Part shown: piece by piece, positions 1-64,000 of the stretch
Layout of the letters: the number at the start of each line of letters is the position of its first letter
How positions within the stretch are numbered: position 1 is the first letter of the stretch
NCBI GenBank assembly: GCA_029556915.1
Contig: JAKQIT010000074.1
Span: 433,752 to 497,751, forward strand
Source: Pseudomonadota bacterium
Lineage (GTDB): Bacteria > Pseudomonadota > Gammaproteobacteria > Burkholderiales > Methylophilaceae
DNA length: 64,000 nucleotides
Direction of reading: 5' to 3'
The notes under the pieces: model-generated
Told to the model about the DNA's origin: nothing
The model's database searches: none
What the model saw: only the letters and a program-made list of their open reading frames with translations
Translations under genes and position numbers: made by a program

Positions 1-41
1 TGGCATTATACTAGTTTAAACTCGGCTAATTTTTCTAAACT

Positions 42-1520
42 GTGCAAATTTCTTACCCAAAATCGTTTTTAAAATTGCTGCTCATCGGCTTTGCGTTGGT
101 GATGTTGCCCTTGATTGCGGCTTTTATCAACGCCAATATTCAGTTTAACAAGCTCACCAAACAAAGCTTGTTTAATATGTCGCAAGCAGTGGAAAGCACG
201 CGCAGTAGCCAAATTTTGCTCGAAGAACTCGCCATTATGGAGCGCAGCGCACGGCAGTACTTTGTGCTGCATGATCAACTGTTACTGACCAATTTTAGCA
301 AGGCGCACGAGCGACTAAGCAATGCGCTCAATACACTATCGCAACAGCCTATTGCCAAGCCACAGCAAGCGCAACTCATCACATTTTCAAACCAAGAAAG
401 TATTTTATACGCCACCGTAAGCAACGCCACTACGCTAACAGAGTTTGATGAAAACATGGCGCAAACATTTGGCACGCTGACCAACCAAGCCAATGAAATT
501 GTGACTATCAATAATCAACTTATCGACAAAGAGGCTGCGCTTTTTAAAGCAAAAGTGTCTCAAGTTAAAAAATCACTCTTTTGGCAAATGCTGACGATTT
601 TTCCTTTTGTGCTGATTATTGCAGGCTTAATTACTTGGATGATTGTGCGCCCTATCAGGCGTATGGATGCCGCCATAAGCCAACTGGGAAAAGGCGATTA
701 CGAGCATGTGATTGAAATTAATGGGCCGGGAGATTTGCGTCAACTCGGGCTACGGCTTGACTGGCTTCGGATTGCGCTAAAAGATTTGCAACAGCAAAAA
801 CAACGCTTTTTACAACAAGCTTCGCATGAACTCAAAACGCCACTGACGGCGATTCGCGAGGCTGGTGAACTACTTAATGATGGTGTTGCAGGCGCATTAA
901 CACCGCAACAAAACAAAATTGTGTCGATATTGCGCGATAACAGCCTACGTTTGCAAAAAATGATTGAAAATCTGTTGAAATATACCGAAATTCAATTTAA
1001 TGCTACGCATGTTAAGCCATCACAACAGGCACTACCCGAAATGATAGGTAAAATTTTGCAAGCGTACGCGCTCACCATTGCACATAAAAAAATTAAAGTA
1101 AAAACACAAATTGAGCCAATTATTATGTTGGTTGAGAGCGAAAAATTACACACCATTTTAGATAATTTAATTTCTAATGCGGTGAAATATACGCCTGAAA
1201 ATGGCGAAATTATTGTGCAGGCAAGTGTGACAAAATCTATCATCGCCAAGCCAATGGTCACAATTGAAGTAAAAGACACTGGGCCAGGTATTAGTGATGC
1301 GATTCAAAATGGTCTGTTTACGCCTTTTTATCATGGCGAGCAAGCACAGAGTAGCTTGGTGGGCAGTAGCGGTTTGGGTTTATTTATAGCCAAAGAAGCT
1401 GCTGAAGCACTGCATGGTGAGCTAAGCTTAGCTGAAAATAAAAAAAATATCACCAATGCCGCGGGCGCTAAAACAATGGGTGCCCATTTTATTTTACGCC
1501 TGCCACTAAGCGCTAATTAA
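42..1520 (+). CDS. glrK: GlrK/QseE-like sensor histidine kinase
   Basis: Inner-membrane sensor kinase of a two-component system. The 492-residue protein has an N-terminal membrane segment (about 10-30), a periplasmic domain of about 150 residues, a second membrane segment (about 182-203) and a HAMP linker. A HisKA box follows (SHELKTPLTAIRE, phospho-acceptor His262), then a HATPase with N box (NLISNAVKYT), G1 (DTGPGIS) and G2 (GSSGLGLF). The start at 42 is a GTG codon directly before a typical signal-anchor. The following lipoprotein and sigma-54 activator give the same three-gene order as enterobacterial glrK-qseG-glrR, and the length fits GlrK (about 475). The signal sensed is unknown. Kinase function is certain; the GlrK name rests on architecture and gene order. 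Confidence 0.88.
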   Translation: MQISYPKSFLKLLLIGFALVMLPLIAAFINANIQFNKLTKQSLFNMSQAVESTRSSQILLEELAIMERSARQYFVLHDQLLLTNFSKAHERLSNALNTLSQQPIAKPQQAQLITFSNQESILYATVSNATTLTEFDENMAQTFGTLTNQANEIVTINNQLIDKEAALFKAKVSQVKKSLFWQMLTIFPFVLIIAGLITWMIVRPIRRMDAAISQLGKGDYEHVIEINGPGDLRQLGLRLDWLRIALKDLQQQKQRFLQQASHELKTPLTAIREAGELLNDGVAGALTPQQNKIVSILRDNSLRLQKMIENLLKYTEIQFNATHVKPSQQALPEMIGKILQAYALTIAHKKIKVKTQIEPIIMLVESEKLHTILDNLISNAVKYTPENGEIIVQASVTKSIIAKPMVTIEVKDTGPGISDAIQNGLFTPFYHGEQAQSSLVGSSGLGLFIAKEAAEALHGELSLAENKKNITNAAGAKTMGAHFILRLPLSAN

Positions 1521-1566
1521 ATCGGCACAAACACATTATAAAAACGTTAATATTTGTTATCATCTT

Positions 1567-2220
1567 ATGCTTATGAAAACACGCAAATCCCTCATTTTGT
1601 TATTGGCAAGTCTGCTCATTACTGCATGTTCCAGCCCTGCAAACAAGCCAAATAGTAAGCCTACGGAACTTAAACAAGCAAGTGAAAGCAGAACCATTTT
1701 TTCAACCAAATCAGCTGATGTCAATGATTACTTAGCATTTGCCGAAGAGTATGCCAATTTATCGCCCGAAGCACAAAAACAAACGCTCAATGCCACCAAT
1801 CAGCAGCTAGCAACAAACGCAAATGATTTATTACAGCGCTTTAAGCTTGCCATGATATATGCATTACCAAGCAGTACCTTGCAAGATGGACAAAAAGCAC
1901 AAAATTTACTGCTATCTATTTTGCAAGAAAATCAACTTACCAACACGCAAAATGCCTATGCGCATGTATTGTTTGATTATGTAATGGCATTAAATAAAGC
2001 AAGTAAATCAGGCCGAGAAGATGAAAAACGCATTGATACAATTTTGCAAAAAAATGACAATTTGCAAAACAAATTAGACAGCACGCAACAAAAATTAGCG
2101 AGTACACAGCAAAAGCTTGAAGCCACGCAACAAAAATTAGAGGCTGCGCAGCAAAAAATTGATGAGCTCAAAAATATTGAAAAGTCGATGGGGCAACGCG
2201 AAGTTTCACCTAAAAAGTAG
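1567..2220 (+). CDS. QseG-like lipoprotein with C-terminal coiled coil
   Basis: Predicted envelope lipoprotein of 217 residues. The signal peptide ends in a lipobox (LLITAC, Cys about 21). The C-terminal part carries a coiled coil built of four tandem heptads of the type STQQKLA/ATQQKLE, encoded by 21-bp repeats at about 2078-2162. It lies between the sensor kinase and the sigma-54 activator, the position of QseG/YfhG in enterobacteria, where this outer-membrane lipoprotein modulates the kinase. Sequence similarity to QseG is only inferred from position, lipobox and size. A second in-frame ATG at 1573 is an equally good start. Confidence 0.75.
   Translation: MLMKTRKSLILLLASLLITACSSPANKPNSKPTELKQASESRTIFSTKSADVNDYLAFAEEYANLSPEAQKQTLNATNQQLATNANDLLQRFKLAMIYALPSSTLQDGQKAQNLLLSILQENQLTNTQNAYAHVLFDYVMALNKASKSGREDEKRIDTILQKNDNLQNKLDSTQQKLASTQQKLEATQQKLEAAQQKIDELKNIEKSMGQREVSPKK
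2078..2162 (+). repeat. 21-bp tandem repeats inside the lipoprotein gene
   Basis: Four imperfect 21-bp units encode successive heptads (core ACGCAACAAAAATTAG) in the C-terminal coiled coil of the QseG-like lipoprotein. Such in-frame heptad repeats can change copy number by slippage and alter coil length without shifting the frame. Confidence 0.7.
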
Positions 2221-2232
2221 GCTATCAAACGA

Positions 2233-3588
2233 ATGAAACAAACCATATTAGTTGTTGATGATGATGCGGACATTCTTAATTTATTAGAGATGCGCTTAAG
2301 CGCAAGCGGCTACCATGTAGTCGCTGCAAGTTCTGGGCAACAAGCACTTTCACTGTTTAACATGCAAGCTATCGGGCTGGTGATTAGTGATTTACGCATG
2401 CCTGAAATGGATGGTTTTGCTTTATACACGGCTATTCACCAACTCAATGCTACCGTACCGTTTATTTTGCTCACCGCCCATGGCTCGATTCCTGAAGCTG
2501 TGCACGCCACGCAACAAGGGGTGTTTAGCTTTTTAACCAAGCCCTTTGATAGCAAAGTATTGTTAGAGTTGGTTGCCAATGCTTTCAAAATCACACCGCA
2601 ATACGCAATCAGTAATCATGATGATGAGGCTTGGCGTTCTAGCATTATCAGTGGTAGCCAGCAAATGCAAAGCCTGCTTGCCCAAGCCAAACTGGTGGCG
2701 GCATCCGATGCCAGCGTGCTGATTCAAGGGGAAAGTGGCACGGGTAAAGAATTGCTTGCGCAATCTATCCACAATGCCAGTCCACGCCATGCCGACCCTT
2801 TTGTGGCGATTAACTGCGCGGCGATTCCTGAAGCGTTATTGGAGTCAGAGTTATTTGGTCATAAAAAAGGCGCATTTACGGGTGCTACGCGTGACCACCA
2901 AGGCTTATTTCAAACGGCCAATGGTGGCACCTTGTTTTTAGATGAAATTGGCGATATGCCCATGAGCATACAAGCCAAGCTGCTGCGTGCATTGCAAGAG
3001 CGGCTGATTCGACCAGTGGGTGGCACGAATCAAATCCCCATCAATGTGCGCGTGCTTTGCGCTACGCATAAAAATTTGCTAGAAGAAATGCAAGAAAAGC
3101 GTTTTAGAGAAGATTTATATTACCGCATCAACGTCGTGAATTTATCCATTCCATCGCTGGCTGCGCGACGTGAAGACATTCCATTGTTAGCCAATTACTT
3201 TTTAGCTAACCTCAATAAAAAATACCATAAAAAACTCAATGGGTTTGCACCTGATGCGCTTGAACTCATGATTGCCGCGCCTTGGCCTGGCAATATTCGT
3301 CAATTACAAAATATTATTGAGCAAGTGGTGGTGCTATCTACCACACCGATTGTCACTAGCGCTCTGGTACAAAAAGCCTTGCAAGATAATATTTCAAGCA
3401 TGATTTCGTTTGATACCGCACGAAAAAACTTTGAGCAGCAATACCTCATTAACTTGATGAAAGCCACGCAGGGTAATGTCACGCAAGCCGCTCGCATTGC
3501 TGACCGTAATCGTACCGAATTTTATAAAATCTTGGAACGTCACCAAATTAATCCCGCCCTTTTTAAGGCAACCGTCGCTAACGATTAA
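2233..3588 (+). CDS. glrR: GlrR/QseF-like sigma-54-dependent response regulator
   Basis: Transcription activator of 451 residues with three domains. An N-terminal receiver has phospho-acceptor Asp53 (VISDLRMPEMDG). A central AAA+ domain has Walker A GESGTGKE, the sigma-54 contact loop GAFTGA and Walker B GGTLFLDEIGD. A C-terminal Fis-type helix-turn-helix covers about 410-440. The GAFTGA loop shows that it acts on sigma-54 RNA polymerase. It starts 12 bp after the lipoprotein stop. The only intact sigma-54 promoter in this region lies just downstream, preceded by two sites matching the GlrR motif TGTC-N10-GACA, so the EF-hand gene is its probable target. The length matches E. coli GlrR (444). 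Confidence 0.9.
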   Translation: MKQTILVVDDDADILNLLEMRLSASGYHVVAASSGQQALSLFNMQAIGLVISDLRMPEMDGFALYTAIHQLNATVPFILLTAHGSIPEAVHATQQGVFSFLTKPFDSKVLLELVANAFKITPQYAISNHDDEAWRSSIISGSQQMQSLLAQAKLVAASDASVLIQGESGTGKELLAQSIHNASPRHADPFVAINCAAIPEALLESELFGHKKGAFTGATRDHQGLFQTANGGTLFLDEIGDMPMSIQAKLLRALQERLIRPVGGTNQIPINVRVLCATHKNLLEEMQEKRFREDLYYRINVVNLSIPSLAARREDIPLLANYFLANLNKKYHKKLNGFAPDALELMIAAPWPGNIRQLQNIIEQVVVLSTTPIVTSALVQKALQDNISSMISFDTARKNFEQQYLINLMKATQGNVTQAARIADRNRTEFYKILERHQINPALFKATVAND

Positions 3589-3602
3589 AATCCCCTACTT
3601 TT

Positions 3603-3620
3603 TGTCTCAAAAGAGAGACA
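3603..3620. promoter_or_regulatory. GlrR-type activator site 1 (TGTC-N10-GACA)
   Basis: Exact match to the inverted-repeat motif TGTC-N10-GACA published for enterobacterial GlrR. It is centred near -165 from the predicted sigma-54 start. Because it can form a hairpin followed by four T residues, weak terminator activity for glrR cannot be excluded. Confidence 0.72.
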
Positions 3621-3668
3621 AGTTTTCCTAGCTATTTTTCAATCAGTTAGCGTTTTACCTCAATATTT

Positions 3669-3686
3669 TGTCGCTATTCAGAGACA
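3669..3686. promoter_or_regulatory. GlrR-type activator site 2 (TGTC-N10-GACA)
   Basis: Second exact TGTC-N10-GACA match, 66 bp (about six helical turns) downstream of the first and about 99 bp upstream of the predicted start. Two phased sites upstream of a sigma-54 promoter are the usual layout for an enhancer-binding activator. Confidence 0.75.
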
Positions 3687-3749
3687 GAACTCAACTAGCC
3701 AATTTTAGCCTTTTATAAATAACATATTGTTTTTAAACAATATTTAAAG

Positions 3750-3766
3750 TTGGCACGCGCATTGCT
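3750..3766 (+). promoter_or_regulatory. Sigma-54 (-24/-12) promoter of the EF-hand gene
   Basis: The sequence TTGGCACGCGCATTGCT matches the sigma-54 consensus TTGGCACG-N4-TTGCW exactly, with ten bases between the invariant GG and GC. Transcription would start near 3776. An AGGA ribosome site lies about ten bases before the ATG at 3811. Confidence 0.88.
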
Positions 3767-3810
3767 ATATATCTAGTGCAGTACTTTTTAATTATTTAGG
3801 ATATACAGTT

Positions 3811-4125
3811 ATGTTGACATTAAATACTACTAACACATTAAAAACTTTGGCCGTTGCCGCTTTATTTGCGTGCGGTGTAACAGCTCAAACTGCTATGGCC
3901 GCTGATGCAGCCAAAGTTGACCCAGATTTCGCAAAATTGGATGCGAATGCCGATGGCAAGATTTCACTGAAAGAAGCAGCAAAAGACAAAGGTTTATCAG
4001 CCAGTTTTGATGCTGTGGATGCAAACAAAGATGGTAGCGTGACAGGTGATGAGCACGCAGCATTTAAAACCGCTTCTACTGGCGTTAGCACAGCCCCAGC
4101 TGAACCAGCTCCTGCGGCTAAGTAA
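3811..4125 (+). CDS. Secreted EF-hand calcium-binding protein
   Basis: Small exported protein of 104 residues. A signal peptide of about 30 residues ends in AMA-ADA. Two canonical EF-hand loops follow (DANADGKISLKE and DANKDGSVTGDE), then an Ala/Pro-rich tail. Both loops have acidic or Asn residues at positions 1, 3, 5 and 12 and should bind Ca2+ in the periplasm. It is the only gene between the sigma-54 promoter and a strong terminator, so it is transcribed alone. A role in envelope stress or metal (calcium or lanthanide) buffering is conceivable in a methylotroph, but neither loop has the proline at position 2 typical of lanmodulin. Confidence 0.82.
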   Translation: MLTLNTTNTLKTLAVAALFACGVTAQTAMAADAAKVDPDFAKLDANADGKISLKEAAKDKGLSASFDAVDANKDGSVTGDEHAAFKTASTGVSTAPAEPAPAAK

Positions 4126-4188
4126 TTTGTTGTAGATGTAACCGTTTTACCCCTGCAATTACCTCCCCCTGATGATTGTAGGACCTCC

Positions 4189-4220
4189 ACCCCGCTGCGC
4201 GATGTAGCGGGGTATTTTTT
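4189..4220 (+). terminator. Rho-independent terminator of the EF-hand gene
   Basis: A GC-rich stem CCCCGCT/AGCGGGG with a nine-base loop is followed by TATTTTTT, 64 bp after the stop codon of the EF-hand gene. Confidence 0.85.
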
Positions 4221-4265
4221 GCCTAACATTTCAACTAAAATAGATTAAAAAATATGCGCTAAAAA

Positions 4266-4330
4266 CGCCCGAGAGTTTTTTGATGCCATGCAAGCCGCAT
4301 GCAGACTGGCTTAGCGGGGAGGTAAAATGA
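4266..4330 (-). repeat. Interspersed palindromic repeat, copy 1
   Basis: Reverse-orientation copy of the family described at 62596-62666: CCCGAGAG flank, then AAGCC, an 11-base loop and GGCTT, then AGCGGGGAGGT. It belongs to the subclass whose left arm is CCCCGCTAAGCC. It lies between two convergent genes, 48 bp from the thyA stop. Confidence 0.85.
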
Positions 4331-4350
4331 TTTGATAGAAAAAGCCTGTT

Positions 4351-4380
4351 AAAAAACGCGCTTTTAAAGCGCGTTTTTTA
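4351..4380. terminator. Bidirectional terminator at the thyA 3' end
   Basis: A near-perfect palindrome (AAAAAACGCGC, TTTTAAA, GCGCGTTTTTT) has A and T tracts on both sides. It overlaps the thyA stop codon and can stop transcription in both directions. Confidence 0.85.
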
Positions 4381-5172
4381 TACGGCAACCACACCTTTAA
4401 TGGTCGGGTGCGGGTCGTAGTTTTCCAGCGTAAAATCTTCAAACTTAAAGCTAAAAATATCGCGCACTTCGGGGTTGATTTTCATTTGTGGCAATGGACG
4501 CAAATCACGCGCGAGTTGTTCTTGCACTTGTTCCATGTGGTTGCTGTAAATGTGTGCATCGCCCAGTGTGTGGACAAAATCACCCAACTTCAAATCACAC
4601 ACTTGCGCCACCATCATGGTCAGCAGCGCGTAACTGGCAATATTAAACGGCACACCTAGAAAAATATCGGCGCTGCGTTGGTAAAGCTGGCAGCTTAATT
4701 TGCCATCGGCGACATAAAACTGAAAAAACGCATGACATGGTGGCAATTTCATTTGGTCCACATCGGCGACGTTCCAAGCAGAAACAATCAAACGACGTGA
4801 GTCCGGCGTTTTCTTAATCGCATTCACCACTTGGCTAATTTGGTCAATATGCGTGCCATCTGGCTTTGGCCAATTACGCCATTGGTAGCCATACACAGGC
4901 CCGAGATTACCGTTTTCATCCGCCCATTCATCCCAAATGCGCACGCCATTTTCTTTGAGATACTGGATATTGGTGCTGCCTTGCAAAAACCAAAGCAACT
5001 CATGAATAATCGACTTTAAATGCACCTTTTTAGTGGTCAGTATCGGAAAACCATCCGCCAAATTAAAGCGCATCTGGTAGCCGAAAACAGAAGTCGTGCC
5101 CGTGCCGGTTCGGTCAGTTTTTTTGTTGCCGTGTGCCAGCACATGGCGCAATAAGTCGGTATATTGTTGCAT
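4378..5172 (-). CDS. thyA: Thymidylate synthase
   Basis: Methylates dUMP to dTMP with methylene-tetrahydrofolate in the cytoplasm. At 264 residues it matches E. coli ThyA in length. Visible motifs are RTGTGT near the N terminus, the conserved HELLWFLQG and [13 protein letters not shown]-like blocks, and the catalytic PPCHAFFQF with Cys146, followed by [13 protein letters not shown]. It ends in a bidirectional terminator and is the last gene of a minus-strand run (aminotransferase, hom, thrC, membrane orphan, thyA). The usual partner folA is not adjacent. Confidence 0.98.
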
Positions 5173-5187
5173 TTTTAGACTGTTATC

Positions 5188-5748
5188 CTAACGTTTTAAT
5201 TTATTAAATAACCACAAAAAAGCATATTTCAAAATGCCAAGAAAAAGTCCATTTACAAAAGCAAATCCTAAAAACAAAAACCAGAATCGCCCCGCATCTT
5301 GTTCTAAATAAATCTTTACTCCAAATCTCGCCGTTACATAATGTTCAGAAACTCCCTTGAACAAAGATATGTAAGACCCCAATACGAACAAAAACAACAC
5401 CACAATAAATACCCACTTACAAGCAGGTATAACATAGGCATCAGCAATCTTTTTGGGCGTTAATACCACCAAGCAAGGAAGAGCAAGAATTGGCATGTAA
5501 AATATTAAAGCCTGATCTTTCGGTTTTGATTCAGACCAATGGCTAATAACGGAGAAAAAAACCGTTAAACTTACCACTAGTAAGAATGTAGCCAAAACCC
5601 TTATAGTGTACGAATAGTTATGCTCTGCAGGGAATATCGGTTTGTTGTATTTGTCTGTCCATTCACCCCACGAATCATCTAATTTTGTGAATAGAGGAAC
5701 CGCCACCGAAGCCAGCAAAATCAGTAGCATAATGACTGAATAAATCAT
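5188..5748 (-). CDS. Unrecognised multi-pass membrane protein
   Basis: I do not recognise this 186-residue protein. It has about five hydrophobic segments (near 3-20, 50-70, 85-100, 110-130 and 155-180), a lysine-rich end and no motif I can place. The ATG at 5748 is preferred; a TTG six codons upstream (5766) is possible. It sits between thrC and thyA with short gaps and looks more AT-rich than its neighbours, which suggests a later insertion into this operon. It may be co-transcribed with both. Confidence 0.6.
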   Translation of the reverse strand: MIYSVIMLLILLASVAVPLFTKLDDSWGEWTDKYNKPIFPAEHNYSYTIRVLATFLLVVSLTVFFSVISHWSESKPKDQALIFYMPILALPCLVVLTPKKIADAYVIPACKWVFIVVLFLFVLGSYISLFKGVSEHYVTARFGVKIYLEQDAGRFWFLFLGFAFVNGLFLGILKYAFLWLFNKLKR

Positions 5749-5787
5749 ATTTTCTGAGCTATTCAATAGTGTCAGGTACTTAAGATA

Positions 5788-7215
5788 TTAGGTATTTTTC
5801 GCAATAAAATCTTTAATCGCGCCAGCATCGGCCTTCATCAAAGTAAACCGTTGTGGCAATGCCTCAATGCCATTCAAGCTCACAGGGCGTTCCGGCGCGT
5901 GGCCCAAGGCTTCTGCAATGGCATCCTCAAATTTGGCTGGCAAGGCGGTTTCTAACACCAACATTGGCGTATTTTTATCCGCATATTCCAAAGCCACTTT
6001 TAAGCCATCCGCCGTGTGCGTATCAATGACCACGCCATATTTTTGTTGTGCTTCTCGGATAGTGCGCATACGGTTTGCATGATTGCTGCTGCCAGATACA
6101 AAGCCAAAACTAGCAACTTTGTCAAAGTAGCCTTGTTCCGTCAAATTAAAGCTGCCTCCGCTATCAACGCTCGTCCACAATTCACGCACTTTTGCGCTGT
6201 CTTTGCCCACCAAGTCATAGACAAAACGCTCAAAGTTGGATGCTTTGCTAATATCCATCGATGGGCTGCTAGTATGGTAAGTATTGGCTGAACCGCGAGG
6301 GCGATACAGTCCGGTTTTGAAAAACTCGTCTAGCACATCATTTTCGTTAGTCGCCACCACGAGTTTATCAATTGGCAAGCCCATCATGCGCGCGATATGG
6401 CCTGCGCACACATTGCCGAAATTGCCACTTGGCACACTAAAGCTGACTTTTTGGCTGTTATTGTTGGTGACTGCCAAATAACCTTTAAAGTAATACACCA
6501 CTTGCGCGACGATGCGACCCCAGTTGATGGAGTTGACCGCGCCAATTTTGTAGTCCGCTTTAAATGCAGCATCATTGCTCACGGCTTTCACCATATCTTG
6601 GCAATCGTCAAACACGCCTTCCACGGCAATGTTGTAAATATTCTCATCTTGTAAGCTGAACATTTGCGCGGTTTGAAAGCGGCTCATTTTTTTGTGGGGC
6701 GAAAGCATAAATACGCGGATGCCTTGTTTGCCGCGCATGGCGTATTCTGCCGCACTGCCAGTATCGCCCGAAGTGGCGCCTAGAATGTTGGTGGTTTTGC
6801 CAGTTTTAGCGAGCACATATTCAAACAAATTGCCCAATAACTGCATCGCCATATCTTTAAAAGCGAGCGTTGGGCCATTTGAAAGGCTTAACAGATATAA
6901 ATTCTCATCAAGTTTGAGTGTAGGCGTAATATCTGCAGGATTTTGCCCTTGGCGGGTAAAGCCATATACTTCTGCAGTGTAGGTTTTATCAATAATCGTT
7001 TTTAAATCGCTCGCTGGAATATCATCCACAAAACGCGACAAAATGGCAAAAGCCAACTCGGCGTAAGACATGCCACGCATTGCCGTTAAATCGGCATCGC
7101 TTATTTGTGGGTAGCTTTCAGGTAAATACAAGCCACCATCGGGCGCGAGTCCGCCCAGTAAAATTTCGCTAAAAGTTAAAGCGGGTGATTGGCCGCGTGT
7201 ACTGATGTATTTCAT
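5788..7215 (-). CDS. thrC: Threonine synthase
   Basis: PLP enzyme converting O-phosphohomoserine to threonine. The 475-residue length fits the long bacterial form. The N terminus MKYISTRG is typical, the PLP lysine lies in NGPTLAFKDMAMQ, and the phosphate-binding GATSGDTGSAA is intact. It follows hom by 17 bp, so the last enzymes of threonine synthesis are made from one message. Confidence 0.97.
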   Translation of the reverse strand: MKYISTRGQSPALTFSEILLGGLAPDGGLYLPESYPQISDADLTAMRGMSYAELAFAILSRFVDDIPASDLKTIIDKTYTAEVYGFTRQGQNPADITPTLKLDENLYLLSLSNGPTLAFKDMAMQLLGNLFEYVLAKTGKTTNILGATSGDTGSAAEYAMRGKQGIRVFMLSPHKKMSRFQTAQMFSLQDENIYNIAVEGVFDDCQDMVKAVSNDAAFKADYKIGAVNSINWGRIVAQVVYYFKGYLAVTNNNSQKVSFSVPSGNFGNVCAGHIARMMGLPIDKLVVATNENDVLDEFFKTGLYRPRGSANTYHTSSPSMDISKASNFERFVYDLVGKDSAKVRELWTSVDSGGSFNLTEQGYFDKVASFGFVSGSSNHANRMRTIREAQQKYGVVIDTHTADGLKVALEYADKNTPMLVLETALPAKFEDAIAEALGHAPERPVSLNGIEALPQRFTLMKADAGAIKDFIAKNT

Positions 7216-7232
7216 TTACTTTAACTATCTTT

Positions 7233-8546
7233 CTATTTTGCCAGCTCTTCCATGCGGATTTTGGTGACTTTGCCCACGGTGGCAGACAACGCCTCAATTT
7301 CCGCAATCGCCGCATCCATATTTTTTTCGAGCGTGATATGGGTCAAAATCACAATATTCGCCTCGGTTTCATGATCACTAGGCTCTTTTTGCAGCATGGC
7401 ATCAATCGAGATATTACGGTCTGCCAAAATTTTGGTCACACCCGCTAACACACCAGGCTTATCAGAAGCGCGCAAGCGCAAATAATAGGCACTTTCTACT
7501 TCACTAATTGGCAATATAGGCAAATCGGCCACGCTGTTAGGCTGAAACGCCAAGTAAGGTACACGTTGCTCTACGTTTGCATTTGCCAAACGTGCCACAT
7601 CCATTAAATCAGCCACCACAGCACTCGCGGTGGGCTCTGCACCTGCGCCTGCGCCGTAATACAACGTTGGGCCAACCGCATCACCTTTAACCACCACGGC
7701 ATTCATTGCGCCGTTTACATTGGCTACTAAGCGCTTTTCGGGGATTAAAGTCGGGTGTACGCGCAATTCCACACCGTTAACAGTGCGTTTTGTAATGCCC
7801 AATAATTTAATGCGGTAGCCTAACTCTTCAGCATATTGAATGTCCGCCTGTGCCAGCTTGGTAATACCTTCGGTGTAGGCTTGGTCAAACTTCATTGGCA
7901 TGCCAAATGCAATGGCAGACAAAATTGTAAGTTTATGCGCAGCATCAATGCCTTCTACATCAAAAGTAGGATCAGCTTCGGCATAGCCCAATCGCTGCGC
8001 TTCACCTATGACATCTTGATAGGTTAGGCCTTTTTCACGCATTTCGGTAAGAATAAAATTAGTGGTGCCGTTGATGATGCCAGCCACCCATTCGATTTTA
8101 TTCGCCCCTAAGCCTTCGCGTAGGGCTTTGATAATAGGAATACCACCTGCTACCGCCGCTTCAAACGCCACAATCACGCCTGCTTTTTGCGCGGCAGAGA
8201 AAATTTCATTGCCATGTAATGCCAGTAACGCCTTGTTTGCAGTCACCACATGCTTGCCATTAGCTATCGCTTTTAACACTAATTCTTTGCTCAAGGTGTA
8301 GCCACCTATCAGTTCAACCACCACATCGACATTTGGATTATTGACAACTTCCAGTGCATCGCCCGTAACAGCAACACCACCGCCCGTCATGGTTTTGGCA
8401 TGTTCTATATTTCTATCGGCTACCATCACCACATTAATTTGCACGCCTGTGCGGCGGCTAATCTCAGACGCGTTACGCGTTAACACCGTGTAGGTACCGC
8501 CACCAACTGTCCCTAAACCCATGATACCTACATTTAACGTTTTCAA
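7233..8546 (-). CDS. hom: Homoserine dehydrogenase with ACT domain
   Basis: NAD(P)-dependent reduction of aspartate semialdehyde to homoserine. The 437-residue protein begins with a Rossmann motif (GLGTVGGGT) and contains the catalytic region NGTTNFILTEM, AEADPTFDVEGIDAAHK. A C-terminal ACT domain (from about 350, DKPGVLAGVTKILADRNISI) points to threonine feedback control. Its ATG overlaps the stop of the upstream aminotransferase by four bases (ATGA), a sign of coupled translation. Confidence 0.97.
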   Translation of the reverse strand: MKTLNVGIMGLGTVGGGTYTVLTRNASEISRRTGVQINVVMVADRNIEHAKTMTGGGVAVTGDALEVVNNPNVDVVVELIGGYTLSKELVLKAIANGKHVVTANKALLALHGNEIFSAAQKAGVIVAFEAAVAGGIPIIKALREGLGANKIEWVAGIINGTTNFILTEMREKGLTYQDVIGEAQRLGYAEADPTFDVEGIDAAHKLTILSAIAFGMPMKFDQAYTEGITKLAQADIQYAEELGYRIKLLGITKRTVNGVELRVHPTLIPEKRLVANVNGAMNAVVVKGDAVGPTLYYGAGAGAEPTASAVVADLMDVARLANANVEQRVPYLAFQPNSVADLPILPISEVESAYYLRLRASDKPGVLAGVTKILADRNISIDAMLQKEPSDHETEANIVILTHITLEKNMDAAIAEIEALSATVGKVTKIRMEELAK

Positions 8547-9796
8547 ACTGTGACTCCAGTATCTTTCTTAATTTTTGCGTGTTTGTTTCTATAATTCTCT
8601 AAAAAGCGTGCGATGCGTTTAATCGCTTCCGTCAAATCATCCACATTAGGTAAAAACACCACGCGGAAGTGATCTGGCGAATGCCAATTAAAACCAGTCC
8701 CTTGTACTAGCAAGACTTTTTCCTCTAGCAATAAATCTAAGATAAATTGCTGGTCATCTTTTATTGGGTACATTTTTGGATCTAACTTGGGAAATAGATA
8801 CATCGCAGCCTTTGGCTTCACACAAGTGACACCAGGAATCGCCGTCAACATTTCGTAAGCTAAATCACGTTGCTTGCATAATCTGCCCGTGGGCGATACT
8901 AAATCATCAATACTTTGATAACCGCCCAATGCTGTTTGAATGGCGAGTTGACCCGGCACGTTAGCGCACAAGCGCATAGAAGCCAACATGTTGAGGCCTT
9001 CAATAAAATCTGAAGCATGTTTTTTCTCGCCGCTGACAATGAGCCAGCCAGCACGGTAACCGCACGCACGGTAATTTTTGGACAAGCCGTTAAAGGTCAC
9101 GAACAACACATCGTCTGCCAAAGATGCAATGGAAGTATGCTCATTACCATCAAACAAGACTTTGTCGTAAATTTCATCCGCAAAAATCACCAACTTATGA
9201 TGACGCGCGATTTCGATAATGCCTTCTAAAATTTCTTTTGGATAAAGCGCACCTGTCGGGTTATTTGGGTTAATCACCACAATACCACGCGTGTTTGCAG
9301 TAATTTTGGCTTCCATATCTTTTAAATCTGGCAGCCAGCCAGTATTTTCATCACATAAATAATGCCGTGCCGTGCCGCCAGCCAATGTGACCGCAGCCGT
9401 CCACAATGGATAATCTGGCATTGGCACTAGCACTTGGTCGCCGTTATTGAGCAAGCCTTGCATCGCCATCACGATGAGCTCTGAAACACCATTGCCAATG
9501 ATAATGTCATCTGTGGTTACGCCCACAATATGCTTGCTCTGTGTGTAATGCATAATCGCTTTACGCGGCTCAAACAGGCCTTTGCTGTCAGTATAAACAC
9601 CCGCCTTGCTCATGTTGTGCATCACATCTTGCATCATTTCTTCGGGCACATCTAAGCCAAACACGCCCGGGTTGCCAATATTGAGCTTAATAATACGTTG
9701 CCCGTCTTCTTCCATCTGCCGCGCGCGCTGCAACACAGGGCCACGAATATCGTAGCAAACGTTAGCAAGCTTATTGGATTTTTTGAGCGGCTGCAT
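8543..9796 (-). CDS. AlaC/AlaA-type class I aminotransferase
   Basis: Fold-type I PLP aminotransferase of 417 residues. PLP-binding features are INPNNPTGALYP, FADEIYDKVLFDG and the Schiff-base lysine in NGLSKNYRACGYRAGW. The N-terminal MQPLKKSNKLANVCYDIRGP and overall pattern are those of alanine transaminases, which in betaproteobacteria commonly precede hom and thrC. Amino donor and acceptor cannot be fixed from sequence; glutamate-pyruvate is most likely. It is the first gene of the threonine operon and diverges from the Mth938-like gene. Confidence 0.88.
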   Translation of the reverse strand: MQPLKKSNKLANVCYDIRGPVLQRARQMEEDGQRIIKLNIGNPGVFGLDVPEEMMQDVMHNMSKAGVYTDSKGLFEPRKAIMHYTQSKHIVGVTTDDIIIGNGVSELIVMAMQGLLNNGDQVLVPMPDYPLWTAAVTLAGGTARHYLCDENTGWLPDLKDMEAKITANTRGIVVINPNNPTGALYPKEILEGIIEIARHHKLVIFADEIYDKVLFDGNEHTSIASLADDVLFVTFNGLSKNYRACGYRAGWLIVSGEKKHASDFIEGLNMLASMRLCANVPGQLAIQTALGGYQSIDDLVSPTGRLCKQRDLAYEMLTAIPGVTCVKPKAAMYLFPKLDPKMYPIKDDQQFILDLLLEEKVLLVQGTGFNWHSPDHFRVVFLPNVDDLTEAIKRIARFLENYRNKHAKIKKDTGVTV

Positions 9797-9891
9797 ATAG
9801 GGTAACTTTTTGCTTTAAAAGCGTCATGGTGAAAGGCGATAGTTTACATTAGAATAGGCATTTCTATCAACGAAACGGGTTGAGATAAACA

Positions 9892-10260
9892 ATGAAACTC
9901 CACCTTACCACTGCCGAAAATCATTACTTAATTACTGCTTATGATGAAAACTTTATTGAGGTGAATAAACAGCGTTATACGCAAAGCCTGATTGTGACGC
10001 CAAAACAACTGATTACTGATTGGCAACTGGATGAATTTGAGCTTCTTACTGAGGAGTCTTTTACAAAAATTGCAGCCCTAAATGCTGAAGTTGTTTTATT
10101 GGGTACAGGTAAAACGCACCGATTCTTGCACCCAAAAGTTTACCAAGCTTTAACGCATAATGGCATTCCACTTGAATGCATGACAACCGTGGCCGCCTGT
10201 AGAACTTACAACATATTGATGAGTGAAGGCCGCAATGTGCTGGCGGCATTGTTGATTTAA
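9892..10260 (+). CDS. Mth938-like domain (DUF498) protein
   Basis: Small cytoplasmic protein of 122 residues, the usual length for the DUF498/Mth938 family. Typical blocks are LIVTPKQLITDW, VVLLGTGKTHRF and GIPLECMTTVAACRTYNILMSEGRNVLAALLI. The biochemical role is not established; relatives act in respiratory complex assembly (NDUFAF3-like), which is family knowledge and not visible here. It is a single gene, divergent from the threonine operon, with a palindromic repeat after it. Confidence 0.85.
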   Translation: MKLHLTTAENHYLITAYDENFIEVNKQRYTQSLIVTPKQLITDWQLDEFELLTEESFTKIAALNAEVVLLGTGKTHRFLHPKVYQALTHNGIPLECMTTVAACRTYNILMSEGRNVLAALLI

Positions 10261-10340
10261 CAGGTCAAAATTTTCCCAAAAACATCCGTAAAATCTAGGC
10301 AGCAAATTGTTTAAAATTTGTATAATTTAAATTGCAAATC

Positions 10341-10402
10341 ATTTCACCTCCCCGCTCAGCCAGTCTGCATGCGGCTTCCAGAGGCATAAAAATCTCTCGG
10401 GG
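10341..10402 (+). repeat. Interspersed palindromic repeat, copy 2
   Basis: Forward copy with the ATTTCACCTC left flank, CCCCGC left arm, core CAGTCTGCATGCGGCTT and the AATCTCTCGGGG right flank. It lies between convergent genes and ends 16 bp before the stop of the small membrane protein gene. Confidence 0.88.
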
Positions 10403-10417
10403 AATTTTAACTCTATT

Positions 10418-10681
10418 TTAACTGCTTTTTTGTGCGCTTTTGGTAGCTGAAGATACCCAAAGCAAAAACACCGCCATTACAACGGCAACCGCAATAAGCA
10501 AAACCGAAAGTCCGCGATGTGCATTTTCTGCATCAAAAAGCCGCGCACCTAAACTTGGGCCCCAATCACAAAACACGCCTTTGTTTCTTCCTGTGCAGTG
10601 GTTTTGCATACCATTTACCCACACGTCGTAGGCAAAATAAAGTGGGTAGCCAACCATGATGGGCCATGCAAGATAGAGCAA
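10418..10681 (-). CDS. Small two-span membrane protein
   Basis: I do not recognise this 87-residue protein. It has hydrophobic segments at about 1-18 and 58-77 and a polar loop with two Cys (NHCTGRNKGVFCDWGP). No ATG or GTG start fits. TTG at 10681 is the first conventional codon, but the frame is open back to the TAG stop of the upstream lipoprotein (10706-10708), which is in the same frame. An ATC at 10702 with AAGG upstream is also possible. Start and independence are therefore uncertain. Confidence 0.5.
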   Translation of the reverse strand: MLYLAWPIMVGYPLYFAYDVWVNGMQNHCTGRNKGVFCDWGPSLGARLFDAENAHRGLSVLLIAVAVVMAVFLLWVSSATKSAQKSS

Positions 10682-10705
10682 GTTGCGGTTATCTTTTTTG
10701 ATGCG

Positions 10706-11245
10706 CTACCTTTGTGGTGAAAGCGTAATTTGCAGGCCTTGGTCAGTTACTTGCATATCTTTTGGTGCGTAAGTTGCGCCGCCAAATTTTAAATCTTCAG
10801 GCTTCACAGTATAAAGTGCCATGCCGTTGAGCATTTGCCCACCCACTGTTTTAGCTAGGGAATTAAAAATTTCATTATATTTATCGCCTGCGCCATCTAA
10901 ATTAAATTGCTCTACAGCTGGTTCATCTAGCACAATTGACTGGCTTGCCGCATCAAAGCGCAATTTACCTGAAATGCCTAATTTACCGGTAATACTTTTG
11001 CCAAATAGTTGGCTATCTAGCACAGTATCTAATGTGGTTTGCATGCGACCAGTTTGTTTATCAAACTTCACTATTGAATTACTTAAGCTCACGTCAAATA
11101 TTTTTAATAGTTGAATAGGCACGGCTAATTTTTTATTAAGCATGTTTTGTACGTCAGTTTCGCTTACATTGACAGTACGGTCACCCAAACTTGCACAAGC
11201 GGATAAAAACAGAGCTAATAAAACAACAAAATATTTAATTTTCAT
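10706..11245 (-). CDS. YceB-like (DUF1439) lipoprotein
   Basis: Predicted envelope lipoprotein of 179 residues. The ATG at 11245 is chosen because an AGGAAAA ribosome site precedes it and a clean signal peptide with lipobox LFLSAC follows; an upstream start at 11272 would add nine residues. The body (VSETDVQNMLNKKLAVPIQL, KITGKLGISGKLRFDA) matches the DUF1439 pattern of E. coli YceB, a lipid-binding-fold lipoprotein of unknown function. It lies 45 bp after fabB and may share its message. Confidence 0.78.
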   Translation of the reverse strand: MKIKYFVVLLALFLSACASLGDRTVNVSETDVQNMLNKKLAVPIQLLKIFDVSLSNSIVKFDKQTGRMQTTLDTVLDSQLFGKSITGKLGISGKLRFDAASQSIVLDEPAVEQFNLDGAGDKYNEIFNSLAKTVGGQMLNGMALYTVKPEDLKFGGATYAPKDMQVTDQGLQITLSPQR

Positions 11246-11289
11246 TAAAAGTTTTCCTAAGTAAACAGTCAATAGCAGACTTAACGTGT

Positions 11290-12525
11290 TTATAGATTTT
11301 TTGTTGACAATAACAAAGTGGCATTCGTACCGCCAAAGCCAAAGCTATTCGATAATGCAGTTTCAACTTTTACGTTTTCAATGGTTTTGCGCACAATATT
11401 GAGGCCTTCTGCGGCTGGGTCTAGCGTTTCAATATTGGCTGAAGCCGCAATAAAATTATTTTCCATCATCAATAGGGTGTAAATCGCTTCATTCACGCCC
11501 GCAGCACCTAAGGCATGCCCACTTAATGATTTTGTCGAGGCAATCGCCACTGGGTTATTTGTGCCAAATACTTCGCGAATCGCCTCTAACTCTTTGGAGT
11601 CACCTACTGGCGTGCTGGTGCCATGCGTATTGATGTAATCCACTTTTTCAATTTTTTTGCCCTCATGCCCTTGCAAAGCCAACTGCATACAGCGCACTGC
11701 ACCCTCGCCGCTTGGGGCGACCATGTCATAGCCATCAGACGTAGCGCCATAACCCACCACTTCTGCGTAAATTTTTGCGCCGCGCGCTTTGGCGTGCTCA
11801 TACTCTTCTAGCACCACAATACCGCCGCCACCAGAAATCACAAATCCATCGCGGTTTGCATCATAAGTGCGGCTGGCTTTTTCGGGCGTTTCGTTATATT
11901 TACTGCTCAGCGCACCCATGCCATCAAACATAAAAGATAAAGTCCAATGCTCCTCTTCAGCCCCACCAGCAAAAATAATATCTTGCTTGCCGAGCTGAAT
12001 TTGCTCCACGCCCGCACCTATACAATGCGCGCTGGTTGAGCACGCAGAAGTAATGGCGTAATTAACGCCTTTAATTTTTGCACCAGTCGCCAAGCAAGCA
12101 GACACGCCACTTGCCATGGCCTTGGTCACCATGTATGGGCCGACGCGGCGAATGCCTTTTTCGCGCAAGGTATCAATACCTTCTAAAATACTTTCGTGCG
12201 ACGCACCACCCGCGCCAACAATCAAACCTGTGCGAATATTTGAAACTTGCTCTTCGGCTAATTGTGCATCGGCAATCGCCTCTTGCATCGCCAACCACGC
12301 ATAAGCATGACCTTTAGCCATAAAACGCATTAATTTACGGTCAATCAACTCTTCAACATTCAAGTTTTTGATAGAACCCGCCACATGCGAACGCAAGCCC
12401 ATCTGTGCATATTCTGGCTGATAAGTGATGCCCGATTTTCCAGCTTTTAGGCTGGCTAATACTTCTGCTTTATTGTTTCCAAGGCTAGAAACAATACCAA
12501 ACCCTGTAATCACAACACGACGCAT
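11290..12525 (-). CDS. fabB: 3-oxoacyl-ACP synthase I (FabB)
   Basis: Condensing enzyme of fatty-acid elongation needed for unsaturated fatty acids. The 411-residue protein has the thiolase fold, catalytic Cys in [13 protein letters not shown] and the His residues in [11 protein letters not shown] and SGHALGAAG, and ends with the Gly-rich [13 protein letters not shown]. It follows fabA by 44 bp, the classic fabA-fabB pair, which supports FabB rather than FabF. An upstream GGAG ribosome site supports the start. Confidence 0.95.
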
Positions 12526-12569
12526 TTCGTGCTCCTCAAAAAACTATTTTTATTATACTATTCAATAAG

Positions 12570-13085
12570 TTAAAAATTATCAGTGCGGGTAAACAAGCCC
12601 ACGCGCAAATCATTGGCTACATAAATTTCGCGCCCATCAATTTGCATGGTCGCATCCGCAATGCCCATCACTAATTTACGCATAATCACGCGTTTTAAAT
12701 CAATAGTGTAAGTGGCTAACTTAGCCGTTGGCAACACTTGGCCGGTAAACTTCACCTCGCCCGCTCCTAACGCGCGACCACGCCCAGGGCCGCCAGCCCA
12801 GCCCAAATAAAAGCCTACCAATTGCCACATCGCATCTAAGCCCAAACAGCCCGGCATCACAGGGTCACCCGTAAAATGGCAGCCAAAAAACCATAAATCA
12901 GGCTTAATATCTAACTCGGCCACAATTTGCCCGTTGCCATATTTTCCGCCTGTATCACTAATCGAAACAATACGGTCAAACATCAACATGGGCGGTAATG
13001 GTAATTGCGCATTGCCCTCGCCAAACATGCCGCCTTCGCCACATTTAATTAACTCTTCTTTGGTATAGCTACTTTGTCTTGTCAT
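12570..13085 (-). CDS. fabA: 3-hydroxydecanoyl-ACP dehydratase/isomerase
   Basis: Dehydrates 3-hydroxydecanoyl-ACP and isomerises the trans-2 to the cis-3 double bond, starting unsaturated fatty-acid synthesis. Its 171 residues match E. coli FabA (172). Active-site His and Asp are in [22 protein letters not shown]. It is first in the fabA-fabB operon. Confidence 0.97.
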
Positions 13086-13285
13086 AAAAAAAGGCTGCTT
13101 AAAAATTAGTTATAGGAATGTGTGCTATTTTCGCTGGAAAATCAATTTAACGAAAGCCCTATCTGTTAAGTATTATGCAAATAGATGCGATATATCAAAA
13201 TCGCGCCACAAAATCAGACTGAACATCTTGGCAAATTTACCTATTGTGCAGAGTGTAATTTTATGCTTTTTAAATGCCAAAAACC

Positions 13286-13356
13286 GCCCGAGAAATTTTT
13301 ATGCCTTTGCGAGCCTTATTCTATGCGGCTTACAGAGGTGCTAAAAAGAAGATGTG
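13286..13356 (-). repeat. Interspersed palindromic repeat, copy 3
   Basis: Reverse copy: GCCCGAGA flank, CCTTTGCGAGCC arm, 11-base loop, GGCTTACAGAGG arm and a GAAGATGTG end (the CACATCTTC left flank in reverse). It lies in the 292-bp gap before the DUF2798 gene, 21 bp from that gene's stop. I see nothing else in the gap. Confidence 0.85.
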
Positions 13357-13377
13357 CCATTTTGATTAATCATTGTC

Positions 13378-13623
13378 CTATTTTTTACGCACAGTAAACA
13401 GTTTATCTAAACACCTATTTAATAATGGTGCGATGATTAAAATCATCAAAAACACGACAGGCCAAACATTGATAAAAGCCTTAAACCAAGCATGAACAAA
13501 CGACACATTAGGTTTTGCGTGGGTATAAACCACAAACCCAGTGGTCATTAAAGCCGTGTTTGCAGACATTAAAAATGCAAATAGCAATGTACGGGTTCGC
13601 TGCGTAATACTGATTGCCACCAC
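13378..13623 (-). CDS. DUF2798 small membrane protein
   Basis: An 81-residue protein with two membrane helices (about 10-30 and 48-66), MSANTALMTTGFVV and FKAFINVWPVVFLM motifs typical of the DUF2798 family, whose function is unknown. It starts with GTG, sharing one base with the TAG stop of the hydrolase upstream (TAGTG), so translation is probably coupled. Both genes are likely controlled by the divergent TetR regulator. Confidence 0.75.
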   Translation of the reverse strand: MVAISITQRTRTLLFAFLMSANTALMTTGFVVYTHAKPNVSFVHAWFKAFINVWPVVFLMILIIAPLLNRCLDKLFTVRKK

Positions 13624-14471
13624 TAGCCCTCCAGTAAGAGTTGACTCATTTTTTCAGGATTATCTACAAATGTAAAATGCCCAGTTTCTGGCACGGTTAT
13701 AAAGGTTGTATTAAGAAGCTTGGCAGTGCGCTCACGCTCGGCCTGTTTTGACCAATCATATTGTGCATAAATAAGCTTTAGGGGCACTTTAACATCCAAA
13801 TAATCATTGCGCGCTTTGGCCCAAGTGCGCCAGCCCGCTAAGGTTTTTCGCTCTACATAACGATAGCCTTTTCTAAAGCCAACTTTGTTAAATTCCGTTA
13901 ATAAATCATTGGGCATTTTTTTGATGTTGCGCAGGCCACCACGCATCACTAAACCCAGCAAGAATTTGTTTTCAAGCGCGGCAAAAATAGCTCCCAGAAT
14001 CGGAATGCCAAAGTGACCAATGATAAAATTGGCCACAAAGTTACCACGCCGTAAGCCATCACCATAGCGCGTTTCGTAATCATAGGGATTTACGGTGGTG
14101 ACTTTTTTAATCCGATTTGGCAAGCGTGCGCTCACCGTGAGCGCAATGACCCCGCCGATAGATTCACCCACCAAAGTGACGTTATTTAAATCAAGTTTTT
14201 CAATAAAGGCCACAATAGCCGCACGAAAATACGGCTCATCATAGCTGGCTTTGGTGTCAATAGACGAATAGCCATGCCCAGGTAAATCTACCGCGTAAAC
14301 CGTGTAATGCCGGGCAAGCGTGGGGATGACAGCCTGAAAATAATCCAGCTGAGTGCGTATGGTGTGCAGCAAAATCATCGGCGCACCGCTACCTGCTTTT
14401 AAATAGCGCAAACTGCTACCATTATTCAGTGTGAGCTCGGCGACTTGCCCGATATTGCTTAAGTTTCGCAT
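13623..14471 (-). CDS. Alpha/beta hydrolase
   Basis: A 282-residue alpha/beta-hydrolase fold enzyme. It shows the oxyanion region (MILLHTI), DLPGHGYSS, the nucleophile elbow GESIGG with catalytic Ser, and a C-terminal His in PETGHFTFVDNPEKM. The substrate is unknown; the family includes esterases and haloalkane dehalogenases. It is divergent from a TetR gene with two large palindromes between, so it is probably repressed until a small molecule binds the regulator. Confidence 0.85.
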   Translation of the reverse strand: MRNLSNIGQVAELTLNNGSSLRYLKAGSGAPMILLHTIRTQLDYFQAVIPTLARHYTVYAVDLPGHGYSSIDTKASYDEPYFRAAIVAFIEKLDLNNVTLVGESIGGVIALTVSARLPNRIKKVTTVNPYDYETRYGDGLRRGNFVANFIIGHFGIPILGAIFAALENKFLLGLVMRGGLRNIKKMPNDLLTEFNKVGFRKGYRYVERKTLAGWRTWAKARNDYLDVKVPLKLIYAQYDWSKQAERERTAKLLNTTFITVPETGHFTFVDNPEKMSQLLLEG

Positions 14472-14519
14472 GATATATCCTTTAAAAATAATCGTATTGC
14501 ATCTAATTGAGTAATGAGC

Positions 14520-14549
14520 GCAATACTTGAATATTCATTCAAGTATTGC
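14520..14549. promoter_or_regulatory. Large palindrome, probable TetR operator 1
   Basis: Perfect inverted repeat: 13-base arms (GCAATACTTGAAT and complement) separated by ATTC. It lies 49 bp upstream of the hydrolase start in the hydrolase/TetR divergent gap. The half-site TACTTGAA recurs in operator 2. Confidence 0.8.
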
Positions 14550-14560
14550 AAACTATAGCT

Positions 14561-14584
14561 GTACTTGAACGATTATTCAAGTAC
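14561..14584. promoter_or_regulatory. Palindrome, probable TetR operator 2
   Basis: Perfect nine-base arms (GTACTTGAA and TTCAAGTAC) around six bases, 34 bp upstream of the TetR ATG and 38 bp centre to centre from operator 1. The shared half-site suggests the same protein binds both and represses both genes. Confidence 0.8.
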
Positions 14585-14617
14585 AATTTATAAAAAATGT
14601 AAAAAAAGGAAAAAACA

Positions 14618-15199
14618 ATGGCAAGACCCGCAGAATTTGAACGCGAAACGGTACTGCGCGAGGCAATGGATGTGTTTTGGCGCAAAGGTTACAACACCAC
14701 ATCTATTAAAGATATTGTGGATGCCACCAATATCCAGCCTGGCAGCTTATATTGGGCATTTGGCAACAAACAAAAGCTATTTTTAGCGGCAGTAGATTGC
14801 TATCAACAAGACATGCAACGCATCATTAACGCCACCTTAAAAGCCGATTTGCCGCCGCTTACACGTATTGAGCAGTTTTTTCACGGCCTTGTGGCGCACA
14901 CCAGCAATAACGGCAGCAACAATGGCTGCCTGCTCATTAACACCATGCTAGAAGCAGCCGAAGATGACCAAGAAATCAGCACAGTGATTAGCCAAACTTT
15001 TAGCCAACTTGAAGCAGGCTTTGCGCAAGTACTCAAGCAAGCGCAGATGCAAGGTGAAATATCCGCCAACAAAAACACTGAAAACCTAGCCAAATTACTC
15101 ATTGTTGGCATGTTTGGGCTACGCGTTTACAGCAAAAACAATACTAATCAGCAAACTGCCAATATCATTATTGAAACCTTGATGTCAGCACTAAAATAA
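14618..15199 (+). CDS. TetR/AcrR family repressor
   Basis: A 193-residue regulator with the N-terminal TetR helix-turn-helix (about 10-55: FERETVLREAMDVFWRKGYNTTSIKDIV, SLYWAFGNKQKLF). A helical C-terminal ligand domain includes the NGCLLINTMLE block common in AcrR-like and NemR-like members. The ribosome site AAAGGAA supports the ATG. It is divergent from the hydrolase; two palindromes in the gap are its likely operators. Confidence 0.9.
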   Translation: MARPAEFERETVLREAMDVFWRKGYNTTSIKDIVDATNIQPGSLYWAFGNKQKLFLAAVDCYQQDMQRIINATLKADLPPLTRIEQFFHGLVAHTSNNGSNNGCLLINTMLEAAEDDQEISTVISQTFSQLEAGFAQVLKQAQMQGEISANKNTENLAKLLIVGMFGLRVYSKNNTNQQTANIIIETLMSALK

Positions 15200-15210
15200 G
15201 CACCAAATTT

Positions 15211-15276
15211 GCCCGAGAGAAAAAAATACCGCTGCAAGCCGCATAGTGACTGGCTTACAGCGGCGCTAAAATGATT
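15211..15276 (-). repeat. Interspersed palindromic repeat, copy 4 (covarying stem)
   Basis: Reverse copy starting 12 bp after the TetR stop. Its arms are CCGCTGCAAGCC and GGCTTACAGCGG: the T/A pair seen in other copies (CCTCTG/CAGAGG) is G/C here on both sides. This compensatory change supports a real hairpin. Confidence 0.88.
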
Positions 15277-15534
15277 TGTGTGCAATTGCGTGCTTTTTAG
15301 AAGGTTATTTCACGCTTAAATATTTATTTAAATAATTATACTAATCTGTATATTTTTTATAAATTCTGGTTTATATTATGGCTTGTGTTATTTAAGTAAA
15401 ATCCAATTATAAAAATGCTAGCGCTACTTTTAGCGCTATTTGGGTGATAGCTAATCATTTACAATTACTTTATTCTGTTACAAAATATTAACAAATCAAT
15501 TTTAAAAACTTTTTGACTTTGGGGAACACTATAA
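15277..15534 (+). promoter_or_regulatory. Upstream region of the mxa cluster
   Basis: AT-rich leader of the mxa operon. It holds two identical self-complementary octamers TAGCGCTA at 15419-15426 and 15431-15438, 12 bp apart, which could be an operator or form a hairpin. A GGGGAA ribosome site lies 8 bp before the mxaR ATG. I cannot assign a definite -35/-10 pair. Confidence 0.45.
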
Positions 15535-16551
15535 ATGAGCGATATACAATTAGCCGATTGGCGTAACCATGCCCTTAAACTAGAAACTGAAGTCAATAAG
15601 GTGGTGGTGGGGCAACAAAAACCCATCCGTTTGGTGACGACTTCTATTTTTGCGCGTGGCCATGTGTTGCTTGAGGGCGATGTGGGCGTGGGTAAAACCA
15701 CGCTGCTACGTGCTTTTACGCGCGGTATCGGCGGCGGTTATCAGCGTATTGAGGGCACCATTGACTTAATGCCGAATGATTTGGTTTATCACACGTATTT
15801 GGGTGAAGATGGCAAGCCACACGTCAGTGCTGGGCCTTTGCTGATGTCGGGCGAAAATTTATCGATTTTCTTTTTTAACGAAATCAATCGTGCGCGCCCA
15901 CAAGTGCACTCGCTACTTTTGCGTGTGATGGCGGAGCGCACACTGACCGCGTTTAATAAAGAGCATCACTTTCCGCACATGATTGTGTTTGCTGACCGCA
16001 ACCAAGTAGAAAAAGAAGAAACATTTGATATTCCATCGGCTGCGCGTGACCGTTTTATGATGGAAATCCCCATTATTGTGCCAAACGATGACCATATTAT
16101 GGAGTCACTCGTGTTTGATACGCGCTACCATGATGTGGACACTTTAGTGTCTAACGTGCCAGAAAATATATTGCAGTTTGATCAGCTCAATAGCTTTGGT
16201 GCAATGTTGCAAAACAGTATTTCAGCTAGCCCAACACTGCGCAGCTACACACTTAATCTCTGGCGTGCCACCAAAAATCCGCTCGATTTTGGCGTAAAAG
16301 TGTCAGGAGTTGATATGAAACGCTTGGTGTTATCAGGCGCTAGCCCACGCGGTATGGGTATGTTATTACGTGCCGCACGCGTGAATGCTTGGCTGAATGA
16401 CCGCAATGCGGTGTTGCCAGAAGATATTCATGATGTGTTTCACTCTACTATCGCACACCGTTTGGTGTTTAGCCCTGTGTATGAAATGCGCCGCACGGAA
16501 ATTGCACGCGACATGTTAAGTGGCATTATTAGTGCGATTGCAGCGCCTTAA
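15535..16551 (+). CDS. mxaR: MoxR-type AAA+ ATPase MxaR
   Basis: Cytoplasmic AAA+ chaperone-like ATPase of 338 residues. Walker A is GDVGVGKTT, Walker B and sensor regions are FFFNEINRARPQVHSLLLRVM and FADRNQVEKEETFDIPSAARDRFMM. MoxR ATPases work with VWA-domain partners to insert cofactors or assemble complexes. The following DUF58, MxaA, VWA and MxaK/L genes identify it as MxaR of the methanol dehydrogenase maturation cluster, needed for calcium (or metal) loading. It is the first gene of the cluster. Confidence 0.92.
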   Translation: MSDIQLADWRNHALKLETEVNKVVVGQQKPIRLVTTSIFARGHVLLEGDVGVGKTTLLRAFTRGIGGGYQRIEGTIDLMPNDLVYHTYLGEDGKPHVSAGPLLMSGENLSIFFFNEINRARPQVHSLLLRVMAERTLTAFNKEHHFPHMIVFADRNQVEKEETFDIPSAARDRFMMEIPIIVPNDDHIMESLVFDTRYHDVDTLVSNVPENILQFDQLNSFGAMLQNSISASPTLRSYTLNLWRATKNPLDFGVKVSGVDMKRLVLSGASPRGMGMLLRAARVNAWLNDRNAVLPEDIHDVFHSTIAHRLVFSPVYEMRRTEIARDMLSGIISAIAAP

Positions 16552-16569
16552 TTACCTGCGCGGCTAGCC

Positions 16570-17430
16570 ATGCAAGAACATATTAAAGAATTTACCTATC
16601 ATATCGGCTGGCGCTCGCGCTCGCGCAGGCCTGGCAGACATAAAAGTAACCAGCGCGGCATGGGCATGGAGTTTCGTGGCCACACCACCTTGCTATCATA
16701 TCCAGACCCACGCCGCATAGATATTCGCCAAACCATCCGCGATCCGATGGAACAAGTCTATGTGCGCATTTTTAACCAAAAAAGTGTGACGCCTGTATTT
16801 GTGCTGTGTGATATGTCTGGTTCTATGCAATATGGCAGTGCGCAAAAGAAAATTGAAATCGCCGCCGATATTGCGCAATCAGTTGCCCAATCGGCCACGC
16901 GCAACCGCGACCTAGTCGGGTTTATCGGCTTTGATGATGTGGTACGTGAAGATTGGCTTTGCACGCTTTCCGCAAGACCTCACACCACGCAAGAAATGGC
17001 AGAAAATCTACGCTCTTACCAGCCACCAGAAGTGAGTAGCAAAGGCGTGACTGAGTGCGTGCGTTTATTGCCGCGCGAGCGCTCGCTCATTTTTATGGTG
17101 TCCGACTTTCACATGCCGATGGCAGATTTAGAAGAATCTTTAGTGCTGATGCAGCGTCACCATATTGTGCCAATGGTGCTGTGGGACACCGCAGAATATA
17201 GCGATTTGCCTGAGTTTGGCATCACCAGCGTTACAGACCCCGAAACGGGCGCAAAACGCACACTATTTTTGCGAAAGGCTTACCGTGAGCGCATTTTGCA
17301 AGCGTTTAAAGACAGACGAAAAGCCATTGAAGACCTTTTTTTGCGCTATGACATGCAGCCTTTTTTTATTGAAAACCGCTTTGATGCAGACCAACTCTCA
17401 GAATACTTTCACCAATATGTGGCGGCTTAA
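16570..17430 (+). CDS. mxaS: DUF58/VWA protein MxaS
   Basis: A 286-residue protein with DUF58 features and a VWA-like fold. MIDAS residues are in VLCDMSGSMQYG; SLIFMVSDFHMP follows. No signal peptide or membrane helix is seen, so it is probably cytoplasmic with MxaR. In methylotrophs mxaS lies between mxaR and mxaA and is required for active methanol dehydrogenase. It is 18 bp downstream of mxaR. Confidence 0.9.
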   Translation: MQEHIKEFTYHIGWRSRSRRPGRHKSNQRGMGMEFRGHTTLLSYPDPRRIDIRQTIRDPMEQVYVRIFNQKSVTPVFVLCDMSGSMQYGSAQKKIEIAADIAQSVAQSATRNRDLVGFIGFDDVVREDWLCTLSARPHTTQEMAENLRSYQPPEVSSKGVTECVRLLPRERSLIFMVSDFHMPMADLEESLVLMQRHHIVPMVLWDTAEYSDLPEFGITSVTDPETGAKRTLFLRKAYRERILQAFKDRRKAIEDLFLRYDMQPFFIENRFDADQLSEYFHQYVAA

Positions 17431-17431
17431 T

Positions 17432-18457
17432 ATGATGAATATTGCTATGAACAGTTTTTTTTCTTATGCACGCAAAAATATACGGCAAGTTTTTTTAAAC
17501 GCTTTGCTTTTAGTGCTAACTTTCACGGTTTTTCAGGTTAAAGCAGATGTTGTGCCTCTACCTGATTTAGATCCTAAATTTTATAGTATTCAAGAAACCA
17601 ATCCCACACGCGATGCTGGCTATGTAGTGGGCGATACGCTAGATAGAACGCTGGTTATCAGCATCAAAAAACCTTATGAACTGATTAAAGAATCTCTGCC
17701 GATTGTCGGTTATGAACACCGTTGGAAAGGGCAAATTTCAGGGATTGAGTTAGTCAAAATTGAGGCAAATGAAAAATCAAAAAACGACACTGTGACTCAT
17801 ACCCTTCAATTACGCTATCAAGTGTTTACAACCGCTAAAACGGTTAAGCACGGCTCGTTGCAATCTGAAATTTTACGCATTCGCAACACGAAAACCAAAG
17901 AAGTGGTGCAATTACGTGTGCCATTTTTTGATTTTCGCATTTCCCCGCTGTCACTGTTTGGGCAAATTAAGCTCAACGAAGATATGAGTCCGTTTTTACC
18001 GCCATTGACGCTTGACCCTAGCCCAGAAAAACGTAATGTTAAATTATTGATTGGTTTGCTAGTAGCCGCATTATTAGGTTTACTTTATATGTTTGGCGCT
18101 TACACGTGGCTTCCTAAAATGGGCGGCCCATTTGCAAAAGCTTATCGAGATATTCGCAAGTTGCCAGATACCGCAGATGGCTTACAACAAGCTGTGGCAC
18201 GCGTACATCAATCGCTCAACACGACAGCAGGCGCTAGTTTGTTTGGTAATAATGTGGCTGACTTGATAAAAAACAAACCCGCTTTTGCACCTATGCAAAA
18301 TAAAATTGAGCAGTTTTTTGGGCTTTCACGCCAAGTATTTTTTGAGCCATCAGCCACAACGCAATTGAATGAATCGCCTAAAACATGGCTGCTTAAATTT
18401 TGCCGCCAATTGCGCGATTGCGAGCGTGGGCTGCCTGTTGAAAGCAACACAAAATGA
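17432..18457 (+). CDS. mxaA: Methanol dehydrogenase maturation protein MxaA
   Basis: A 341-residue protein with an N-terminal signal sequence (hydrophobic about 22-38, ending QVKADVVPLP), a periplasmic domain and a C-terminal membrane helix (LLIGLLVAALLGLLYMFGAY, about 210-230) with a cytoplasmic tail. The frame is open 89 codons further upstream inside mxaS, but the ATG one base after the mxaS stop is preferred because the signal sequence follows it. MxaA is needed for calcium insertion into methanol dehydrogenase. It overlaps mxaC by four bases (ATGA). Confidence 0.88.
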   Translation: MMNIAMNSFFSYARKNIRQVFLNALLLVLTFTVFQVKADVVPLPDLDPKFYSIQETNPTRDAGYVVGDTLDRTLVISIKKPYELIKESLPIVGYEHRWKGQISGIELVKIEANEKSKNDTVTHTLQLRYQVFTTAKTVKHGSLQSEILRIRNTKTKEVVQLRVPFFDFRISPLSLFGQIKLNEDMSPFLPPLTLDPSPEKRNVKLLIGLLVAALLGLLYMFGAYTWLPKMGGPFAKAYRDIRKLPDTADGLQQAVARVHQSLNTTAGASLFGNNVADLIKNKPAFAPMQNKIEQFFGLSRQVFFEPSATTQLNESPKTWLLKFCRQLRDCERGLPVESNTK

Positions 18458-19443
18458 GTTTTAACCATCCACTTGTGCTGTGGCTATTGCCGCTAGCGTT
18501 GCTACCGATTTTGCTAGAGCGCTCGCATACGCGCACCTATTCATCGCTTTCAATGTTGCCGTCAGATCCACTTTCAAATCTGATTGGCTTGTTGCTTAAA
18601 ATTTTAGCCGCAATAGCACTTGCTTGCATTATTTTGGGGTTGGCTGGCCCGCACAGCTTAGAACAAAAAATTGAACGTATTGGCGTGGGCGCGCAAATTG
18701 GCATGGTGATTGACCGTAGCGCCAGCATGGACGACCCATTTTCTGGTGGCACCGCCGAAGGGCGCGTAGGCGAAACAAAATCAGTAGCTGCAGCAAGATT
18801 GATGACCGACTTTGTGAATAAACGTGAAAATGACATGATAGGCGTGATCACATTCAGTAACTCTGCCATGTATGTGCTGCCGCTTACTGAAAGCCGTGAG
18901 GCTATTTTAGCGGCCATTAAGGCTACTGCTGGCAATTCGCTTTTTCAAACCAATATTGGGGGCGGCCTCACCAGCGCTGTGGGCTTATTTGAGCACGTGC
19001 CAGATTCTGGTTCACGGGCGATTATTCTTATTTCAGATGGTGCAGGTCGGGTAAGTGCTGAAGTGCAGCAGCGATTAGTGGATTGGCTGCAACGTTTTAA
19101 TATTTCACTCTATTGGATTGTGTTGAGACAGCCAGGTGGCGTTTCGATTTTTGACCCAAAATATGAAAGTAATTATGAAGAAGCCCTGCCCACTGAGGTA
19201 GAACTTTACTATTACTTTAAAACGTTACGCACGCCATTTAGTGCGTATGAAGCTGAAAACCCGAAGGCTTTAGAGGCGGCGATGGCGGATATTAACCAAA
19301 AAGAAAAAAAACCGATTAAATATATGGAAAAAATCCCCGGCAGAGACTTTACCCAACTGTGTTATTGGCTTGCCACCTTGATGATTGCCTTATTGTTAGG
19401 CGTTAAATTTTTAGAAGCAAAAACATGGAGTGCGAAAGCATGA
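18454..19443 (+). CDS. mxaC: VWA-domain membrane protein MxaC
   Basis: A 329-residue membrane protein: two N-terminal helices (about 8-22 and 48-68), a VWA domain with the MIDAS motif DRSASMD, TFSNSAMYVLPLT and LISDGAG, and a C-terminal helix (about 300-320). This is the BatA/MxaC layout, with the VWA domain on the outer face. Coupled starts with mxaA and mxaK (ATGA overlaps) show one translational unit. Confidence 0.9.
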   Translation: MSFNHPLVLWLLPLALLPILLERSHTRTYSSLSMLPSDPLSNLIGLLLKILAAIALACIILGLAGPHSLEQKIERIGVGAQIGMVIDRSASMDDPFSGGTAEGRVGETKSVAAARLMTDFVNKRENDMIGVITFSNSAMYVLPLTESREAILAAIKATAGNSLFQTNIGGGLTSAVGLFEHVPDSGSRAIILISDGAGRVSAEVQQRLVDWLQRFNISLYWIVLRQPGGVSIFDPKYESNYEEALPTEVELYYYFKTLRTPFSAYEAENPKALEAAMADINQKEKKPIKYMEKIPGRDFTQLCYWLATLMIALLLGVKFLEAKTWSAKA

Positions 19444-20000
19444 AATTGACAGCCTGGTTTAAATGGTTAACCGTTAAAAAACTTTCTATTTTGTTAACGC
19501 TGGTTGCCCTAGCCGCCGCCGCAGGTTTGGCCTACGAGCTTAATCGTATTCGCCAAATTGATGCCTTTAACAAAGCAGTCACCACTGGTAAAAACCCACA
19601 AACCGATAAACAAAGTTATGAAGCAAAATACGCAACTGCCTACTGGTTGGCAAAAAATGAGCGTTATAAAGAGTCCACCCTACTCTACTCACAACTAACG
19701 CAAAAAGGCACACCAGCGCAAAGGGCGGCAGTACAACACAATATTGGCAACATGTTTTTTTTAAAAGCTTTGCAAGTAAGTGGCGGTAACGATTCTAAAA
19801 TCCGCGATGAAGTAGAGTATTTACTCATGCAAGCGCATAGCTCTTATAAGCAATCTTTAAAACAAGACAACTCGCACTGGGGTACGCGTCGTAATTTAGA
19901 CCGTGTGATTAGTTTGTTACCAGAAAATCCAACGCCAGGCGTGGGTGATTCGGACTCTCCAGGGTTGATTATGGGGAATATTCCCAATGGCTTACCTTAG
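19440..20000 (+). CDS. mxaK: MxaK maturation protein
   Basis: A 186-residue protein with one N-terminal membrane helix (about 17-36) and a helical domain with a TPR-like block (ATAYWLAKNERYKESTLLYSQL, VQHNIGNMFFLKAL). The start at 19440 overlaps the mxaC stop (ATGA). MxaK occurs only in mxa clusters and is needed for calcium insertion; its mechanism is unknown. It is followed by 95 bp with no recognised feature. Confidence 0.88.
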   Translation: MKLTAWFKWLTVKKLSILLTLVALAAAAGLAYELNRIRQIDAFNKAVTTGKNPQTDKQSYEAKYATAYWLAKNERYKESTLLYSQLTQKGTPAQRAAVQHNIGNMFFLKALQVSGGNDSKIRDEVEYLLMQAHSSYKQSLKQDNSHWGTRRNLDRVISLLPENPTPGVGDSDSPGLIMGNIPNGLP

Positions 20001-20095
20001 TATTAAGTTTTGGCTATTGCTGCTTAACTGCAAAACCTAAAGCTTTTCTTATCAATGATTTTTATTTTAGTGCATCCTAGGCCCTAAAGAACTCG

Positions 20096-21124
20096 ATGAA
20101 AAAACTATTCAACTATTTGACTCACCACCGAGATACCATGTTGTTAAGTGGGGTTTTAGTGTTTTTAATTGCAGCACTTTTCAAACCAACCATTCCAATT
20201 AAGCATAATATTTACACTTATTTGCTGATTGCTGACATTTCTCAAAGCATGAACGCAAGCGACATGATGTCAAATGGCAAGCCAATCACTCGCATAGCCC
20301 ATACACAAAATATAATGCATGATACGATTTCGTCACTTCCTTGTGGAACAAAGGTAAGCATTGGCCTCTTTGCGGGCAATAGTGTGGCTGCACTCTATAA
20401 TCCCATAGAGGTATGCGCAAATTTTGCGGCCATTCAAGATACCATCGATCATCTTGATTGGCGCACTGCATGGTCTGGCAATAGCCGTGTGCGTGAGAGC
20501 ATGTATGGCATTTCAAGAATTATTCGTAGCTTTCCCGAACCTGCTCAGGTAGTGCTATTCACTGATGGTGAAGAGGCGCCGAAACTACACGCGTTCAACA
20601 CGAAAGATTTAACTAACTTTCAAGGTGCTGATGGCTGGCTACTGGTTGGTGTAGGGTCAGAAAAAGGTGTGGCCATTCCAAAATTAAGTGATAAAAATCA
20701 AGTGATTGGCTATTGGTCTAACGAGAGTTTTGCTATGCAGCCAGGCATTGCGCAAATTTCAGAGTCCACCCTAGGTATTAGAGATGACAATGTTGCCGGT
20801 GGCGAGCATGACCGCTATATTTCCAAACATAATCCTGAATATTTAAAATCGGTTGCTAAAGAAATAGGCGCAACATATATTTATGGTGATAATGTACACA
20901 CCTTACTAAGTGCAATGCAACTGCAAAAGCCTGCCCGTCATGACGTTGCACCGTTTGATTTAAGTTGGATATTATCTTCAATTGCTGGACTATTATTGCT
21001 TGCCGCTTACTTTACTAAGCACCCGATTCGTCAGATTGGTGAAGCATTACGCTTTTATAAAAAAGAGTTTAAACGCACACAAAGTCAAAACGAAGCTGCC
21101 ATCGCGCATGACAACCATTTTTAA
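20096..21124 (+). CDS. mxaL: VWA-domain protein MxaL (copy 1)
   Basis: A 342-residue protein with an N-terminal membrane helix (about 14-32), a periplasmic VWA domain with MIDAS motif ADISQSMNASDMM and LFTDGEEAPKLH, and a second helix near 282-300 with a basic tail. This matches MxaL, the BatB-like VWA protein at the end of the mxa maturation cluster. Two conserved Cys (SLPCGTK and VCANF) could form a disulfide. A closely related gene follows 13 bp downstream. Confidence 0.88.
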   Translation: MKKLFNYLTHHRDTMLLSGVLVFLIAALFKPTIPIKHNIYTYLLIADISQSMNASDMMSNGKPITRIAHTQNIMHDTISSLPCGTKVSIGLFAGNSVAALYNPIEVCANFAAIQDTIDHLDWRTAWSGNSRVRESMYGISRIIRSFPEPAQVVLFTDGEEAPKLHAFNTKDLTNFQGADGWLLVGVGSEKGVAIPKLSDKNQVIGYWSNESFAMQPGIAQISESTLGIRDDNVAGGEHDRYISKHNPEYLKSVAKEIGATYIYGDNVHTLLSAMQLQKPARHDVAPFDLSWILSSIAGLLLLAAYFTKHPIRQIGEALRFYKKEFKRTQSQNEAAIAHDNHF

Positions 21125-21137
21125 CTAATGGAGCAAG

Positions 21138-22157
21138 ATGTTTAAACGCCTTTATCGTCAGTTTGGAAAGCACCGTGATTTATACACCTTAACGGCAGTA
21201 TTTAGTTTACTAGTGGCTGCATTATTGCAGCCTAGCATCCCCGTTAAACACAATATCTACAGCTACTTTTTTGTGCTGGATATTACGCAAAGTATGAATG
21301 CAGCTGACATGATGGCTAATGGAAAACCTGCCACACGTCTTGCGCATACCAAACAATTATTGCGTGAAACTTTATCATCGTTACCCTGCGGAACTAAAGT
21401 GGGTTTAGGCATGTTTTCTGGTGTGAATGTAGTATCGCTGTATTTACCTGTCGATGTATGTGAAAATTTTAACTCTATTCAAGATACGCTGGATCACATT
21501 GATTGGCGTAGCGCGTGGACTGCCGACAGCCGTGTGCGCGAAAGCATGTTATCCACAGCTCGTGTGGTAGCTAACTTTCCAGAGCCCGCTCAAGTGGTAT
21601 TTTTCACAGATGGTGAAGAAGCTCCAAAACTGCACCAATTCAACACGCGCGATTTAAGCACTTTGCAAAGTGCAGATGGTTGGCTATTAGTGGGTGTGGG
21701 TACTGAAACGGGTGCCCCCGTGCCAAAATACACTGAAAAAAATCAGCTGATTGGGTATTGGTCGCACGATAGTATGCAACTTGCGCCGGGCGCTGCCCCT
21801 ATTGCGGCAGCGGGTTTGCTTAAGCGCACCAAAGATATTGCAGAAAGCCCGCAAGACCGCTTTATTTCAAAATTGTCTGAAACAACTCTACAAGCCATGG
21901 CAAAAGAAATAGGGGCGAGCTATGTACGAGGTGACACCTTTCAAAAACTAAAGGCCGCGATGAGCAAACAAAGACCCGCGCGCCGTGAATGGACGCCGTT
22001 TAGCCTATCTTCTGTGTTTTCAGGCTTAGCTGGGCTGCTGTTGATTGCTGCATACATGCCTTGGCAATGGCTTAACAAAAACCGCAAACACCCACGCAAA
22101 ACCACAGTTAGCCATCAAACTATTTTATCTTCGGCGGAATCTAACGCAGCAGTTTGA
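21138..22157 (+). CDS. VWA-domain protein, MxaL paralogue (copy 2)
   Basis: A 339-residue tandem paralogue of the preceding MxaL with the same layout: membrane helix (about 16-33), VWA with LDITQSMNAADMMANGKP, the same Cys pair, FFTDGEEAPKLH, and a C-terminal helix. By eye roughly half or more of the core residues are identical, while both tails differ, so the duplication is not recent. The MIDAS signature has Thr where copy 1 has Ser. Its 3' end overlaps the convergent ygfX-like gene by 43 bp. Confidence 0.85.
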   Translation: MFKRLYRQFGKHRDLYTLTAVFSLLVAALLQPSIPVKHNIYSYFFVLDITQSMNAADMMANGKPATRLAHTKQLLRETLSSLPCGTKVGLGMFSGVNVVSLYLPVDVCENFNSIQDTLDHIDWRSAWTADSRVRESMLSTARVVANFPEPAQVVFFTDGEEAPKLHQFNTRDLSTLQSADGWLLVGVGTETGAPVPKYTEKNQLIGYWSHDSMQLAPGAAPIAAAGLLKRTKDIAESPQDRFISKLSETTLQAMAKEIGASYVRGDTFQKLKAAMSKQRPARREWTPFSLSSVFSGLAGLLLIAAYMPWQWLNKNRKHPRKTTVSHQTILSSAESNAAV

Positions 22158-22603
22158 GGCAAAATGCCTTTTGCCCAGCGTAACCAAACGCGTAACTGCC
22201 GATACGACTCTCTATCAACAGCATCTGGCAAAATAATCACGTGTTGCGCAAATAGTTTTTGCCAAAAAGTAGCCGATAACAATCGGCAATTGAGCACTGT
22301 TATATGCGCTGTCACCACGGTATTTTCCAGCACTTGCACTACGAGTTGCTGGCCATCATTACGCACTAATGTAAGTTGATTTTTTTGGTTGATATGCATG
22401 GCAACAATTGAACTTGGCAGCTTTAGAAAGGCATCTTTTAGGCAAAAATATGTAACCATCATCAACACCGACAACGCCAACAATAAACGCACCCAAGTTG
22501 GCAGCGGTATAAAATAAATCATGCTCACAAACAATAGCCCTCCAGCCAGCATTAAGCCGCATAAATACTTAGAAACTTGCAATGTGAGATGGATAGGCTT
22601 CAC
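22115..22603 (-). CDS. YgfX-like membrane protein
   Basis: Probable member of the YgfX/CptA family. It has two adjacent membrane helices near the N terminus (LCGLMLAGGLLFVSMIYFI and LLLALSVLMMVTYFC) and the typical C-terminal blocks LPDAVDRESYRQLRVWLRW. The frame is open to an ATG at 22720, but that would run into ygfZ. GTG at 22603 gives 162 residues, near family size; ATG at 22642 is an alternative. No clear ribosome site was seen. In other proteobacteria YgfX pairs with SdhE next to ygfZ; SdhE is absent here. Confidence 0.68.
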   Translation of the reverse strand: MKPIHLTLQVSKYLCGLMLAGGLLFVSMIYFIPLPTWVRLLLALSVLMMVTYFCLKDAFLKLPSSIVAMHINQKNQLTLVRNDGQQLVVQVLENTVVTAHITVLNCRLLSATFWQKLFAQHVIILPDAVDRESYRQLRVWLRWAKGILPQTAALDSAEDKIV

Positions 22604-22640
22604 GCTATAATAGTTGTAATCAAAATGAAGAGAGTACCAC

Positions 22641-23681
22641 ATGACAAACAACGACTGGCAAGAGTTTTTATTTATTAAAGGTGGCGTGTTTAACAACGGC
22701 ACTATTAGCTCATTTGGCAATACCGAAAAAGAGCTGAGCTACACGCAAAATGAAGACATTATCTGTGATTTATCGCACTTAGATATTTTGGAAATCAGCG
22801 GTGATGACGCGCTCACTTTTTTGCAAGGGCAAGTCACTAATGATGTCAAATTACTGCGTGGCAATAATGCGCATTACACGGGCTATTGCAGCCCCAAAGG
22901 GCGGCTACTGGCACTGTTTTTTGCCTTTACTTTTAACAACAATTTGCATTTACAACTTAACCACAAACTGGCTGAGCCCATAGCTAAACGCTTGAAAATG
23001 TATGTGATGCGCTCAAAAGTGGCTATCAACAATGTATCTGACAGCACCGTAAAAATCGGCTTAAGCGGCCACAATATTGCCAAATTTATGGCACCCATTT
23101 TTGGCGGCGTTCCGTCAGCAGTTTATGAAAGTATTCAGCATGAAAACGCCACGCTGATTTGCCTACCCAATGCAGGCGTACCTCGCTATGAAATCATCGC
23201 AGAAACCGAGCGTGCAAAAACAATTTGGCAAAGTTTAAAAACCAACTGCAAACCTGTAGGAAAACCCTGCTGGGATTGGCTAGAAACGCAAGCGGGCATC
23301 CCAGATATTTACGTGAATACCCAAGAAGAATTTGTACCGCAAATGGTCAACTTAGATAGTTTAAACGCAATCAACTTTAAAAAAGGGTGCTACACTGGCC
23401 AAGAGATTGTCGCCCGCACGCATTATTTAGGCAAAGTAAAACGCCGCACGCAACTCGCACACATTGCCACCAGCACACCACCCATCGCGGGCGAAGACGT
23501 GACGCAAAACAACGAAATTGTCGGCAAAATTGTGCGCAGTGCACCTGCGCCTTTAGGCGGTTTTGATGTGCTTGCAGAAACACGTTTAGAAGCTTTAGAA
23601 ATTGGCAATATTTATTGGCGAGAATTTGTACTCAACATTAAACCGCTGCCATACCCACTTGCTGAAACTAGCAAAAATTAA
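22641..23681 (+). CDS. ygfZ: Folate-binding protein YgfZ (Fe-S cluster assembly/repair)
   Basis: Tetrahydrofolate-dependent factor for iron-sulfur enzymes, related to GcvT. The 346-residue protein contains the signature INFKKGCYTGQEIVARTHYLGKVKRR with the conserved Cys, and FLQGQVTNDV near the N terminus. An AGAGAG ribosome site precedes the ATG. It is divergent from and nearly overlaps the ygfX-like gene, a frequent neighbour of ygfZ. Confidence 0.95.
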   Translation: MTNNDWQEFLFIKGGVFNNGTISSFGNTEKELSYTQNEDIICDLSHLDILEISGDDALTFLQGQVTNDVKLLRGNNAHYTGYCSPKGRLLALFFAFTFNNNLHLQLNHKLAEPIAKRLKMYVMRSKVAINNVSDSTVKIGLSGHNIAKFMAPIFGGVPSAVYESIQHENATLICLPNAGVPRYEIIAETERAKTIWQSLKTNCKPVGKPCWDWLETQAGIPDIYVNTQEEFVPQMVNLDSLNAINFKKGCYTGQEIVARTHYLGKVKRRTQLAHIATSTPPIAGEDVTQNNEIVGKIVRSAPAPLGGFDVLAETRLEALEIGNIYWREFVLNIKPLPYPLAETSKN

Positions 23682-23715
23682 GCGCTAAAATCACGCCGAT
23701 TTAAGCGCTTTTTTA
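23680..23715 (+). terminator. Probable terminator of ygfZ
   Basis: A seven-base stem AAGCGCT/AGCGCTT with a 17-base loop, followed by a T run, starting in the ygfZ stop codon. Confidence 0.6.
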
Positions 23716-23720
23716 CAACA

Positions 23721-23786
23721 CTTCATTTCACCTCCTCTGCAAGCCAGTATCTATGCGGGTCACAGAGGCATAAAAATCTCTCGGGG
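23721..23786 (+). repeat. Interspersed palindromic repeat, copy 5
   Basis: Forward copy: CATTTCACCTC flank, arms CCTCTGCAAGCC and GGGTCACAGAGG around an 11-base loop, then ATCTCTCGGGG. It lies 39 bp after the ygfZ stop, just behind its terminator. Confidence 0.88.
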
Positions 23787-23898
23787 TGGAATTTAAATCA
23801 AAATAGCTTTAGTTTTACCCACTTGGGTCATGTTGTTACCCGCATTTGATGTTGTCTTTCGTTTATAATTTGCGCCTGTTTAATTATGAAAAGTAGTG

Positions 23899-24558
23899 AT
23901 GAAAAAATTAGTGAATATTAGTTTAGTGGTGTGTGTGTTGCTTGGCTTAAGCGCGTGCGCAACGCTACATGGTGACCCGGTTGACCGCGCCGATAGAAAA
24001 GCTGAGAAACTAGCGCCCCGAACGCCTAAAACTGTTTTTGATGAGGAATTGGCGAAAAACGCGCTTAAAGCTGGCAACGTTGAAATTAAATCAGTGTTGG
24101 TAAACTGTTATGGGCGTGGTATTGGCTGTATTGAAGGCAGCCTTCCTGTTAGCAATACACAGGTATTTTTATATCCTTACACGCCCTATTTGCAAGAATA
24201 TCTTGAAATGACGAAAAAACTCAAGGCAGATAGAGCAAGGCATAAAGATTATTATGCTGTAGAAATATTAGTAGATCCTAAATTAAAACAATACGGTTTA
24301 GCCACCAAAACAGACCAATATGGCCGCTATAGCTTTAAAAATATTAAACCGGGCAAATATTATATTGAAACCGAAAACGCGGTTGGCCACAGAACGGTGG
24401 TTAGACATGTGTATGATGCCTATGGTAATGACATTTCTAGCACAGAAGATTCGCCAGCAGATTTAGGCTATAGCAATATCTTTGAAATTACTCAAAATTC
24501 TGGTGTTTATAAATTTGAATCTAAAATGAAAATTTTACAAATCAATGGCTTACGTTGA
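23899..24558 (+). CDS. Lipoprotein with carboxypeptidase-regulatory-like domain (A)
   Basis: A 219-residue lipoprotein (lipobox LGLSAC). The region TDQYGRYSFKNIKPGKYYIETENA matches the carboxypeptidase regulatory-like (transthyretin-type beta-sandwich) fold used for binding or adhesion. ATG at 23899 is preferred over the GTG one codon upstream. The next gene encodes a related lipoprotein, suggesting a pair in one operon. The function is unknown. Confidence 0.72.
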   Translation: MKKLVNISLVVCVLLGLSACATLHGDPVDRADRKAEKLAPRTPKTVFDEELAKNALKAGNVEIKSVLVNCYGRGIGCIEGSLPVSNTQVFLYPYTPYLQEYLEMTKKLKADRARHKDYYAVEILVDPKLKQYGLATKTDQYGRYSFKNIKPGKYYIETENAVGHRTVVRHVYDAYGNDISSTEDSPADLGYSNIFEITQNSGVYKFESKMKILQINGLR

Positions 24559-24609
24559 GCTTAATTTGATTTAATGAATGCGTTAAAATCATATTTTAAA
24601 GAAAATTTT

Positions 24610-25377
24610 ATGTGTTTAAAAACAATAAGCAACAGCGTTTTGATGGTGATTTTACTAGGTTTAATCGGCTGCGCAGAAACTGGTGTACAAACTGCCGAAA
24701 AACAGGCCAATTCCGCCAGCAAAAGCAAGCCCATCATCGTTCCAATTACAACGCCTTTTGACGCCGCGCAAGCGAAAGCGGCTTTGGCTCAAGGTGATTA
24801 TCATGTTTCTGGGGTGATGTATCATCGGCTCACGGTAAGTGGCAGAGAAGATAAGAGTTGGCCAAAAGATCCCAACATCAAAAATGTACCGCTCAGAAAT
24901 ATGGACGTTTATTTGTACCCTGAAACCGCGCATTTGGCTGACTTTGACAAGCAAATTAAGCAACAGCAAAAAATCATGGAAAATTGGTACACCAACACGC
25001 GAAATGTGTTTAACAAACAACCACAAACCAAACTATTTCCTTTATCGGCAGAGGCCATCAAATTATCACTAAAAACCACCACAGATGAATTTGGCCGCTA
25101 TCGCTTTGAGCACTTAAAACCTGGGCGTTATTATTTAACCGCCAGTGCTTGGCAAGCTGGCACTTATAATCAATCTGTTTACGCGGGCAGCTCAGAAGTA
25201 ACCGATGGCACGGGCATTTATGGTGAGCGCGCTACGGTTGACCACACAAAGTTAGTGCCTGTTAATTACAATACGTACCTTATTTACGTTGAGCCTGTAA
25301 ACGCCAGCAAAAATAACAGCCTCATCGACTCAAGAATGCGTGTTGACTACAATGAAATGAGCATTCAGTACGATTAG
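24610..25377 (+). CDS. Lipoprotein with carboxypeptidase-regulatory-like domain (B)
   Basis: A 255-residue lipoprotein whose signal peptide ends LLGLIGC. The block TTDEFGRYRFEHLKPGRYYLTASAW parallels the same block in the preceding gene, and both proteins share the MDVYLYPETAHL/TQVFLYPYTPYL element. They are therefore diverged paralogues about 50 bp apart. The first ATG of the frame (24574) would place 12 residues before the signal peptide, so the ATG at 24610 is chosen. The function is unknown. Confidence 0.72.
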   Translation: MCLKTISNSVLMVILLGLIGCAETGVQTAEKQANSASKSKPIIVPITTPFDAAQAKAALAQGDYHVSGVMYHRLTVSGREDKSWPKDPNIKNVPLRNMDVYLYPETAHLADFDKQIKQQQKIMENWYTNTRNVFNKQPQTKLFPLSAEAIKLSLKTTTDEFGRYRFEHLKPGRYYLTASAWQAGTYNQSVYAGSSEVTDGTGIYGERATVDHTKLVPVNYNTYLIYVEPVNASKNNSLIDSRMRVDYNEMSIQYD

Positions 25378-25434
25378 TAAATTGCGCAAAAAATTTAATT
25401 GGCAATTGCTTTAAATGCGCATTTTATTTCAACA

Positions 25435-25500
25435 CATCATTTCACCTCCTCTGTAAGCCAGTCTGGATGCGGCTTCCAGAGGCATGAAAATCTCTCGGGC
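25435..25500 (+). repeat. Interspersed palindromic repeat, copy 6
   Basis: Forward copy between convergent genes: CATCATTTCACCTC flank, arms CCTCTGTAAGCC and GGCTTCCAGAGG, and ATCTCTCGGG, ending 28 bp before the stop of the RnfD-like gene. Confidence 0.9.
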
Positions 25501-25527
25501 GTTTTTAAGCGCATTTTAATGCAATTT

Positions 25528-26418
25528 TTAGTGTCGCCAATCAAAGCGTTTAGCTTTAAAAAAGTGGTTCCAAATGGGGATGGTAAAACTCCACATAAAT
25601 AAAGCCACGATTAAACCTTGCGATTTAAATAAGCCAAATTGCCAAATAAAAGCTGTGCCAGCTACGCACGCTGCATAGCACATGCGGGCAATGCGATGTT
25701 GTGGCGTGGTCATCGGGTCAGAAATCATAAAAAATGCAAATAAAATGGTTGCGCCATTCATGGCTTGGTGCAGCCACATTTCAATGGCTAAATCGGCGGC
25801 ATAATCTAGCCAAATCAACCGCCCTGCAAATAGCCCTAACCACACAAAAATAAAGGCAAAACTCACATCCCAGCGTGCTACGCGGCCTGCTACGGTGGCG
25901 CCTAATATCAACATCCAAAAAGCCGCTAGCGTTTCTTGCCCCCATTGGCCTGGCGATAGCCAAGCATGCGGCATCCACGCATAAGCTGTAAATGCGGCCA
26001 AGTTAGCTGGGTTTAAAATGTGGCCTCTTGCCTCTCCTTGACCAAAGCGAAATACAAATTTGCTGCTCATCGCCAAGCAAGCTAGCAGTGGATGCACCCA
26101 AATCACATCTGCGCGCACTAAAATGCTGATGCCGCAAGTGGTGACAAATGCGCTCAAATAGCCTTGCATGTTTTTGCGATGTGGTAACTTCAGCCAAAAC
26201 TGCCAAAATGCCTGCGTGCCTACCGCGCTGGCAAAGGTAAAAAACACTTGCCAGCCGGTGAGAGAAAAATCCCGCGCCAAGGCGCCAAACGCCAACAAGC
26301 TGATGAGAAAAATGAGCTGAAAATAGCGTGCGTCCATCATAGCTAGCCATGATGTCAGCCGGCTAAAGCTCGGCCATTTGAGCGGCTTTACAGCAAAAAT
26401 TAATGACTGCGTCGTCAT
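25528..26418 (-). CDS. Orphan RnfD/NqrB-like flavin membrane protein
   Basis: A 296-residue membrane protein with about eight hydrophobic helices. The motif HQAMNGATILFAFFMISDPMTTP corresponds to the FMN-attachment (GAT) and following helix of RnfD/NqrB subunits of ion-pumping electron transport complexes; GHILNPANLAAF is also typical. None of the other five Rnf subunit genes is present. The start (ATG at 26418) lies one base after the DUF2330 stop, so the two are translationally linked. The frame is open 69 codons further upstream inside the DUF2330 gene. Confidence 0.8.
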   Translation of the reverse strand: MTTQSLIFAVKPLKWPSFSRLTSWLAMMDARYFQLIFLISLLAFGALARDFSLTGWQVFFTFASAVGTQAFWQFWLKLPHRKNMQGYLSAFVTTCGISILVRADVIWVHPLLACLAMSSKFVFRFGQGEARGHILNPANLAAFTAYAWMPHAWLSPGQWGQETLAAFWMLILGATVAGRVARWDVSFAFIFVWLGLFAGRLIWLDYAADLAIEMWLHQAMNGATILFAFFMISDPMTTPQHRIARMCYAACVAGTAFIWQFGLFKSQGLIVALFMWSFTIPIWNHFFKAKRFDWRH

Positions 26419-26419
26419 A

Positions 26420-27961
26420 TTACTCACCTTTACCAAATAAGGATTCCCACCATTTATCTTTGCTTTGCGGTTTTGATGGTGCGTAAACTTGGCTATTATC
26501 GAGCACGAGCTCTCCACCCAAAAATCGCTGAGCATCGCGCTTGTTCCAGCCGGTGTAGCGCATGAGCGTTTGCATTTCAGTTTGTTGGCGTTGAGGCAAA
26601 TCGGTTTCGTAATAACGGCGTGCAAGTTCTACTGCGCTGCTGTTACTGGCTTTGCAGCTTTGCATGCATGAACGTGCATAGCCTTTGCGCTCAAGCGGGC
26701 TCCAACCATCATCTTCATTGCGGCATTGTTGCGTGCAGCTATAATTGGCGGCTTTTTCACGGCAGGCTTGCACACTACTTTCAAATGGGTTTTGCACCAC
26801 ATAGCGTGTTTGCCAGTTTTCGCGGTCGCTGGTTTGGGTAAACATCAAATCTTCAGGAAAAGTGTTTGGCGTATAGCGCACATGCAAACGTGTGAGCAAG
26901 GCGTTTTGTGCGCCACCGTTATCATCAAACCCATTGTTGAGCCAGAACACGCCTGTTTGACGCAATTCTTCGCGGCTTAATGGCTGGTCTGCACATGGGT
27001 CGCACCAGCCCATATCCCAAAAATACTCTGTAAAAACCACACGATGATGTTCTTTTTTGGCCTGATAATCAAACATGGCCTTATAAAAAGCGTTAAAGTT
27101 ATTTTTAATCGCAGGCGGCAAATTTTCATTGGCGGGTAACTTTACGGTGCGGTAATTGGCACTTTCAACGCGGCCTTTTTTGGTCAGTACGTAGGCAATT
27201 AAATCTTGTGGTTTGTTTGGGTCAGCGTTAATCATGCCTAAACGAATCGGCAACATGAATTTTTCGCTGTCAAAGGCAAATTGTAGCGGACGCAAATACT
27301 GCACGCCGGTGGCAGCCTGCTCTTTTAAATTCACCTTGGCGACAAAAAACTTCATGTTTTGCGCAATGTAAGGTTTAAGCGCGGCTGAAGCACCTTTGGG
27401 CATTTTGTAGCCATTCGTTACCAGCCACGTTTCTAAGCCATCTGACTGCTTAGCTGATAACATCACAATATCGTATTCGCCCACGGTGTAGCTATCTTCC
27501 ACCGTCACGCCCAAGGCTTTATCGCTTTCTTTTTTTTCAGCCATATTCGCGGAGGCAGGTGCTGCCGCATCCATCGCGCGCATTTTTCTTAATTCACCTA
27601 AATACTGCTGGCCGACTGGACAAGGGTCAGGATCAAAATATTCTGCCACACGTGGCGCAGAATAAGCATCTAGCCGATCAAACAAACGTTTATCGCCAAT
27701 GCGCACTTGGCCTTTTTCTAGCACTTGCGGCACAGGCACTACCAGCGCAAAATCATTCAACGGGCCTTTGTAATCATTCAGCATCGAAATCACGCTCCGT
27801 GTGCCATCGCGCACCAAAATTACTTGACTGGCCTCGTTAAATAAATGGGCATCTGCCTTACCCGCAAAAAAGCCGCAAAATGCAGAAGCGCTGCTAGAGA
27901 TGAGTGATAAAAATAGCGTGCAAACTAATAATAAATAGGATTGAAATCGGCTTTGTTGCAT
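26420..27961 (-). CDS. DUF2330 exported protein
   Basis: A 513-residue exported protein (signal peptide to about 27, ending SASA). The first block, FCGFFAGKADAHLFNEASQVILVRDG followed by FALVVPVP, is characteristic of DUF2330. A thioredoxin-like WCDPC motif lies near residue 315, and six Cys cluster in 400-445 (about CREKAANYSC to SCMQSCK), so disulfide or redox chemistry is likely. The function is undescribed. Strong ribosome site AAGGAG. It forms an operon with the RnfD-like gene and diverges from an ECF sigma factor gene. Confidence 0.8.
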   Translation of the reverse strand: MQQSRFQSYLLLVCTLFLSLISSSASAFCGFFAGKADAHLFNEASQVILVRDGTRSVISMLNDYKGPLNDFALVVPVPQVLEKGQVRIGDKRLFDRLDAYSAPRVAEYFDPDPCPVGQQYLGELRKMRAMDAAAPASANMAEKKESDKALGVTVEDSYTVGEYDIVMLSAKQSDGLETWLVTNGYKMPKGASAALKPYIAQNMKFFVAKVNLKEQAATGVQYLRPLQFAFDSEKFMLPIRLGMINADPNKPQDLIAYVLTKKGRVESANYRTVKLPANENLPPAIKNNFNAFYKAMFDYQAKKEHHRVVFTEYFWDMGWCDPCADQPLSREELRQTGVFWLNNGFDDNGGAQNALLTRLHVRYTPNTFPEDLMFTQTSDRENWQTRYVVQNPFESSVQACREKAANYSCTQQCRNEDDGWSPLERKGYARSCMQSCKASNSSAVELARRYYETDLPQRQQTEMQTLMRYTGWNKRDAQRFLGGELVLDNSQVYAPSKPQSKDKWWESLFGKGE

Positions 27962-28109
27962 GGCGTGCTCCTTGTTAATAATGTTAAAAATTGGCTAACA
28001 AGGTGTTACACGTTTGAAATTTGTATATGGGGTTAATCCAAAATTAAAAATATTTTTAACCCTATTCAGATGTGTTGACCGTTTAACACACTAATGCCAC
28101 ACTTGCGAC
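27962..28109. promoter_or_regulatory. Divergent control region with repeated GTGTT-N3-CGTTT
   Basis: The 148-bp gap between the DUF2330 operon and the ECF sigma gene contains the motif GTGTT-N3-CGTTT twice in the same orientation, at 28003-28015 and 28072-28084. They could be ECF promoter elements or activator sites; direction and use are unproven. Confidence 0.35.
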
Positions 28110-28724
28110 ATGCAAGATTTACTCACCGATGAAAGCTTGATGCGGCAATTTTGTGCAGGCAAAGCCCATGCTTTTGAACTGCTTTATGCGCGACATGAAA
28201 AACCACTATACCGCTATGTGCGGCGTGTGTTGGGTAGCAGCATGCAAGCGCAAGTGGATGAAGTGTTTCAGGATACTTGGATGAAGCTGGTCGATGCGCG
28301 CGAGCGCTGGCAAGCAAGTGAAACGGCGAGTTTTAAAACATGGCTTTTCACGCTAGCACATCATCGTGCAGTCGATATTATGCGTAAAAATGGGCGGGAA
28401 GTATCAGCAGATGAAGGTTGGTTAGACGATGACAGTGCAGAAGCGTGGCAGCTTTGGCCAGCCCCAATTGCCGAGCAACCTGAGCAGCAAGCTTTTTGGC
28501 GCAAGGCTGGACAACAATTACTAAACTGCTTAGAAGGGTTGCCGGCGTTGCAACGTGCCGCTTTTTTGCTGCACCATGAGGATAATTTAAGTTTAGATGA
28601 AATGGCTGAATTGTTAAACGCAGAATTTGAAACCGTGAAAAGCCGCTTGCGTTATGCTTTGAGCAAGTTACGCACCTGCATGGGGGCTTATTTGCATCCA
28701 CTCACAGAAAAGGATGCGGGATGA
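28110..28724 (+). CDS. ECF RNA polymerase sigma factor
   Basis: A 204-residue extracytoplasmic-function sigma factor. Region 2 is AFELLYARHEKPLYRYVRRVLG with FQDTWMKLVD and FKTWLFTLAHHRAVDIMRK; region 4 is LPALQRAAFLLHHEDNLSLDEMAELLNAEFETVKSRLRYALSKLR. It overlaps the next gene by four bases, the usual arrangement with an anti-sigma factor. Probable targets are its own operon and the divergent DUF2330/RnfD-like genes. Confidence 0.93.
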   Translation: MQDLLTDESLMRQFCAGKAHAFELLYARHEKPLYRYVRRVLGSSMQAQVDEVFQDTWMKLVDARERWQASETASFKTWLFTLAHHRAVDIMRKNGREVSADEGWLDDDSAEAWQLWPAPIAEQPEQQAFWRKAGQQLLNCLEGLPALQRAAFLLHHEDNLSLDEMAELLNAEFETVKSRLRYALSKLRTCMGAYLHPLTEKDAG

Positions 28725-29950
28725 CCAATAAACCCATACAAGATGCACATCTTAAAAAAGCCTTAGAACATGCGCCAGATACCGATGTGCAAGTACGCCA
28801 GCAAGTGCGTAATACTGTATTAGATTATGCAAAAAAAGCCACGCAACCGCAAAATCATTGGCTAGCAAGTGTTAAAAACTGGCTACTTAAAGATCATTTT
28901 GCCAATGCCCAATGGGCCGGTTTAACAGGCTTAGCCACGGTTATTTTAGTCACAGTATTACTTTTACGTGATCATCCTGAAGAAACCATTTGGACAGCAG
29001 ATACCCCAGCAACTATTTCAGAAAACAGCCCTGCTAGCGCTGTAGTTAATTCGCAAACTGAAGGCGCAATACTACATGAGCCTCCAGCAAACGTTAGCAG
29101 TCAAGTTGCACCTGCCTCTGAAGAAGTTGTATCAGCAAATGCAGACAGTTTGACGACCTCTCAGAGCGCGCCTCTGTCTGATAAAAATATAACTACAATT
29201 CACGCAGAGCCTGAAACTAAAAAGCTTGAGCGTATAGTCAGTAAAGACGCGCAATTAAAAGAAACTACAGCGTCTGACCAAGTTAGCAAAGCGGATGCGC
29301 TTGATTTGGCAAAATCAGCCAGTAAACCGCTAGCAAGCGCAACAACTGAAAGAAAAGCAACTGAAAATGATGTTGCTAAACAAGTAGCCATTGCGGAAAC
29401 GCCCACTGCAATAACGCCAGCAACGCCTGCCGCAGCACCCATCGTTGCCGAGCAAAATTTACCCGCAGCTGAGGCCGCTGATCAATCTGCTTCCAAACCA
29501 ATAAGCAAACCCAAAGCCACATTGCGCGAGCTGACGGATAACAAAGCTGAAGCGGGTGCAACAATCACGCAGCAAGGCAGCGTTAATGCAGCTGATGCAG
29601 ATTTCAATAGCCCATTACATGCCGAGAAGCGCCGCCAAAAACTGAAGGGCAATCTTGAGATTAACAGTGATTTTGCCGAAATTATTTTACTAAAAGGCGG
29701 ACAAGCCATGGCTAAATCAGACACTGAAGCAGGAAATTACCGGCTATTTAAAGTGATAACGCATAGTGAAAATTATGCAAAAAAAGAGGACTGCATTGCT
29801 ACAAAAACGCCAAATGAAAAAATCGATGAACGATCCGGTTTCCCTATAATAAATATTGACGTTTGCACTGCTTCAGCGCAACTGCTCAAAGAAGTAGAAA
29901 TCTACAACAAAACGATGATAGATTGGTATTTTCAATACCAAACTGAATGA
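28721..29950 (+). CDS. Putative membrane anti-sigma factor
   Basis: A 409-residue protein with one membrane helix (about 66-84). The N-terminal cytoplasmic part of about 65 residues could hold the sigma factor. A long Ala/Thr/Lys-rich low-complexity linker (about 95-300) precedes a small C-terminal domain with two Cys (KKEDCIA and NIDVCTA). No zinc-binding HxxxCxxC anti-sigma motif is visible. Assignment rests on the ATGA overlap with the sigma gene and on topology. Confidence 0.6.
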   Translation: MTNKPIQDAHLKKALEHAPDTDVQVRQQVRNTVLDYAKKATQPQNHWLASVKNWLLKDHFANAQWAGLTGLATVILVTVLLLRDHPEETIWTADTPATISENSPASAVVNSQTEGAILHEPPANVSSQVAPASEEVVSANADSLTTSQSAPLSDKNITTIHAEPETKKLERIVSKDAQLKETTASDQVSKADALDLAKSASKPLASATTERKATENDVAKQVAIAETPTAITPATPAAAPIVAEQNLPAAEAADQSASKPISKPKATLRELTDNKAEAGATITQQGSVNAADADFNSPLHAEKRRQKLKGNLEINSDFAEIILLKGGQAMAKSDTEAGNYRLFKVITHSENYAKKEDCIATKTPNEKIDERSGFPIINIDVCTASAQLLKEVEIYNKTMIDWYFQYQTE

Positions 29951-29980
29951 AGTTTCTATTTATTTACACGCTTAAATTAT

Positions 29981-30040
29981 CCCGAGGAATTTTCACTGCC
30001 CTGCAAGCCAGTATCCATGCGGATTCCAGAGCATCAAAAA
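29981..30040 (+). repeat. Interspersed palindromic repeat, copy 7 (core inverted)
   Basis: The core reads forward (CCCTGCAAGCC, AGTATCCATGC, GGATTCCAGAG), but the CCCGAG flank is on the left instead of CTCGGG on the right. The core is therefore inverted relative to its flank. It starts 31 bp after the anti-sigma stop and lies between convergent genes. Confidence 0.82.
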
Positions 30041-30100
30041 CGATATAGTGGCTAAACTATGATATTTGATGAGTCTAAGTTAACCACAAAATCTACATTT

Positions 30101-30394
30101 TTAAGGCTTGCTAGCAGACTCCTCAACTTGCAACACCTGATAAAACACTTCATCTTGTTTCACCATGCCAAGTTCACTTCTCGCGCGCTCTTCTATGGCA
30201 GCTTTGCCACTTTTGAGATCGCGCACTTCGGCATCAAGGGCATCGTTACGAATTTTATCGCGATTATTTTTTTCTTCTTGCTTTGCAATTTGGCTTTTTA
30301 AGTCCCACACGCGCAACCAGCTCCCTTTGCCCAGCCACAATGGATATTGTAGTAAGGCGATGAGGATGACAAATATTAGCGTCAGGGCTTTCAA
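30101..30394 (-). CDS. ftsB: Cell division protein FtsB
   Basis: A 97-residue bitopic protein: one N-terminal helix (about 3-20), then a periplasmic coiled coil ([29 protein letters not shown]) and the [21 protein letters not shown] end typical of FtsB/DivIC. It bridges FtsL and FtsQ in the divisome. The start is TTG, strongly supported by AAGGAG seven to eight bases upstream. Its place after eno is the standard order in proteobacteria. Confidence 0.92.
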
Positions 30395-30524
30395 AACAAC
30401 TCCTTGAGCGCATTACGGCGTTGTTGCGGTGCTCGCAACCTCGCTGTATCCAAACATACTATCTCGGCTTCTGTGCGCCGCACGCCTTGTACTGCATCCC
30501 AATTCATTGTTTTGATAGTCTAAT

Positions 30525-31820
<1,296 letters not shown>

Positions 31821-31852
31821 CTAATTTTCATCATTATTTTTCACAACAATTT

Positions 31853-32692
31853 TTATAGCGTACTCTCAATAAAACCAGCTTTTTTTACTAATGTATCTAA
31901 ATCCACTAACACTGCCAATAGCTCTTTCATCCTATCAAGCGGCCATGCGTTAGGGCCATCTGACAAAGCTTTTGATGGGTCTGGGTGCGTTTCCATAAAC
32001 ACACCCGCAATTCCACTTGCCACCGCAGCCCGTGCTAACACAGGTACGTGTTCACGTTGCCCACCGCTTTTATCCCCTTGCCCACCAGGTTGTTGTACTG
32101 AGTGCGTGGCATCAAATACCACGGGGCATTTGGTTTCGCGCATAATCGCCAAACCGCGCATATCCGAAACCAAGGTGTTGTAGCCAAATGAAGCACCGCG
32201 TTCACAGACCATGATATTATCCACACCGCCGTTGGCTTCATAAGCTTTTTGCACCACGTTTTTCATATCGCCAGGTGCCATGAATTGGCCTTTTTTGATA
32301 TTCACCGGCTTGCCGGATTTTGCACAAGCAGTAATAAAATCCGTTTGGCGACACAAAAAGGCTGGCGTTTGCAACACATCTACCACCGCCGCCACATGTG
32401 GCACCTGCTCTTCTGTATGCACGTCAGTTAAAATAGGCACGCCGATTTGCGCTCGCACATCATCTAAAATACGTAAGCCTTCTTCCATACCAAAGCCACG
32501 AAAGGTTTTGTTTGAGCTTCGGTTGGCTTTATCGTAGCTGGATTTATAAATAAACGGGATATTAAGCGATGCAGCAATTTCTTTTAACGCTCCAGCGGTA
32601 TCTATCGCCATTTGTTTTGACTCAATCACGCATGGCCCCGCAATTAAAAATAGTGGATGCTCAAGGCCAACATCAAAGTTACATAGTTTCAT
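31853..32692 (-). CDS. kdsA: KDO-8-phosphate synthase
   Basis: Condenses arabinose 5-phosphate and phosphoenolpyruvate to KDO-8-phosphate for lipopolysaccharide. The 279-residue protein has [30 protein letters not shown] and [21 protein letters not shown]. It starts three bases after the pyrG stop, so translation is probably coupled. Confidence 0.98.
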
Positions 32693-32695
32693 GAT

Positions 32696-34333
<1,638 letters not shown>

Positions 34334-34435
34334 TTATAAGATTTGTTGCAGACGGGAGGAAATTTTACCTTAAAGGCAGTACAATCACCAGTAAAATCAC
34401 AAGTCAAAACAGCATTATCTGTACTTTAAATTTAA

Positions 34436-34783
34436 GTGAAATTGAGAGTAACCATTTTGAAAAATACTAATATTCATTGGGAAGCCGTTGAAGCGGATCC
34501 AAGATTTCAGCAGCTACATCGAGATAAAAATAAATTTTTGTGGCGCATGATGTTGTTTGCGTTGGTTTTTTACTTTCTACTTCCAATCAGCACCGCTTAT
34601 TTTCAAGATATTTCTAGAGTAAAAGTGTGGGGTGTCATTAACTTGGGTTTGGTTTTTGCACTTTCACAATTTGTTGTTGCTTGGCTAATCGCGATTATTT
34701 ATGCCAAGCGCGCCAATGCTGAGTTTGATGCGCGTGCGCAAGCCTTAGTCAAAGATGCACACAATATTAAAGGCGTATTATGA
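34436..34783 (+). CDS. DUF485 membrane protein (ActP partner)
   Basis: A small membrane protein of up to 115 residues with two helices (about 38-58 and 72-95) and the DUF485 block DPRFQQLHRDKNKFLWRMM. DUF485 genes typically precede acetate/solute symporter genes, as here with a four-base overlap. GTG at 34436 is the listed start; TTG at 34457 has a better ribosome site (GAGAG, eight bases upstream) and would give 108 residues. Confidence 0.85.
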   Translation: MKLRVTILKNTNIHWEAVEADPRFQQLHRDKNKFLWRMMLFALVFYFLLPISTAYFQDISRVKVWGVINLGLVFALSQFVVAWLIAIIYAKRANAEFDARAQALVKDAHNIKGVL

Positions 34784-36621
34784 AAAAAATAATAGCCGCG
34801 TTAACTTTGCTGCAAGCCTCACCAGCGCTTGCTGCGGGCGCAGTTGCAAGTGAATACCGCTGGCTCACTTTTATCATTTTTAGCAGTATTATTGCACTCA
34901 CCATGTTAATTACTTGGTGGGCAAGCAAACGGGTGAAATCGACCAAAGACTTTTACGCGGCTGGGAACAGCATTAGCGGTTTGCAAAACGGCTGGGCGAT
35001 TGCGGGCGATTATCTATCTGCCGCGTCTTTTTTGGGCATTGCTGGTTTAATTTCGCTCTATGGTTACGATGGCTTTATGTATTCCGTTGGTTTTCTGATG
35101 GGGTATATTGCAGTGTTATTGGTCATTGCCGAACCTTGCCGAAACATCGGCAAATATACCCTTGGCGATATTTTAGCATTTCGCAACGACCCTAAAAAAG
35201 CGCGCATGATTGCCGCGCTTTCTACCATTACCGTCTCCATTTTTTACCTCACCGCGCAAATGGTGGGTGGTGGTGTGTTAGTAAAAACACTGATTGGCAT
35301 TGATTATGAAGTGAGTGTGATTGCTGTTGGCACGCTGATGTTGGCTTATGTGGTATTTGGCGGCATGGTTGCTACCACTTATGTACAAATCGTCAAAGCA
35401 GTTTTATTGGTGATTGCTTCACTGGTCTTGGTGACTTTGGTGTGGCTACCTTACGGCTTTAGCTTACCTGCATTTTTGCAAGCGGTGGTTGATGACCCCA
35501 AAGTGCAAGCGCAAGTGGCTAAATTATTGGGCAATACGGCCAGCAGCATGAGTACCCAAGAACTCGGCCAACGCTTTTTAGAACCCGGTTTATTTTTAAA
35601 AGACCCTATCGACCAAATCAGCCTCGGCATGGCGCTGGTGTTTGGCACTGCAGGCTTGCCGCATATTTTAATGCGCTTTTTTACCGTGCCCAATGCGCAA
35701 GAAGCGCGAAAATCTGTGGTGTGGGCAATGGCGATTATTGGCGGTTTTTATGTGCTCACGCTGTTTTTAGGCTTTGGCGCGGCCATGCACGTTGGCCCAG
35801 AGACGATTGGCAGCATTGATAAAGGTGGCAACATGGCGGCACCGTTGCTGGCGCAGCATTTGGGTGGCGGTGAAAACTCACTCATGGGCAATTTTATGCT
35901 GGCTTTTGTGGCGGCAGTGGCCTTTGCCACTATTGTTGCGGTGGTGGCAGGGTTGGTGCTAGCCTCAGCAAGTGCCATTGCGCATGATTTATACGTGAAT
36001 GTGCTTAAAGATGGCAAAGCTAGCCAAGCGCAACAAATGAAAGCGGCAAAAATTGCCAGCATTTGCGTTGGTTTGGTGGCGATTTTTATTGGCATTTTAG
36101 CTAAAGGCCAAAATGTTGCCCACTTAGTTGGAATGGCGTTTGCCGTTGCGGCCAGCAGCAACTTACCCGCAATTTTTCTCACGCTATATTGGCGCAAATG
36201 TAACACCACAGGCGTGGTGATGGGCATGCTGATAGGTGCTGGAAGTGCCATTTTATTAGTGCTAGTTTCACCCAATATGACATATCCGCTAAAAGTATTA
36301 GCTGATGCTAACGCCGTGATAGCGAGCGCTCCTGCCGATTTAAGCCAAGCAGATGATGCAGCACTAAAAAAAATCACTAAAGCCAAACAGGATATTGCTA
36401 AATACCAAGGCACTTCTAATAATCAACCCTTGACCAGCATGATGGGCTTAGAAAAACCGTTATTTCCACTCAAAAACCCTGGCATTATCTCGATTCCTCT
36501 TGGTTTTTTGATGGTGATTTTGTTTAGCCTACTCACGCGCGATAAACGCGCTGAATACTTGTGGGAAGAACTGTATGTGCGGCAAAACACAGGGTTGCAT
36601 GTAGAAGATGTTTCGCACTAG
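34780..36621 (+). CDS. actP: ActP-type sodium:solute (acetate) symporter
   Basis: A 613-residue member of the sodium:solute symporter family with about 13 helices. Key blocks are DFYAAGNSISGLQNGWAIAGDYLSAASFLG, GGMVATTYVQIVKAVLL and SNLPAIFLTLYWRKCNTTG. An N-terminal cleavable-like segment is typical of ActP. The insertion at about 505-545 (Ala/Lys-rich) is longer than usual in E. coli ActP (549). Substrate: acetate or another small monocarboxylate. Confidence 0.88.
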   Translation: MKKIIAALTLLQASPALAAGAVASEYRWLTFIIFSSIIALTMLITWWASKRVKSTKDFYAAGNSISGLQNGWAIAGDYLSAASFLGIAGLISLYGYDGFMYSVGFLMGYIAVLLVIAEPCRNIGKYTLGDILAFRNDPKKARMIAALSTITVSIFYLTAQMVGGGVLVKTLIGIDYEVSVIAVGTLMLAYVVFGGMVATTYVQIVKAVLLVIASLVLVTLVWLPYGFSLPAFLQAVVDDPKVQAQVAKLLGNTASSMSTQELGQRFLEPGLFLKDPIDQISLGMALVFGTAGLPHILMRFFTVPNAQEARKSVVWAMAIIGGFYVLTLFLGFGAAMHVGPETIGSIDKGGNMAAPLLAQHLGGGENSLMGNFMLAFVAAVAFATIVAVVAGLVLASASAIAHDLYVNVLKDGKASQAQQMKAAKIASICVGLVAIFIGILAKGQNVAHLVGMAFAVAASSNLPAIFLTLYWRKCNTTGVVMGMLIGAGSAILLVLVSPNMTYPLKVLADANAVIASAPADLSQADDAALKKITKAKQDIAKYQGTSNNQPLTSMMGLEKPLFPLKNPGIISIPLGFLMVILFSLLTRDKRAEYLWEELYVRQNTGLHVEDVSH

Positions 36622-36625
36622 GCAA

Positions 36626-36655
36626 CAAAAAAGCACCCTTACGGATGCTTTTTTA
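36626..36655. terminator. Bidirectional terminator between actP and PEP-CTERM gene
   Basis: The stem AAAAAAGCACCC/GGATGCTTTTTT with a TTAC loop lies between two convergent stop codons and has A and T tracts on both sides. Confidence 0.75.
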
Positions 36656-37492
36656 TTAACCAACGCCAACTGAAAAGTAAGCTTGCTTGCGTCTTGCTGT
36701 AAAGCCCACTAGCGCCAAACCAGCTAACATTAAAGCGTAGGTTTCTGGCTCAGGAACTGCTGCGATGTTGCCATCAGAAAATTGAATGTTCAATACTGAG
36801 TTTGAGCTATTCACACTAGACGTATTGCTAGTAAAAATACTTGGAAATAAATTAACTTTTAATTGGTACTCATGGCCTGCCACAATACTAAATTGTTTAT
36901 CATCTACCAATGAGAAAGGAATAGTTTCGTCAGCTGCGCTAACTACTTGATTATTGAGTGGGCCAGAATTATTTTGACGATGTAGTGCTTCAAAATCTTG
37001 GAATGTGACAGAGGAACTTGTAGTTAAATCATACAATCCGAACGAAACAACCAAATCTTGATAGGACACGCCAGCAGTTGATGCGCTATATTGAATCAGC
37101 CCACTAAAATCATAAGCAACATTTAAAACTGAAGTGTTTGCAACAAATGTGTTAGTTAAACTTGCACCTGGATATACCCCCACACTATTGGTAGCATCAT
37201 CAGGTGTAACAACTACATTAGCTTTAAATTCGTACTCACTTGCATTCGCGTTTGCAAATTCTTGCATGGATACTTGATTAGTAATATTGGCAGCTGCAGC
37301 GCTGACAGTATCCTCACCTACTAGCGGATTCGCTAGTATATTTGAGCTTGGTACGACAGACCCACCACTTATTAAATATCCAGATGCAGTATCAATTTCG
37401 TAAAATTCAGAACTCCAAACAATGGGGGCTGCATGACCCACAGCAGGCACCAGCATTGCAAGCACAGTGGCTGCAACAAACTTACTTTTCAT
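36656..37492 (-). CDS. PEP-CTERM sorted exported protein (1)
   Basis: A 278-residue exported protein with a signal peptide (about 1-21, ending GHA), a beta-rich Ser/Thr/Asn body and a C-terminal PEP-CTERM signal: VPEPETYALMLAGLALVGF then ARRK. Exosortase (XrtA/EpsH) would cut at the PEP motif; no exosortase gene is in the window. Unusually, eight residues (AYFSVGVG) follow the basic cluster. The body is not recognised. AAGGAAG ribosome site. Confidence 0.85.
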   Translation of the reverse strand: MKSKFVAATVLAMLVPAVGHAAPIVWSSEFYEIDTASGYLISGGSVVPSSNILANPLVGEDTVSAAAANITNQVSMQEFANANASEYEFKANVVVTPDDATNSVGVYPGASLTNTFVANTSVLNVAYDFSGLIQYSASTAGVSYQDLVVSFGLYDLTTSSSVTFQDFEALHRQNNSGPLNNQVVSAADETIPFSLVDDKQFSIVAGHEYQLKVNLFPSIFTSNTSSVNSSNSVLNIQFSDGNIAAVPEPETYALMLAGLALVGFTARRKQAYFSVGVG

Positions 37493-37628
37493 AGTATCTT
37501 CCTTATAGTTACCGAAATGTATAGGTTCGCATGCTACCTTAACTTATTAAATTTAGAACACATTTTTTTACAATCTCCTGCCTTCGCGCCTAAATATGTT
37601 GTATTTATCGCAAGATTCTCGCTCAAAA

Positions 37629-38273
37629 TCACTGCGCCCAGCGGCCATATCCTTTAAATTGCTGAAAAACCTCACGCATTTCAGCCTCAGATAAAATATG
37701 CGGCTCACCAAGCTGTAACGTCCGCCAATATTGCTCGCACAGGTTTTCAACTTCTTGCGCCACCGCCAGTGCTTCGTCGCAATCGCGCCCAAGTGCAATC
37801 ATGCCGTGATTTGCTAACAGGCAGGCTTTGCGCTCTTGCAGGGCTAAAAGTGCAACATCAGACAACGCTTGCGAGCCAAATAGAGCATACGGCGCGCAAC
37901 GAATGGTGTCGCCACCCGCCACGGCTATCATGTAATGAAACGGCGGAATATCTTTGTGTAGGCACGCTAGCGTGGTGGCAAACATGCTGTGGGTGTGAAT
38001 CACCGCGTTAATTTCGGGCCGATTTGCCAAAATATCGCGATGAAAGCGCCATTCTGAGGATGGTTTTTTGCCTGCATCTGAATCTGCAATCGTGCCATCT
38101 AAATGCATATTCACCATATCGCTGGCTGACATTTGTTCAACCGACAAGCCTGAAGGTGTGATTAAAAATCCCCCGTCAACACGCACGCTGGCGTTGCCCG
38201 AGGTGCCTTTATTTAAGCCTAAGTTTGCTAATTTTTGGCTGGTATTTAATAGTTTTTCTGCATCAATTTGCAT
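37629..38273 (-). CDS. FucA-type class II aldolase (probable DHAP-shunt aldolase)
   Basis: A 214-residue zinc-dependent class II aldolase. It matches E. coli L-fuculose-1-phosphate aldolase closely by memory: GLNKGTSGNASVR, FLITPSG, PSSEWRFH, HYMIAVAGGDTIRCAPYALFGSQ. Zinc ligands and catalytic Glu are at nearly the FucA positions (Glu74, His93, His95, His156). The neighbouring mtnA suggests its substrate is 5-methylthioribulose- or 5-deoxyribulose-1-phosphate, cleaved to DHAP and an aldehyde. Genome annotators may call it MtnB, the dehydratase of the same superfamily. Confidence 0.8.
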   Translation of the reverse strand: MQIDAEKLLNTSQKLANLGLNKGTSGNASVRVDGGFLITPSGLSVEQMSASDMVNMHLDGTIADSDAGKKPSSEWRFHRDILANRPEINAVIHTHSMFATTLACLHKDIPPFHYMIAVAGGDTIRCAPYALFGSQALSDVALLALQERKACLLANHGMIALGRDCDEALAVAQEVENLCEQYWRTLQLGEPHILSEAEMREVFQQFKGYGRWAQ

Positions 38274-38330
38274 GATGAATTTACTCCATTGTTAAGCCGT
38301 TTTAAACATATGTAAAACACATCAAAATCA

Positions 38331-38402
38331 CACATCTTCTTTTACGATGCTCTGGAAGCCTTATGCAGACTGGCTTGCAGAGGTGCTGTTTTGCTCTCGG
38401 GC
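38331..38402 (-). repeat. Interspersed palindromic repeat, copy 8 (core inverted)
   Basis: CACATCTTCT flank on the left and GCTCTCGGG on the right as in a forward copy, but the core reads GCTCTGGAAGCC, TTATGCAGACT, GGCTTGCAGAGG, which is the reverse orientation. It lies between the aldolase and mtnA genes, 48 bp from the mtnA stop. Confidence 0.85.
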
Positions 38403-38449
38403 GAATTTTAGGGCAATTTTTAGTGCAATTTTGCGCATTTTTTCTGCAG

Positions 38450-39520
38450 TTATTTTTCGCTATAAATACGCTTTAACTCAGCGGGCGAAAACACTCCGCG
38501 CTCTGTAATAATGCCTGTGACTAAATTTGCGGGGGTGACATCAAACGCAGGGTTGAGCGTTAGCGCATCTGCAGGCAAAATGCGCACATGTTGCAACTCA
38601 CCCGCAGCGTTCACACCTTGCATTATGGCAAGTTCATCGCCATGCCGATGTTCAATTTCAATTTGCGCGGCATGGCTGATGGTCCAATCAATGGTTGGCG
38701 TGGGCACGGCGACATAAAACGGAATGTGATTATCATGCGCGGCCAATGCGCGTAAATAGGTGCCAATTTTGTTGCAGACATCGCCAAGTGCTGTCACACG
38801 GTCTGCGCCCACAATCACCATATCCACCAAACCTTGCTGCATTAAATAACCCACTGCATTATCGGCCACTACCGTGTGCGGCACACCATGCGCGCTAAGT
38901 TCCCATGCGGTTAAACTCGCGCCTTGGTTGCGCGGGCGCGTTTCGCCCACCCACACATGTACATCTAAGCCAGCATCATGCGCGGCGTAAATGGGCGCAA
39001 GTGCGGTGCCATAATCCACCGTTGCCAGCCAGCCAGCGTTACAGTGCGTTAATATTTGAAAAGTTTTTTTGCGATAGCGCGATTGAATTAAACTTAAGCC
39101 GTGCTGACCAATGTGCAAGTTTTGTTCGGCATCTTCATCGGCCATATTTTGCACTGCAGTCCAAGCCCATTTTGCACGGTCTTCCAGCGGCATGCTCTGC
39201 AAGCCAGCAACCATGCGGCTGACAGCCCATTGTAAATTTACCGCTGTGGGGCGACTGGCTTTTAACTTTTGTGCAGCATCATGCAAATGCGCATCACTCG
39301 CATCAGCATGCATCGCCAAGGCAATGCCATAAGCTGCCGCAACGCCAATTAAAGGCGCACCTCGCACTTGCATGACTTTAATGGCATGCACCATGGCGGG
39401 CAAGCTCGAAACTTGCACAATTTCAAACGCATGCGGTAACTTTGTTTGGTCGATAATGTGAACAATTGCTTGGTTCTCATCAGACCAAATGGTGCGATAA
39501 TTTTTATCTTTAATTTTCAC
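38450..39520 (-). CDS. mtnA: Methylthioribose-1-phosphate isomerase
   Basis: Isomerises 5-methylthioribose-1-phosphate to 5-methylthioribulose-1-phosphate. The 356-residue protein has GAPLIGVAAAYGIALA, the catalytic Cys in LTHCNAGWLAT, GADRVTALGDVCNKIGTY and FYVAVPTPTIDW. The start is GTG with no obvious ribosome site. It is 176 bp upstream of a FucA-type aldolase; no mtnK, mtnP, mtnC or mtnD is in the window. Confidence 0.94.
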   Translation of the reverse strand: MKIKDKNYRTIWSDENQAIVHIIDQTKLPHAFEIVQVSSLPAMVHAIKVMQVRGAPLIGVAAAYGIALAMHADASDAHLHDAAQKLKASRPTAVNLQWAVSRMVAGLQSMPLEDRAKWAWTAVQNMADEDAEQNLHIGQHGLSLIQSRYRKKTFQILTHCNAGWLATVDYGTALAPIYAAHDAGLDVHVWVGETRPRNQGASLTAWELSAHGVPHTVVADNAVGYLMQQGLVDMVIVGADRVTALGDVCNKIGTYLRALAAHDNHIPFYVAVPTPTIDWTISHAAQIEIEHRHGDELAIMQGVNAAGELQHVRILPADALTLNPAFDVTPANLVTGIITERGVFSPAELKRIYSEK

Positions 39521-39574
39521 TTGACATGTCTCAAATTTTTATTCAACTTTTAGCCTAAAATCACCCAAAAGGGC

Positions 39575-39618
39575 TATTCACAATATCTGTGGATAACTCT
39601 GTGAATAACTGTGACTTA
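39575..39618. promoter_or_regulatory. Cluster of DnaA-box-like sequences next to an AT-rich tract
   Basis: The 223-bp gap between mtnA and tatD contains TGTGGATAA (39588-39596) and TGTGAATAA (39600-39608), both perfect complements of TTATNCACA and 12 bp apart. CTATTCACA (39574-39582, one mismatch) and TGTGACTTA (39610-39618, two mismatches) flank them. A very AT-rich stretch follows at about 39627-39710. Whether DnaA binds here is unknown. Confidence 0.45.
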
Positions 39619-39743
39619 CAACTGTAACTTACCAGTTTTAAAGGCTTTTTTTAAATCGCTTATTTTTTGAACTTTTTATTTTATATATATAAATCAATAA
39701 GTTATAGAATTTTACGCAGTTTAGCAACGCTTAGCACGCATAC

Positions 39744-40544
39744 TTAAAGTAGCACTTGAGGTGGTGTGAATAAGTAAGCCAATTTTGGCAAAATTTGTAG
39801 CGCATTGGCACTAGTAATATCAATGACTTGCGACACATTTACTTGACGCAAATCGGCCAAAAATTGCGCTATTTTAACCGTCTGGGCAGGTGTATTTCTA
39901 CCTTGTTTTCCCACCCATTCGGGTGGAATATCTGGCGCATCAGTTTCTAACACTATCGCTTCAAGGGGCAGTTTTTTGGCGAGTTCTCGAATATGTAAAG
40001 CACGACTGTAGGTCATGGCACCACCAAAACCCAATTTAAAGCCAAGCGCAATCAACTGCTCGGCCTGCTGAAAGCTGCCATTAAACGCATGCGCAATGCC
40101 ACCAACCACTTGCGTACGCCGCAAATGCTTTAGCACATCATCAATCGCATTACGCACATGCAATATCACGGGCAAATGATACTGTTGAGCAAGCTTAAGC
40201 TGCGCAGTAAAAAAATAGGTTTGCTTTTCGATATTATTTTTGGTGACAAAATAATCCAAACCAATTTCGCCAATCGCCACAGGCTGATGGATTTGCAGGT
40301 AATTTTCGAGCACCTTTAAATCGTCTTGTTGTGCATCATCTACATACATAGGGTGTATGCCAAGCGCATAAGCGCAATGTTTGTGTAGGTTTGATAGCGC
40401 GATAACGTCATCAAAGTTGTAACGCGCTACTGACGGCACAACAATGCCCGCAACATTTTGCTGGCGGGCATCAAGCGCAATAGCATCTCTATCCGCATCA
40501 AATTCTGCAGCATCAAGGTGACAGTGCGTGTCAATGAGCATCAT
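39744..40544 (-). CDS. TatD family metal-dependent hydrolase
   Basis: A 266-residue TIM-barrel hydrolase of the TatD/YcfH family. Metal ligands are in DTHCHLD, GEIGLDY, HVRNAIDD, AHAFNG and ETDAPDIPP. Family members are DNases or deoxyribonucleases of repair; the exact role is uncertain. It starts immediately after the ribD stop, so translation is coupled. Confidence 0.92.
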   Translation of the reverse strand: MMLIDTHCHLDAAEFDADRDAIALDARQQNVAGIVVPSVARYNFDDVIALSNLHKHCAYALGIHPMYVDDAQQDDLKVLENYLQIHQPVAIGEIGLDYFVTKNNIEKQTYFFTAQLKLAQQYHLPVILHVRNAIDDVLKHLRRTQVVGGIAHAFNGSFQQAEQLIALGFKLGFGGAMTYSRALHIRELAKKLPLEAIVLETDAPDIPPEWVGKQGRNTPAQTVKIAQFLADLRQVNVSQVIDITSANALQILPKLAYLFTPPQVLL

Positions 40545-41639
40545 TTAAGTAGATTTTACTGGCCTAGCACGCAAGCGAATATCCACACCCACTTGCCGAA
40601 TATCCAGAATGTTCAACTGAACGGCTTGCTGCATCTGTGTAAAAGCAGTCATTGCAAACATCCCTTGCGCCTCGGTGCCCATCAGCTTTGGCGCATAATA
40701 TAGCAAGAGCTCATCTATTAAATCTTCCTGCAAACATGCGCCATTCAACCCTTGCCCAGCCTCTAACAGCACCTCGTTCACACCGCGTTGCGCAAGATTA
40801 ATTAACAAAGCTTTTATATCTACCCGCCCATTTTGATTGGAAAGCGCTAACAACTCGACCCCAGCAGCTTGTAATGCTTTAGCACGGTTGTGAGGGTCGC
40901 TGGCAAAGGCTATCAAGACCTGCCCATGTTGCAAAATGTGGGCATCTGAAGGCGTTTTGAGGTGACTATCTACAATCACTTTTAGTGGCTGACGTGAAAT
41001 ATTAGGCAAACGCACCGTCATGCTTGGGTTATCCGCTAACACCGTGCCAACCCCTGTCAGGATTGCGCAACTTTGCGCGCGCCAATGTTGCACATCTAAG
41101 CGCGCCGCCTCGCCTGTAATCCACTGGCTTTTGCCATTATTTAACGCTGTTTTACCATCTAAACTTGCTGCCACTTTGCTGCGTACAAAAGGTAAACCGC
41201 GCGTCATGCGTGACACAAAACCAATATTGAGCGCATTCGCTTCTTTTTCCATCACGCCAACGTTCACTTCAATGCCTGCATTGCGCATGGCTGCGATACC
41301 TTGCCCAGCGACTAGTGGATTAGGGTCTTGCATCGCGACTATCACGCGTTTTGGTTGTGCTGCTATTACTGCATGTACACAAGGCGGGGTTTTTCCGGTG
41401 TGGCTGCAAGGCTCCAACGTCACATAAATATCCGCACCTTTTGCTAGTGCGCCTGCTTGGCGTAAGGCAAATACTTCTGCATGTGGCTCACCCGCTTTTA
41501 GGTGCGCGCCCTCACCCACTATTTTTTGATTATTAACAATCACACAGCCTACGCGCGGGTTTGGCGTGGTGGTATATAGACCCTGCTCGGCTAAACGCAA
41601 AGCTTGTGCCATAAAAGTGCAATCTAATGTTGAAACCAT
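40545..41639 (-). CDS. ribD: Bifunctional riboflavin deaminase/reductase
   Basis: Second and third steps of riboflavin synthesis. The 364-residue protein has an N-terminal zinc deaminase domain (HAEVFAL, EPCSHTGKTPPC) and a C-terminal reductase domain (KVAASLDGKTALNNGKSQWITG, NEVLLEAGQGLNG). It follows the glyA-nrdR block, the conserved proteobacterial order. Confidence 0.96.
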   Translation of the reverse strand: MVSTLDCTFMAQALRLAEQGLYTTTPNPRVGCVIVNNQKIVGEGAHLKAGEPHAEVFALRQAGALAKGADIYVTLEPCSHTGKTPPCVHAVIAAQPKRVIVAMQDPNPLVAGQGIAAMRNAGIEVNVGVMEKEANALNIGFVSRMTRGLPFVRSKVAASLDGKTALNNGKSQWITGEAARLDVQHWRAQSCAILTGVGTVLADNPSMTVRLPNISRQPLKVIVDSHLKTPSDAHILQHGQVLIAFASDPHNRAKALQAAGVELLALSNQNGRVDIKALLINLAQRGVNEVLLEAGQGLNGACLQEDLIDELLLYYAPKLMGTEAQGMFAMTAFTQMQQAVQLNILDIRQVGVDIRLRARPVKST

Positions 41640-41677
41640 GCGTTACATTCTAGGCTAATTAGTCTTTCATTCCGCTT

Positions 41678-42055
41678 TTAATGCGATGAAATTCGGCTAT
41701 TAATCAACCGGTTATCCGCATCAAAATACACGAGCAACCCATGGTAAACATGCATACATTTACCTAAGTCGTAACTCATCGCATTACCTTCTTCATAAGC
41801 GGGTCTGCCTAACATTGATGTTACCGCTTCACGCTTTAGCCCTCGAACGAGGATATTTTTTTGCAAGTCATACGCCATATCACCGCGTTTACATTCATTT
41901 TGTAAATTTGGCGCATGCTGCATCCATTTCACTTGATCAAACTTTTCGCTACCAAATACCAAACTATCTTTAAACATCCACCAGCCAAAAAAAACAACGG
42001 TGATGATTAAAGTTAACACCGCAAAAATGATAGACGACCATTTAATCAGTTTCAT
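41678..42055 (-). CDS. BamE/SmpA-like fold protein, membrane anchored
   Basis: A 125-residue protein with one N-terminal membrane helix (about 7-28). Its C-terminal domain reads NILVRGLKREAVTSMLGRPAYEE, YDLG and LLVYFDADNRLINSRI, the pattern of the BamE/SmpA fold. It has no lipobox, unlike BamE itself, so it is a relative rather than BamE. It is inserted between nrdR and ribD; its role is unknown. Confidence 0.65.
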   Translation of the reverse strand: MKLIKWSSIIFAVLTLIITVVFFGWWMFKDSLVFGSEKFDQVKWMQHAPNLQNECKRGDMAYDLQKNILVRGLKREAVTSMLGRPAYEEGNAMSYDLGKCMHVYHGLLVYFDADNRLINSRISSH

Positions 42056-42063
42056 GAGAGTTC

Positions 42064-42549
42064 CTATTTAATGTCAGTGCTGCGGCGTTTAGCATTTGAT
42101 AGTGGCACTAAATCACGAATCGCCACGTTAAAATCGTCCACATCCGAAAAACTTCTGTAAACCGAGGCAAACCGTATATAAGCCACTTTATCCATGAGCT
42201 TAAGTTCATGCATCACACTTTCACCCAAATCGCGCGCCGGAATCTCCCTCACCCCTAAACTCAGCAGTTTTTGTGAAATTCTATCAAGGGCATGATCGAC
42301 ATATTCAGTGGGCACTGGGCGTTTATGCAAAGCGCGGGTGAAAGATAACCGCAGTTTTTCGAGATTAAATTCTTCACGCGTACCGTTGGTTTTTACCACC
42401 TGTGGCATGTGCAGTTCTGCGGTTTCATAGGTAGTAAAGCGTTTGTCACAAGCCCCGCATTTACGGCGGCGGCGAATGGAGTCACCTTCGTCGTTAACTC
42501 TAGAATCAATGACTTGGGTATCGCCGGCTCCGCAAAATGGGCACTTCAT
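42064..42549 (-). CDS. nrdR: Transcriptional repressor NrdR
   Basis: Represses ribonucleotide reductase genes in response to dATP/ATP. The 161-residue protein has a zinc ribbon (CPFC near the start, [15 protein letters not shown]) and an ATP-cone ([20 protein letters not shown]). It starts two bases after the glyA stop. Confidence 0.97.
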
Positions 42550-42551
42550 AC

Positions 42552-43811
42552 TTATTTATCGTAAACAGGAAAGCGCGCCGTTAAAGCGTGTACTTTAGCT
42601 TTAGTTGCAGCAATCACTGCCTCATTAGCTGGGTTATCTAACACATCAGCAATCAAGTTTGCCACTTGGCGTGCTTCATCTTCTTTAAAGCCACGCGTGG
42701 TAATGGCTGGTGCGCCAATACGAATACCAGAAGTCACAAATGGGCTTTCTGGGTCATTAGGAATCGAATTTTTATTCACAGTAATGTGCGCTAAGCCTAA
42801 TGCGGCATCTGCAGCTTTACCTGTTAAGCCTTTCGGGCGCAAATCCACCAAAAACATGTGCGACTCGGTGCGACCAGAAATAATGCGCAGACCACGAGCC
42901 GTTAAGGTTTCAGCCATGGCTTGCGCATTTTTAATGACCTGGGTTTGATATTCTTTAAATGCGGGTTGAGATGCCTCTAAAAATGCTGTCGCTTTTCCTG
43001 CTATCACATGCATGAGCGGACCACCTTGCAAGGCAGGGAAAACGCTTGAGTTCAATGATTTTTCAAACTCCGCTTTTGCCATAATCACTCCACCACGCGG
43101 GCCGCGCAGGGTTTTATGCGTAGTTGAAGTCACAAAGTCAGCGTGAGGCACGGGGTTTGGATAAACGCCCGCAGCAATCAAGCCAGAGTAATGCGCCATA
43201 TCCACCATAAAATAAGCGCCTACTTTTTTGGCGATTTCTGCCATGCGTGCCCAGTCAAATCGCAAAGCATAAGCCGATGCGCCACCAATTAACAATTTTG
43301 GTTTGCACTCAACGGCAATGCGCTCCATCTCGTCATAGTCAATTTCTTCTTTATCATTCAGGCCATAAGGCACGATGTTAAAAAGTTTGCCTGATAAGTT
43401 CGCTGGTGAGCCATGCGTTAAGTGCCCGCCGTGGCCTAAATTCATGCCCATTACGGTATCACCCGGTTTTAAAATAGAGAAGTAAACAGCCTGATTAGCC
43501 TGTGAACCTGAATGCGGCTGTACATTGGCATATTCTGCTCCGTAAAGCGCTTTTAAACGGTCAATCGCCAACTGCTCAACTTGGTCAACAAACTCACAAC
43601 CGCCATAAAAACGTTTACTAGGATAGCCTTCAGCATATTTATTGGTCAACTGAGAACCTTGCGCTTGCATCACGGCTGGACTAGTGTAGTTTTCTGAAGC
43701 AATCAGTTCAATATGCTCATGCTGACGCACTACTTCAGCGTTAATCATGGCATCCAATGCTGGGTCGACTTTGTTTAAAGTGTTGTTGTAGTTAAATGGG
43801 GCGGTTGACAT
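42552..43811 (-). CDS. glyA: Serine hydroxymethyltransferase
   Basis: Interconverts serine and glycine with tetrahydrofolate, linking C1 metabolism to biosynthesis. The 419-residue PLP enzyme has the Schiff-base lysine in [30 protein letters not shown] and [13 protein letters not shown]. It is the first gene of glyA-nrdR and has a 607-bp gap upstream. Confidence 0.98.
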
Positions 43812-44008
43812 CTGACAGTTTTCCTAAATACTTGAATAATTTAATGCGGTATTTTAACACGCACTCCCCTCAATATTCAAAACGGGATAAAAACAAGGCT
43901 TGAATTGATAATCGCCCACAAAAATATCTACACAACTTTTGCCTCTAGGCTACGCATTGCTACTTAACCAACTTAACTTTGTAAAAGGTTCAAGCATAGC
44001 AAAATATC

Positions 44009-44072
44009 ACCGAGAGGTTTTTATGCCTCTGCAACCCGCAAGGATACTGGCTTGCAGAGGTGCTTGAATGAT
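44009..44072 (-). repeat. Interspersed palindromic repeat, copy 9
   Basis: Reverse copy: ACCGAGAG flank, arms CCTCTGCAACCC and GGCTTGCAGAGG, then TGAATGAT. It is the only copy lying between divergent genes. Confidence 0.87.
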
Positions 44073-44308
44073 ATTCATGAATATCCAAGCAAAAATTAGC
44101 GACTTTTAGCTATTATTTCTGAATGGATTTTACTCAGTATTTGCCATTACTTTGCGCTTAAAAAGCATGCCCTCGCTTTTTTGCAATCAGCCCATCAAAC
44201 TGATTGCTCACAACCAATAACTAGCCCAATTCACCCAAAATATGGCTGATTACAACCATGTAATATCTATAAAAACGCTATCTGATTGATTTAAATATAT
44301 TTTATTTG

Positions 44309-44325
44309 TTGGCAAAATTCTTGCT
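44309..44325 (+). promoter_or_regulatory. Candidate sigma-54 promoter of the TonB receptor
   Basis: TTGGCAAAATTCTTGCT has the invariant GG and GC ten bases apart and differs from consensus TTGGCACG-N4-TTGCW only at CG. No TGTC-N10-GACA site was seen upstream, so a different activator would be needed. Confidence 0.5.
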
Positions 44326-44418
44326 ATTAGCACATCAGCAAACGCAATTAATTTGAGATTTTGCATCATTTCTTACAAAAATACTCTTCTTTAATCAACC
44401 ATATAATCGATTAAATCT

Positions 44419-47400
44419 ATGCGTTATTTTATATGTAAGCCTATTGTTTTAGCATTAACGGCAATATTTGCAACGCATGTATATGCAGATGACAGCCAAG
44501 TTGTTGAAGAAAACATCGGCACTGAGAACAACAAGACGCCCGCTAATGTTAACTTAGAAAAAATACAAATTCGCGCCAAACGTTTTCATCAAATTGGCCC
44601 CATGCCAGGATTAGGACTTGTTAAAGAAGAAATTCCGGGTAACGTACAAAGTATCACGGCAAAAGATATTAAAAACTCGCATGCGCTGAGTCTCACCGAC
44701 TTGATGAACAGTAAATTGCAATCCGTCAATGTCAATGATTATCAAGGCAATCCATTTCAGATGGATATTACCTATCGCGGTTTTACTGCATCTCCGCAAG
44801 TAGGTACTGCGCAAGGCTTAAGTGTGTTTTTTGATGGCATTCGCGTGAACGAGCCTTTTGGTGATGTAGTGAATTGGGACATGATTCCACTCAACGCTTT
44901 GGCTGGTTTAGATGTATTTCCGGGATCTAACCCAATATTTGGTCTAGGCACTTTGGGTGGCGCGCTTACCATGCGCACTAAAAATGGCTTTGAACATACA
45001 GGCATAGATGCAGAAGTGTTAGCCGGTTCATTCGGACGGAAACAATTTCAATTTTCCGTGGGTGGCAACAATGGCGTGGTTGCTGGGTTTGGCGCATTAA
45101 GCATATTTGATGAAAATGGTTGGCGAGATAATTCGCCCAGCAAGGTTAATCAAGGTTTTGGCAAGCTAACGTATCGTAATGAAAATTTAAATCTCAATTT
45201 CAGCACCTTATTGGCTGGTAATGATTTAATAGGCAACGGCATGATACCAAGTGATTTGTACAAACAACGCCACGACAGTGTATTTACCTCACCCGATGAA
45301 ACCAAAAACAGATTAAAGCAGTTTCAACTCTCTGGCGAGTTTTTTGTTAATGATAGTTTTAGCATTACTGGACAAGTGTATCGACGCGATAGCGTACGCA
45401 AATCCATGAACGGCGATGTTTTTACCGATTTTGGTCCTAATGACATCGCTAGCCGCCGATTAAAACCGGGTGAAAATGCGGCATGTGGCTTACAGGACAC
45501 TAACAGCGATGGTATTCCAGATTATTACGAAGACGTACTGGAGCCAGACCTAGCAAACCCTGGCAATTATTTGAATAGTGCATTTTTAGATGATTACTTT
45601 AACAATGGGACACCTAATTTTGCACTGCTTGACTCTACTCCGGGTGGAGAAAATGATGCGTTTAATCGAGAATTGCCCCTCGATTACAAACAACGTGTTT
45701 TACAACAAATAGCTCTGGATCATAATCCAGACTATCAATTCACTACATCTCGTAACAACTCTATTCCTTCAGTTGATTGGCCGAGTATAGATGACGGTTT
45801 TGGCGGGCAAATATTGTCCCAGTATTTTGAATTAGAAGATGTTACACAATTTACTGCATTTCCTAATTCTGGCTTTATTGATGATGCCGGAAGAAAACAT
45901 AACTTATATATCGTTCCAACCATTACGCCATCTTGCAGTAGCTATTTAATTGGTGAATTAAATAAAGGTATTGTCAGAAACAATTATGGAACCGAAACAG
46001 ATGAATTCGGAAATGTATTTGCCACTACCAAACCGCGTGATGGCGCATTTGAAAATACAGCGTCACAATTCACTGGCATAGGCACAGGCGTCGTTGAAGG
46101 TACGCCAACAGCCATTATCACTAACACAACAATTGATCAAATTACTGATGGCGCTTCAGTACAACTTAACTGGAACACAGATCATCATAAATTCATGGTG
46201 GGAGCGTCTATTGATAAATCGGATGTAGATTACCAAAGTGGGCAACGATTGGGGTTATTGGATGCCAAGCGTAATGCTTATTTGGCTCCAGATTTAATAG
46301 GCAGGGAATATGTCGCTGCTAACCAAGAAATTCGCGCGAATGATTTTGATGGCACATCCATGACTAAAAGTTTGTATTTTAGTGAAACGTGGTCTCCGGT
46401 AGAAACTTGGCACTTTACAGGCTCAGCCCGCTACAACGAAACAAAAGTAAAAAATAACTTGGCTGTTCGGGCATATAACTTTGAACTGGGGGAGTTTACC
46501 ACTGGGTTGTTGCCTTATGTGTTGTGCTCATCGTCAGATCCTAGCTCATGCCCATCTGGTGAAAGTGGCAGTTATTACAATGTTGATTATTCTAAATTTT
46601 TGCGCGAAAAAGAAGGCGAAAAGTTTAGTTACTACTCTCTAAACCCTTCACTAGGTGCCAGTTGGGAGCCTAACAAAAACCTGAACCTTTACGCCAACTG
46701 GAACCAAGGCACTCGTACGCCCTCTGTGATTGAGTTGGGTTGCGCCTATGATGCTACGCCAGTCAATATTCAGCAGGATCCAAACTTACCGCCGATATAT
46801 AAGCCCCGAAGTATTGCCGAAAACCGATTTTGTAGCTTACCAAGCACGCTATCAGGAGACCCATATTTACCGCAAGTGAAGGCAGAAACCTTTGAGATTG
46901 GCGCACGTGGTAGATTAACTGAATCCTTGGAGTGGAACTTGGGCGCGTATCACACAGGGTTAAAAGATGACATATATTTTGTGTCATTTCCGGGTGGTCG
47001 AAGCTTTTTCCAAAGCATTGGTGAAACAGTGCGCAAGGGCATTGAGGCTGGCTTATCCGGCAGTGCTGGCAAAGCCAAGTTCAGCGTTAACTATGCGTTA
47101 ACAAGTGCGACATTTGAAGATAGTTTCAAAATGTTGAGCCCACACAATAGCACCGCCGGCAAAGTTGGGTATGGCACGGTTGCAGAAACTGCCGATTTCG
47201 AACAGATTAAAGTGACGCCTAGTAGCCGCATGCCTGGCATTCCTCTGCATAATCTAAATGCCTCCGTGAGCTACGACGTGACGAATAAATGGACTATCGG
47301 GCTGACGGCTGTTGCGCACTCTTGGTCTTATCTGCGCGGTAATGAAAACAACAAGCATCAGGTAGGAGCACCAAACGTACAAACGCTCTATGACGGACAA

Positions 47401-47718
47401 GGCGGCGCAATACAACTTACCCGCCAACCCTTTAATAACCCAGGGAAAATAGCTGGATACACAGTGTTTAATTTTCAGACCAGTTATAAGTTAGATAAAG
47501 ATTTAACGCTGGGCTTGCAAGTGAATAATTTGTTTAATCGCGAGTATTTTTCAGCAGGGCGCTTGGGACAAAATCCATTCTCGCCCACAATCAATGGCGC
47601 TATTGGTCCAAGCGGTTATAACCACAACTCAAATGATTGGCTAAATGCCAACTTTATAGCCCCAGGTGCCCCTCGCGGAATTTGGGCAACACTAAATTAT
47701 GAATTTAGTGGATTCTAA
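44419..47718 (+). CDS. TonB-dependent outer-membrane receptor
   Basis: A large (1099-residue) outer-membrane transporter. A signal peptide (about 1-23, ending VYA) is followed by a plug domain (about 50-190: VKEEIPGNVQSITAKDI, ITYRGF, GLGTLGGALTMRTK) and a long beta-barrel with the usual C-terminal aromatic ending. Around residues 353-360 an extracellular loop carries the Ca-binding-type motif DTNSDGIPDYYED. The substrate is unknown; iron or lanthanide chelates, or a vitamin, are possible. It is transcribed alone and ends in a terminator. Confidence 0.92.
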   Translation: MRYFICKPIVLALTAIFATHVYADDSQVVEENIGTENNKTPANVNLEKIQIRAKRFHQIGPMPGLGLVKEEIPGNVQSITAKDIKNSHALSLTDLMNSKLQSVNVNDYQGNPFQMDITYRGFTASPQVGTAQGLSVFFDGIRVNEPFGDVVNWDMIPLNALAGLDVFPGSNPIFGLGTLGGALTMRTKNGFEHTGIDAEVLAGSFGRKQFQFSVGGNNGVVAGFGALSIFDENGWRDNSPSKVNQGFGKLTYRNENLNLNFSTLLAGNDLIGNGMIPSDLYKQRHDSVFTSPDETKNRLKQFQLSGEFFVNDSFSITGQVYRRDSVRKSMNGDVFTDFGPNDIASRRLKPGENAACGLQDTNSDGIPDYYEDVLEPDLANPGNYLNSAFLDDYFNNGTPNFALLDSTPGGENDAFNRELPLDYKQRVLQQIALDHNPDYQFTTSRNNSIPSVDWPSIDDGFGGQILSQYFELEDVTQFTAFPNSGFIDDAGRKHNLYIVPTITPSCSSYLIGELNKGIVRNNYGTETDEFGNVFATTKPRDGAFENTASQFTGIGTGVVEGTPTAIITNTTIDQITDGASVQLNWNTDHHKFMVGASIDKSDVDYQSGQRLGLLDAKRNAYLAPDLIGREYVAANQEIRANDFDGTSMTKSLYFSETWSPVETWHFTGSARYNETKVKNNLAVRAYNFELGEFTTGLLPYVLCSSSDPSSCPSGESGSYYNVDYSKFLREKEGEKFSYYSLNPSLGASWEPNKNLNLYANWNQGTRTPSVIELGCAYDATPVNIQQDPNLPPIYKPRSIAENRFCSLPSTLSGDPYLPQVKAETFEIGARGRLTESLEWNLGAYHTGLKDDIYFVSFPGGRSFFQSIGETVRKGIEAGLSGSAGKAKFSVNYALTSATFEDSFKMLSPHNSTAGKVGYGTVAETADFEQIKVTPSSRMPGIPLHNLNASVSYDVTNKWTIGLTAVAHSWSYLRGNENNKHQVGAPNVQTLYDGQGGAIQLTRQPFNNPGKIAGYTVFNFQTSYKLDKDLTLGLQVNNLFNREYFSAGRLGQNPFSPTINGAIGPSGYNHNSNDWLNANFIAPGAPRGIWATLNYEFSGF

Positions 47719-47740
47719 TCTTAGATTTATTGTTTGATAA

Positions 47741-47769
47741 AAGGGGCTTAACGGCCCCTTTTCTTTTTT
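47741..47769 (+). terminator. Rho-independent terminator of the TonB receptor
   Basis: Stem AAGGGGC/GCCCCTT with a short loop, followed by TTCTTTTTT, 23 bp after the stop codon. Confidence 0.85.
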
Positions 47770-47823
47770 GCTTGCAGCCAACTGTCAAGCTATAATCCAT
47801 TTAACCAACTCGAGATTGCTCCC

Positions 47824-48018
47824 ATGAAATGGACCGACACCCAAACCATCGCAGAAATGCTTTATGACACGCATCCTAATATTGACCCAAAAACCATCCG
47901 TTTTACTGATTTAATGGCGTGGGTAATGGCGCTGGATGGTTTTAACGATGATCCACACCACTGTGGTGAGAAAATTTTAGAAGCTATTCAATTAGCTTGG
48001 ATAGACGAAGCAGAATAA
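47824..48018 (+). CDS. iscX: IscX (YfhJ) Fe-S cluster assembly protein
   Basis: A 64-residue acidic protein that binds iron and IscS and tunes Fe-S cluster assembly. It matches the family closely: MKWTDTQTIAEMLYDTHPNIDPKTIRFTDLMAWV by blocks, then LDGFNDDPHHCGEKILEAIQLAWIDEAE. It lies away from any isc operon. A TATAAT at 47791-47796 may be its -10 element. Confidence 0.92.
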   Translation: MKWTDTQTIAEMLYDTHPNIDPKTIRFTDLMAWVMALDGFNDDPHHCGEKILEAIQLAWIDEAE

Positions 48019-48021
48019 ACA

Positions 48022-48399
48022 ATGGAAGTGTTTTACCCGCTTTTATGGCTATTCATTAAGCATTTTATATGCGATTTCCCGCTTCAGGCTTTTTCGTGGC
48101 TTTATCTCAATAAAGGCACTTACGGCCATGCGGGTGGGTTGGTGCATTCGGCTATTCACGGGGTGGGCACATTTATCGTGCTGGTGTTTTGGCTTGGTAC
48201 AGACGCTTGGGTGTATGCATTGGCTGATGCGGTAATTCATTACCACATTGACTGGGCTAAAATGAATACTAACAAAAGGCTCAATCTCAAGCCTGACAGC
48301 AGTGAGTGGTTTTGGATTTTACTTGGCTTTGACCAGCTATTGCACCACCTTACCTATTTTGCAATTGTAGCGATTGCTTTTAAAGACCATAACCTTTAG
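48022..48399 (+). CDS. DUF3307-like membrane protein
   Basis: A 125-residue membrane protein with about four hydrophobic segments and many His/Asp residues at helix ends (KHFICDFPLQ, HSAIHGVGTF, DAVIHYHIDWAK, FDQLLHHLTYF). This pattern resembles the DUF3307 family, whose function is unknown; the conserved His and Asp suggest metal binding in the membrane. It starts three bases after iscX and is probably co-transcribed. Confidence 0.68.
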   Translation: MEVFYPLLWLFIKHFICDFPLQAFSWLYLNKGTYGHAGGLVHSAIHGVGTFIVLVFWLGTDAWVYALADAVIHYHIDWAKMNTNKRLNLKPDSSEWFWILLGFDQLLHHLTYFAIVAIAFKDHNL

Positions 48400-48402
48400 C
48401 CG

Positions 48403-48879
48403 ATGACAAGGCATAACATTATTATTATTGCACTGTGGCTCGCACTGACAGGAGTCATTTATTATTTGGTGGATGGCATACAAAACCCTAATAAAATTAA
48501 TAAATTAGGCAGTGGTAGCGCAGTAGTTTTAAAACGTGGCTTAGATGGCCACTACCGTACCGAAGCGCTAATAAATGGTGTAAAAGTTGATGTGCTGGTG
48601 GACACTGGCGCCACGGGGGTGGCCATTTCACAAAATGTAGCGGATAAGCTTAAATTAAAAAGCATTGATGCCATTCGCACAAATACAGCCAATGGTGATA
48701 GTGTGGGTTATCTAGTACGCCTTCAATCCGTACAAATTGGTGGTGTTAGGGCTGAAAATGTCTCCGCCATGATTGCGCCCACTTTAGATGGCGACGTTCT
48801 ACTCGGCATGTCATTTTTAGGACGTATGGATGTGCGGCTTTACAAAGGTGAAATGACGATTAAGCAAGGCTACGACTAG
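48403..48879 (+). CDS. Retropepsin-like aspartic protease, clan AA
   Basis: A 158-residue protein with an N-terminal membrane helix (about 5-22) and a single retropepsin-like domain with catalytic VLVDTGATGVAIS and the flap/C-terminal block DVLLGMSFLGRMDV. This matches the TIGR02281 type, anchored with the protease domain outside the membrane, active as a dimer. It starts three bases after the DUF3307-like gene. Confidence 0.88.
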   Translation: MTRHNIIIIALWLALTGVIYYLVDGIQNPNKINKLGSGSAVVLKRGLDGHYRTEALINGVKVDVLVDTGATGVAISQNVADKLKLKSIDAIRTNTANGDSVGYLVRLQSVQIGGVRAENVSAMIAPTLDGDVLLGMSFLGRMDVRLYKGEMTIKQGYD

Positions 48880-48885
48880 CTTCGC

Positions 48886-49638
48886 TCACAAGCCGACTAC
48901 TTTAACCGTTTGGTTGCGGCCTAATCTTTTCGCCTGATACATCGCTTGGTCTGCCATTTGCAGCAAGCCATCTAATTGGCCTAGATTCTTTCCAGTAAAT
49001 GCTGCCAAACCAATGCTCACGGTAAAATGTATGGTCAAGCCTTTATAATCTACCGAGGCTTGTCTGACAGCTGCGTGTAAGCGATTAGCAAATACTTCGC
49101 CTTCTTCAGCGGTTGTACTGGGCAAGAAAAAACTAAATTCTTCTCCACCCGTTCGCCCTGACACATCGCTGGCACGAGAGATTTGCTTAGTGATCTGACC
49201 AAACAACGCTAAAACGGCATCTCCTGTCGCATGGCCATATTGATCATTAACCAATTTAAACAAGTCTAAATCAGTCATCAGCACACAAAAATGCTGGTTT
49301 TCACGCTTGGCTAGCTGCAAGGCAAATTCAGCTTTTTCTAAAAAGGCGCGACGATTATGCAGCTTGGTAAGCTCGTCAAAAGTGGCCAATTCACGCATTT
49401 TTGTTTCTAAGGCGTGTAACTGAAACACCAAGCCTGTAAATGGCACGGCTATTAATGGCGTAACTATCAACGGCGTCAAAAAAGCCATCATCATTGACGT
49501 GCTCGCTTTGATAGTGGGAATAAGCAAAGTAGTAACATAAGCAATTGATACCGAAGAAATCACGCTCACTACTGTGAGCAATATCACCGTTTTGCTTTGT
49601 CCCAACTTTAAAACAAGCTGTTTAAACTTTTCCATCAT
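48886..49638 (-). CDS. GGDEF-domain diguanylate cyclase
   Basis: A 250-residue membrane protein: two N-terminal helices (about 16-34 and 44-62), a short linker and a C-terminal GGDEF domain with DELTKLHNRRAF and the active-site variant GGEEF, which is competent for c-di-GMP synthesis. An inhibitory RxxD site five residues before GGEEF is only partly recognisable (RASDVSGRTGGEEF). It is 17 bp downstream of pgm. Confidence 0.9.
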   Translation of the reverse strand: MMEKFKQLVLKLGQSKTVILLTVVSVISSVSIAYVTTLLIPTIKASTSMMMAFLTPLIVTPLIAVPFTGLVFQLHALETKMRELATFDELTKLHNRRAFLEKAEFALQLAKRENQHFCVLMTDLDLFKLVNDQYGHATGDAVLALFGQITKQISRASDVSGRTGGEEFSFFLPSTTAEEGEVFANRLHAAVRQASVDYKGLTIHFTVSIGLAAFTGKNLGQLDGLLQMADQAMYQAKRLGRNQTVKVVGL

Positions 49639-49655
49639 GTGAGATAGCGCTTTGT

Positions 49656-51329
<1,674 letters not shown>

Positions 51330-51369
51330 TTAGTTGGGCTTATTATACCGCCCCAATCGCCTTTTTGGA

Positions 51370-51438
51370 CACATCTTCTTTTGACCTGCCCGCTAAGCCA
51401 GTCTGGATGCGGTTCTCAGAGGCATGAAAATATCTCGC
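51370..51438 (+). repeat. Interspersed palindromic repeat, copy 10
   Basis: Forward copy with the CACATCTTCTTTTG left flank, CCCGCTAAGCC arm, core AGTCTGGATGC and GGTTCTCAGAGG, then a degenerate TATCTCGCAT end. It lies 65 bp upstream of pgm. Confidence 0.82.
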
Positions 51439-51841
51439 ATTAAAAATACCAACATCAAACAGTCATTTCAGCGTAGGTTTTAACTTGCAACGGTGAAATT
51501 TTCACGGGTTTTCATCCCCTTTTGCGGATCACAATTTTCCTACCACTTTAGTGGCTTAGAAAAATTGGGGATGCCAATTACTGGTACCAAGATTTTTAGT
51601 TTGGTTGGGGAATTTCGGCAAGTCGCAGTTTAAAGCCAACTGCTTTTGTTAGTCAGTTTACACTTGCCGCCCAGGTTAAATTAATAATCGTGGAAATAAG
51701 CTGTAGCGGGGTGTCTTTTTGTTCCCTCACTTTATTTTGGACAAGAGAAATAAAGTAAGTCGCTGTGGAGCGAAATGGTATTTTCAAATTTGATGTAGCT
51801 CAGCATGAGCGGGTACCACGTTAAACGCAACTTTCTGATTG
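51439..51841. other. Structured intergenic region without a recognised gene
   Basis: About 400 bp with several hairpins and no convincing frame. They are GTGAAATTTTCAC (51493-51505); CAATTTTC...GAAAAATTG with an inner CCACTTTAGTGG (51532-51567); CGGCAAGT/ACTTGCCG (51616-51669), which encloses GCAGTT/AACTGC; and ACTTTATTT/AAATAAAGT (51729-51756). It may be a decayed mobile element or a structured RNA. Confidence 0.5.
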
Positions 51842-51867
51842 AAAAAAAGCATGGATACCATGCCTTT
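51842..51867 (-). terminator. Rho-independent terminator of PEP-CTERM gene 2
   Basis: On the minus strand the stem GCATGG-TAT-CCATGC is followed by seven T residues, 15 bp after the gene's stop codon. Confidence 0.85.
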
Positions 51868-51882
51868 TCAGATAAAAATATT

Positions 51883-52506
51883 TTAATTAAATTTACGCCT
51901 TGCACTAAATCCTACTAATCCCAACCCAGCCAACATCATTGCGTAAGTTTCTGGTTCTGGCACTGCCAAGATGGAACTCGCAATAATTTTACCATCCAAT
52001 CCAAAAGCAATCATATTTGAAGCAGGTTCACCGAATTCCCAGAAAAAATCACCTAGAGCCTGCCCATTCTCCAAAGGAACTGTACCTGGATAACCATATA
52101 GCCAATTCCAATAAAGATTTACTTTATTTTCCGTAGTGCCAAAAAGACTTTCAAATGAACCAAGACTACTCATACTTAGTGAACGACTAACACTAGGTGA
52201 TTCATAAAAAATCATCGCTCTTCCCGGCTCATCCCAGTCTTCCTTTGTTAACACCATACCAATCCAATTTGGTTGAAAAGTGTAAGCACTTAGTGTGTCT
52301 GAATTTGAAACGGCAAAACCATAAATTCTTTGAGCACCATTATTAGTAATTTCATATACGCCACCAGAGCCGGTATCGGTTTCTGTTACGCAAACATCAG
52401 GATTATTGCTGGTTAAACAGGCACTAGGTAAAACTAAGGCATGTGCATTCACATGTGTAAAAAGCAAGAAAGAAAATACCAAGCCAATTTTTTTATACAT
52501 ATTCAT
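51883..52506 (-). CDS. PEP-CTERM sorted exported protein (2)
   Basis: A 207-residue exported protein: signal peptide (about 1-22, ending AHA), one probable disulfide pair (SACLTSNNPDVC), a beta-rich body and the C-terminal sorting signal VPEPETYAMMLAGLGLVGF then SARRK. A GGGAGG ribosome site supports the start. It has its own terminator. It is presumably processed by an exosortase outside this window. Confidence 0.86.
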   Translation of the reverse strand: MNMYKKIGLVFSFLLFTHVNAHALVLPSACLTSNNPDVCVTETDTGSGGVYEITNNGAQRIYGFAVSNSDTLSAYTFQPNWIGMVLTKEDWDEPGRAMIFYESPSVSRSLSMSSLGSFESLFGTTENKVNLYWNWLYGYPGTVPLENGQALGDFFWEFGEPASNMIAFGLDGKIIASSILAVPEPETYAMMLAGLGLVGFSARRKFN

Positions 52507-52631
52507 TTCGCCTCCCGATAAAATGTAAATTATCGTTAATTCTGAGATTTTTAACGAAACATCGTCAATAGCCCAATCGGGTGAATTCTGTTGACTTAAT
52601 TGTTTTTAGCTCCATTTCAATTTTATATCTT

Positions 52632-52695
52632 ATCATTTCACCTCCCCGCCAAGCCAGTCTGCATGCGGCTTCCAGCGGCATAAAAATCTCTCGGG
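52632..52695 (+). repeat. Interspersed palindromic repeat, copy 11
   Basis: Forward copy: TATCATTTCACCTC flank, CCCCGCC-AAGCC arm, GGCTTCCA-GCGG arm, then ATCTCTCGGGGG. Here the outer arm GCGG pairs with CCGC, whereas other copies of this subclass have GAGG. It ends 23 bp from the yfaP stop. Confidence 0.88.
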
Positions 52696-52717
52696 GGATT
52701 TTTTACCCTAAATTTAA

Positions 52718-53488
52718 CTAATAAACAAAGCTTTTTACCAGCGTTAATTCACCCGCTTTTCGCAGTGGCACAATAAAGTTTTGCTGTTTTTCATTGGGCG
52801 TATTTTCGTCGCTGATAATGGCGATTTTGCAGCGCGTAATCACTTGTGCGTCACTATTGCCGCCATAATAATTAGCATATATTTGATATGCGCCGTGTTG
52901 TGCGTTAGGCGTGGCAAAAATCTCCGGGCCATAGCCATCGGTGGCATCAATATCTATCGAGCCGCCACTGGGAATCGTTTGTTCGCCATACCATGCGTGC
53001 TCGCCATTTGGCGTGATCACGTGTAAGTCCACATCGGTGTGGTCACTATCCCAAGCCAGTACAATGCGCAATTTGGCTGGGGCTTTGCCTGCGTTGGCTT
53101 CATAAAATTGGCGTTTAACCACGCTTTGTCCGTTAGGGCTTTTAATTTCAATGCTGTTACTGCCTGCGCCAAACGCATACGGGCGCGCGTAGTGGCCGCC
53201 TTCATCCACTGCCAGTGGCATATTCGCGCCGTTTACCACCAGTTGGTGCGGTGTGCTTTTGTCTTTAGGTGCATTTTTAATATCGCCCATAATCAGTGCG
53301 CTTAAAGCGTGGCCGCCCGTGTTAGTGCGGCTGGCTGGGTAGTTGGTGGTTTGCTTAAAGTTTGCGCGGTCTGAAGGGCTATAACGCCAACCGCCCATTG
53401 GCCTGCTCGGTTCAGTATTGTTTTCCGCAACGGCATTAAAGCACAATGCGCTTAAAATGATGGCGAGTGTTAAATGCTTTAATTTCAT
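52718..53488 (-). CDS. yfaP: YfaP family protein (DUF2135)
   Basis: A 256-residue exported protein (signal peptide about 1-21, ending AVA). The C-terminal half has the YfaP/DUF2135 pattern LRIVLAWDSDHTDVDLHVITPNGEHAWYG followed by DIDATDGYGPEIFATPNAQHGAYQIYANYYGG. The ATG at 53488 follows an AAGG site; the longer frame would start with TTG. It is the last gene of the yfaA-T-S-Q-P operon, in the same order as in E. coli. Confidence 0.88.
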   Translation of the reverse strand: MKLKHLTLAIILSALCFNAVAENNTEPSRPMGGWRYSPSDRANFKQTTNYPASRTNTGGHALSALIMGDIKNAPKDKSTPHQLVVNGANMPLAVDEGGHYARPYAFGAGSNSIEIKSPNGQSVVKRQFYEANAGKAPAKLRIVLAWDSDHTDVDLHVITPNGEHAWYGEQTIPSGGSIDIDATDGYGPEIFATPNAQHGAYQIYANYYGGNSDAQVITRCKIAIISDENTPNEKQQNFIVPLRKAGELTLVKSFVY

Positions 53489-53514
53489 ATTCAACCTTAA
53501 ATTTACCCTTTTAA

Positions 53515-55233
53515 TTATTGCGCATGGCGTATTTTTTTACGCGTTTCTTTAGCCAAATTTTGCGCTAATTCTCGCGCTATTGGCTCAATCAAATCTTCAT
53601 TGCCACCGTTCGGGTGAAAACGCAGCGCCAAATGCAGATACTCATGCCAAAGCGTGACTCTGTCATTTTCACTGCGCCAATCGCGCACAAACATGCTTAA
53701 AGTTTGCTGGTCTGCATACGGGTTGCCGTAATCTAACTGACAAATTTTTAAACCTTGCACCGGCTCAAAACCCGCAATATTTCTCATCTTGCGCTGTATT
53801 TCTGCACTATTTTGTTGCACGTACTGCTCTGCTTGCGGCAAGCGTTGGCATTGCTGCGCTTGTTGATTTAAGCGCCAACTCGCATTAGGGTAAGCATCAT
53901 GCAATATTGCCAAATAATTATCCCCCAATGCTCCACGCTTTACCGCTGCTTGCCAGTTTAAAGTGTTCACCGCCGATTTATTTTGGTGATAGTAAATTGG
54001 ACTGCCAGTTAATATTAAACCCTCAGTCATGGCAGACACCGACTTTGCCATCGAACTCGCTGCGTTAGGCGAAACACGCTGCGTGCGGCTATCATCATCT
54101 ATTTGCCAACAGCCTTGGTGAAACTGCGCATTTTGAAAAACATAGCTGCGCGCTGCGATACTTAAGGCTTTAGCGGCTTCAGTTTTGCTCGCATCTGCTT
54201 CTCTATCCACCACACGCGCCACATACTCTTGCAAGCCCAGTTTCCCCCAAATTTGCGGCTTACCTTGAAAATTTATCAACGTTAATTCGCCACTGCTATG
54301 TAATTGCAACGCATTGCCGTTGCTAAACTTTACCGCGTATGGCCCACGCAATGTGCCGCCACTCACTTTTATGTTTGGCTGCCCAATTAATGCAATTTTT
54401 TCAATTGGGTAGCGCTTAAAATAATGCACAGCTACGCACGCCTCATCAAACTTTTGCTGCGCGTGCGCGCTCACGGGCAATTTTTCTGCCAACATCGGCG
54501 CAGTTTTTAGCATCACCTCACGGCTGCTACTGGTACCACCCAGCCAAAACACGGTGCCATCTGTCAACCAACCTGCCCCACCACCAAAATAAGCCCCCGC
54601 ATATTGCGGATGCTCCCAAGTGAACGTTTTAAAGCGATACGCGCCACCTAAATGTGGCAACAGTTCACTCCACTGTGGCTGTAATAATCGCCCTAATAAA
54701 GCCTGACGACTTTGCGCTACACCACTTGGTGACAAGCCCTGTAGCGCCAATAAAATGTCTTGTACGCTACTTTGCGTTTGCGCTTGCATATTATTTAAAC
54801 TGTGCAGCCACGCCACTTCAGGCACTTGTTTTTGCCAATATTGTTGCCAGCTTTTTGCATCAATCTGCAAACGCTTTGGTGCAAAATACGCCCCACAAGA
54901 GCGTGCTAAAGCAACATCGCGCGTAATCGTTTCATCTTGGCTACAGCAGTATTCGTCACCCACCGCCGCATTTTTACCCGCATGGCATTGATAAGGCTGG
55001 TCTGGTAAACCGTTATCGACGCTGTAGTTATAAACAAATAGTTTCCATAAACTCCCTAGCGGCACTTTTTTTGGGGCAATTTTCACATCCCCCGCCAACC
55101 ATACTAGCGTCTGCTGTTGCGAACTTTGGCTAGCTAGCCACCAAGTTTTTCGCCAGTCTGAGTTAGTTTGCTCGGCGTAAACAAGCGAGCCATAAGCTAG
55201 CAAGCAAACACCAAGCAAACACCTTAAGCGCAT
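53515..55233 (-). CDS. yfaQ: YfaQ family protein (DUF2300, SpoIID-like)
   Basis: A 572-residue exported protein (signal peptide to about 20, ending VYA). The middle region EYVARVVDREADASKTEAAKALSIAARSY and MTEGLILTGSPIYYHQNKS resembles the SpoIID lytic-transglycosylase-like fold. Near the C terminus it has HEYLHLALRFHPNGG, an HExxH metallopeptidase-type motif. Several Cys (CHAGKNAAVGDEYCC) suggest disulfides. It starts immediately after yfaS. Involvement with peptidoglycan is an inference from the fold. Confidence 0.85.
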   Translation of the reverse strand: MRLRCLLGVCLLAYGSLVYAEQTNSDWRKTWWLASQSSQQQTLVWLAGDVKIAPKKVPLGSLWKLFVYNYSVDNGLPDQPYQCHAGKNAAVGDEYCCSQDETITRDVALARSCGAYFAPKRLQIDAKSWQQYWQKQVPEVAWLHSLNNMQAQTQSSVQDILLALQGLSPSGVAQSRQALLGRLLQPQWSELLPHLGGAYRFKTFTWEHPQYAGAYFGGGAGWLTDGTVFWLGGTSSSREVMLKTAPMLAEKLPVSAHAQQKFDEACVAVHYFKRYPIEKIALIGQPNIKVSGGTLRGPYAVKFSNGNALQLHSSGELTLINFQGKPQIWGKLGLQEYVARVVDREADASKTEAAKALSIAARSYVFQNAQFHQGCWQIDDDSRTQRVSPNAASSMAKSVSAMTEGLILTGSPIYYHQNKSAVNTLNWQAAVKRGALGDNYLAILHDAYPNASWRLNQQAQQCQRLPQAEQYVQQNSAEIQRKMRNIAGFEPVQGLKICQLDYGNPYADQQTLSMFVRDWRSENDRVTLWHEYLHLALRFHPNGGNEDLIEPIARELAQNLAKETRKKIRHAQ

Positions 55234-58200
55234 TTATTTAACCGCAATGTTTTTTCGCGCGTCACTTTCAAGCACAATCGCATCTGGACTATACATATTG
55301 TAGGCACGCGCAGGTGGCAATATGTATTTGCCTGGCTGGCTAAAGCGAATCAAATGTCTCACCACAACCTCTTTATCCACATCGCCTACAGGCACGGCGT
55401 AACGGCCAACCAAATCTTGAAAATTTGCCTTTGGCATATCTTGATTGCCAACTTTAATGCCCCATGTGCCTGATTCTACTTGTGCACCTGCTGGCAATGC
55501 AGCTTCAATCACCACATAGCGCATTGGTTTTGTAGGCGTAAATACTAAGGTTTCAACATACAAAGCATCAGTCAAAACTGGGTCATCATCGCTGATAGCG
55601 CTTTCAGTAAATGTGCCATCTTCTTGGCGTTCAATTTTCATTAATCCGCGCACTAAATTGCCTGAAAGCGTGCTTTTGCTTGCTACCGTACTGCTATCAT
55701 AGCTCACCACCGCATTGCTGGTAGTGGCAGTAGGCTCAGCCAATGCTTTATCAGTAGCTGTTGATGACCAATGGTAAATTTTTTCGCCTGAAGTGCTTTG
55801 TTTGGCTATCCAAGGTTTTGCTAAGGGTGCGCCTAGTACGTTCTCCACGCGGTCAGTACCTTTAGTTAAATCCACCCAAGTCAGCATTAATGAGCGATCT
55901 ATAGTTGCAGCATCCGCGCTGGCAAGTGACAGTAAAATATCGACATCTGCAGGCGCATGCCCAGTATGGTGCAATAAGGCTTTAGCCACCAAGCTATCCT
56001 GCATTTTCACGCGCTCGACAGCATCATTCACCTGCTCATTAAAACCAGCCACACTCGATTTCAGCAGCTTGCTGGTCAACAAAATGGCTAAATCACGTGT
56101 TTGCGCAGTTTCATCGCTCAACACCCAGCTATCATGCTTGCTATATTTGCGCTCGCTTGCAGCCACTTCTTTTGCTAAATCACTTGCCAAATTAGTGACC
56201 ATCGACTGCGTTGGCAAACCAATTTGGGTCATCCAGTCTAGCATCAGCGCACGCTGCCACACAGGCTGCTCAAAACCGCTTTCACTGTACAACTTGCTTA
56301 ATCTATCCCAATGCTCAGTGGGTAAATTCAGCTTGAGTGCTTGCGCAGTTCGCCAATCAGCATAGTAGGCATAAGTGGTAATAAATGGGTCAACCGCCAT
56401 ATCTTGCCCCCACCAGCCAAAGTGCGCATCTGGCCCCGCCATGCTCGCTAAACGCAAGCGATTGGTATAAAGCTGACGCATCATGTTTGCTCTGCGCGGG
56501 TCATCTTCAGCCAAAGCTTGGTATGCTAAAGCCAGCGGAATTAGGCGACTGGATGTTTGCTCTACGCAACCATAAGGATACTCAATCAAGTCATCTACTA
56601 CGCGATAAAAACTAGCCTGAGAGCTATCCATCCAGCGTAACTGAATATTGCTTGCATCTGCGGGCAAGCCCATGGTTAGCTTGCCTTCACTAGGTGCTAG
56701 CAGCTTGTTATACCGCATCAACCAGCCATTAGATTTGCTCGTTAAGTTGACCGCTAAGCGATCTTTCACTTGGTCATCTTGCGCAAGCGTCATTACCAAC
56801 TCACCAGTTTGCGCTCCTTTGCGCGGCACTTCTATAAAGTTAATGCCAGGATTAAGCGTAATTTTTTCTTCTTGTGTGAGCGCTCCTTTAAGTGACACTT
56901 TCACTTTTTGCGCTTGGTTGGTTTGGTTGAAAATCGCCACATTGCCCGTTGCACTATCGCTCTCACGTAACCAAGTGGGGCTGGTCCATTTAAAGTAAAA
57001 GTCTTGATGACTTAAAATATCGCTGGTGCTTTGCCCAACAACACCGTCGGCAGTCATGGCACGCGCCGTCATCCGCCAACGCGTGAGCGAGTCTGGCATT
57101 TTAAATGTTACTTCAGCATGACCTTTAGCATCTGTGGTGATTTTGGGTGCCCATAAAGCAGTGTCCACATCGTCACGGCGCGGACGTTCTAACACTTTAG
57201 TGGCGCGCTCATGTGTACTGTGCGTATTGGGTGCTTTGCCTAGCTGATTGGTCGATAAATCATAGCCAATGAACGATTGGCTATATTGTGTGCGCACGTT
57301 ATTGCGCCGTGGGTGATAAAAAAAGTCGTGGATATTGGGCGCAATTTCGGGTTGCAACACGTAAATCATTTCATCCACCACGCCTAAAGTCACTTGGGCT
57401 GGAGTAGCCTTGTTCACTTTGCCATCGGCTGATAACACCGAAGTATCAATAGCTAACTTTACAGTATCCCCAGGCGCGTATTGTTTTTTATCCGCAGTTA
57501 TTTTTACGTTCACTTTTGGACTACTTACCAAAATACCTGCGTTTTCAAACACAAATTCATTGTTTTTTACATAAGCCACCGAGAAAGTAATATTAGGGGC
57601 AAAAGTATCTGTTACTGGCATACTCACTCGCCATTGTTGCGGTGCGACTTTAGCCGTTTTTAGCCAACTATCTGCTGTGTTTAATAAACTTGTTTTGTCA
57701 ATATTATCCCGCTCTAATGTTAATAATGCATGATCAATAGGTTCAGAAAAACTCACTAAAGCGCTGGCAATTTCACCAACTTGATAGCTAGGCTTATCCC
57801 ATACCACTTCTATATGACCAACTGGCACTTTCAAGTCGGCTCCACTTATCCAATGGCTGGTTGCACCTAATAGGGTGCCATCGTCAGCTAAAACACTCAC
57901 TGTATATGAGCCTGATTTTTCAAAATTAATATTAAAACCACCCGCAATATCAGAAGTAAAATTTCCTTCATCACGACTTTGGTCTTCTAATCGCACCCAC
58001 TTCCATCGAGTTGGCTTTGTTACAGCATCGGCTGTCAAACCAGAAGACACGTTAAAATGTACTACGGTATTTACCGCTGTAAAACGACTAGATGTACTGA
58101 CTTTCCATACACTTATTGCACGTTCAATCAACAACTCTTGCGTATGACGCACGCGATATGCCGCACCATCCGTAGCCAAGGTTGATAAAATATAGCGGCT

Positions 58201-59769
58201 TGGCTCTTTCACTTCAGGCAAACTGATTTTGACATTGCCACTATCATCCGTTTGGTATTTTTGGCTAGTGAGTTTAATCGGAAACTGACCGCTATAGCCC
58301 AAGTCACCCTCAACCATGCTTAAGGCTTGGGCTTTTAAGTCAATATCCACCTCAGCATTTTTAACAGGCTTGCCATCTGGATAGCGTAACTGCACTTCTA
58401 AGGGAATGGCTTGATTGGTTTTCAAATCATCCTTATCTGTAATTAAATTGATTTCAAAATGTGGCTTTTGAAATTCCGCTACACGAAACGCCGCGCTATA
58501 TACTTCACCCAAATACGTCATTTGAATGTCGTAGCCACCAGCCACACTACCTATTGGCAGCTTAATTTGTGTATCGCCACCTGTGCTCCCACTAAACTGC
58601 AGGGTTTGGTTAGCAACGGGCAAACCGTTAGGGTCTAGCACTGTTACTTGTATTGGCGCATCTGCCAATGGCTTAGACTCTCGCGCGTTAATAAACTCTC
58701 GACCCACCACTTTGATATTGACCGTGTCACCCGGGCGATACAAGGGATGGTCTGTAGTAGCGTATAACTTAGTATTATAAATTTCACTGTTGTAATAATA
58801 ATTTTCTGAAATCAGCACTCCGCCTTGTGCATCTTGCGCAAACAAATAGGTTTGTTCAGGCGCGGCATGATTAAGTTGCACCCAACCTTGCGCATTAGTA
58901 ACCCCTTTAGCCAACTCACCCACACCGTCAGTCCAATGACTTTCAACATTTGCCACAGGTGCTCCCGTGGTGCGGTTCACCGCCCAAACAAACAACCCAG
59001 CTGATGAAGTTTTAGTGACAGCAACTGTATCGCCAATAAATAGCATAGTCACGGCTCGTTGATCCCCAAGCATGGCTTCTACAATATATAAGCCAGGTTG
59101 CAACTTACCGACTGGAATATACACATTGCCGTTACTAAAAGGCGCGGGTGGAGTTTCTTCTTTTGGCGCACCCGTTTCGGTTGAAAACCCTTCAATCGAG
59201 CCTTCTACATTGGCACCGCTTAATATTGCGTCGGCGGGCTTCAAATCTTTGCCATATTGCAATGGGTAGCGAAAGCGTGTGGTCATTTCATAGCCAGCTA
59301 AAGGCTTATAGGCGGCAGGGTGCATTGTGGGGTGGTCAATTTTTGCCACATGTAACTCAGGCGCAGCTTCTACAGTAGTTTGGCGCACGTCTTCTGAAAA
59401 GAATTTTCTAGCTAGTTGGCGAGCGCTGTTGGCAACGTAATCCCAAATCGCAACAATAGAATTCCACACGCCTTCTTGAGCTGGTAATGCTTGCGTATTA
59501 ATGCGGTGTAAGTTTTTTTGATTTTGCAAAAATGCAATGGGTTTAGGCACTTTATAAACAGCAATATCAACACCTGCATTTTGGTGTACAGCATCGACAC
59601 TTTGCACTTCAAGCCTGACTTGGGCTTGTTCTTGGCTGCTGTAACTTCTATCAGAGAGAATAAAAAATCCCGCATTATCATCGGCATGCACAATGCTAAA
59701 CATTGACAACATCCATAGCATAGCGAGGCTTTTTAATAGGCGATTTGTTTTAAAAAAATAGTGTGTCAT
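55234..59769 (-). CDS. yfaS: Bacterial alpha-2-macroglobulin YfaS
   Basis: A 1511-residue periplasmic protease trap (family usual about 1500). A signal peptide (about 1-29, ending VHA) is followed by repeated MG beta-sandwich domains (for example ATTDHPLYRPGDTVNIKVVGRE), a bait-like central region, and an alpha-2-macroglobulin domain (TDAKGHAEVTFKMPDSLTRWRMTARAMT). The motif YGCVEQTSSR is a complete thioester CxEQ site. No lipobox is seen, unlike YfhM-type proteins. It is encoded with yfaA, yfaT, yfaQ and yfaP, the same set as in E. coli, and corresponds to the Pseudomonas MagD type. Confidence 0.93.
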   Translation of the reverse strand: MTHYFFKTNRLLKSLAMLWMLSMFSIVHADDNAGFFILSDRSYSSQEQAQVRLEVQSVDAVHQNAGVDIAVYKVPKPIAFLQNQKNLHRINTQALPAQEGVWNSIVAIWDYVANSARQLARKFFSEDVRQTTVEAAPELHVAKIDHPTMHPAAYKPLAGYEMTTRFRYPLQYGKDLKPADAILSGANVEGSIEGFSTETGAPKEETPPAPFSNGNVYIPVGKLQPGLYIVEAMLGDQRAVTMLFIGDTVAVTKTSSAGLFVWAVNRTTGAPVANVESHWTDGVGELAKGVTNAQGWVQLNHAAPEQTYLFAQDAQGGVLISENYYYNSEIYNTKLYATTDHPLYRPGDTVNIKVVGREFINARESKPLADAPIQVTVLDPNGLPVANQTLQFSGSTGGDTQIKLPIGSVAGGYDIQMTYLGEVYSAAFRVAEFQKPHFEINLITDKDDLKTNQAIPLEVQLRYPDGKPVKNAEVDIDLKAQALSMVEGDLGYSGQFPIKLTSQKYQTDDSGNVKISLPEVKEPSRYILSTLATDGAAYRVRHTQELLIERAISVWKVSTSSRFTAVNTVVHFNVSSGLTADAVTKPTRWKWVRLEDQSRDEGNFTSDIAGGFNINFEKSGSYTVSVLADDGTLLGATSHWISGADLKVPVGHIEVVWDKPSYQVGEIASALVSFSEPIDHALLTLERDNIDKTSLLNTADSWLKTAKVAPQQWRVSMPVTDTFAPNITFSVAYVKNNEFVFENAGILVSSPKVNVKITADKKQYAPGDTVKLAIDTSVLSADGKVNKATPAQVTLGVVDEMIYVLQPEIAPNIHDFFYHPRRNNVRTQYSQSFIGYDLSTNQLGKAPNTHSTHERATKVLERPRRDDVDTALWAPKITTDAKGHAEVTFKMPDSLTRWRMTARAMTADGVVGQSTSDILSHQDFYFKWTSPTWLRESDSATGNVAIFNQTNQAQKVKVSLKGALTQEEKITLNPGINFIEVPRKGAQTGELVMTLAQDDQVKDRLAVNLTSKSNGWLMRYNKLLAPSEGKLTMGLPADASNIQLRWMDSSQASFYRVVDDLIEYPYGCVEQTSSRLIPLALAYQALAEDDPRRANMMRQLYTNRLRLASMAGPDAHFGWWGQDMAVDPFITTYAYYADWRTAQALKLNLPTEHWDRLSKLYSESGFEQPVWQRALMLDWMTQIGLPTQSMVTNLASDLAKEVAASERKYSKHDSWVLSDETAQTRDLAILLTSKLLKSSVAGFNEQVNDAVERVKMQDSLVAKALLHHTGHAPADVDILLSLASADAATIDRSLMLTWVDLTKGTDRVENVLGAPLAKPWIAKQSTSGEKIYHWSSTATDKALAEPTATTSNAVVSYDSSTVASKSTLSGNLVRGLMKIERQEDGTFTESAISDDDPVLTDALYVETLVFTPTKPMRYVVIEAALPAGAQVESGTWGIKVGNQDMPKANFQDLVGRYAVPVGDVDKEVVVRHLIRFSQPGKYILPPARAYNMYSPDAIVLESDARKNIAVK

Positions 59770-59776
59770 GGTTAGC

Positions 59777-60478
59777 TCAAATACTGCTCAAAAAATACAA
59801 TCTAAAAATACCAACAAAATTGGGGTTGTTTGCATGCGGTTGCCAACGCGTGTCTTGCCATGACATCAATTTACTTAAGGGGTAAGCGCGCAAACCGTTG
59901 TCTGCCGTCGTCACCGTCCCAGTGTGATATGCCATGTATTGCCCCATCCAAATCATCAAATGTTGTGCCTGACCTTGGTCAAATAACAACACATCACCCA
60001 CTTGTGCCTGCGCCATATCACGCCCTACAGGCTGCGTGTTGTTTTGCACCAACTCCAACGCGCTCACAAAAGCCCCCTGTGTGCCATCCGCTCGCACCCA
60101 AGCATGTCGTAATTCTGCTAACTGCTGCGCAGATAAATCAAGTTCCGGCGGCAGCTTTTTACCTAAAAAGCCGTTGGCCTTTAACCACGCTATATCGTGC
60201 ACACGCAATGCTTCTGCGCTTGCAAAACGCACTAACCCTGCGCAATCGCGCTGCTGCCAGCGCGGCGTTGGTCCACGGTTCAGTTGCTGCTGTACAATCA
60301 ATTGCAACCATTGGCGAAAAGCAAGCGCTTGCGCAACAGTTAAGCGTGCGTTGTTGGCTAAGCTATTTTTTGACAACCCGTTTTCAGTCGGCATCAACGC
60401 ATTGGCATTACTAGTTTTAACGGCCAAAAAAACCATCGCTAATTGACCGATAAAATGTCGCCTATGCTGCACTGTCAA
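59777..60478 (-). CDS. yfaT: YfaT family protein (DUF1175), NlpC/P60-like
   Basis: An up to 233-residue exported protein with an N-terminal signal that has a twin-arginine-like RRHFIG motif before a hydrophobic stretch ending NANA. The domain has a Cys in RDCAGLVRFASAEAL and a His in QHLMIWMGQYMAYH, the catalytic dyad layout of NlpC/P60 amidases. The start is TTG at 60478 or GTG at 60472, both behind GAGGA. It lies seven bases upstream of yfaS. Confidence 0.84.
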   Translation of the reverse strand: MTVQHRRHFIGQLAMVFLAVKTSNANALMPTENGLSKNSLANNARLTVAQALAFRQWLQLIVQQQLNRGPTPRWQQRDCAGLVRFASAEALRVHDIAWLKANGFLGKKLPPELDLSAQQLAELRHAWVRADGTQGAFVSALELVQNNTQPVGRDMAQAQVGDVLLFDQGQAQHLMIWMGQYMAYHTGTVTTADNGLRAYPLSKLMSWQDTRWQPHANNPNFVGIFRLYFLSSI

Positions 60479-60495
60479 CTATCCTCACAATTTGC

Positions 60496-62430
60496 TTACT
60501 GTGCCGTTTTCCAATTTAACAATAGCCATTGCTCGGCACTGCCTGAAGCTGGTTTGTCTAACATGAGGCTAAAAGCAGGCTGTTTTTCTAAGGCTTGTAA
60601 CCTTGCTGGCATATGAAAATCATAAGCAGCACGTAATTTTTGGCGCCCTTCTTGTGGCAAAGCCTCTTCAGCAGTGCTTTGCAACAACGTTGCCAGTTTT
60701 TTGGGTGACACATATAAAAACTGCTGTGCCGTAGGGCTAATTTCTTTGGCAGACTCTGCAAGATTTGGGTAATGCTTTTGTGCTGTTGCAATAGCCCGCT
60801 TGACTAAGGCTTGATTAGTTGAAAAATATACCACCTGCTCGCCAAATGCGAGCTTAGGGTTGTTGTCAGAATCAGTTTCGATAGCTAACTTTCGAGACAA
60901 CACAGTTAGCGCGCCATTTTTCTCTGTCAGCATTTCTTTAGCCGCTTTTGCTGGCTCAGCCACTTCTTCCAACGCGGCACTAATTTGTGGTTCAATATCC
61001 TTCAAAGCAGTTTCAACTTTTTCAATCGCTGCTTGAGCTGCAGTTTTACGCTCTGCCATCCAAGTTTCTTCCGAAGCTTTTTGCTCAGCATTCAGCTGTG
61101 GATTCAATTTTTCTTGATTGATTTCATCTAAACTGGCTTTATTATTCGCTAGCTCTTTTATTAACTGCTGCTTTTGCCTGCGCAGGGCACGCACATCTTT
61201 CATGTGTTCTTGATTACTTGCCACTGCCCAATCAAACAAAGCATTAAGTGGCTCCGCTGACGTTTTGCCAGATTGGCGTAGCGCCACAAAAAGTGGCTGC
61301 ACTATATTGTCATCTTTTTCTGCATACCAACACACCGCGCCAGTGGGTGAAAACTCTTCAGCTAGCTTTGGCTTAACGGCTAAATTGTTAGCAGTGTCCA
61401 CTGCTTTTTGTACTTGCGCCCAATCAATGGGCGCGCTGGCACAAAATGCTGCATTGGCAGGCAAGTGCGTCCAAATTTTAGGGTCAAACGCAGCGGGAAT
61501 AATATTGGCTTGGCTAGCCCAAGTTTTACCATCAAAATCAAAACGTATTGCGCGCAAACTTGGCACAAATGCGCCATAGCCCTGCGCAAATAATCGGTTT
61601 GAAACCATGATGGTTTGTTTAGCATCTGCAATCGATTGCGCTTTGGTTTTAGATTGAGTGGTGCTGACTTGCCATTCAGAAACGACTTCAGCGCGAACGT
61701 TTGCATCATCGGCTAATAAACGCTGAATCAGCGTTTGCGCTTGGTCATCTAACTCTCCGCCAGCGTAGTTCGCCATTACAGCATCAGACAACAGCACCAT
61801 GCGCTTGCCATGTGCGGCAAACACCATTTGGCGACTAGCTGAAAGCGACACTTGCAAGACAGGTACATCATCGCCACCAATGCTCACACGGCCGATTTCA
61901 TGCACTTGTTTATCTGCCGCCAGCTTAAGTTTTGCTAAACTCTGGGCAACGGTGGAAAATGCATCGCGCTCTAAACTGAGCGCCCAATAACGCAATGCAC
62001 GGCTGTCATCGTGCCACATGTAAAGGTCAGCAGGCGCATCAGCAATATTTTTCAATAGCGTGTCTGACCAATTGAGCTCGTGCTCAAAGCTAATTCGGCG
62101 CATTGCACCTTGTAAACTCAGCCAATCTTCATCTTGTGCATAAAAATAAACAAAATCTTCCGTTAACAAAGCTTTCAGCATGGGCACTTGCAACAAATCA
62201 TGTGGTAGCAAAGCAAAGTTTTGGCTATGCACCCATACATCTGGTTGCGAAAGTTTAATTTCGTTTTGGTTGGATTCAAGCAAAGTGGGAACGCGCAACT
62301 TATAAAAAGCATAAACACCCGCAATCAAGACTAATGGCAGCAATATCCACCATTTTTTTTGCTGAAAGAAAGAGGGTTTGCTATTGACCGAGCCTGAGGC
62401 GGAAGCAGAATTATCTTGAGAAGTAGTCAT
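60496..62430 (-). CDS. yfaA: YfaA family protein (DUF2138)
   Basis: A 644-residue protein anchored by one N-terminal helix (about 29-47) with a large periplasmic region. A long coiled coil (about 395-500: RRQKQQLIKELANNKASLDEI, then repeated EKVETALKDIEPQ) lies in the C-terminal half. Length and position as first gene of yfaA-T-S-Q-P fit DUF2138. In Pseudomonas the equivalent operon products form an inner-membrane complex with the macroglobulin; a membrane scaffold role is inferred. Confidence 0.85.
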   Translation of the reverse strand: MTTSQDNSASASGSVNSKPSFFQQKKWWILLPLVLIAGVYAFYKLRVPTLLESNQNEIKLSQPDVWVHSQNFALLPHDLLQVPMLKALLTEDFVYFYAQDEDWLSLQGAMRRISFEHELNWSDTLLKNIADAPADLYMWHDDSRALRYWALSLERDAFSTVAQSLAKLKLAADKQVHEIGRVSIGGDDVPVLQVSLSASRQMVFAAHGKRMVLLSDAVMANYAGGELDDQAQTLIQRLLADDANVRAEVVSEWQVSTTQSKTKAQSIADAKQTIMVSNRLFAQGYGAFVPSLRAIRFDFDGKTWASQANIIPAAFDPKIWTHLPANAAFCASAPIDWAQVQKAVDTANNLAVKPKLAEEFSPTGAVCWYAEKDDNIVQPLFVALRQSGKTSAEPLNALFDWAVASNQEHMKDVRALRRQKQQLIKELANNKASLDEINQEKLNPQLNAEQKASEETWMAERKTAAQAAIEKVETALKDIEPQISAALEEVAEPAKAAKEMLTEKNGALTVLSRKLAIETDSDNNPKLAFGEQVVYFSTNQALVKRAIATAQKHYPNLAESAKEISPTAQQFLYVSPKKLATLLQSTAEEALPQEGRQKLRAAYDFHMPARLQALEKQPAFSLMLDKPASGSAEQWLLLNWKTAQ

Positions 62431-62595
62431 CTTTGATGGGCTTTGTGCGCGATTTTTTGTGCTTTTAAAAGTGATAAAACTAAGCTTATATTACTGGAAA
62501 TTGCACGCCCGTGCATGACTTTAGCAATAAATATTCATGGCAATAAAAATGCGATTTTGAATACTTAAAAATTAGCTTAAATGAGCAAAATTAAG

Positions 62596-62666
62596 CACAT
62601 CTTCATTTGCATGCCTCTGCAAGCCAGTATCCATGCGGCTTCCAGAGGCATAAAATTCTCTCGGGG
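62596..62666 (+). repeat. Interspersed palindromic repeat, copy 12 (best reference copy)
   Basis: Forward copy with all parts. They are the left flank CACATCTTCATTTG, arm CCTCTGCAAGCC, loop AGTATCCATGC, arm GGCTTCCAGAGG, spacer CATAAAAT and right flank TCTCTCGGGGG. The arms pair over 12 positions with one C-C mismatch. It lies 41 bp from the stop of the YqhA-like gene. The family has two left flanks (CATTTCACCTC or CACATCTTC) and two left arms (CCTCTG or CCCCGC). Confidence 0.93.
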
Positions 62667-62706
62667 GAATTTTTAGCTTATTTAATGCTTAAAAATAGTG
62701 GTGACT

Positions 62707-63249
62707 TTAGTGCTTAATTTGTGCTGAGTGCGACATTAATTTATCAATGTAGGCAATCGCCACCGCTGAAACGACAAAGGTCACGTGAATCCAAGTTTGC
62801 CAATACAACGTTTTTTCATCCAGATTTTCAGCATTGATAAATGTTTTAAGCAAGTGTATTGAAGAAATGCCAATAATGGCGGTGGCTAATTTTACTTTGA
62901 GCAAATTAGCGTTAACGTGAGAAAGCCAATCTGGCTCATCAGGGTGGCCCTGCAAGTTTAGGCGAGAAACAAAGGTTTCATAGCCACCCACTATGACCAT
63001 AATAAGCAGGTTTGAAATCATCACCACATCAATTAAACCTAACACAATCAACATAATGTCAGCTTCTTTAATTTTATGTGCGGTAGAAACTAAATGCACC
63101 AATTCCACACCAAAAAAGAATACATACACTGCTTGCGCAACGATTAAGCCCAAATAAAGCGGTAATTGTAGCCAGCGGCTACCAAATAAAATATTGGTCA
63201 TGATATTGCTTTGTCTATATTCGTTTTGAGTTGGTTTCTGTTGTGCCAT
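62707..63249 (-). CDS. UPF0114 (YqhA/TIGR00645) membrane protein
   Basis: A 180-residue membrane protein with four hydrophobic segments (about 27-48, 63-85, 115-133 and 145-165). The family blocks FGSRWLQLPLYLGLI, IDVVMISNLLIMVIVGGYE and KVKLATAIIGISSIHLLK are clear. The function is unknown; structural links to stress or ion conduction are unproven. It is downstream of ccmI but 65 bp away. Confidence 0.9.
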   Translation of the reverse strand: MAQQKPTQNEYRQSNIMTNILFGSRWLQLPLYLGLIVAQAVYVFFFGVELVHLVSTAHKIKEADIMLIVLGLIDVVMISNLLIMVIVGGYETFVSRLNLQGHPDEPDWLSHVNANLLKVKLATAIIGISSIHLLKTFINAENLDEKTLYWQTWIHVTFVVSAVAIAYIDKLMSHSAQIKH

Positions 63250-63313
63250 GCTGTTTGCCTTTTGCTATTGTTAATTCTGCTGATGCTACTTTAAAAAGTG
63301 GTTTATCTCAAAT

Positions 63314-64000
63314 TTATGGGCCAGTTGGCTTTTCATTTGCCATTGCTTGCGCTTTTTCTAATGCAGCGCTTAATTCAGGTAGTATTGGCGAATCTTTTGG
63401 GAGTATTTCCTTTAAGCGACCCCAAAATAGCGCTACTTTTGCATAATCTTGGCGCTCATAAGCCGCTGCACCTGCTAATTTAAGAGATTTTTCATGCTTA
63501 GGATTTATCTCAAGCGCGCGCTCAAGCAAAGCTTCAGGCTTACCCGCCAATTTGTAACCATTAGCAATGGCCAACACATCGGCATAATCTGCAAATAAAT
63601 CTGCATCATTGGGCGCTAAGACACTGGCTTTTTCAAATGCAGGTAAGGCTTCTTCAAAGTTACCTAAACTTGCGTTTGATCTAGCGAGTAAAAGCCAACC
63701 TTCAACATCATTAGGATTTTGCGCTAGTTTTGCTTTAATTTTTCCCAACAAAGCATCTATTTGCGCCTGTGCCATCGCAGGCGTTTCACCCGCAGAGATT
63801 ATTTCTGGATTAAGAATAACCGCAGGCATGCCGATTTTATGATAAACGCCCAACGCAGCAAGTGGAATCAACAATGCCAACACATAAGCTAGGCGCTTAT
63901 CTGGTGCGCTAACAATGCGTTGTGCACCAAGGTCTGTGCCAATTTCATTGAGCATGCGTCGTTCTAGCTCGGTTTTGGCAATTTGATATTGCTCATCATT
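63314..64000 (-). CDS. ccmI: Cytochrome c biogenesis protein CcmI, C-terminal part (cut by window edge)
   Basis: The frame is open to the window end; the visible part is 228 residues. It begins DEQYQIAKTELERRMLNEI, a typical CcmI block, followed by a membrane helix (YVLALLIPLAALGVYHKI) and TPR repeats (WLLLARSNASLGNFEEALPAFEKASVLAPNDADLFADYADVLA). CcmI presents apocytochrome to the haem lyase CcmF/H. An internal ATG at 63955 is not the start. Relevant to a methylotroph that needs cytochrome cL. Confidence 0.9.
   Translation of the reverse strand, partial: NDEQYQIAKTELERRMLNEIGTDLGAQRIVSAPDKRLAYVLALLIPLAALGVYHKIGMPAVILNPEIISAGETPAMAQAQIDALLGKIKAKLAQNPNDVEGWLLLARSNASLGNFEEALPAFEKASVLAPNDADLFADYADVLAIANGYKLAGKPEALLERALEINPKHEKSLKLAGAAAYERQDYAKVALFWGRLKEILPKDSPILPELSAALEKAQAMANEKPTGP

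Follow-up and report, generated by a model that had tools for sequence, protein, structure and literature searches.

A probable GlrK-QseG-GlrR-type system with a predicted sigma-54-dependent EF-hand output gene in the Methylophilaceae

Introduction

What does a GlrR-type response regulator control when a gene for a small EF-hand protein lies directly behind it? The question is raised by the window analysed here, a 64-kb (64,000-nucleotide) stretch of DNA from a bacterium of the Methylophilaceae, in which a three-gene operon is followed by two palindromes, a sigma-54 promoter-like element and an EF-hand gene. In the accessible part of PMC6075780, the sigma-54 outputs described for enterobacterial GlrKR are glmY and rpoE, and E. 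coli QseF is reported to use three sites with the consensus TGT-N12-ACA, with help from IHF and a role for QseG. GlrK-GlrR has also been reported from beta- and delta-proteobacteria (PMC8895600, available text). The GlrKR papers we consulted deal mostly with enterobacteria. By title and opening of the abstract, no listed open-access paper on GlrR/QseF describes the present arrangement.

Results

A probable GlrK-QseG-GlrR-type operon

Three tightly spaced genes on one strand (positions 42-3588, Table 1) follow the order of E. coli glrK-qseG-glrR. The kinase shares 31% identity with E. coli GlrK over 464 aa (E 1.3e-58). The response regulator combines a receiver, a sigma-54 AAA+ domain and a Fis-type HTH, with GlrR as its closest full-length match. 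Identity to E. coli GlrR reaches 55% across 441 aa (490 bits), and RNRTEFYK, a segment of the recognition helix, is unchanged between the two proteins. In NCBIfam the GlrR model came out on top with 602.2 bits, the runner-up (403) lying about 200 bits behind, and the HTH_8 score of 21.2 bits fell just short of its cut-off of 22. Because the regulator misses the cut-off of the curated GlrR equivalog NF011695 (602.2 of 763 bits), we call it GlrR-type and not a formal equivalog.

The product of the middle gene gave no match in Pfam and NCBIfam scans and nothing significant in BLASTP against E. coli QseG (E 2.8). A profile of the genus lipoproteins matched E. coli QseG weakly (16.5 bits; hhalign probability 30%) and only over 46 C-terminal residues. 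A preliminary description had placed a glrK-lipoprotein-glrR operon directly ahead of the palindromes, and the palindromes do follow genes in this order. Judged by scores and context, on which we base the predicted orthology, these genes probably form an envelope-stress system of the GlrK-QseG-GlrR type.

Table 1. Features of the locus, numbered by position in the window
Feature	Position	Strand	Details
glrK (qseE)-type sensor histidine kinase	42..1520	+	492 aa, GTG start; HAMP, HisKA, HATPase_c
QseG-like lipoprotein	1567..2220	+	217 aa; lipobox-like LLITAC and coiled-coil-like C-terminus, both by eye
glrR (qseF)-type sigma-54-dependent response regulator	2233..3588	+	451 aa; Response_reg, Sigma54_activat, AAA_lid_14
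Distal GlrR-type upstream activating site UAS1, predicted	3603..3620	.	TGTCTCAAAAGAGAGACA, exact TGTC-N10-GACA; aligned site in genus relatives
IHF-like site between UAS1 and UAS2	3637..3649	+	TTTCAATCAGTTA, 1 mismatch to WATCARNNNNTTR
Proximal GlrR-type upstream activating site UAS2, predicted	3669..3686	.	TGTCGCTATTCAGAGACA, exact TGTC-N10-GACA
IHF-like site between UAS2 and promoter	3720..3732	-	TAACATATTGTTT, 1 mismatch
Sigma-54 promoter -24/-12, predicted	3751..3766	+	TGGCACGCGCATTGCT, TGGCAC-N5-TTGCW, 0 mismatches
Expected transcription start	3776	+	inferred: -12 GC plus about 11 nt
Ribosome-binding AGGA	3798..3801	+	9 nt ahead of ATG; similar AGGA in aligned relatives
Two-EF-hand protein, probably exported	3811..4125	+	104 aa; EF-hand families; conserved family A1
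EF-hand loop 1	3940..3975	+	DANADGKISLKE, canonical 12-residue loop, residues 44-55
EF-hand loop 2	4018..4053	+	DANKDGSVTGDE, canonical 12-residue loop, residues 70-81
Intrinsic terminator-like hairpin 3' of EF-hand gene	4189..4213	+	11-pair stem, then T-run

Palindromes and a sigma-54 promoter between glrR and the EF-hand gene

The 222-bp region from glrR to the EF-hand gene contains UAS1 and UAS2, which lie 66 bp apart (start to start), begin 148 and 82 nt ahead of the -24 element, and are the sole TGTC-N10-GACA matches within the 64-kb window. Both sites and their spacing agree with the preliminary description, as does its full-consensus sigma-54 promoter, which is present without a mismatch and has the enhancer-like sites upstream of it. 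The sites had also been assigned to the enterobacterial GlrR motif type, and E. coli glmY indeed carries the same kind: TGTCTGTAAATCACGACA, TGTCGCTTTCTGGCGACA and TGTCTCTTTTTAGCGACA stand ahead of TGGCACAGTTACTGCA, with the IHF-like word TAACTCATTGATT between two of the UAS. A second perfect sigma-54 match in the window, at 50361, lies within a 549-aa ORF of the opposite strand, and promoter-like matches at up to two mismatches (76 found vs 68.7 expected) are mostly chance. No sigma-70-like site was found on the plus strand between 3400 and 4400, and the rpoN gene is present in the genome. The UAS1 region (3601-3622) also scores as terminator-like and may be the end of the glrKR transcript.

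Two such palindromes in a 64-kb window are unremarkable, as 14 of 100 shuffles reach two. The pattern itself is unenriched genome-wide, because the 3.275-Mb genome holds 9 sites vs 17 for the reversed-pattern control. What is remarkable is the clustering of sites and promoter, which is far above chance: when the intergenic region was simulated 200,000 times with a first-order Markov model, at least one site arose in 98 copies and the promoter in 2, and neither two sites nor a site with the full -24/-12 element arose in any (0/200,000 each).

The two IHF-like words are noted for a position common to relatives; each alone is below significance, the inter-UAS word being weak (0.12 of shuffles equally good) and the word nearer the promoter within chance (0.33 of shuffles). 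The former recurs at the same offset with 0-1 mismatch in 10 of the 12 genus regions in which both UAS were detected. Between UAS2 and the promoter, the exact IHF consensus is found in 8 of 15 genus regions, in 7 of them at an offset of 17-18.

The EF-hand protein

The window protein exceeds the Pfam cut-offs of EF-hand_5 (36.2 bits, cut-off 25.9) and EF-hand_1 (27.9, cut-off 25.4), which places it among the EF-hand proteins and, with its two canonical loops, bears out the earlier claim of a two-EF-hand protein behind the promoter. Its hydrophobic N-terminus ends in AMA and reads, by eye, as a Sec signal peptide; the protein is probably exported. It has no BON match and no PEP-CTERM tail. Past the terminator-like hairpin, the next gene lies on the other strand and presumably encodes thymidylate synthase.

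Regulator, sites and EF-hand gene within the genus

The preliminary description had suggested that related genomes be searched for the same arrangement, and among 52 genomes of the genus, apparently Methylotenera, GlrR and the EF-hand gene occur together in 19. The EF-hand family at a score of at least 96 bits is found in exactly those 19 genomes that have GlrR at 600 bits or more, and in none of the 33 others, where the best score is 47.7 bits; both limits were chosen after the scores were known. Fifteen intergenic regions from 14 genus genomes align over both palindromes, the AT-rich middle and the promoter. UAS2 is exact in 11 of the 15 and has one mismatch in the remaining four, and it lies 61-64 nt ahead of the -24 element in all of them. 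The distance from UAS1 to UAS2 is 64-66 nt in the 12 regions where the pattern detected both. The ends of the relatives' palindromes are kept and the interiors vary. In three genomes the EF-hand gene no longer adjoins glrR, being separated from it by about 3.5 kb (G018) or about 1 kb (G010, G011), and the sites and promoter have moved along with it. Gene content and alignment together demonstrate co-inheritance of the regulator, its predicted sites and the EF-hand gene within the genus.

A composite pattern of site plus promoter gave 23 matches in 19 of the 52 genomes vs 2 control matches. Fifteen stand ahead of an EF-hand gene, one ahead of a PEP-CTERM-like gene, and seven elsewhere. Four of these seven fall within long opposite-strand open frames, and three of the four are in genomes without GlrR; the remaining three (L046, L048 and L049) occur in G032, G023 and G071, the three genomes where a divergent GlrR copy was seen. 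G032 has only the divergent GlrR (535 bits) and is without an EF-hand relative of at least 96 bits. The divergent copies (55-62% identity), at L025 (G032), L069 (G071) and L068 (G023:C7), precede small genes of unknown kind, and the sites there have drifted, for example to TGTAGTAATTTAGCTACA. They are possibly a second, re-specialised branch of GlrR.

The slot behind glrR across the order

In a sample of 300 genomes of the order, GlrR was found at E <= 1e-125 in 121 genomes, at 129 places, and the DNA behind 128 of these was examined, a few stretches ending at contig ends. An exact palindrome lies within 600 nt past the glrR stop codon at 50 of the 128 places, with 1 site for the reversed control. 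With up to one mismatch allowed, a palindrome is present at 81/128, and at 68/128 such a site stands 45-95 nt ahead of a sigma-54-like element; the reversed control covered the exact-site count. At 87 places a promoter-like element with an ORF after it could be picked, and 41 gave no such slot. A strict composite pattern matched 31 times in the 300 genomes (control 0), and the GlrR HTH word was present in 15 of the 29 of these loci that were examined. The slot counts are not phylogenetically independent, and the slot genes were picked by a simple ORF rule, some picks surely being wrong.

The 87 ORF products and the window protein were matched to protein families at E <= 0.01. They include 23 BON proteins, 11 EF-hand proteins (the window's among them), 9 glycine-zipper proteins (Rick_17kDa_Anti), 8 of glycosyltransferase family 2, which we take to be MdoH/OpgH, 1 MdoG, 2 CsbD and 2 DUF1328. 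Periplasmic glucan genes (MdoG, MdoH-like) stand behind glrR at L167, L176, L188, L192, L194, L200, L218, L228, L233 and L397, in several families. One recurring type of slot protein begins with a hydrophobic stretch and bears a C-x-x-C-G motif, sometimes together with a glycine zipper (L154, L157, L166, L187 and others); the motif itself occurs in 21/87 slot proteins.

When the ten other EF-hand slot proteins of the order were scanned individually, seven also matched BON, two of these from the window's own family; in one of the seven the EF-hand scores are under every cut-off. In seven of the ten slots, site and promoter are in step. The other three (L129, L136 and L237) have a promoter-like element with no site at up to one mismatch.

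The slot beyond the order and in named genomes

The class sample comprised 274 genomes, of which 63 carry GlrR at E <= 1e-125. Outside the order, 60 of 63 GlrR places were examined, three being left out. An exact palindrome lies behind glrR at 15 of these 60 (control 1) and at 45 there is none; a palindrome with up to one mismatch is present at 25/60 and a site in step with a promoter-like element at 14/60. A promoter-like element with an ORF was found at 20 places, and no slot at 40. The slot is thus common, not universal. In ten of the 20 slots the ORF encodes an EF-hand protein, which in two cases also matches BON and in one (L289) scores under the EF-hand cut-offs. The site is in step in seven of the ten and farther away in L268, L281 and L311. 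Taken over both samples, an EF-hand gene stands behind glrR with a sigma-54-like element in 13 sampled families (5 in the order, 8 outside), and in 11 of the 13 a GlrR-type site with up to one mismatch is in step with the promoter.

A pattern scan of named genomes matched 119 stretches, of which 80 were listed; the scan also gave stretches of unrelated phyla that look like chance. Among the matches listed, a Parasulfuritortus MAG (L360) has an EF-hand gene behind the GlrR HTH word, and EF-hand genes with no GlrR seen nearby occur in two gammaproteobacterial MAGs (L384, and L383, which is below the cut-offs). Chromobacterium piscinae contributes a BON gene (L351) to the listed matches and a Rhizobacter MAG contributes MdoG (L397). 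In three Serratia species, osmY (L325, L358 and L362) is preceded by an exact GlrR-type site together with a full sigma-54 promoter; Serratia OsmY is over its equivalog cut-off in a scan that covered two of these proteins (L325 and L362).

Bactofilin-like genes with a site and sigma-54 promoter are found, among the matches listed, in Dechloromonas and relatives (L324, L326, L330, L342 and others). They point away from a glrR that lies about 3.4 kb off on the other strand, and the Pfam match was checked in L324, the bactofilin gene of Dechloromonas denitrificans, where the distance to the oppositely directed glrR is about 3.5 kb.

A second composite in the genome and other readings of the locus

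A site 50-80 nt ahead of TGGCAY-N6-YGC occurs at two places only in the window's genome (G000). The second, L050 (G000:C12:166013-166108), has the perfect palindrome TGTCGCAAATTTGCGACA 63 nt ahead of a sigma-54 promoter that serves a 215-aa protein whose C-terminus resembles a PEP-CTERM signal. This gene is a possible second member of the predicted GlrR regulon.

The same composite, the only other one in G000, can be turned the other way, since it precedes a PEP-CTERM-like protein about 23 kb from one NtrC-type regulator. Several full-length NtrC-type regulators are present in the genome, and one of these sigma-54 activators, for instance the PEP-CTERM-type regulator-like protein at C12:189383, might bind the palindromes instead of GlrR. 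In Aquincola, an RpoN-dependent PEP-CTERM promoter is reported to have a predicted enhancer (PMC9850573). We consider such a substitution very unlikely, as the EF-hand gene tracks close GlrR in the 52 genus genomes, such sites recur behind glrR elsewhere at 50/128 and 15/60 places, and those of E. coli glmY are of the same kind. It also ranks low because no regulator of G000 reaches the cut-off of the PrsR model (best 413 of 502.6 bits).

We regard it as most improbable that the EF-hand protein is a lanmodulin-like lanthanide binder of methylotrophy that came under GlrR by happenstance. Counted for this reading were a weak NCBIfam LanM match, the genus itself, whose members we assume to be methylotrophs, and an ORF converging on the EF-hand gene at L009 (G001; one genome) that we take to be XoxF-like. 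The LanM match, however, misses its cut-off by far (24.9 of 135 bits), which ranks this reading low. Lanmodulin loops have proline at position 2 and aspartate at position 9, whereas the window loops have alanine and Ser/Thr at these positions, and EF-hand outputs are spread over 13 families. That UAS1 is no more than the hairpin terminating the glrKR operon, with UAS2 a chance match, is hardly tenable and was ranked low, since the terminator-like score of 3601-3622 has no counterpart at UAS2 and both sites keep their ends and spacing in relatives, even where the EF-hand gene lies away from glrR.

Discussion

Our analysis makes it highly probable that the locus is a GlrK-QseG-GlrR-type system with a local, sigma-54-driven EF-hand output gene directly behind it. 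The proposal that GlrR controls an EF-hand output is supported by the genome comparison, but such control is not peculiar to this organism, since EF-hand outputs occur in 13 families. The window resembles the E. coli GlrK/QseG/GlrR (QseEGF) system in its three-gene order, the type of regulator, TGTC-N10-GACA, the sigma-54 promoter and the IHF-like word found in glmY. It differs in what is controlled: E. coli has a small RNA ahead of glrK and three sites, whereas the window has an EF-hand protein gene behind glrR and two exact sites. The regulator, DNA words and promoter architecture thus appear to be common to E. coli and the window's genus, and the predicted controlled gene differs.

From sequence comparison we infer binding, activation, the part of IHF, export, calcium binding and physiological role along the following lines. 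GlrK would sense the state of the envelope, the lipoprotein probably helping, and would phosphorylate GlrR. GlrR-P oligomers would then bind both palindromes, and DNA bending, probably by IHF, would bring them to the sigma-54 polymerase at TGGCAC-N5-TTGCT, where ATP hydrolysis would lead to a transcription start at about 3776. The product would be a small EF-hand protein, probably periplasmic.

This protein most likely helps to protect the cell against envelope or osmotic stress; it may do so, for instance, by binding calcium close to the membrane or cell wall. The suggestion draws on the same slot holding EF-hand+BON, BON, glycine-zipper, CsbD and periplasmic-glucan genes elsewhere. Osmotic and envelope stress is the theme that unites BON/OsmY, CsbD and glycine-zipper proteins with periplasmic glucans. 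A task shared by EF-hand and BON proteins is supported by the fusion proteins that join both.

Two other systems invite comparison. The likeness to OsmY lies in the BON proteins that occupy the same slot elsewhere, in Serratia osmY with its site and sigma-54 promoter, and in the EF-hand+BON proteins, which unite both output types; the window protein differs in having EF-hands and no BON match. With the PrsK/PrsR and RpoN control of PEP-CTERM proteins, as proposed in the available part of PMC9850573, the window shares two-component sigma-54 control of exported proteins. It differs in that its genome has no regulator over the PrsR cut-off and its EF-hand protein has no PEP-CTERM tail.

These comparisons suggest that the position behind glrR serves as a local output slot, filled by differing envelope-stress genes in different lineages. 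As the fillings vary across genomes, the window's EF-hand protein seems to be one of several occupants of an old GlrR output slot and not a local oddity. The occurrence of EF-hand outputs in 13 families further indicates that this output may be old and the enterobacterial small-RNA output one of several. A bolder version, which we put forward tentatively and think rather unlikely, is an ancient exchangeable cassette in which GlrR, palindromes and promoter were retained and the protein was swapped, the periplasmic EF-hand/BON product feeds back on QseG/GlrK, and the enterobacterial small-RNA output is derived. Feedback of this kind on the sensor would explain why the gene is adjacent to the system and, across the genus, occurs only with it.

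For the biology of this family of regulators, the comparison of several hundred genomes points to a role of GlrKR wider than the enterobacterial glmY and rpoE, that of a sigma-54 switch for envelope-stress proteins whose outputs would include periplasmic glucan genes as well as proteins of the EF-hand and BON types. The predictions are testable in cultured relatives of Methylotenera, in Chromobacterium and at Serratia osmY, and they lead to the hypothesis that the system is tied to calcium or to osmotic stress.
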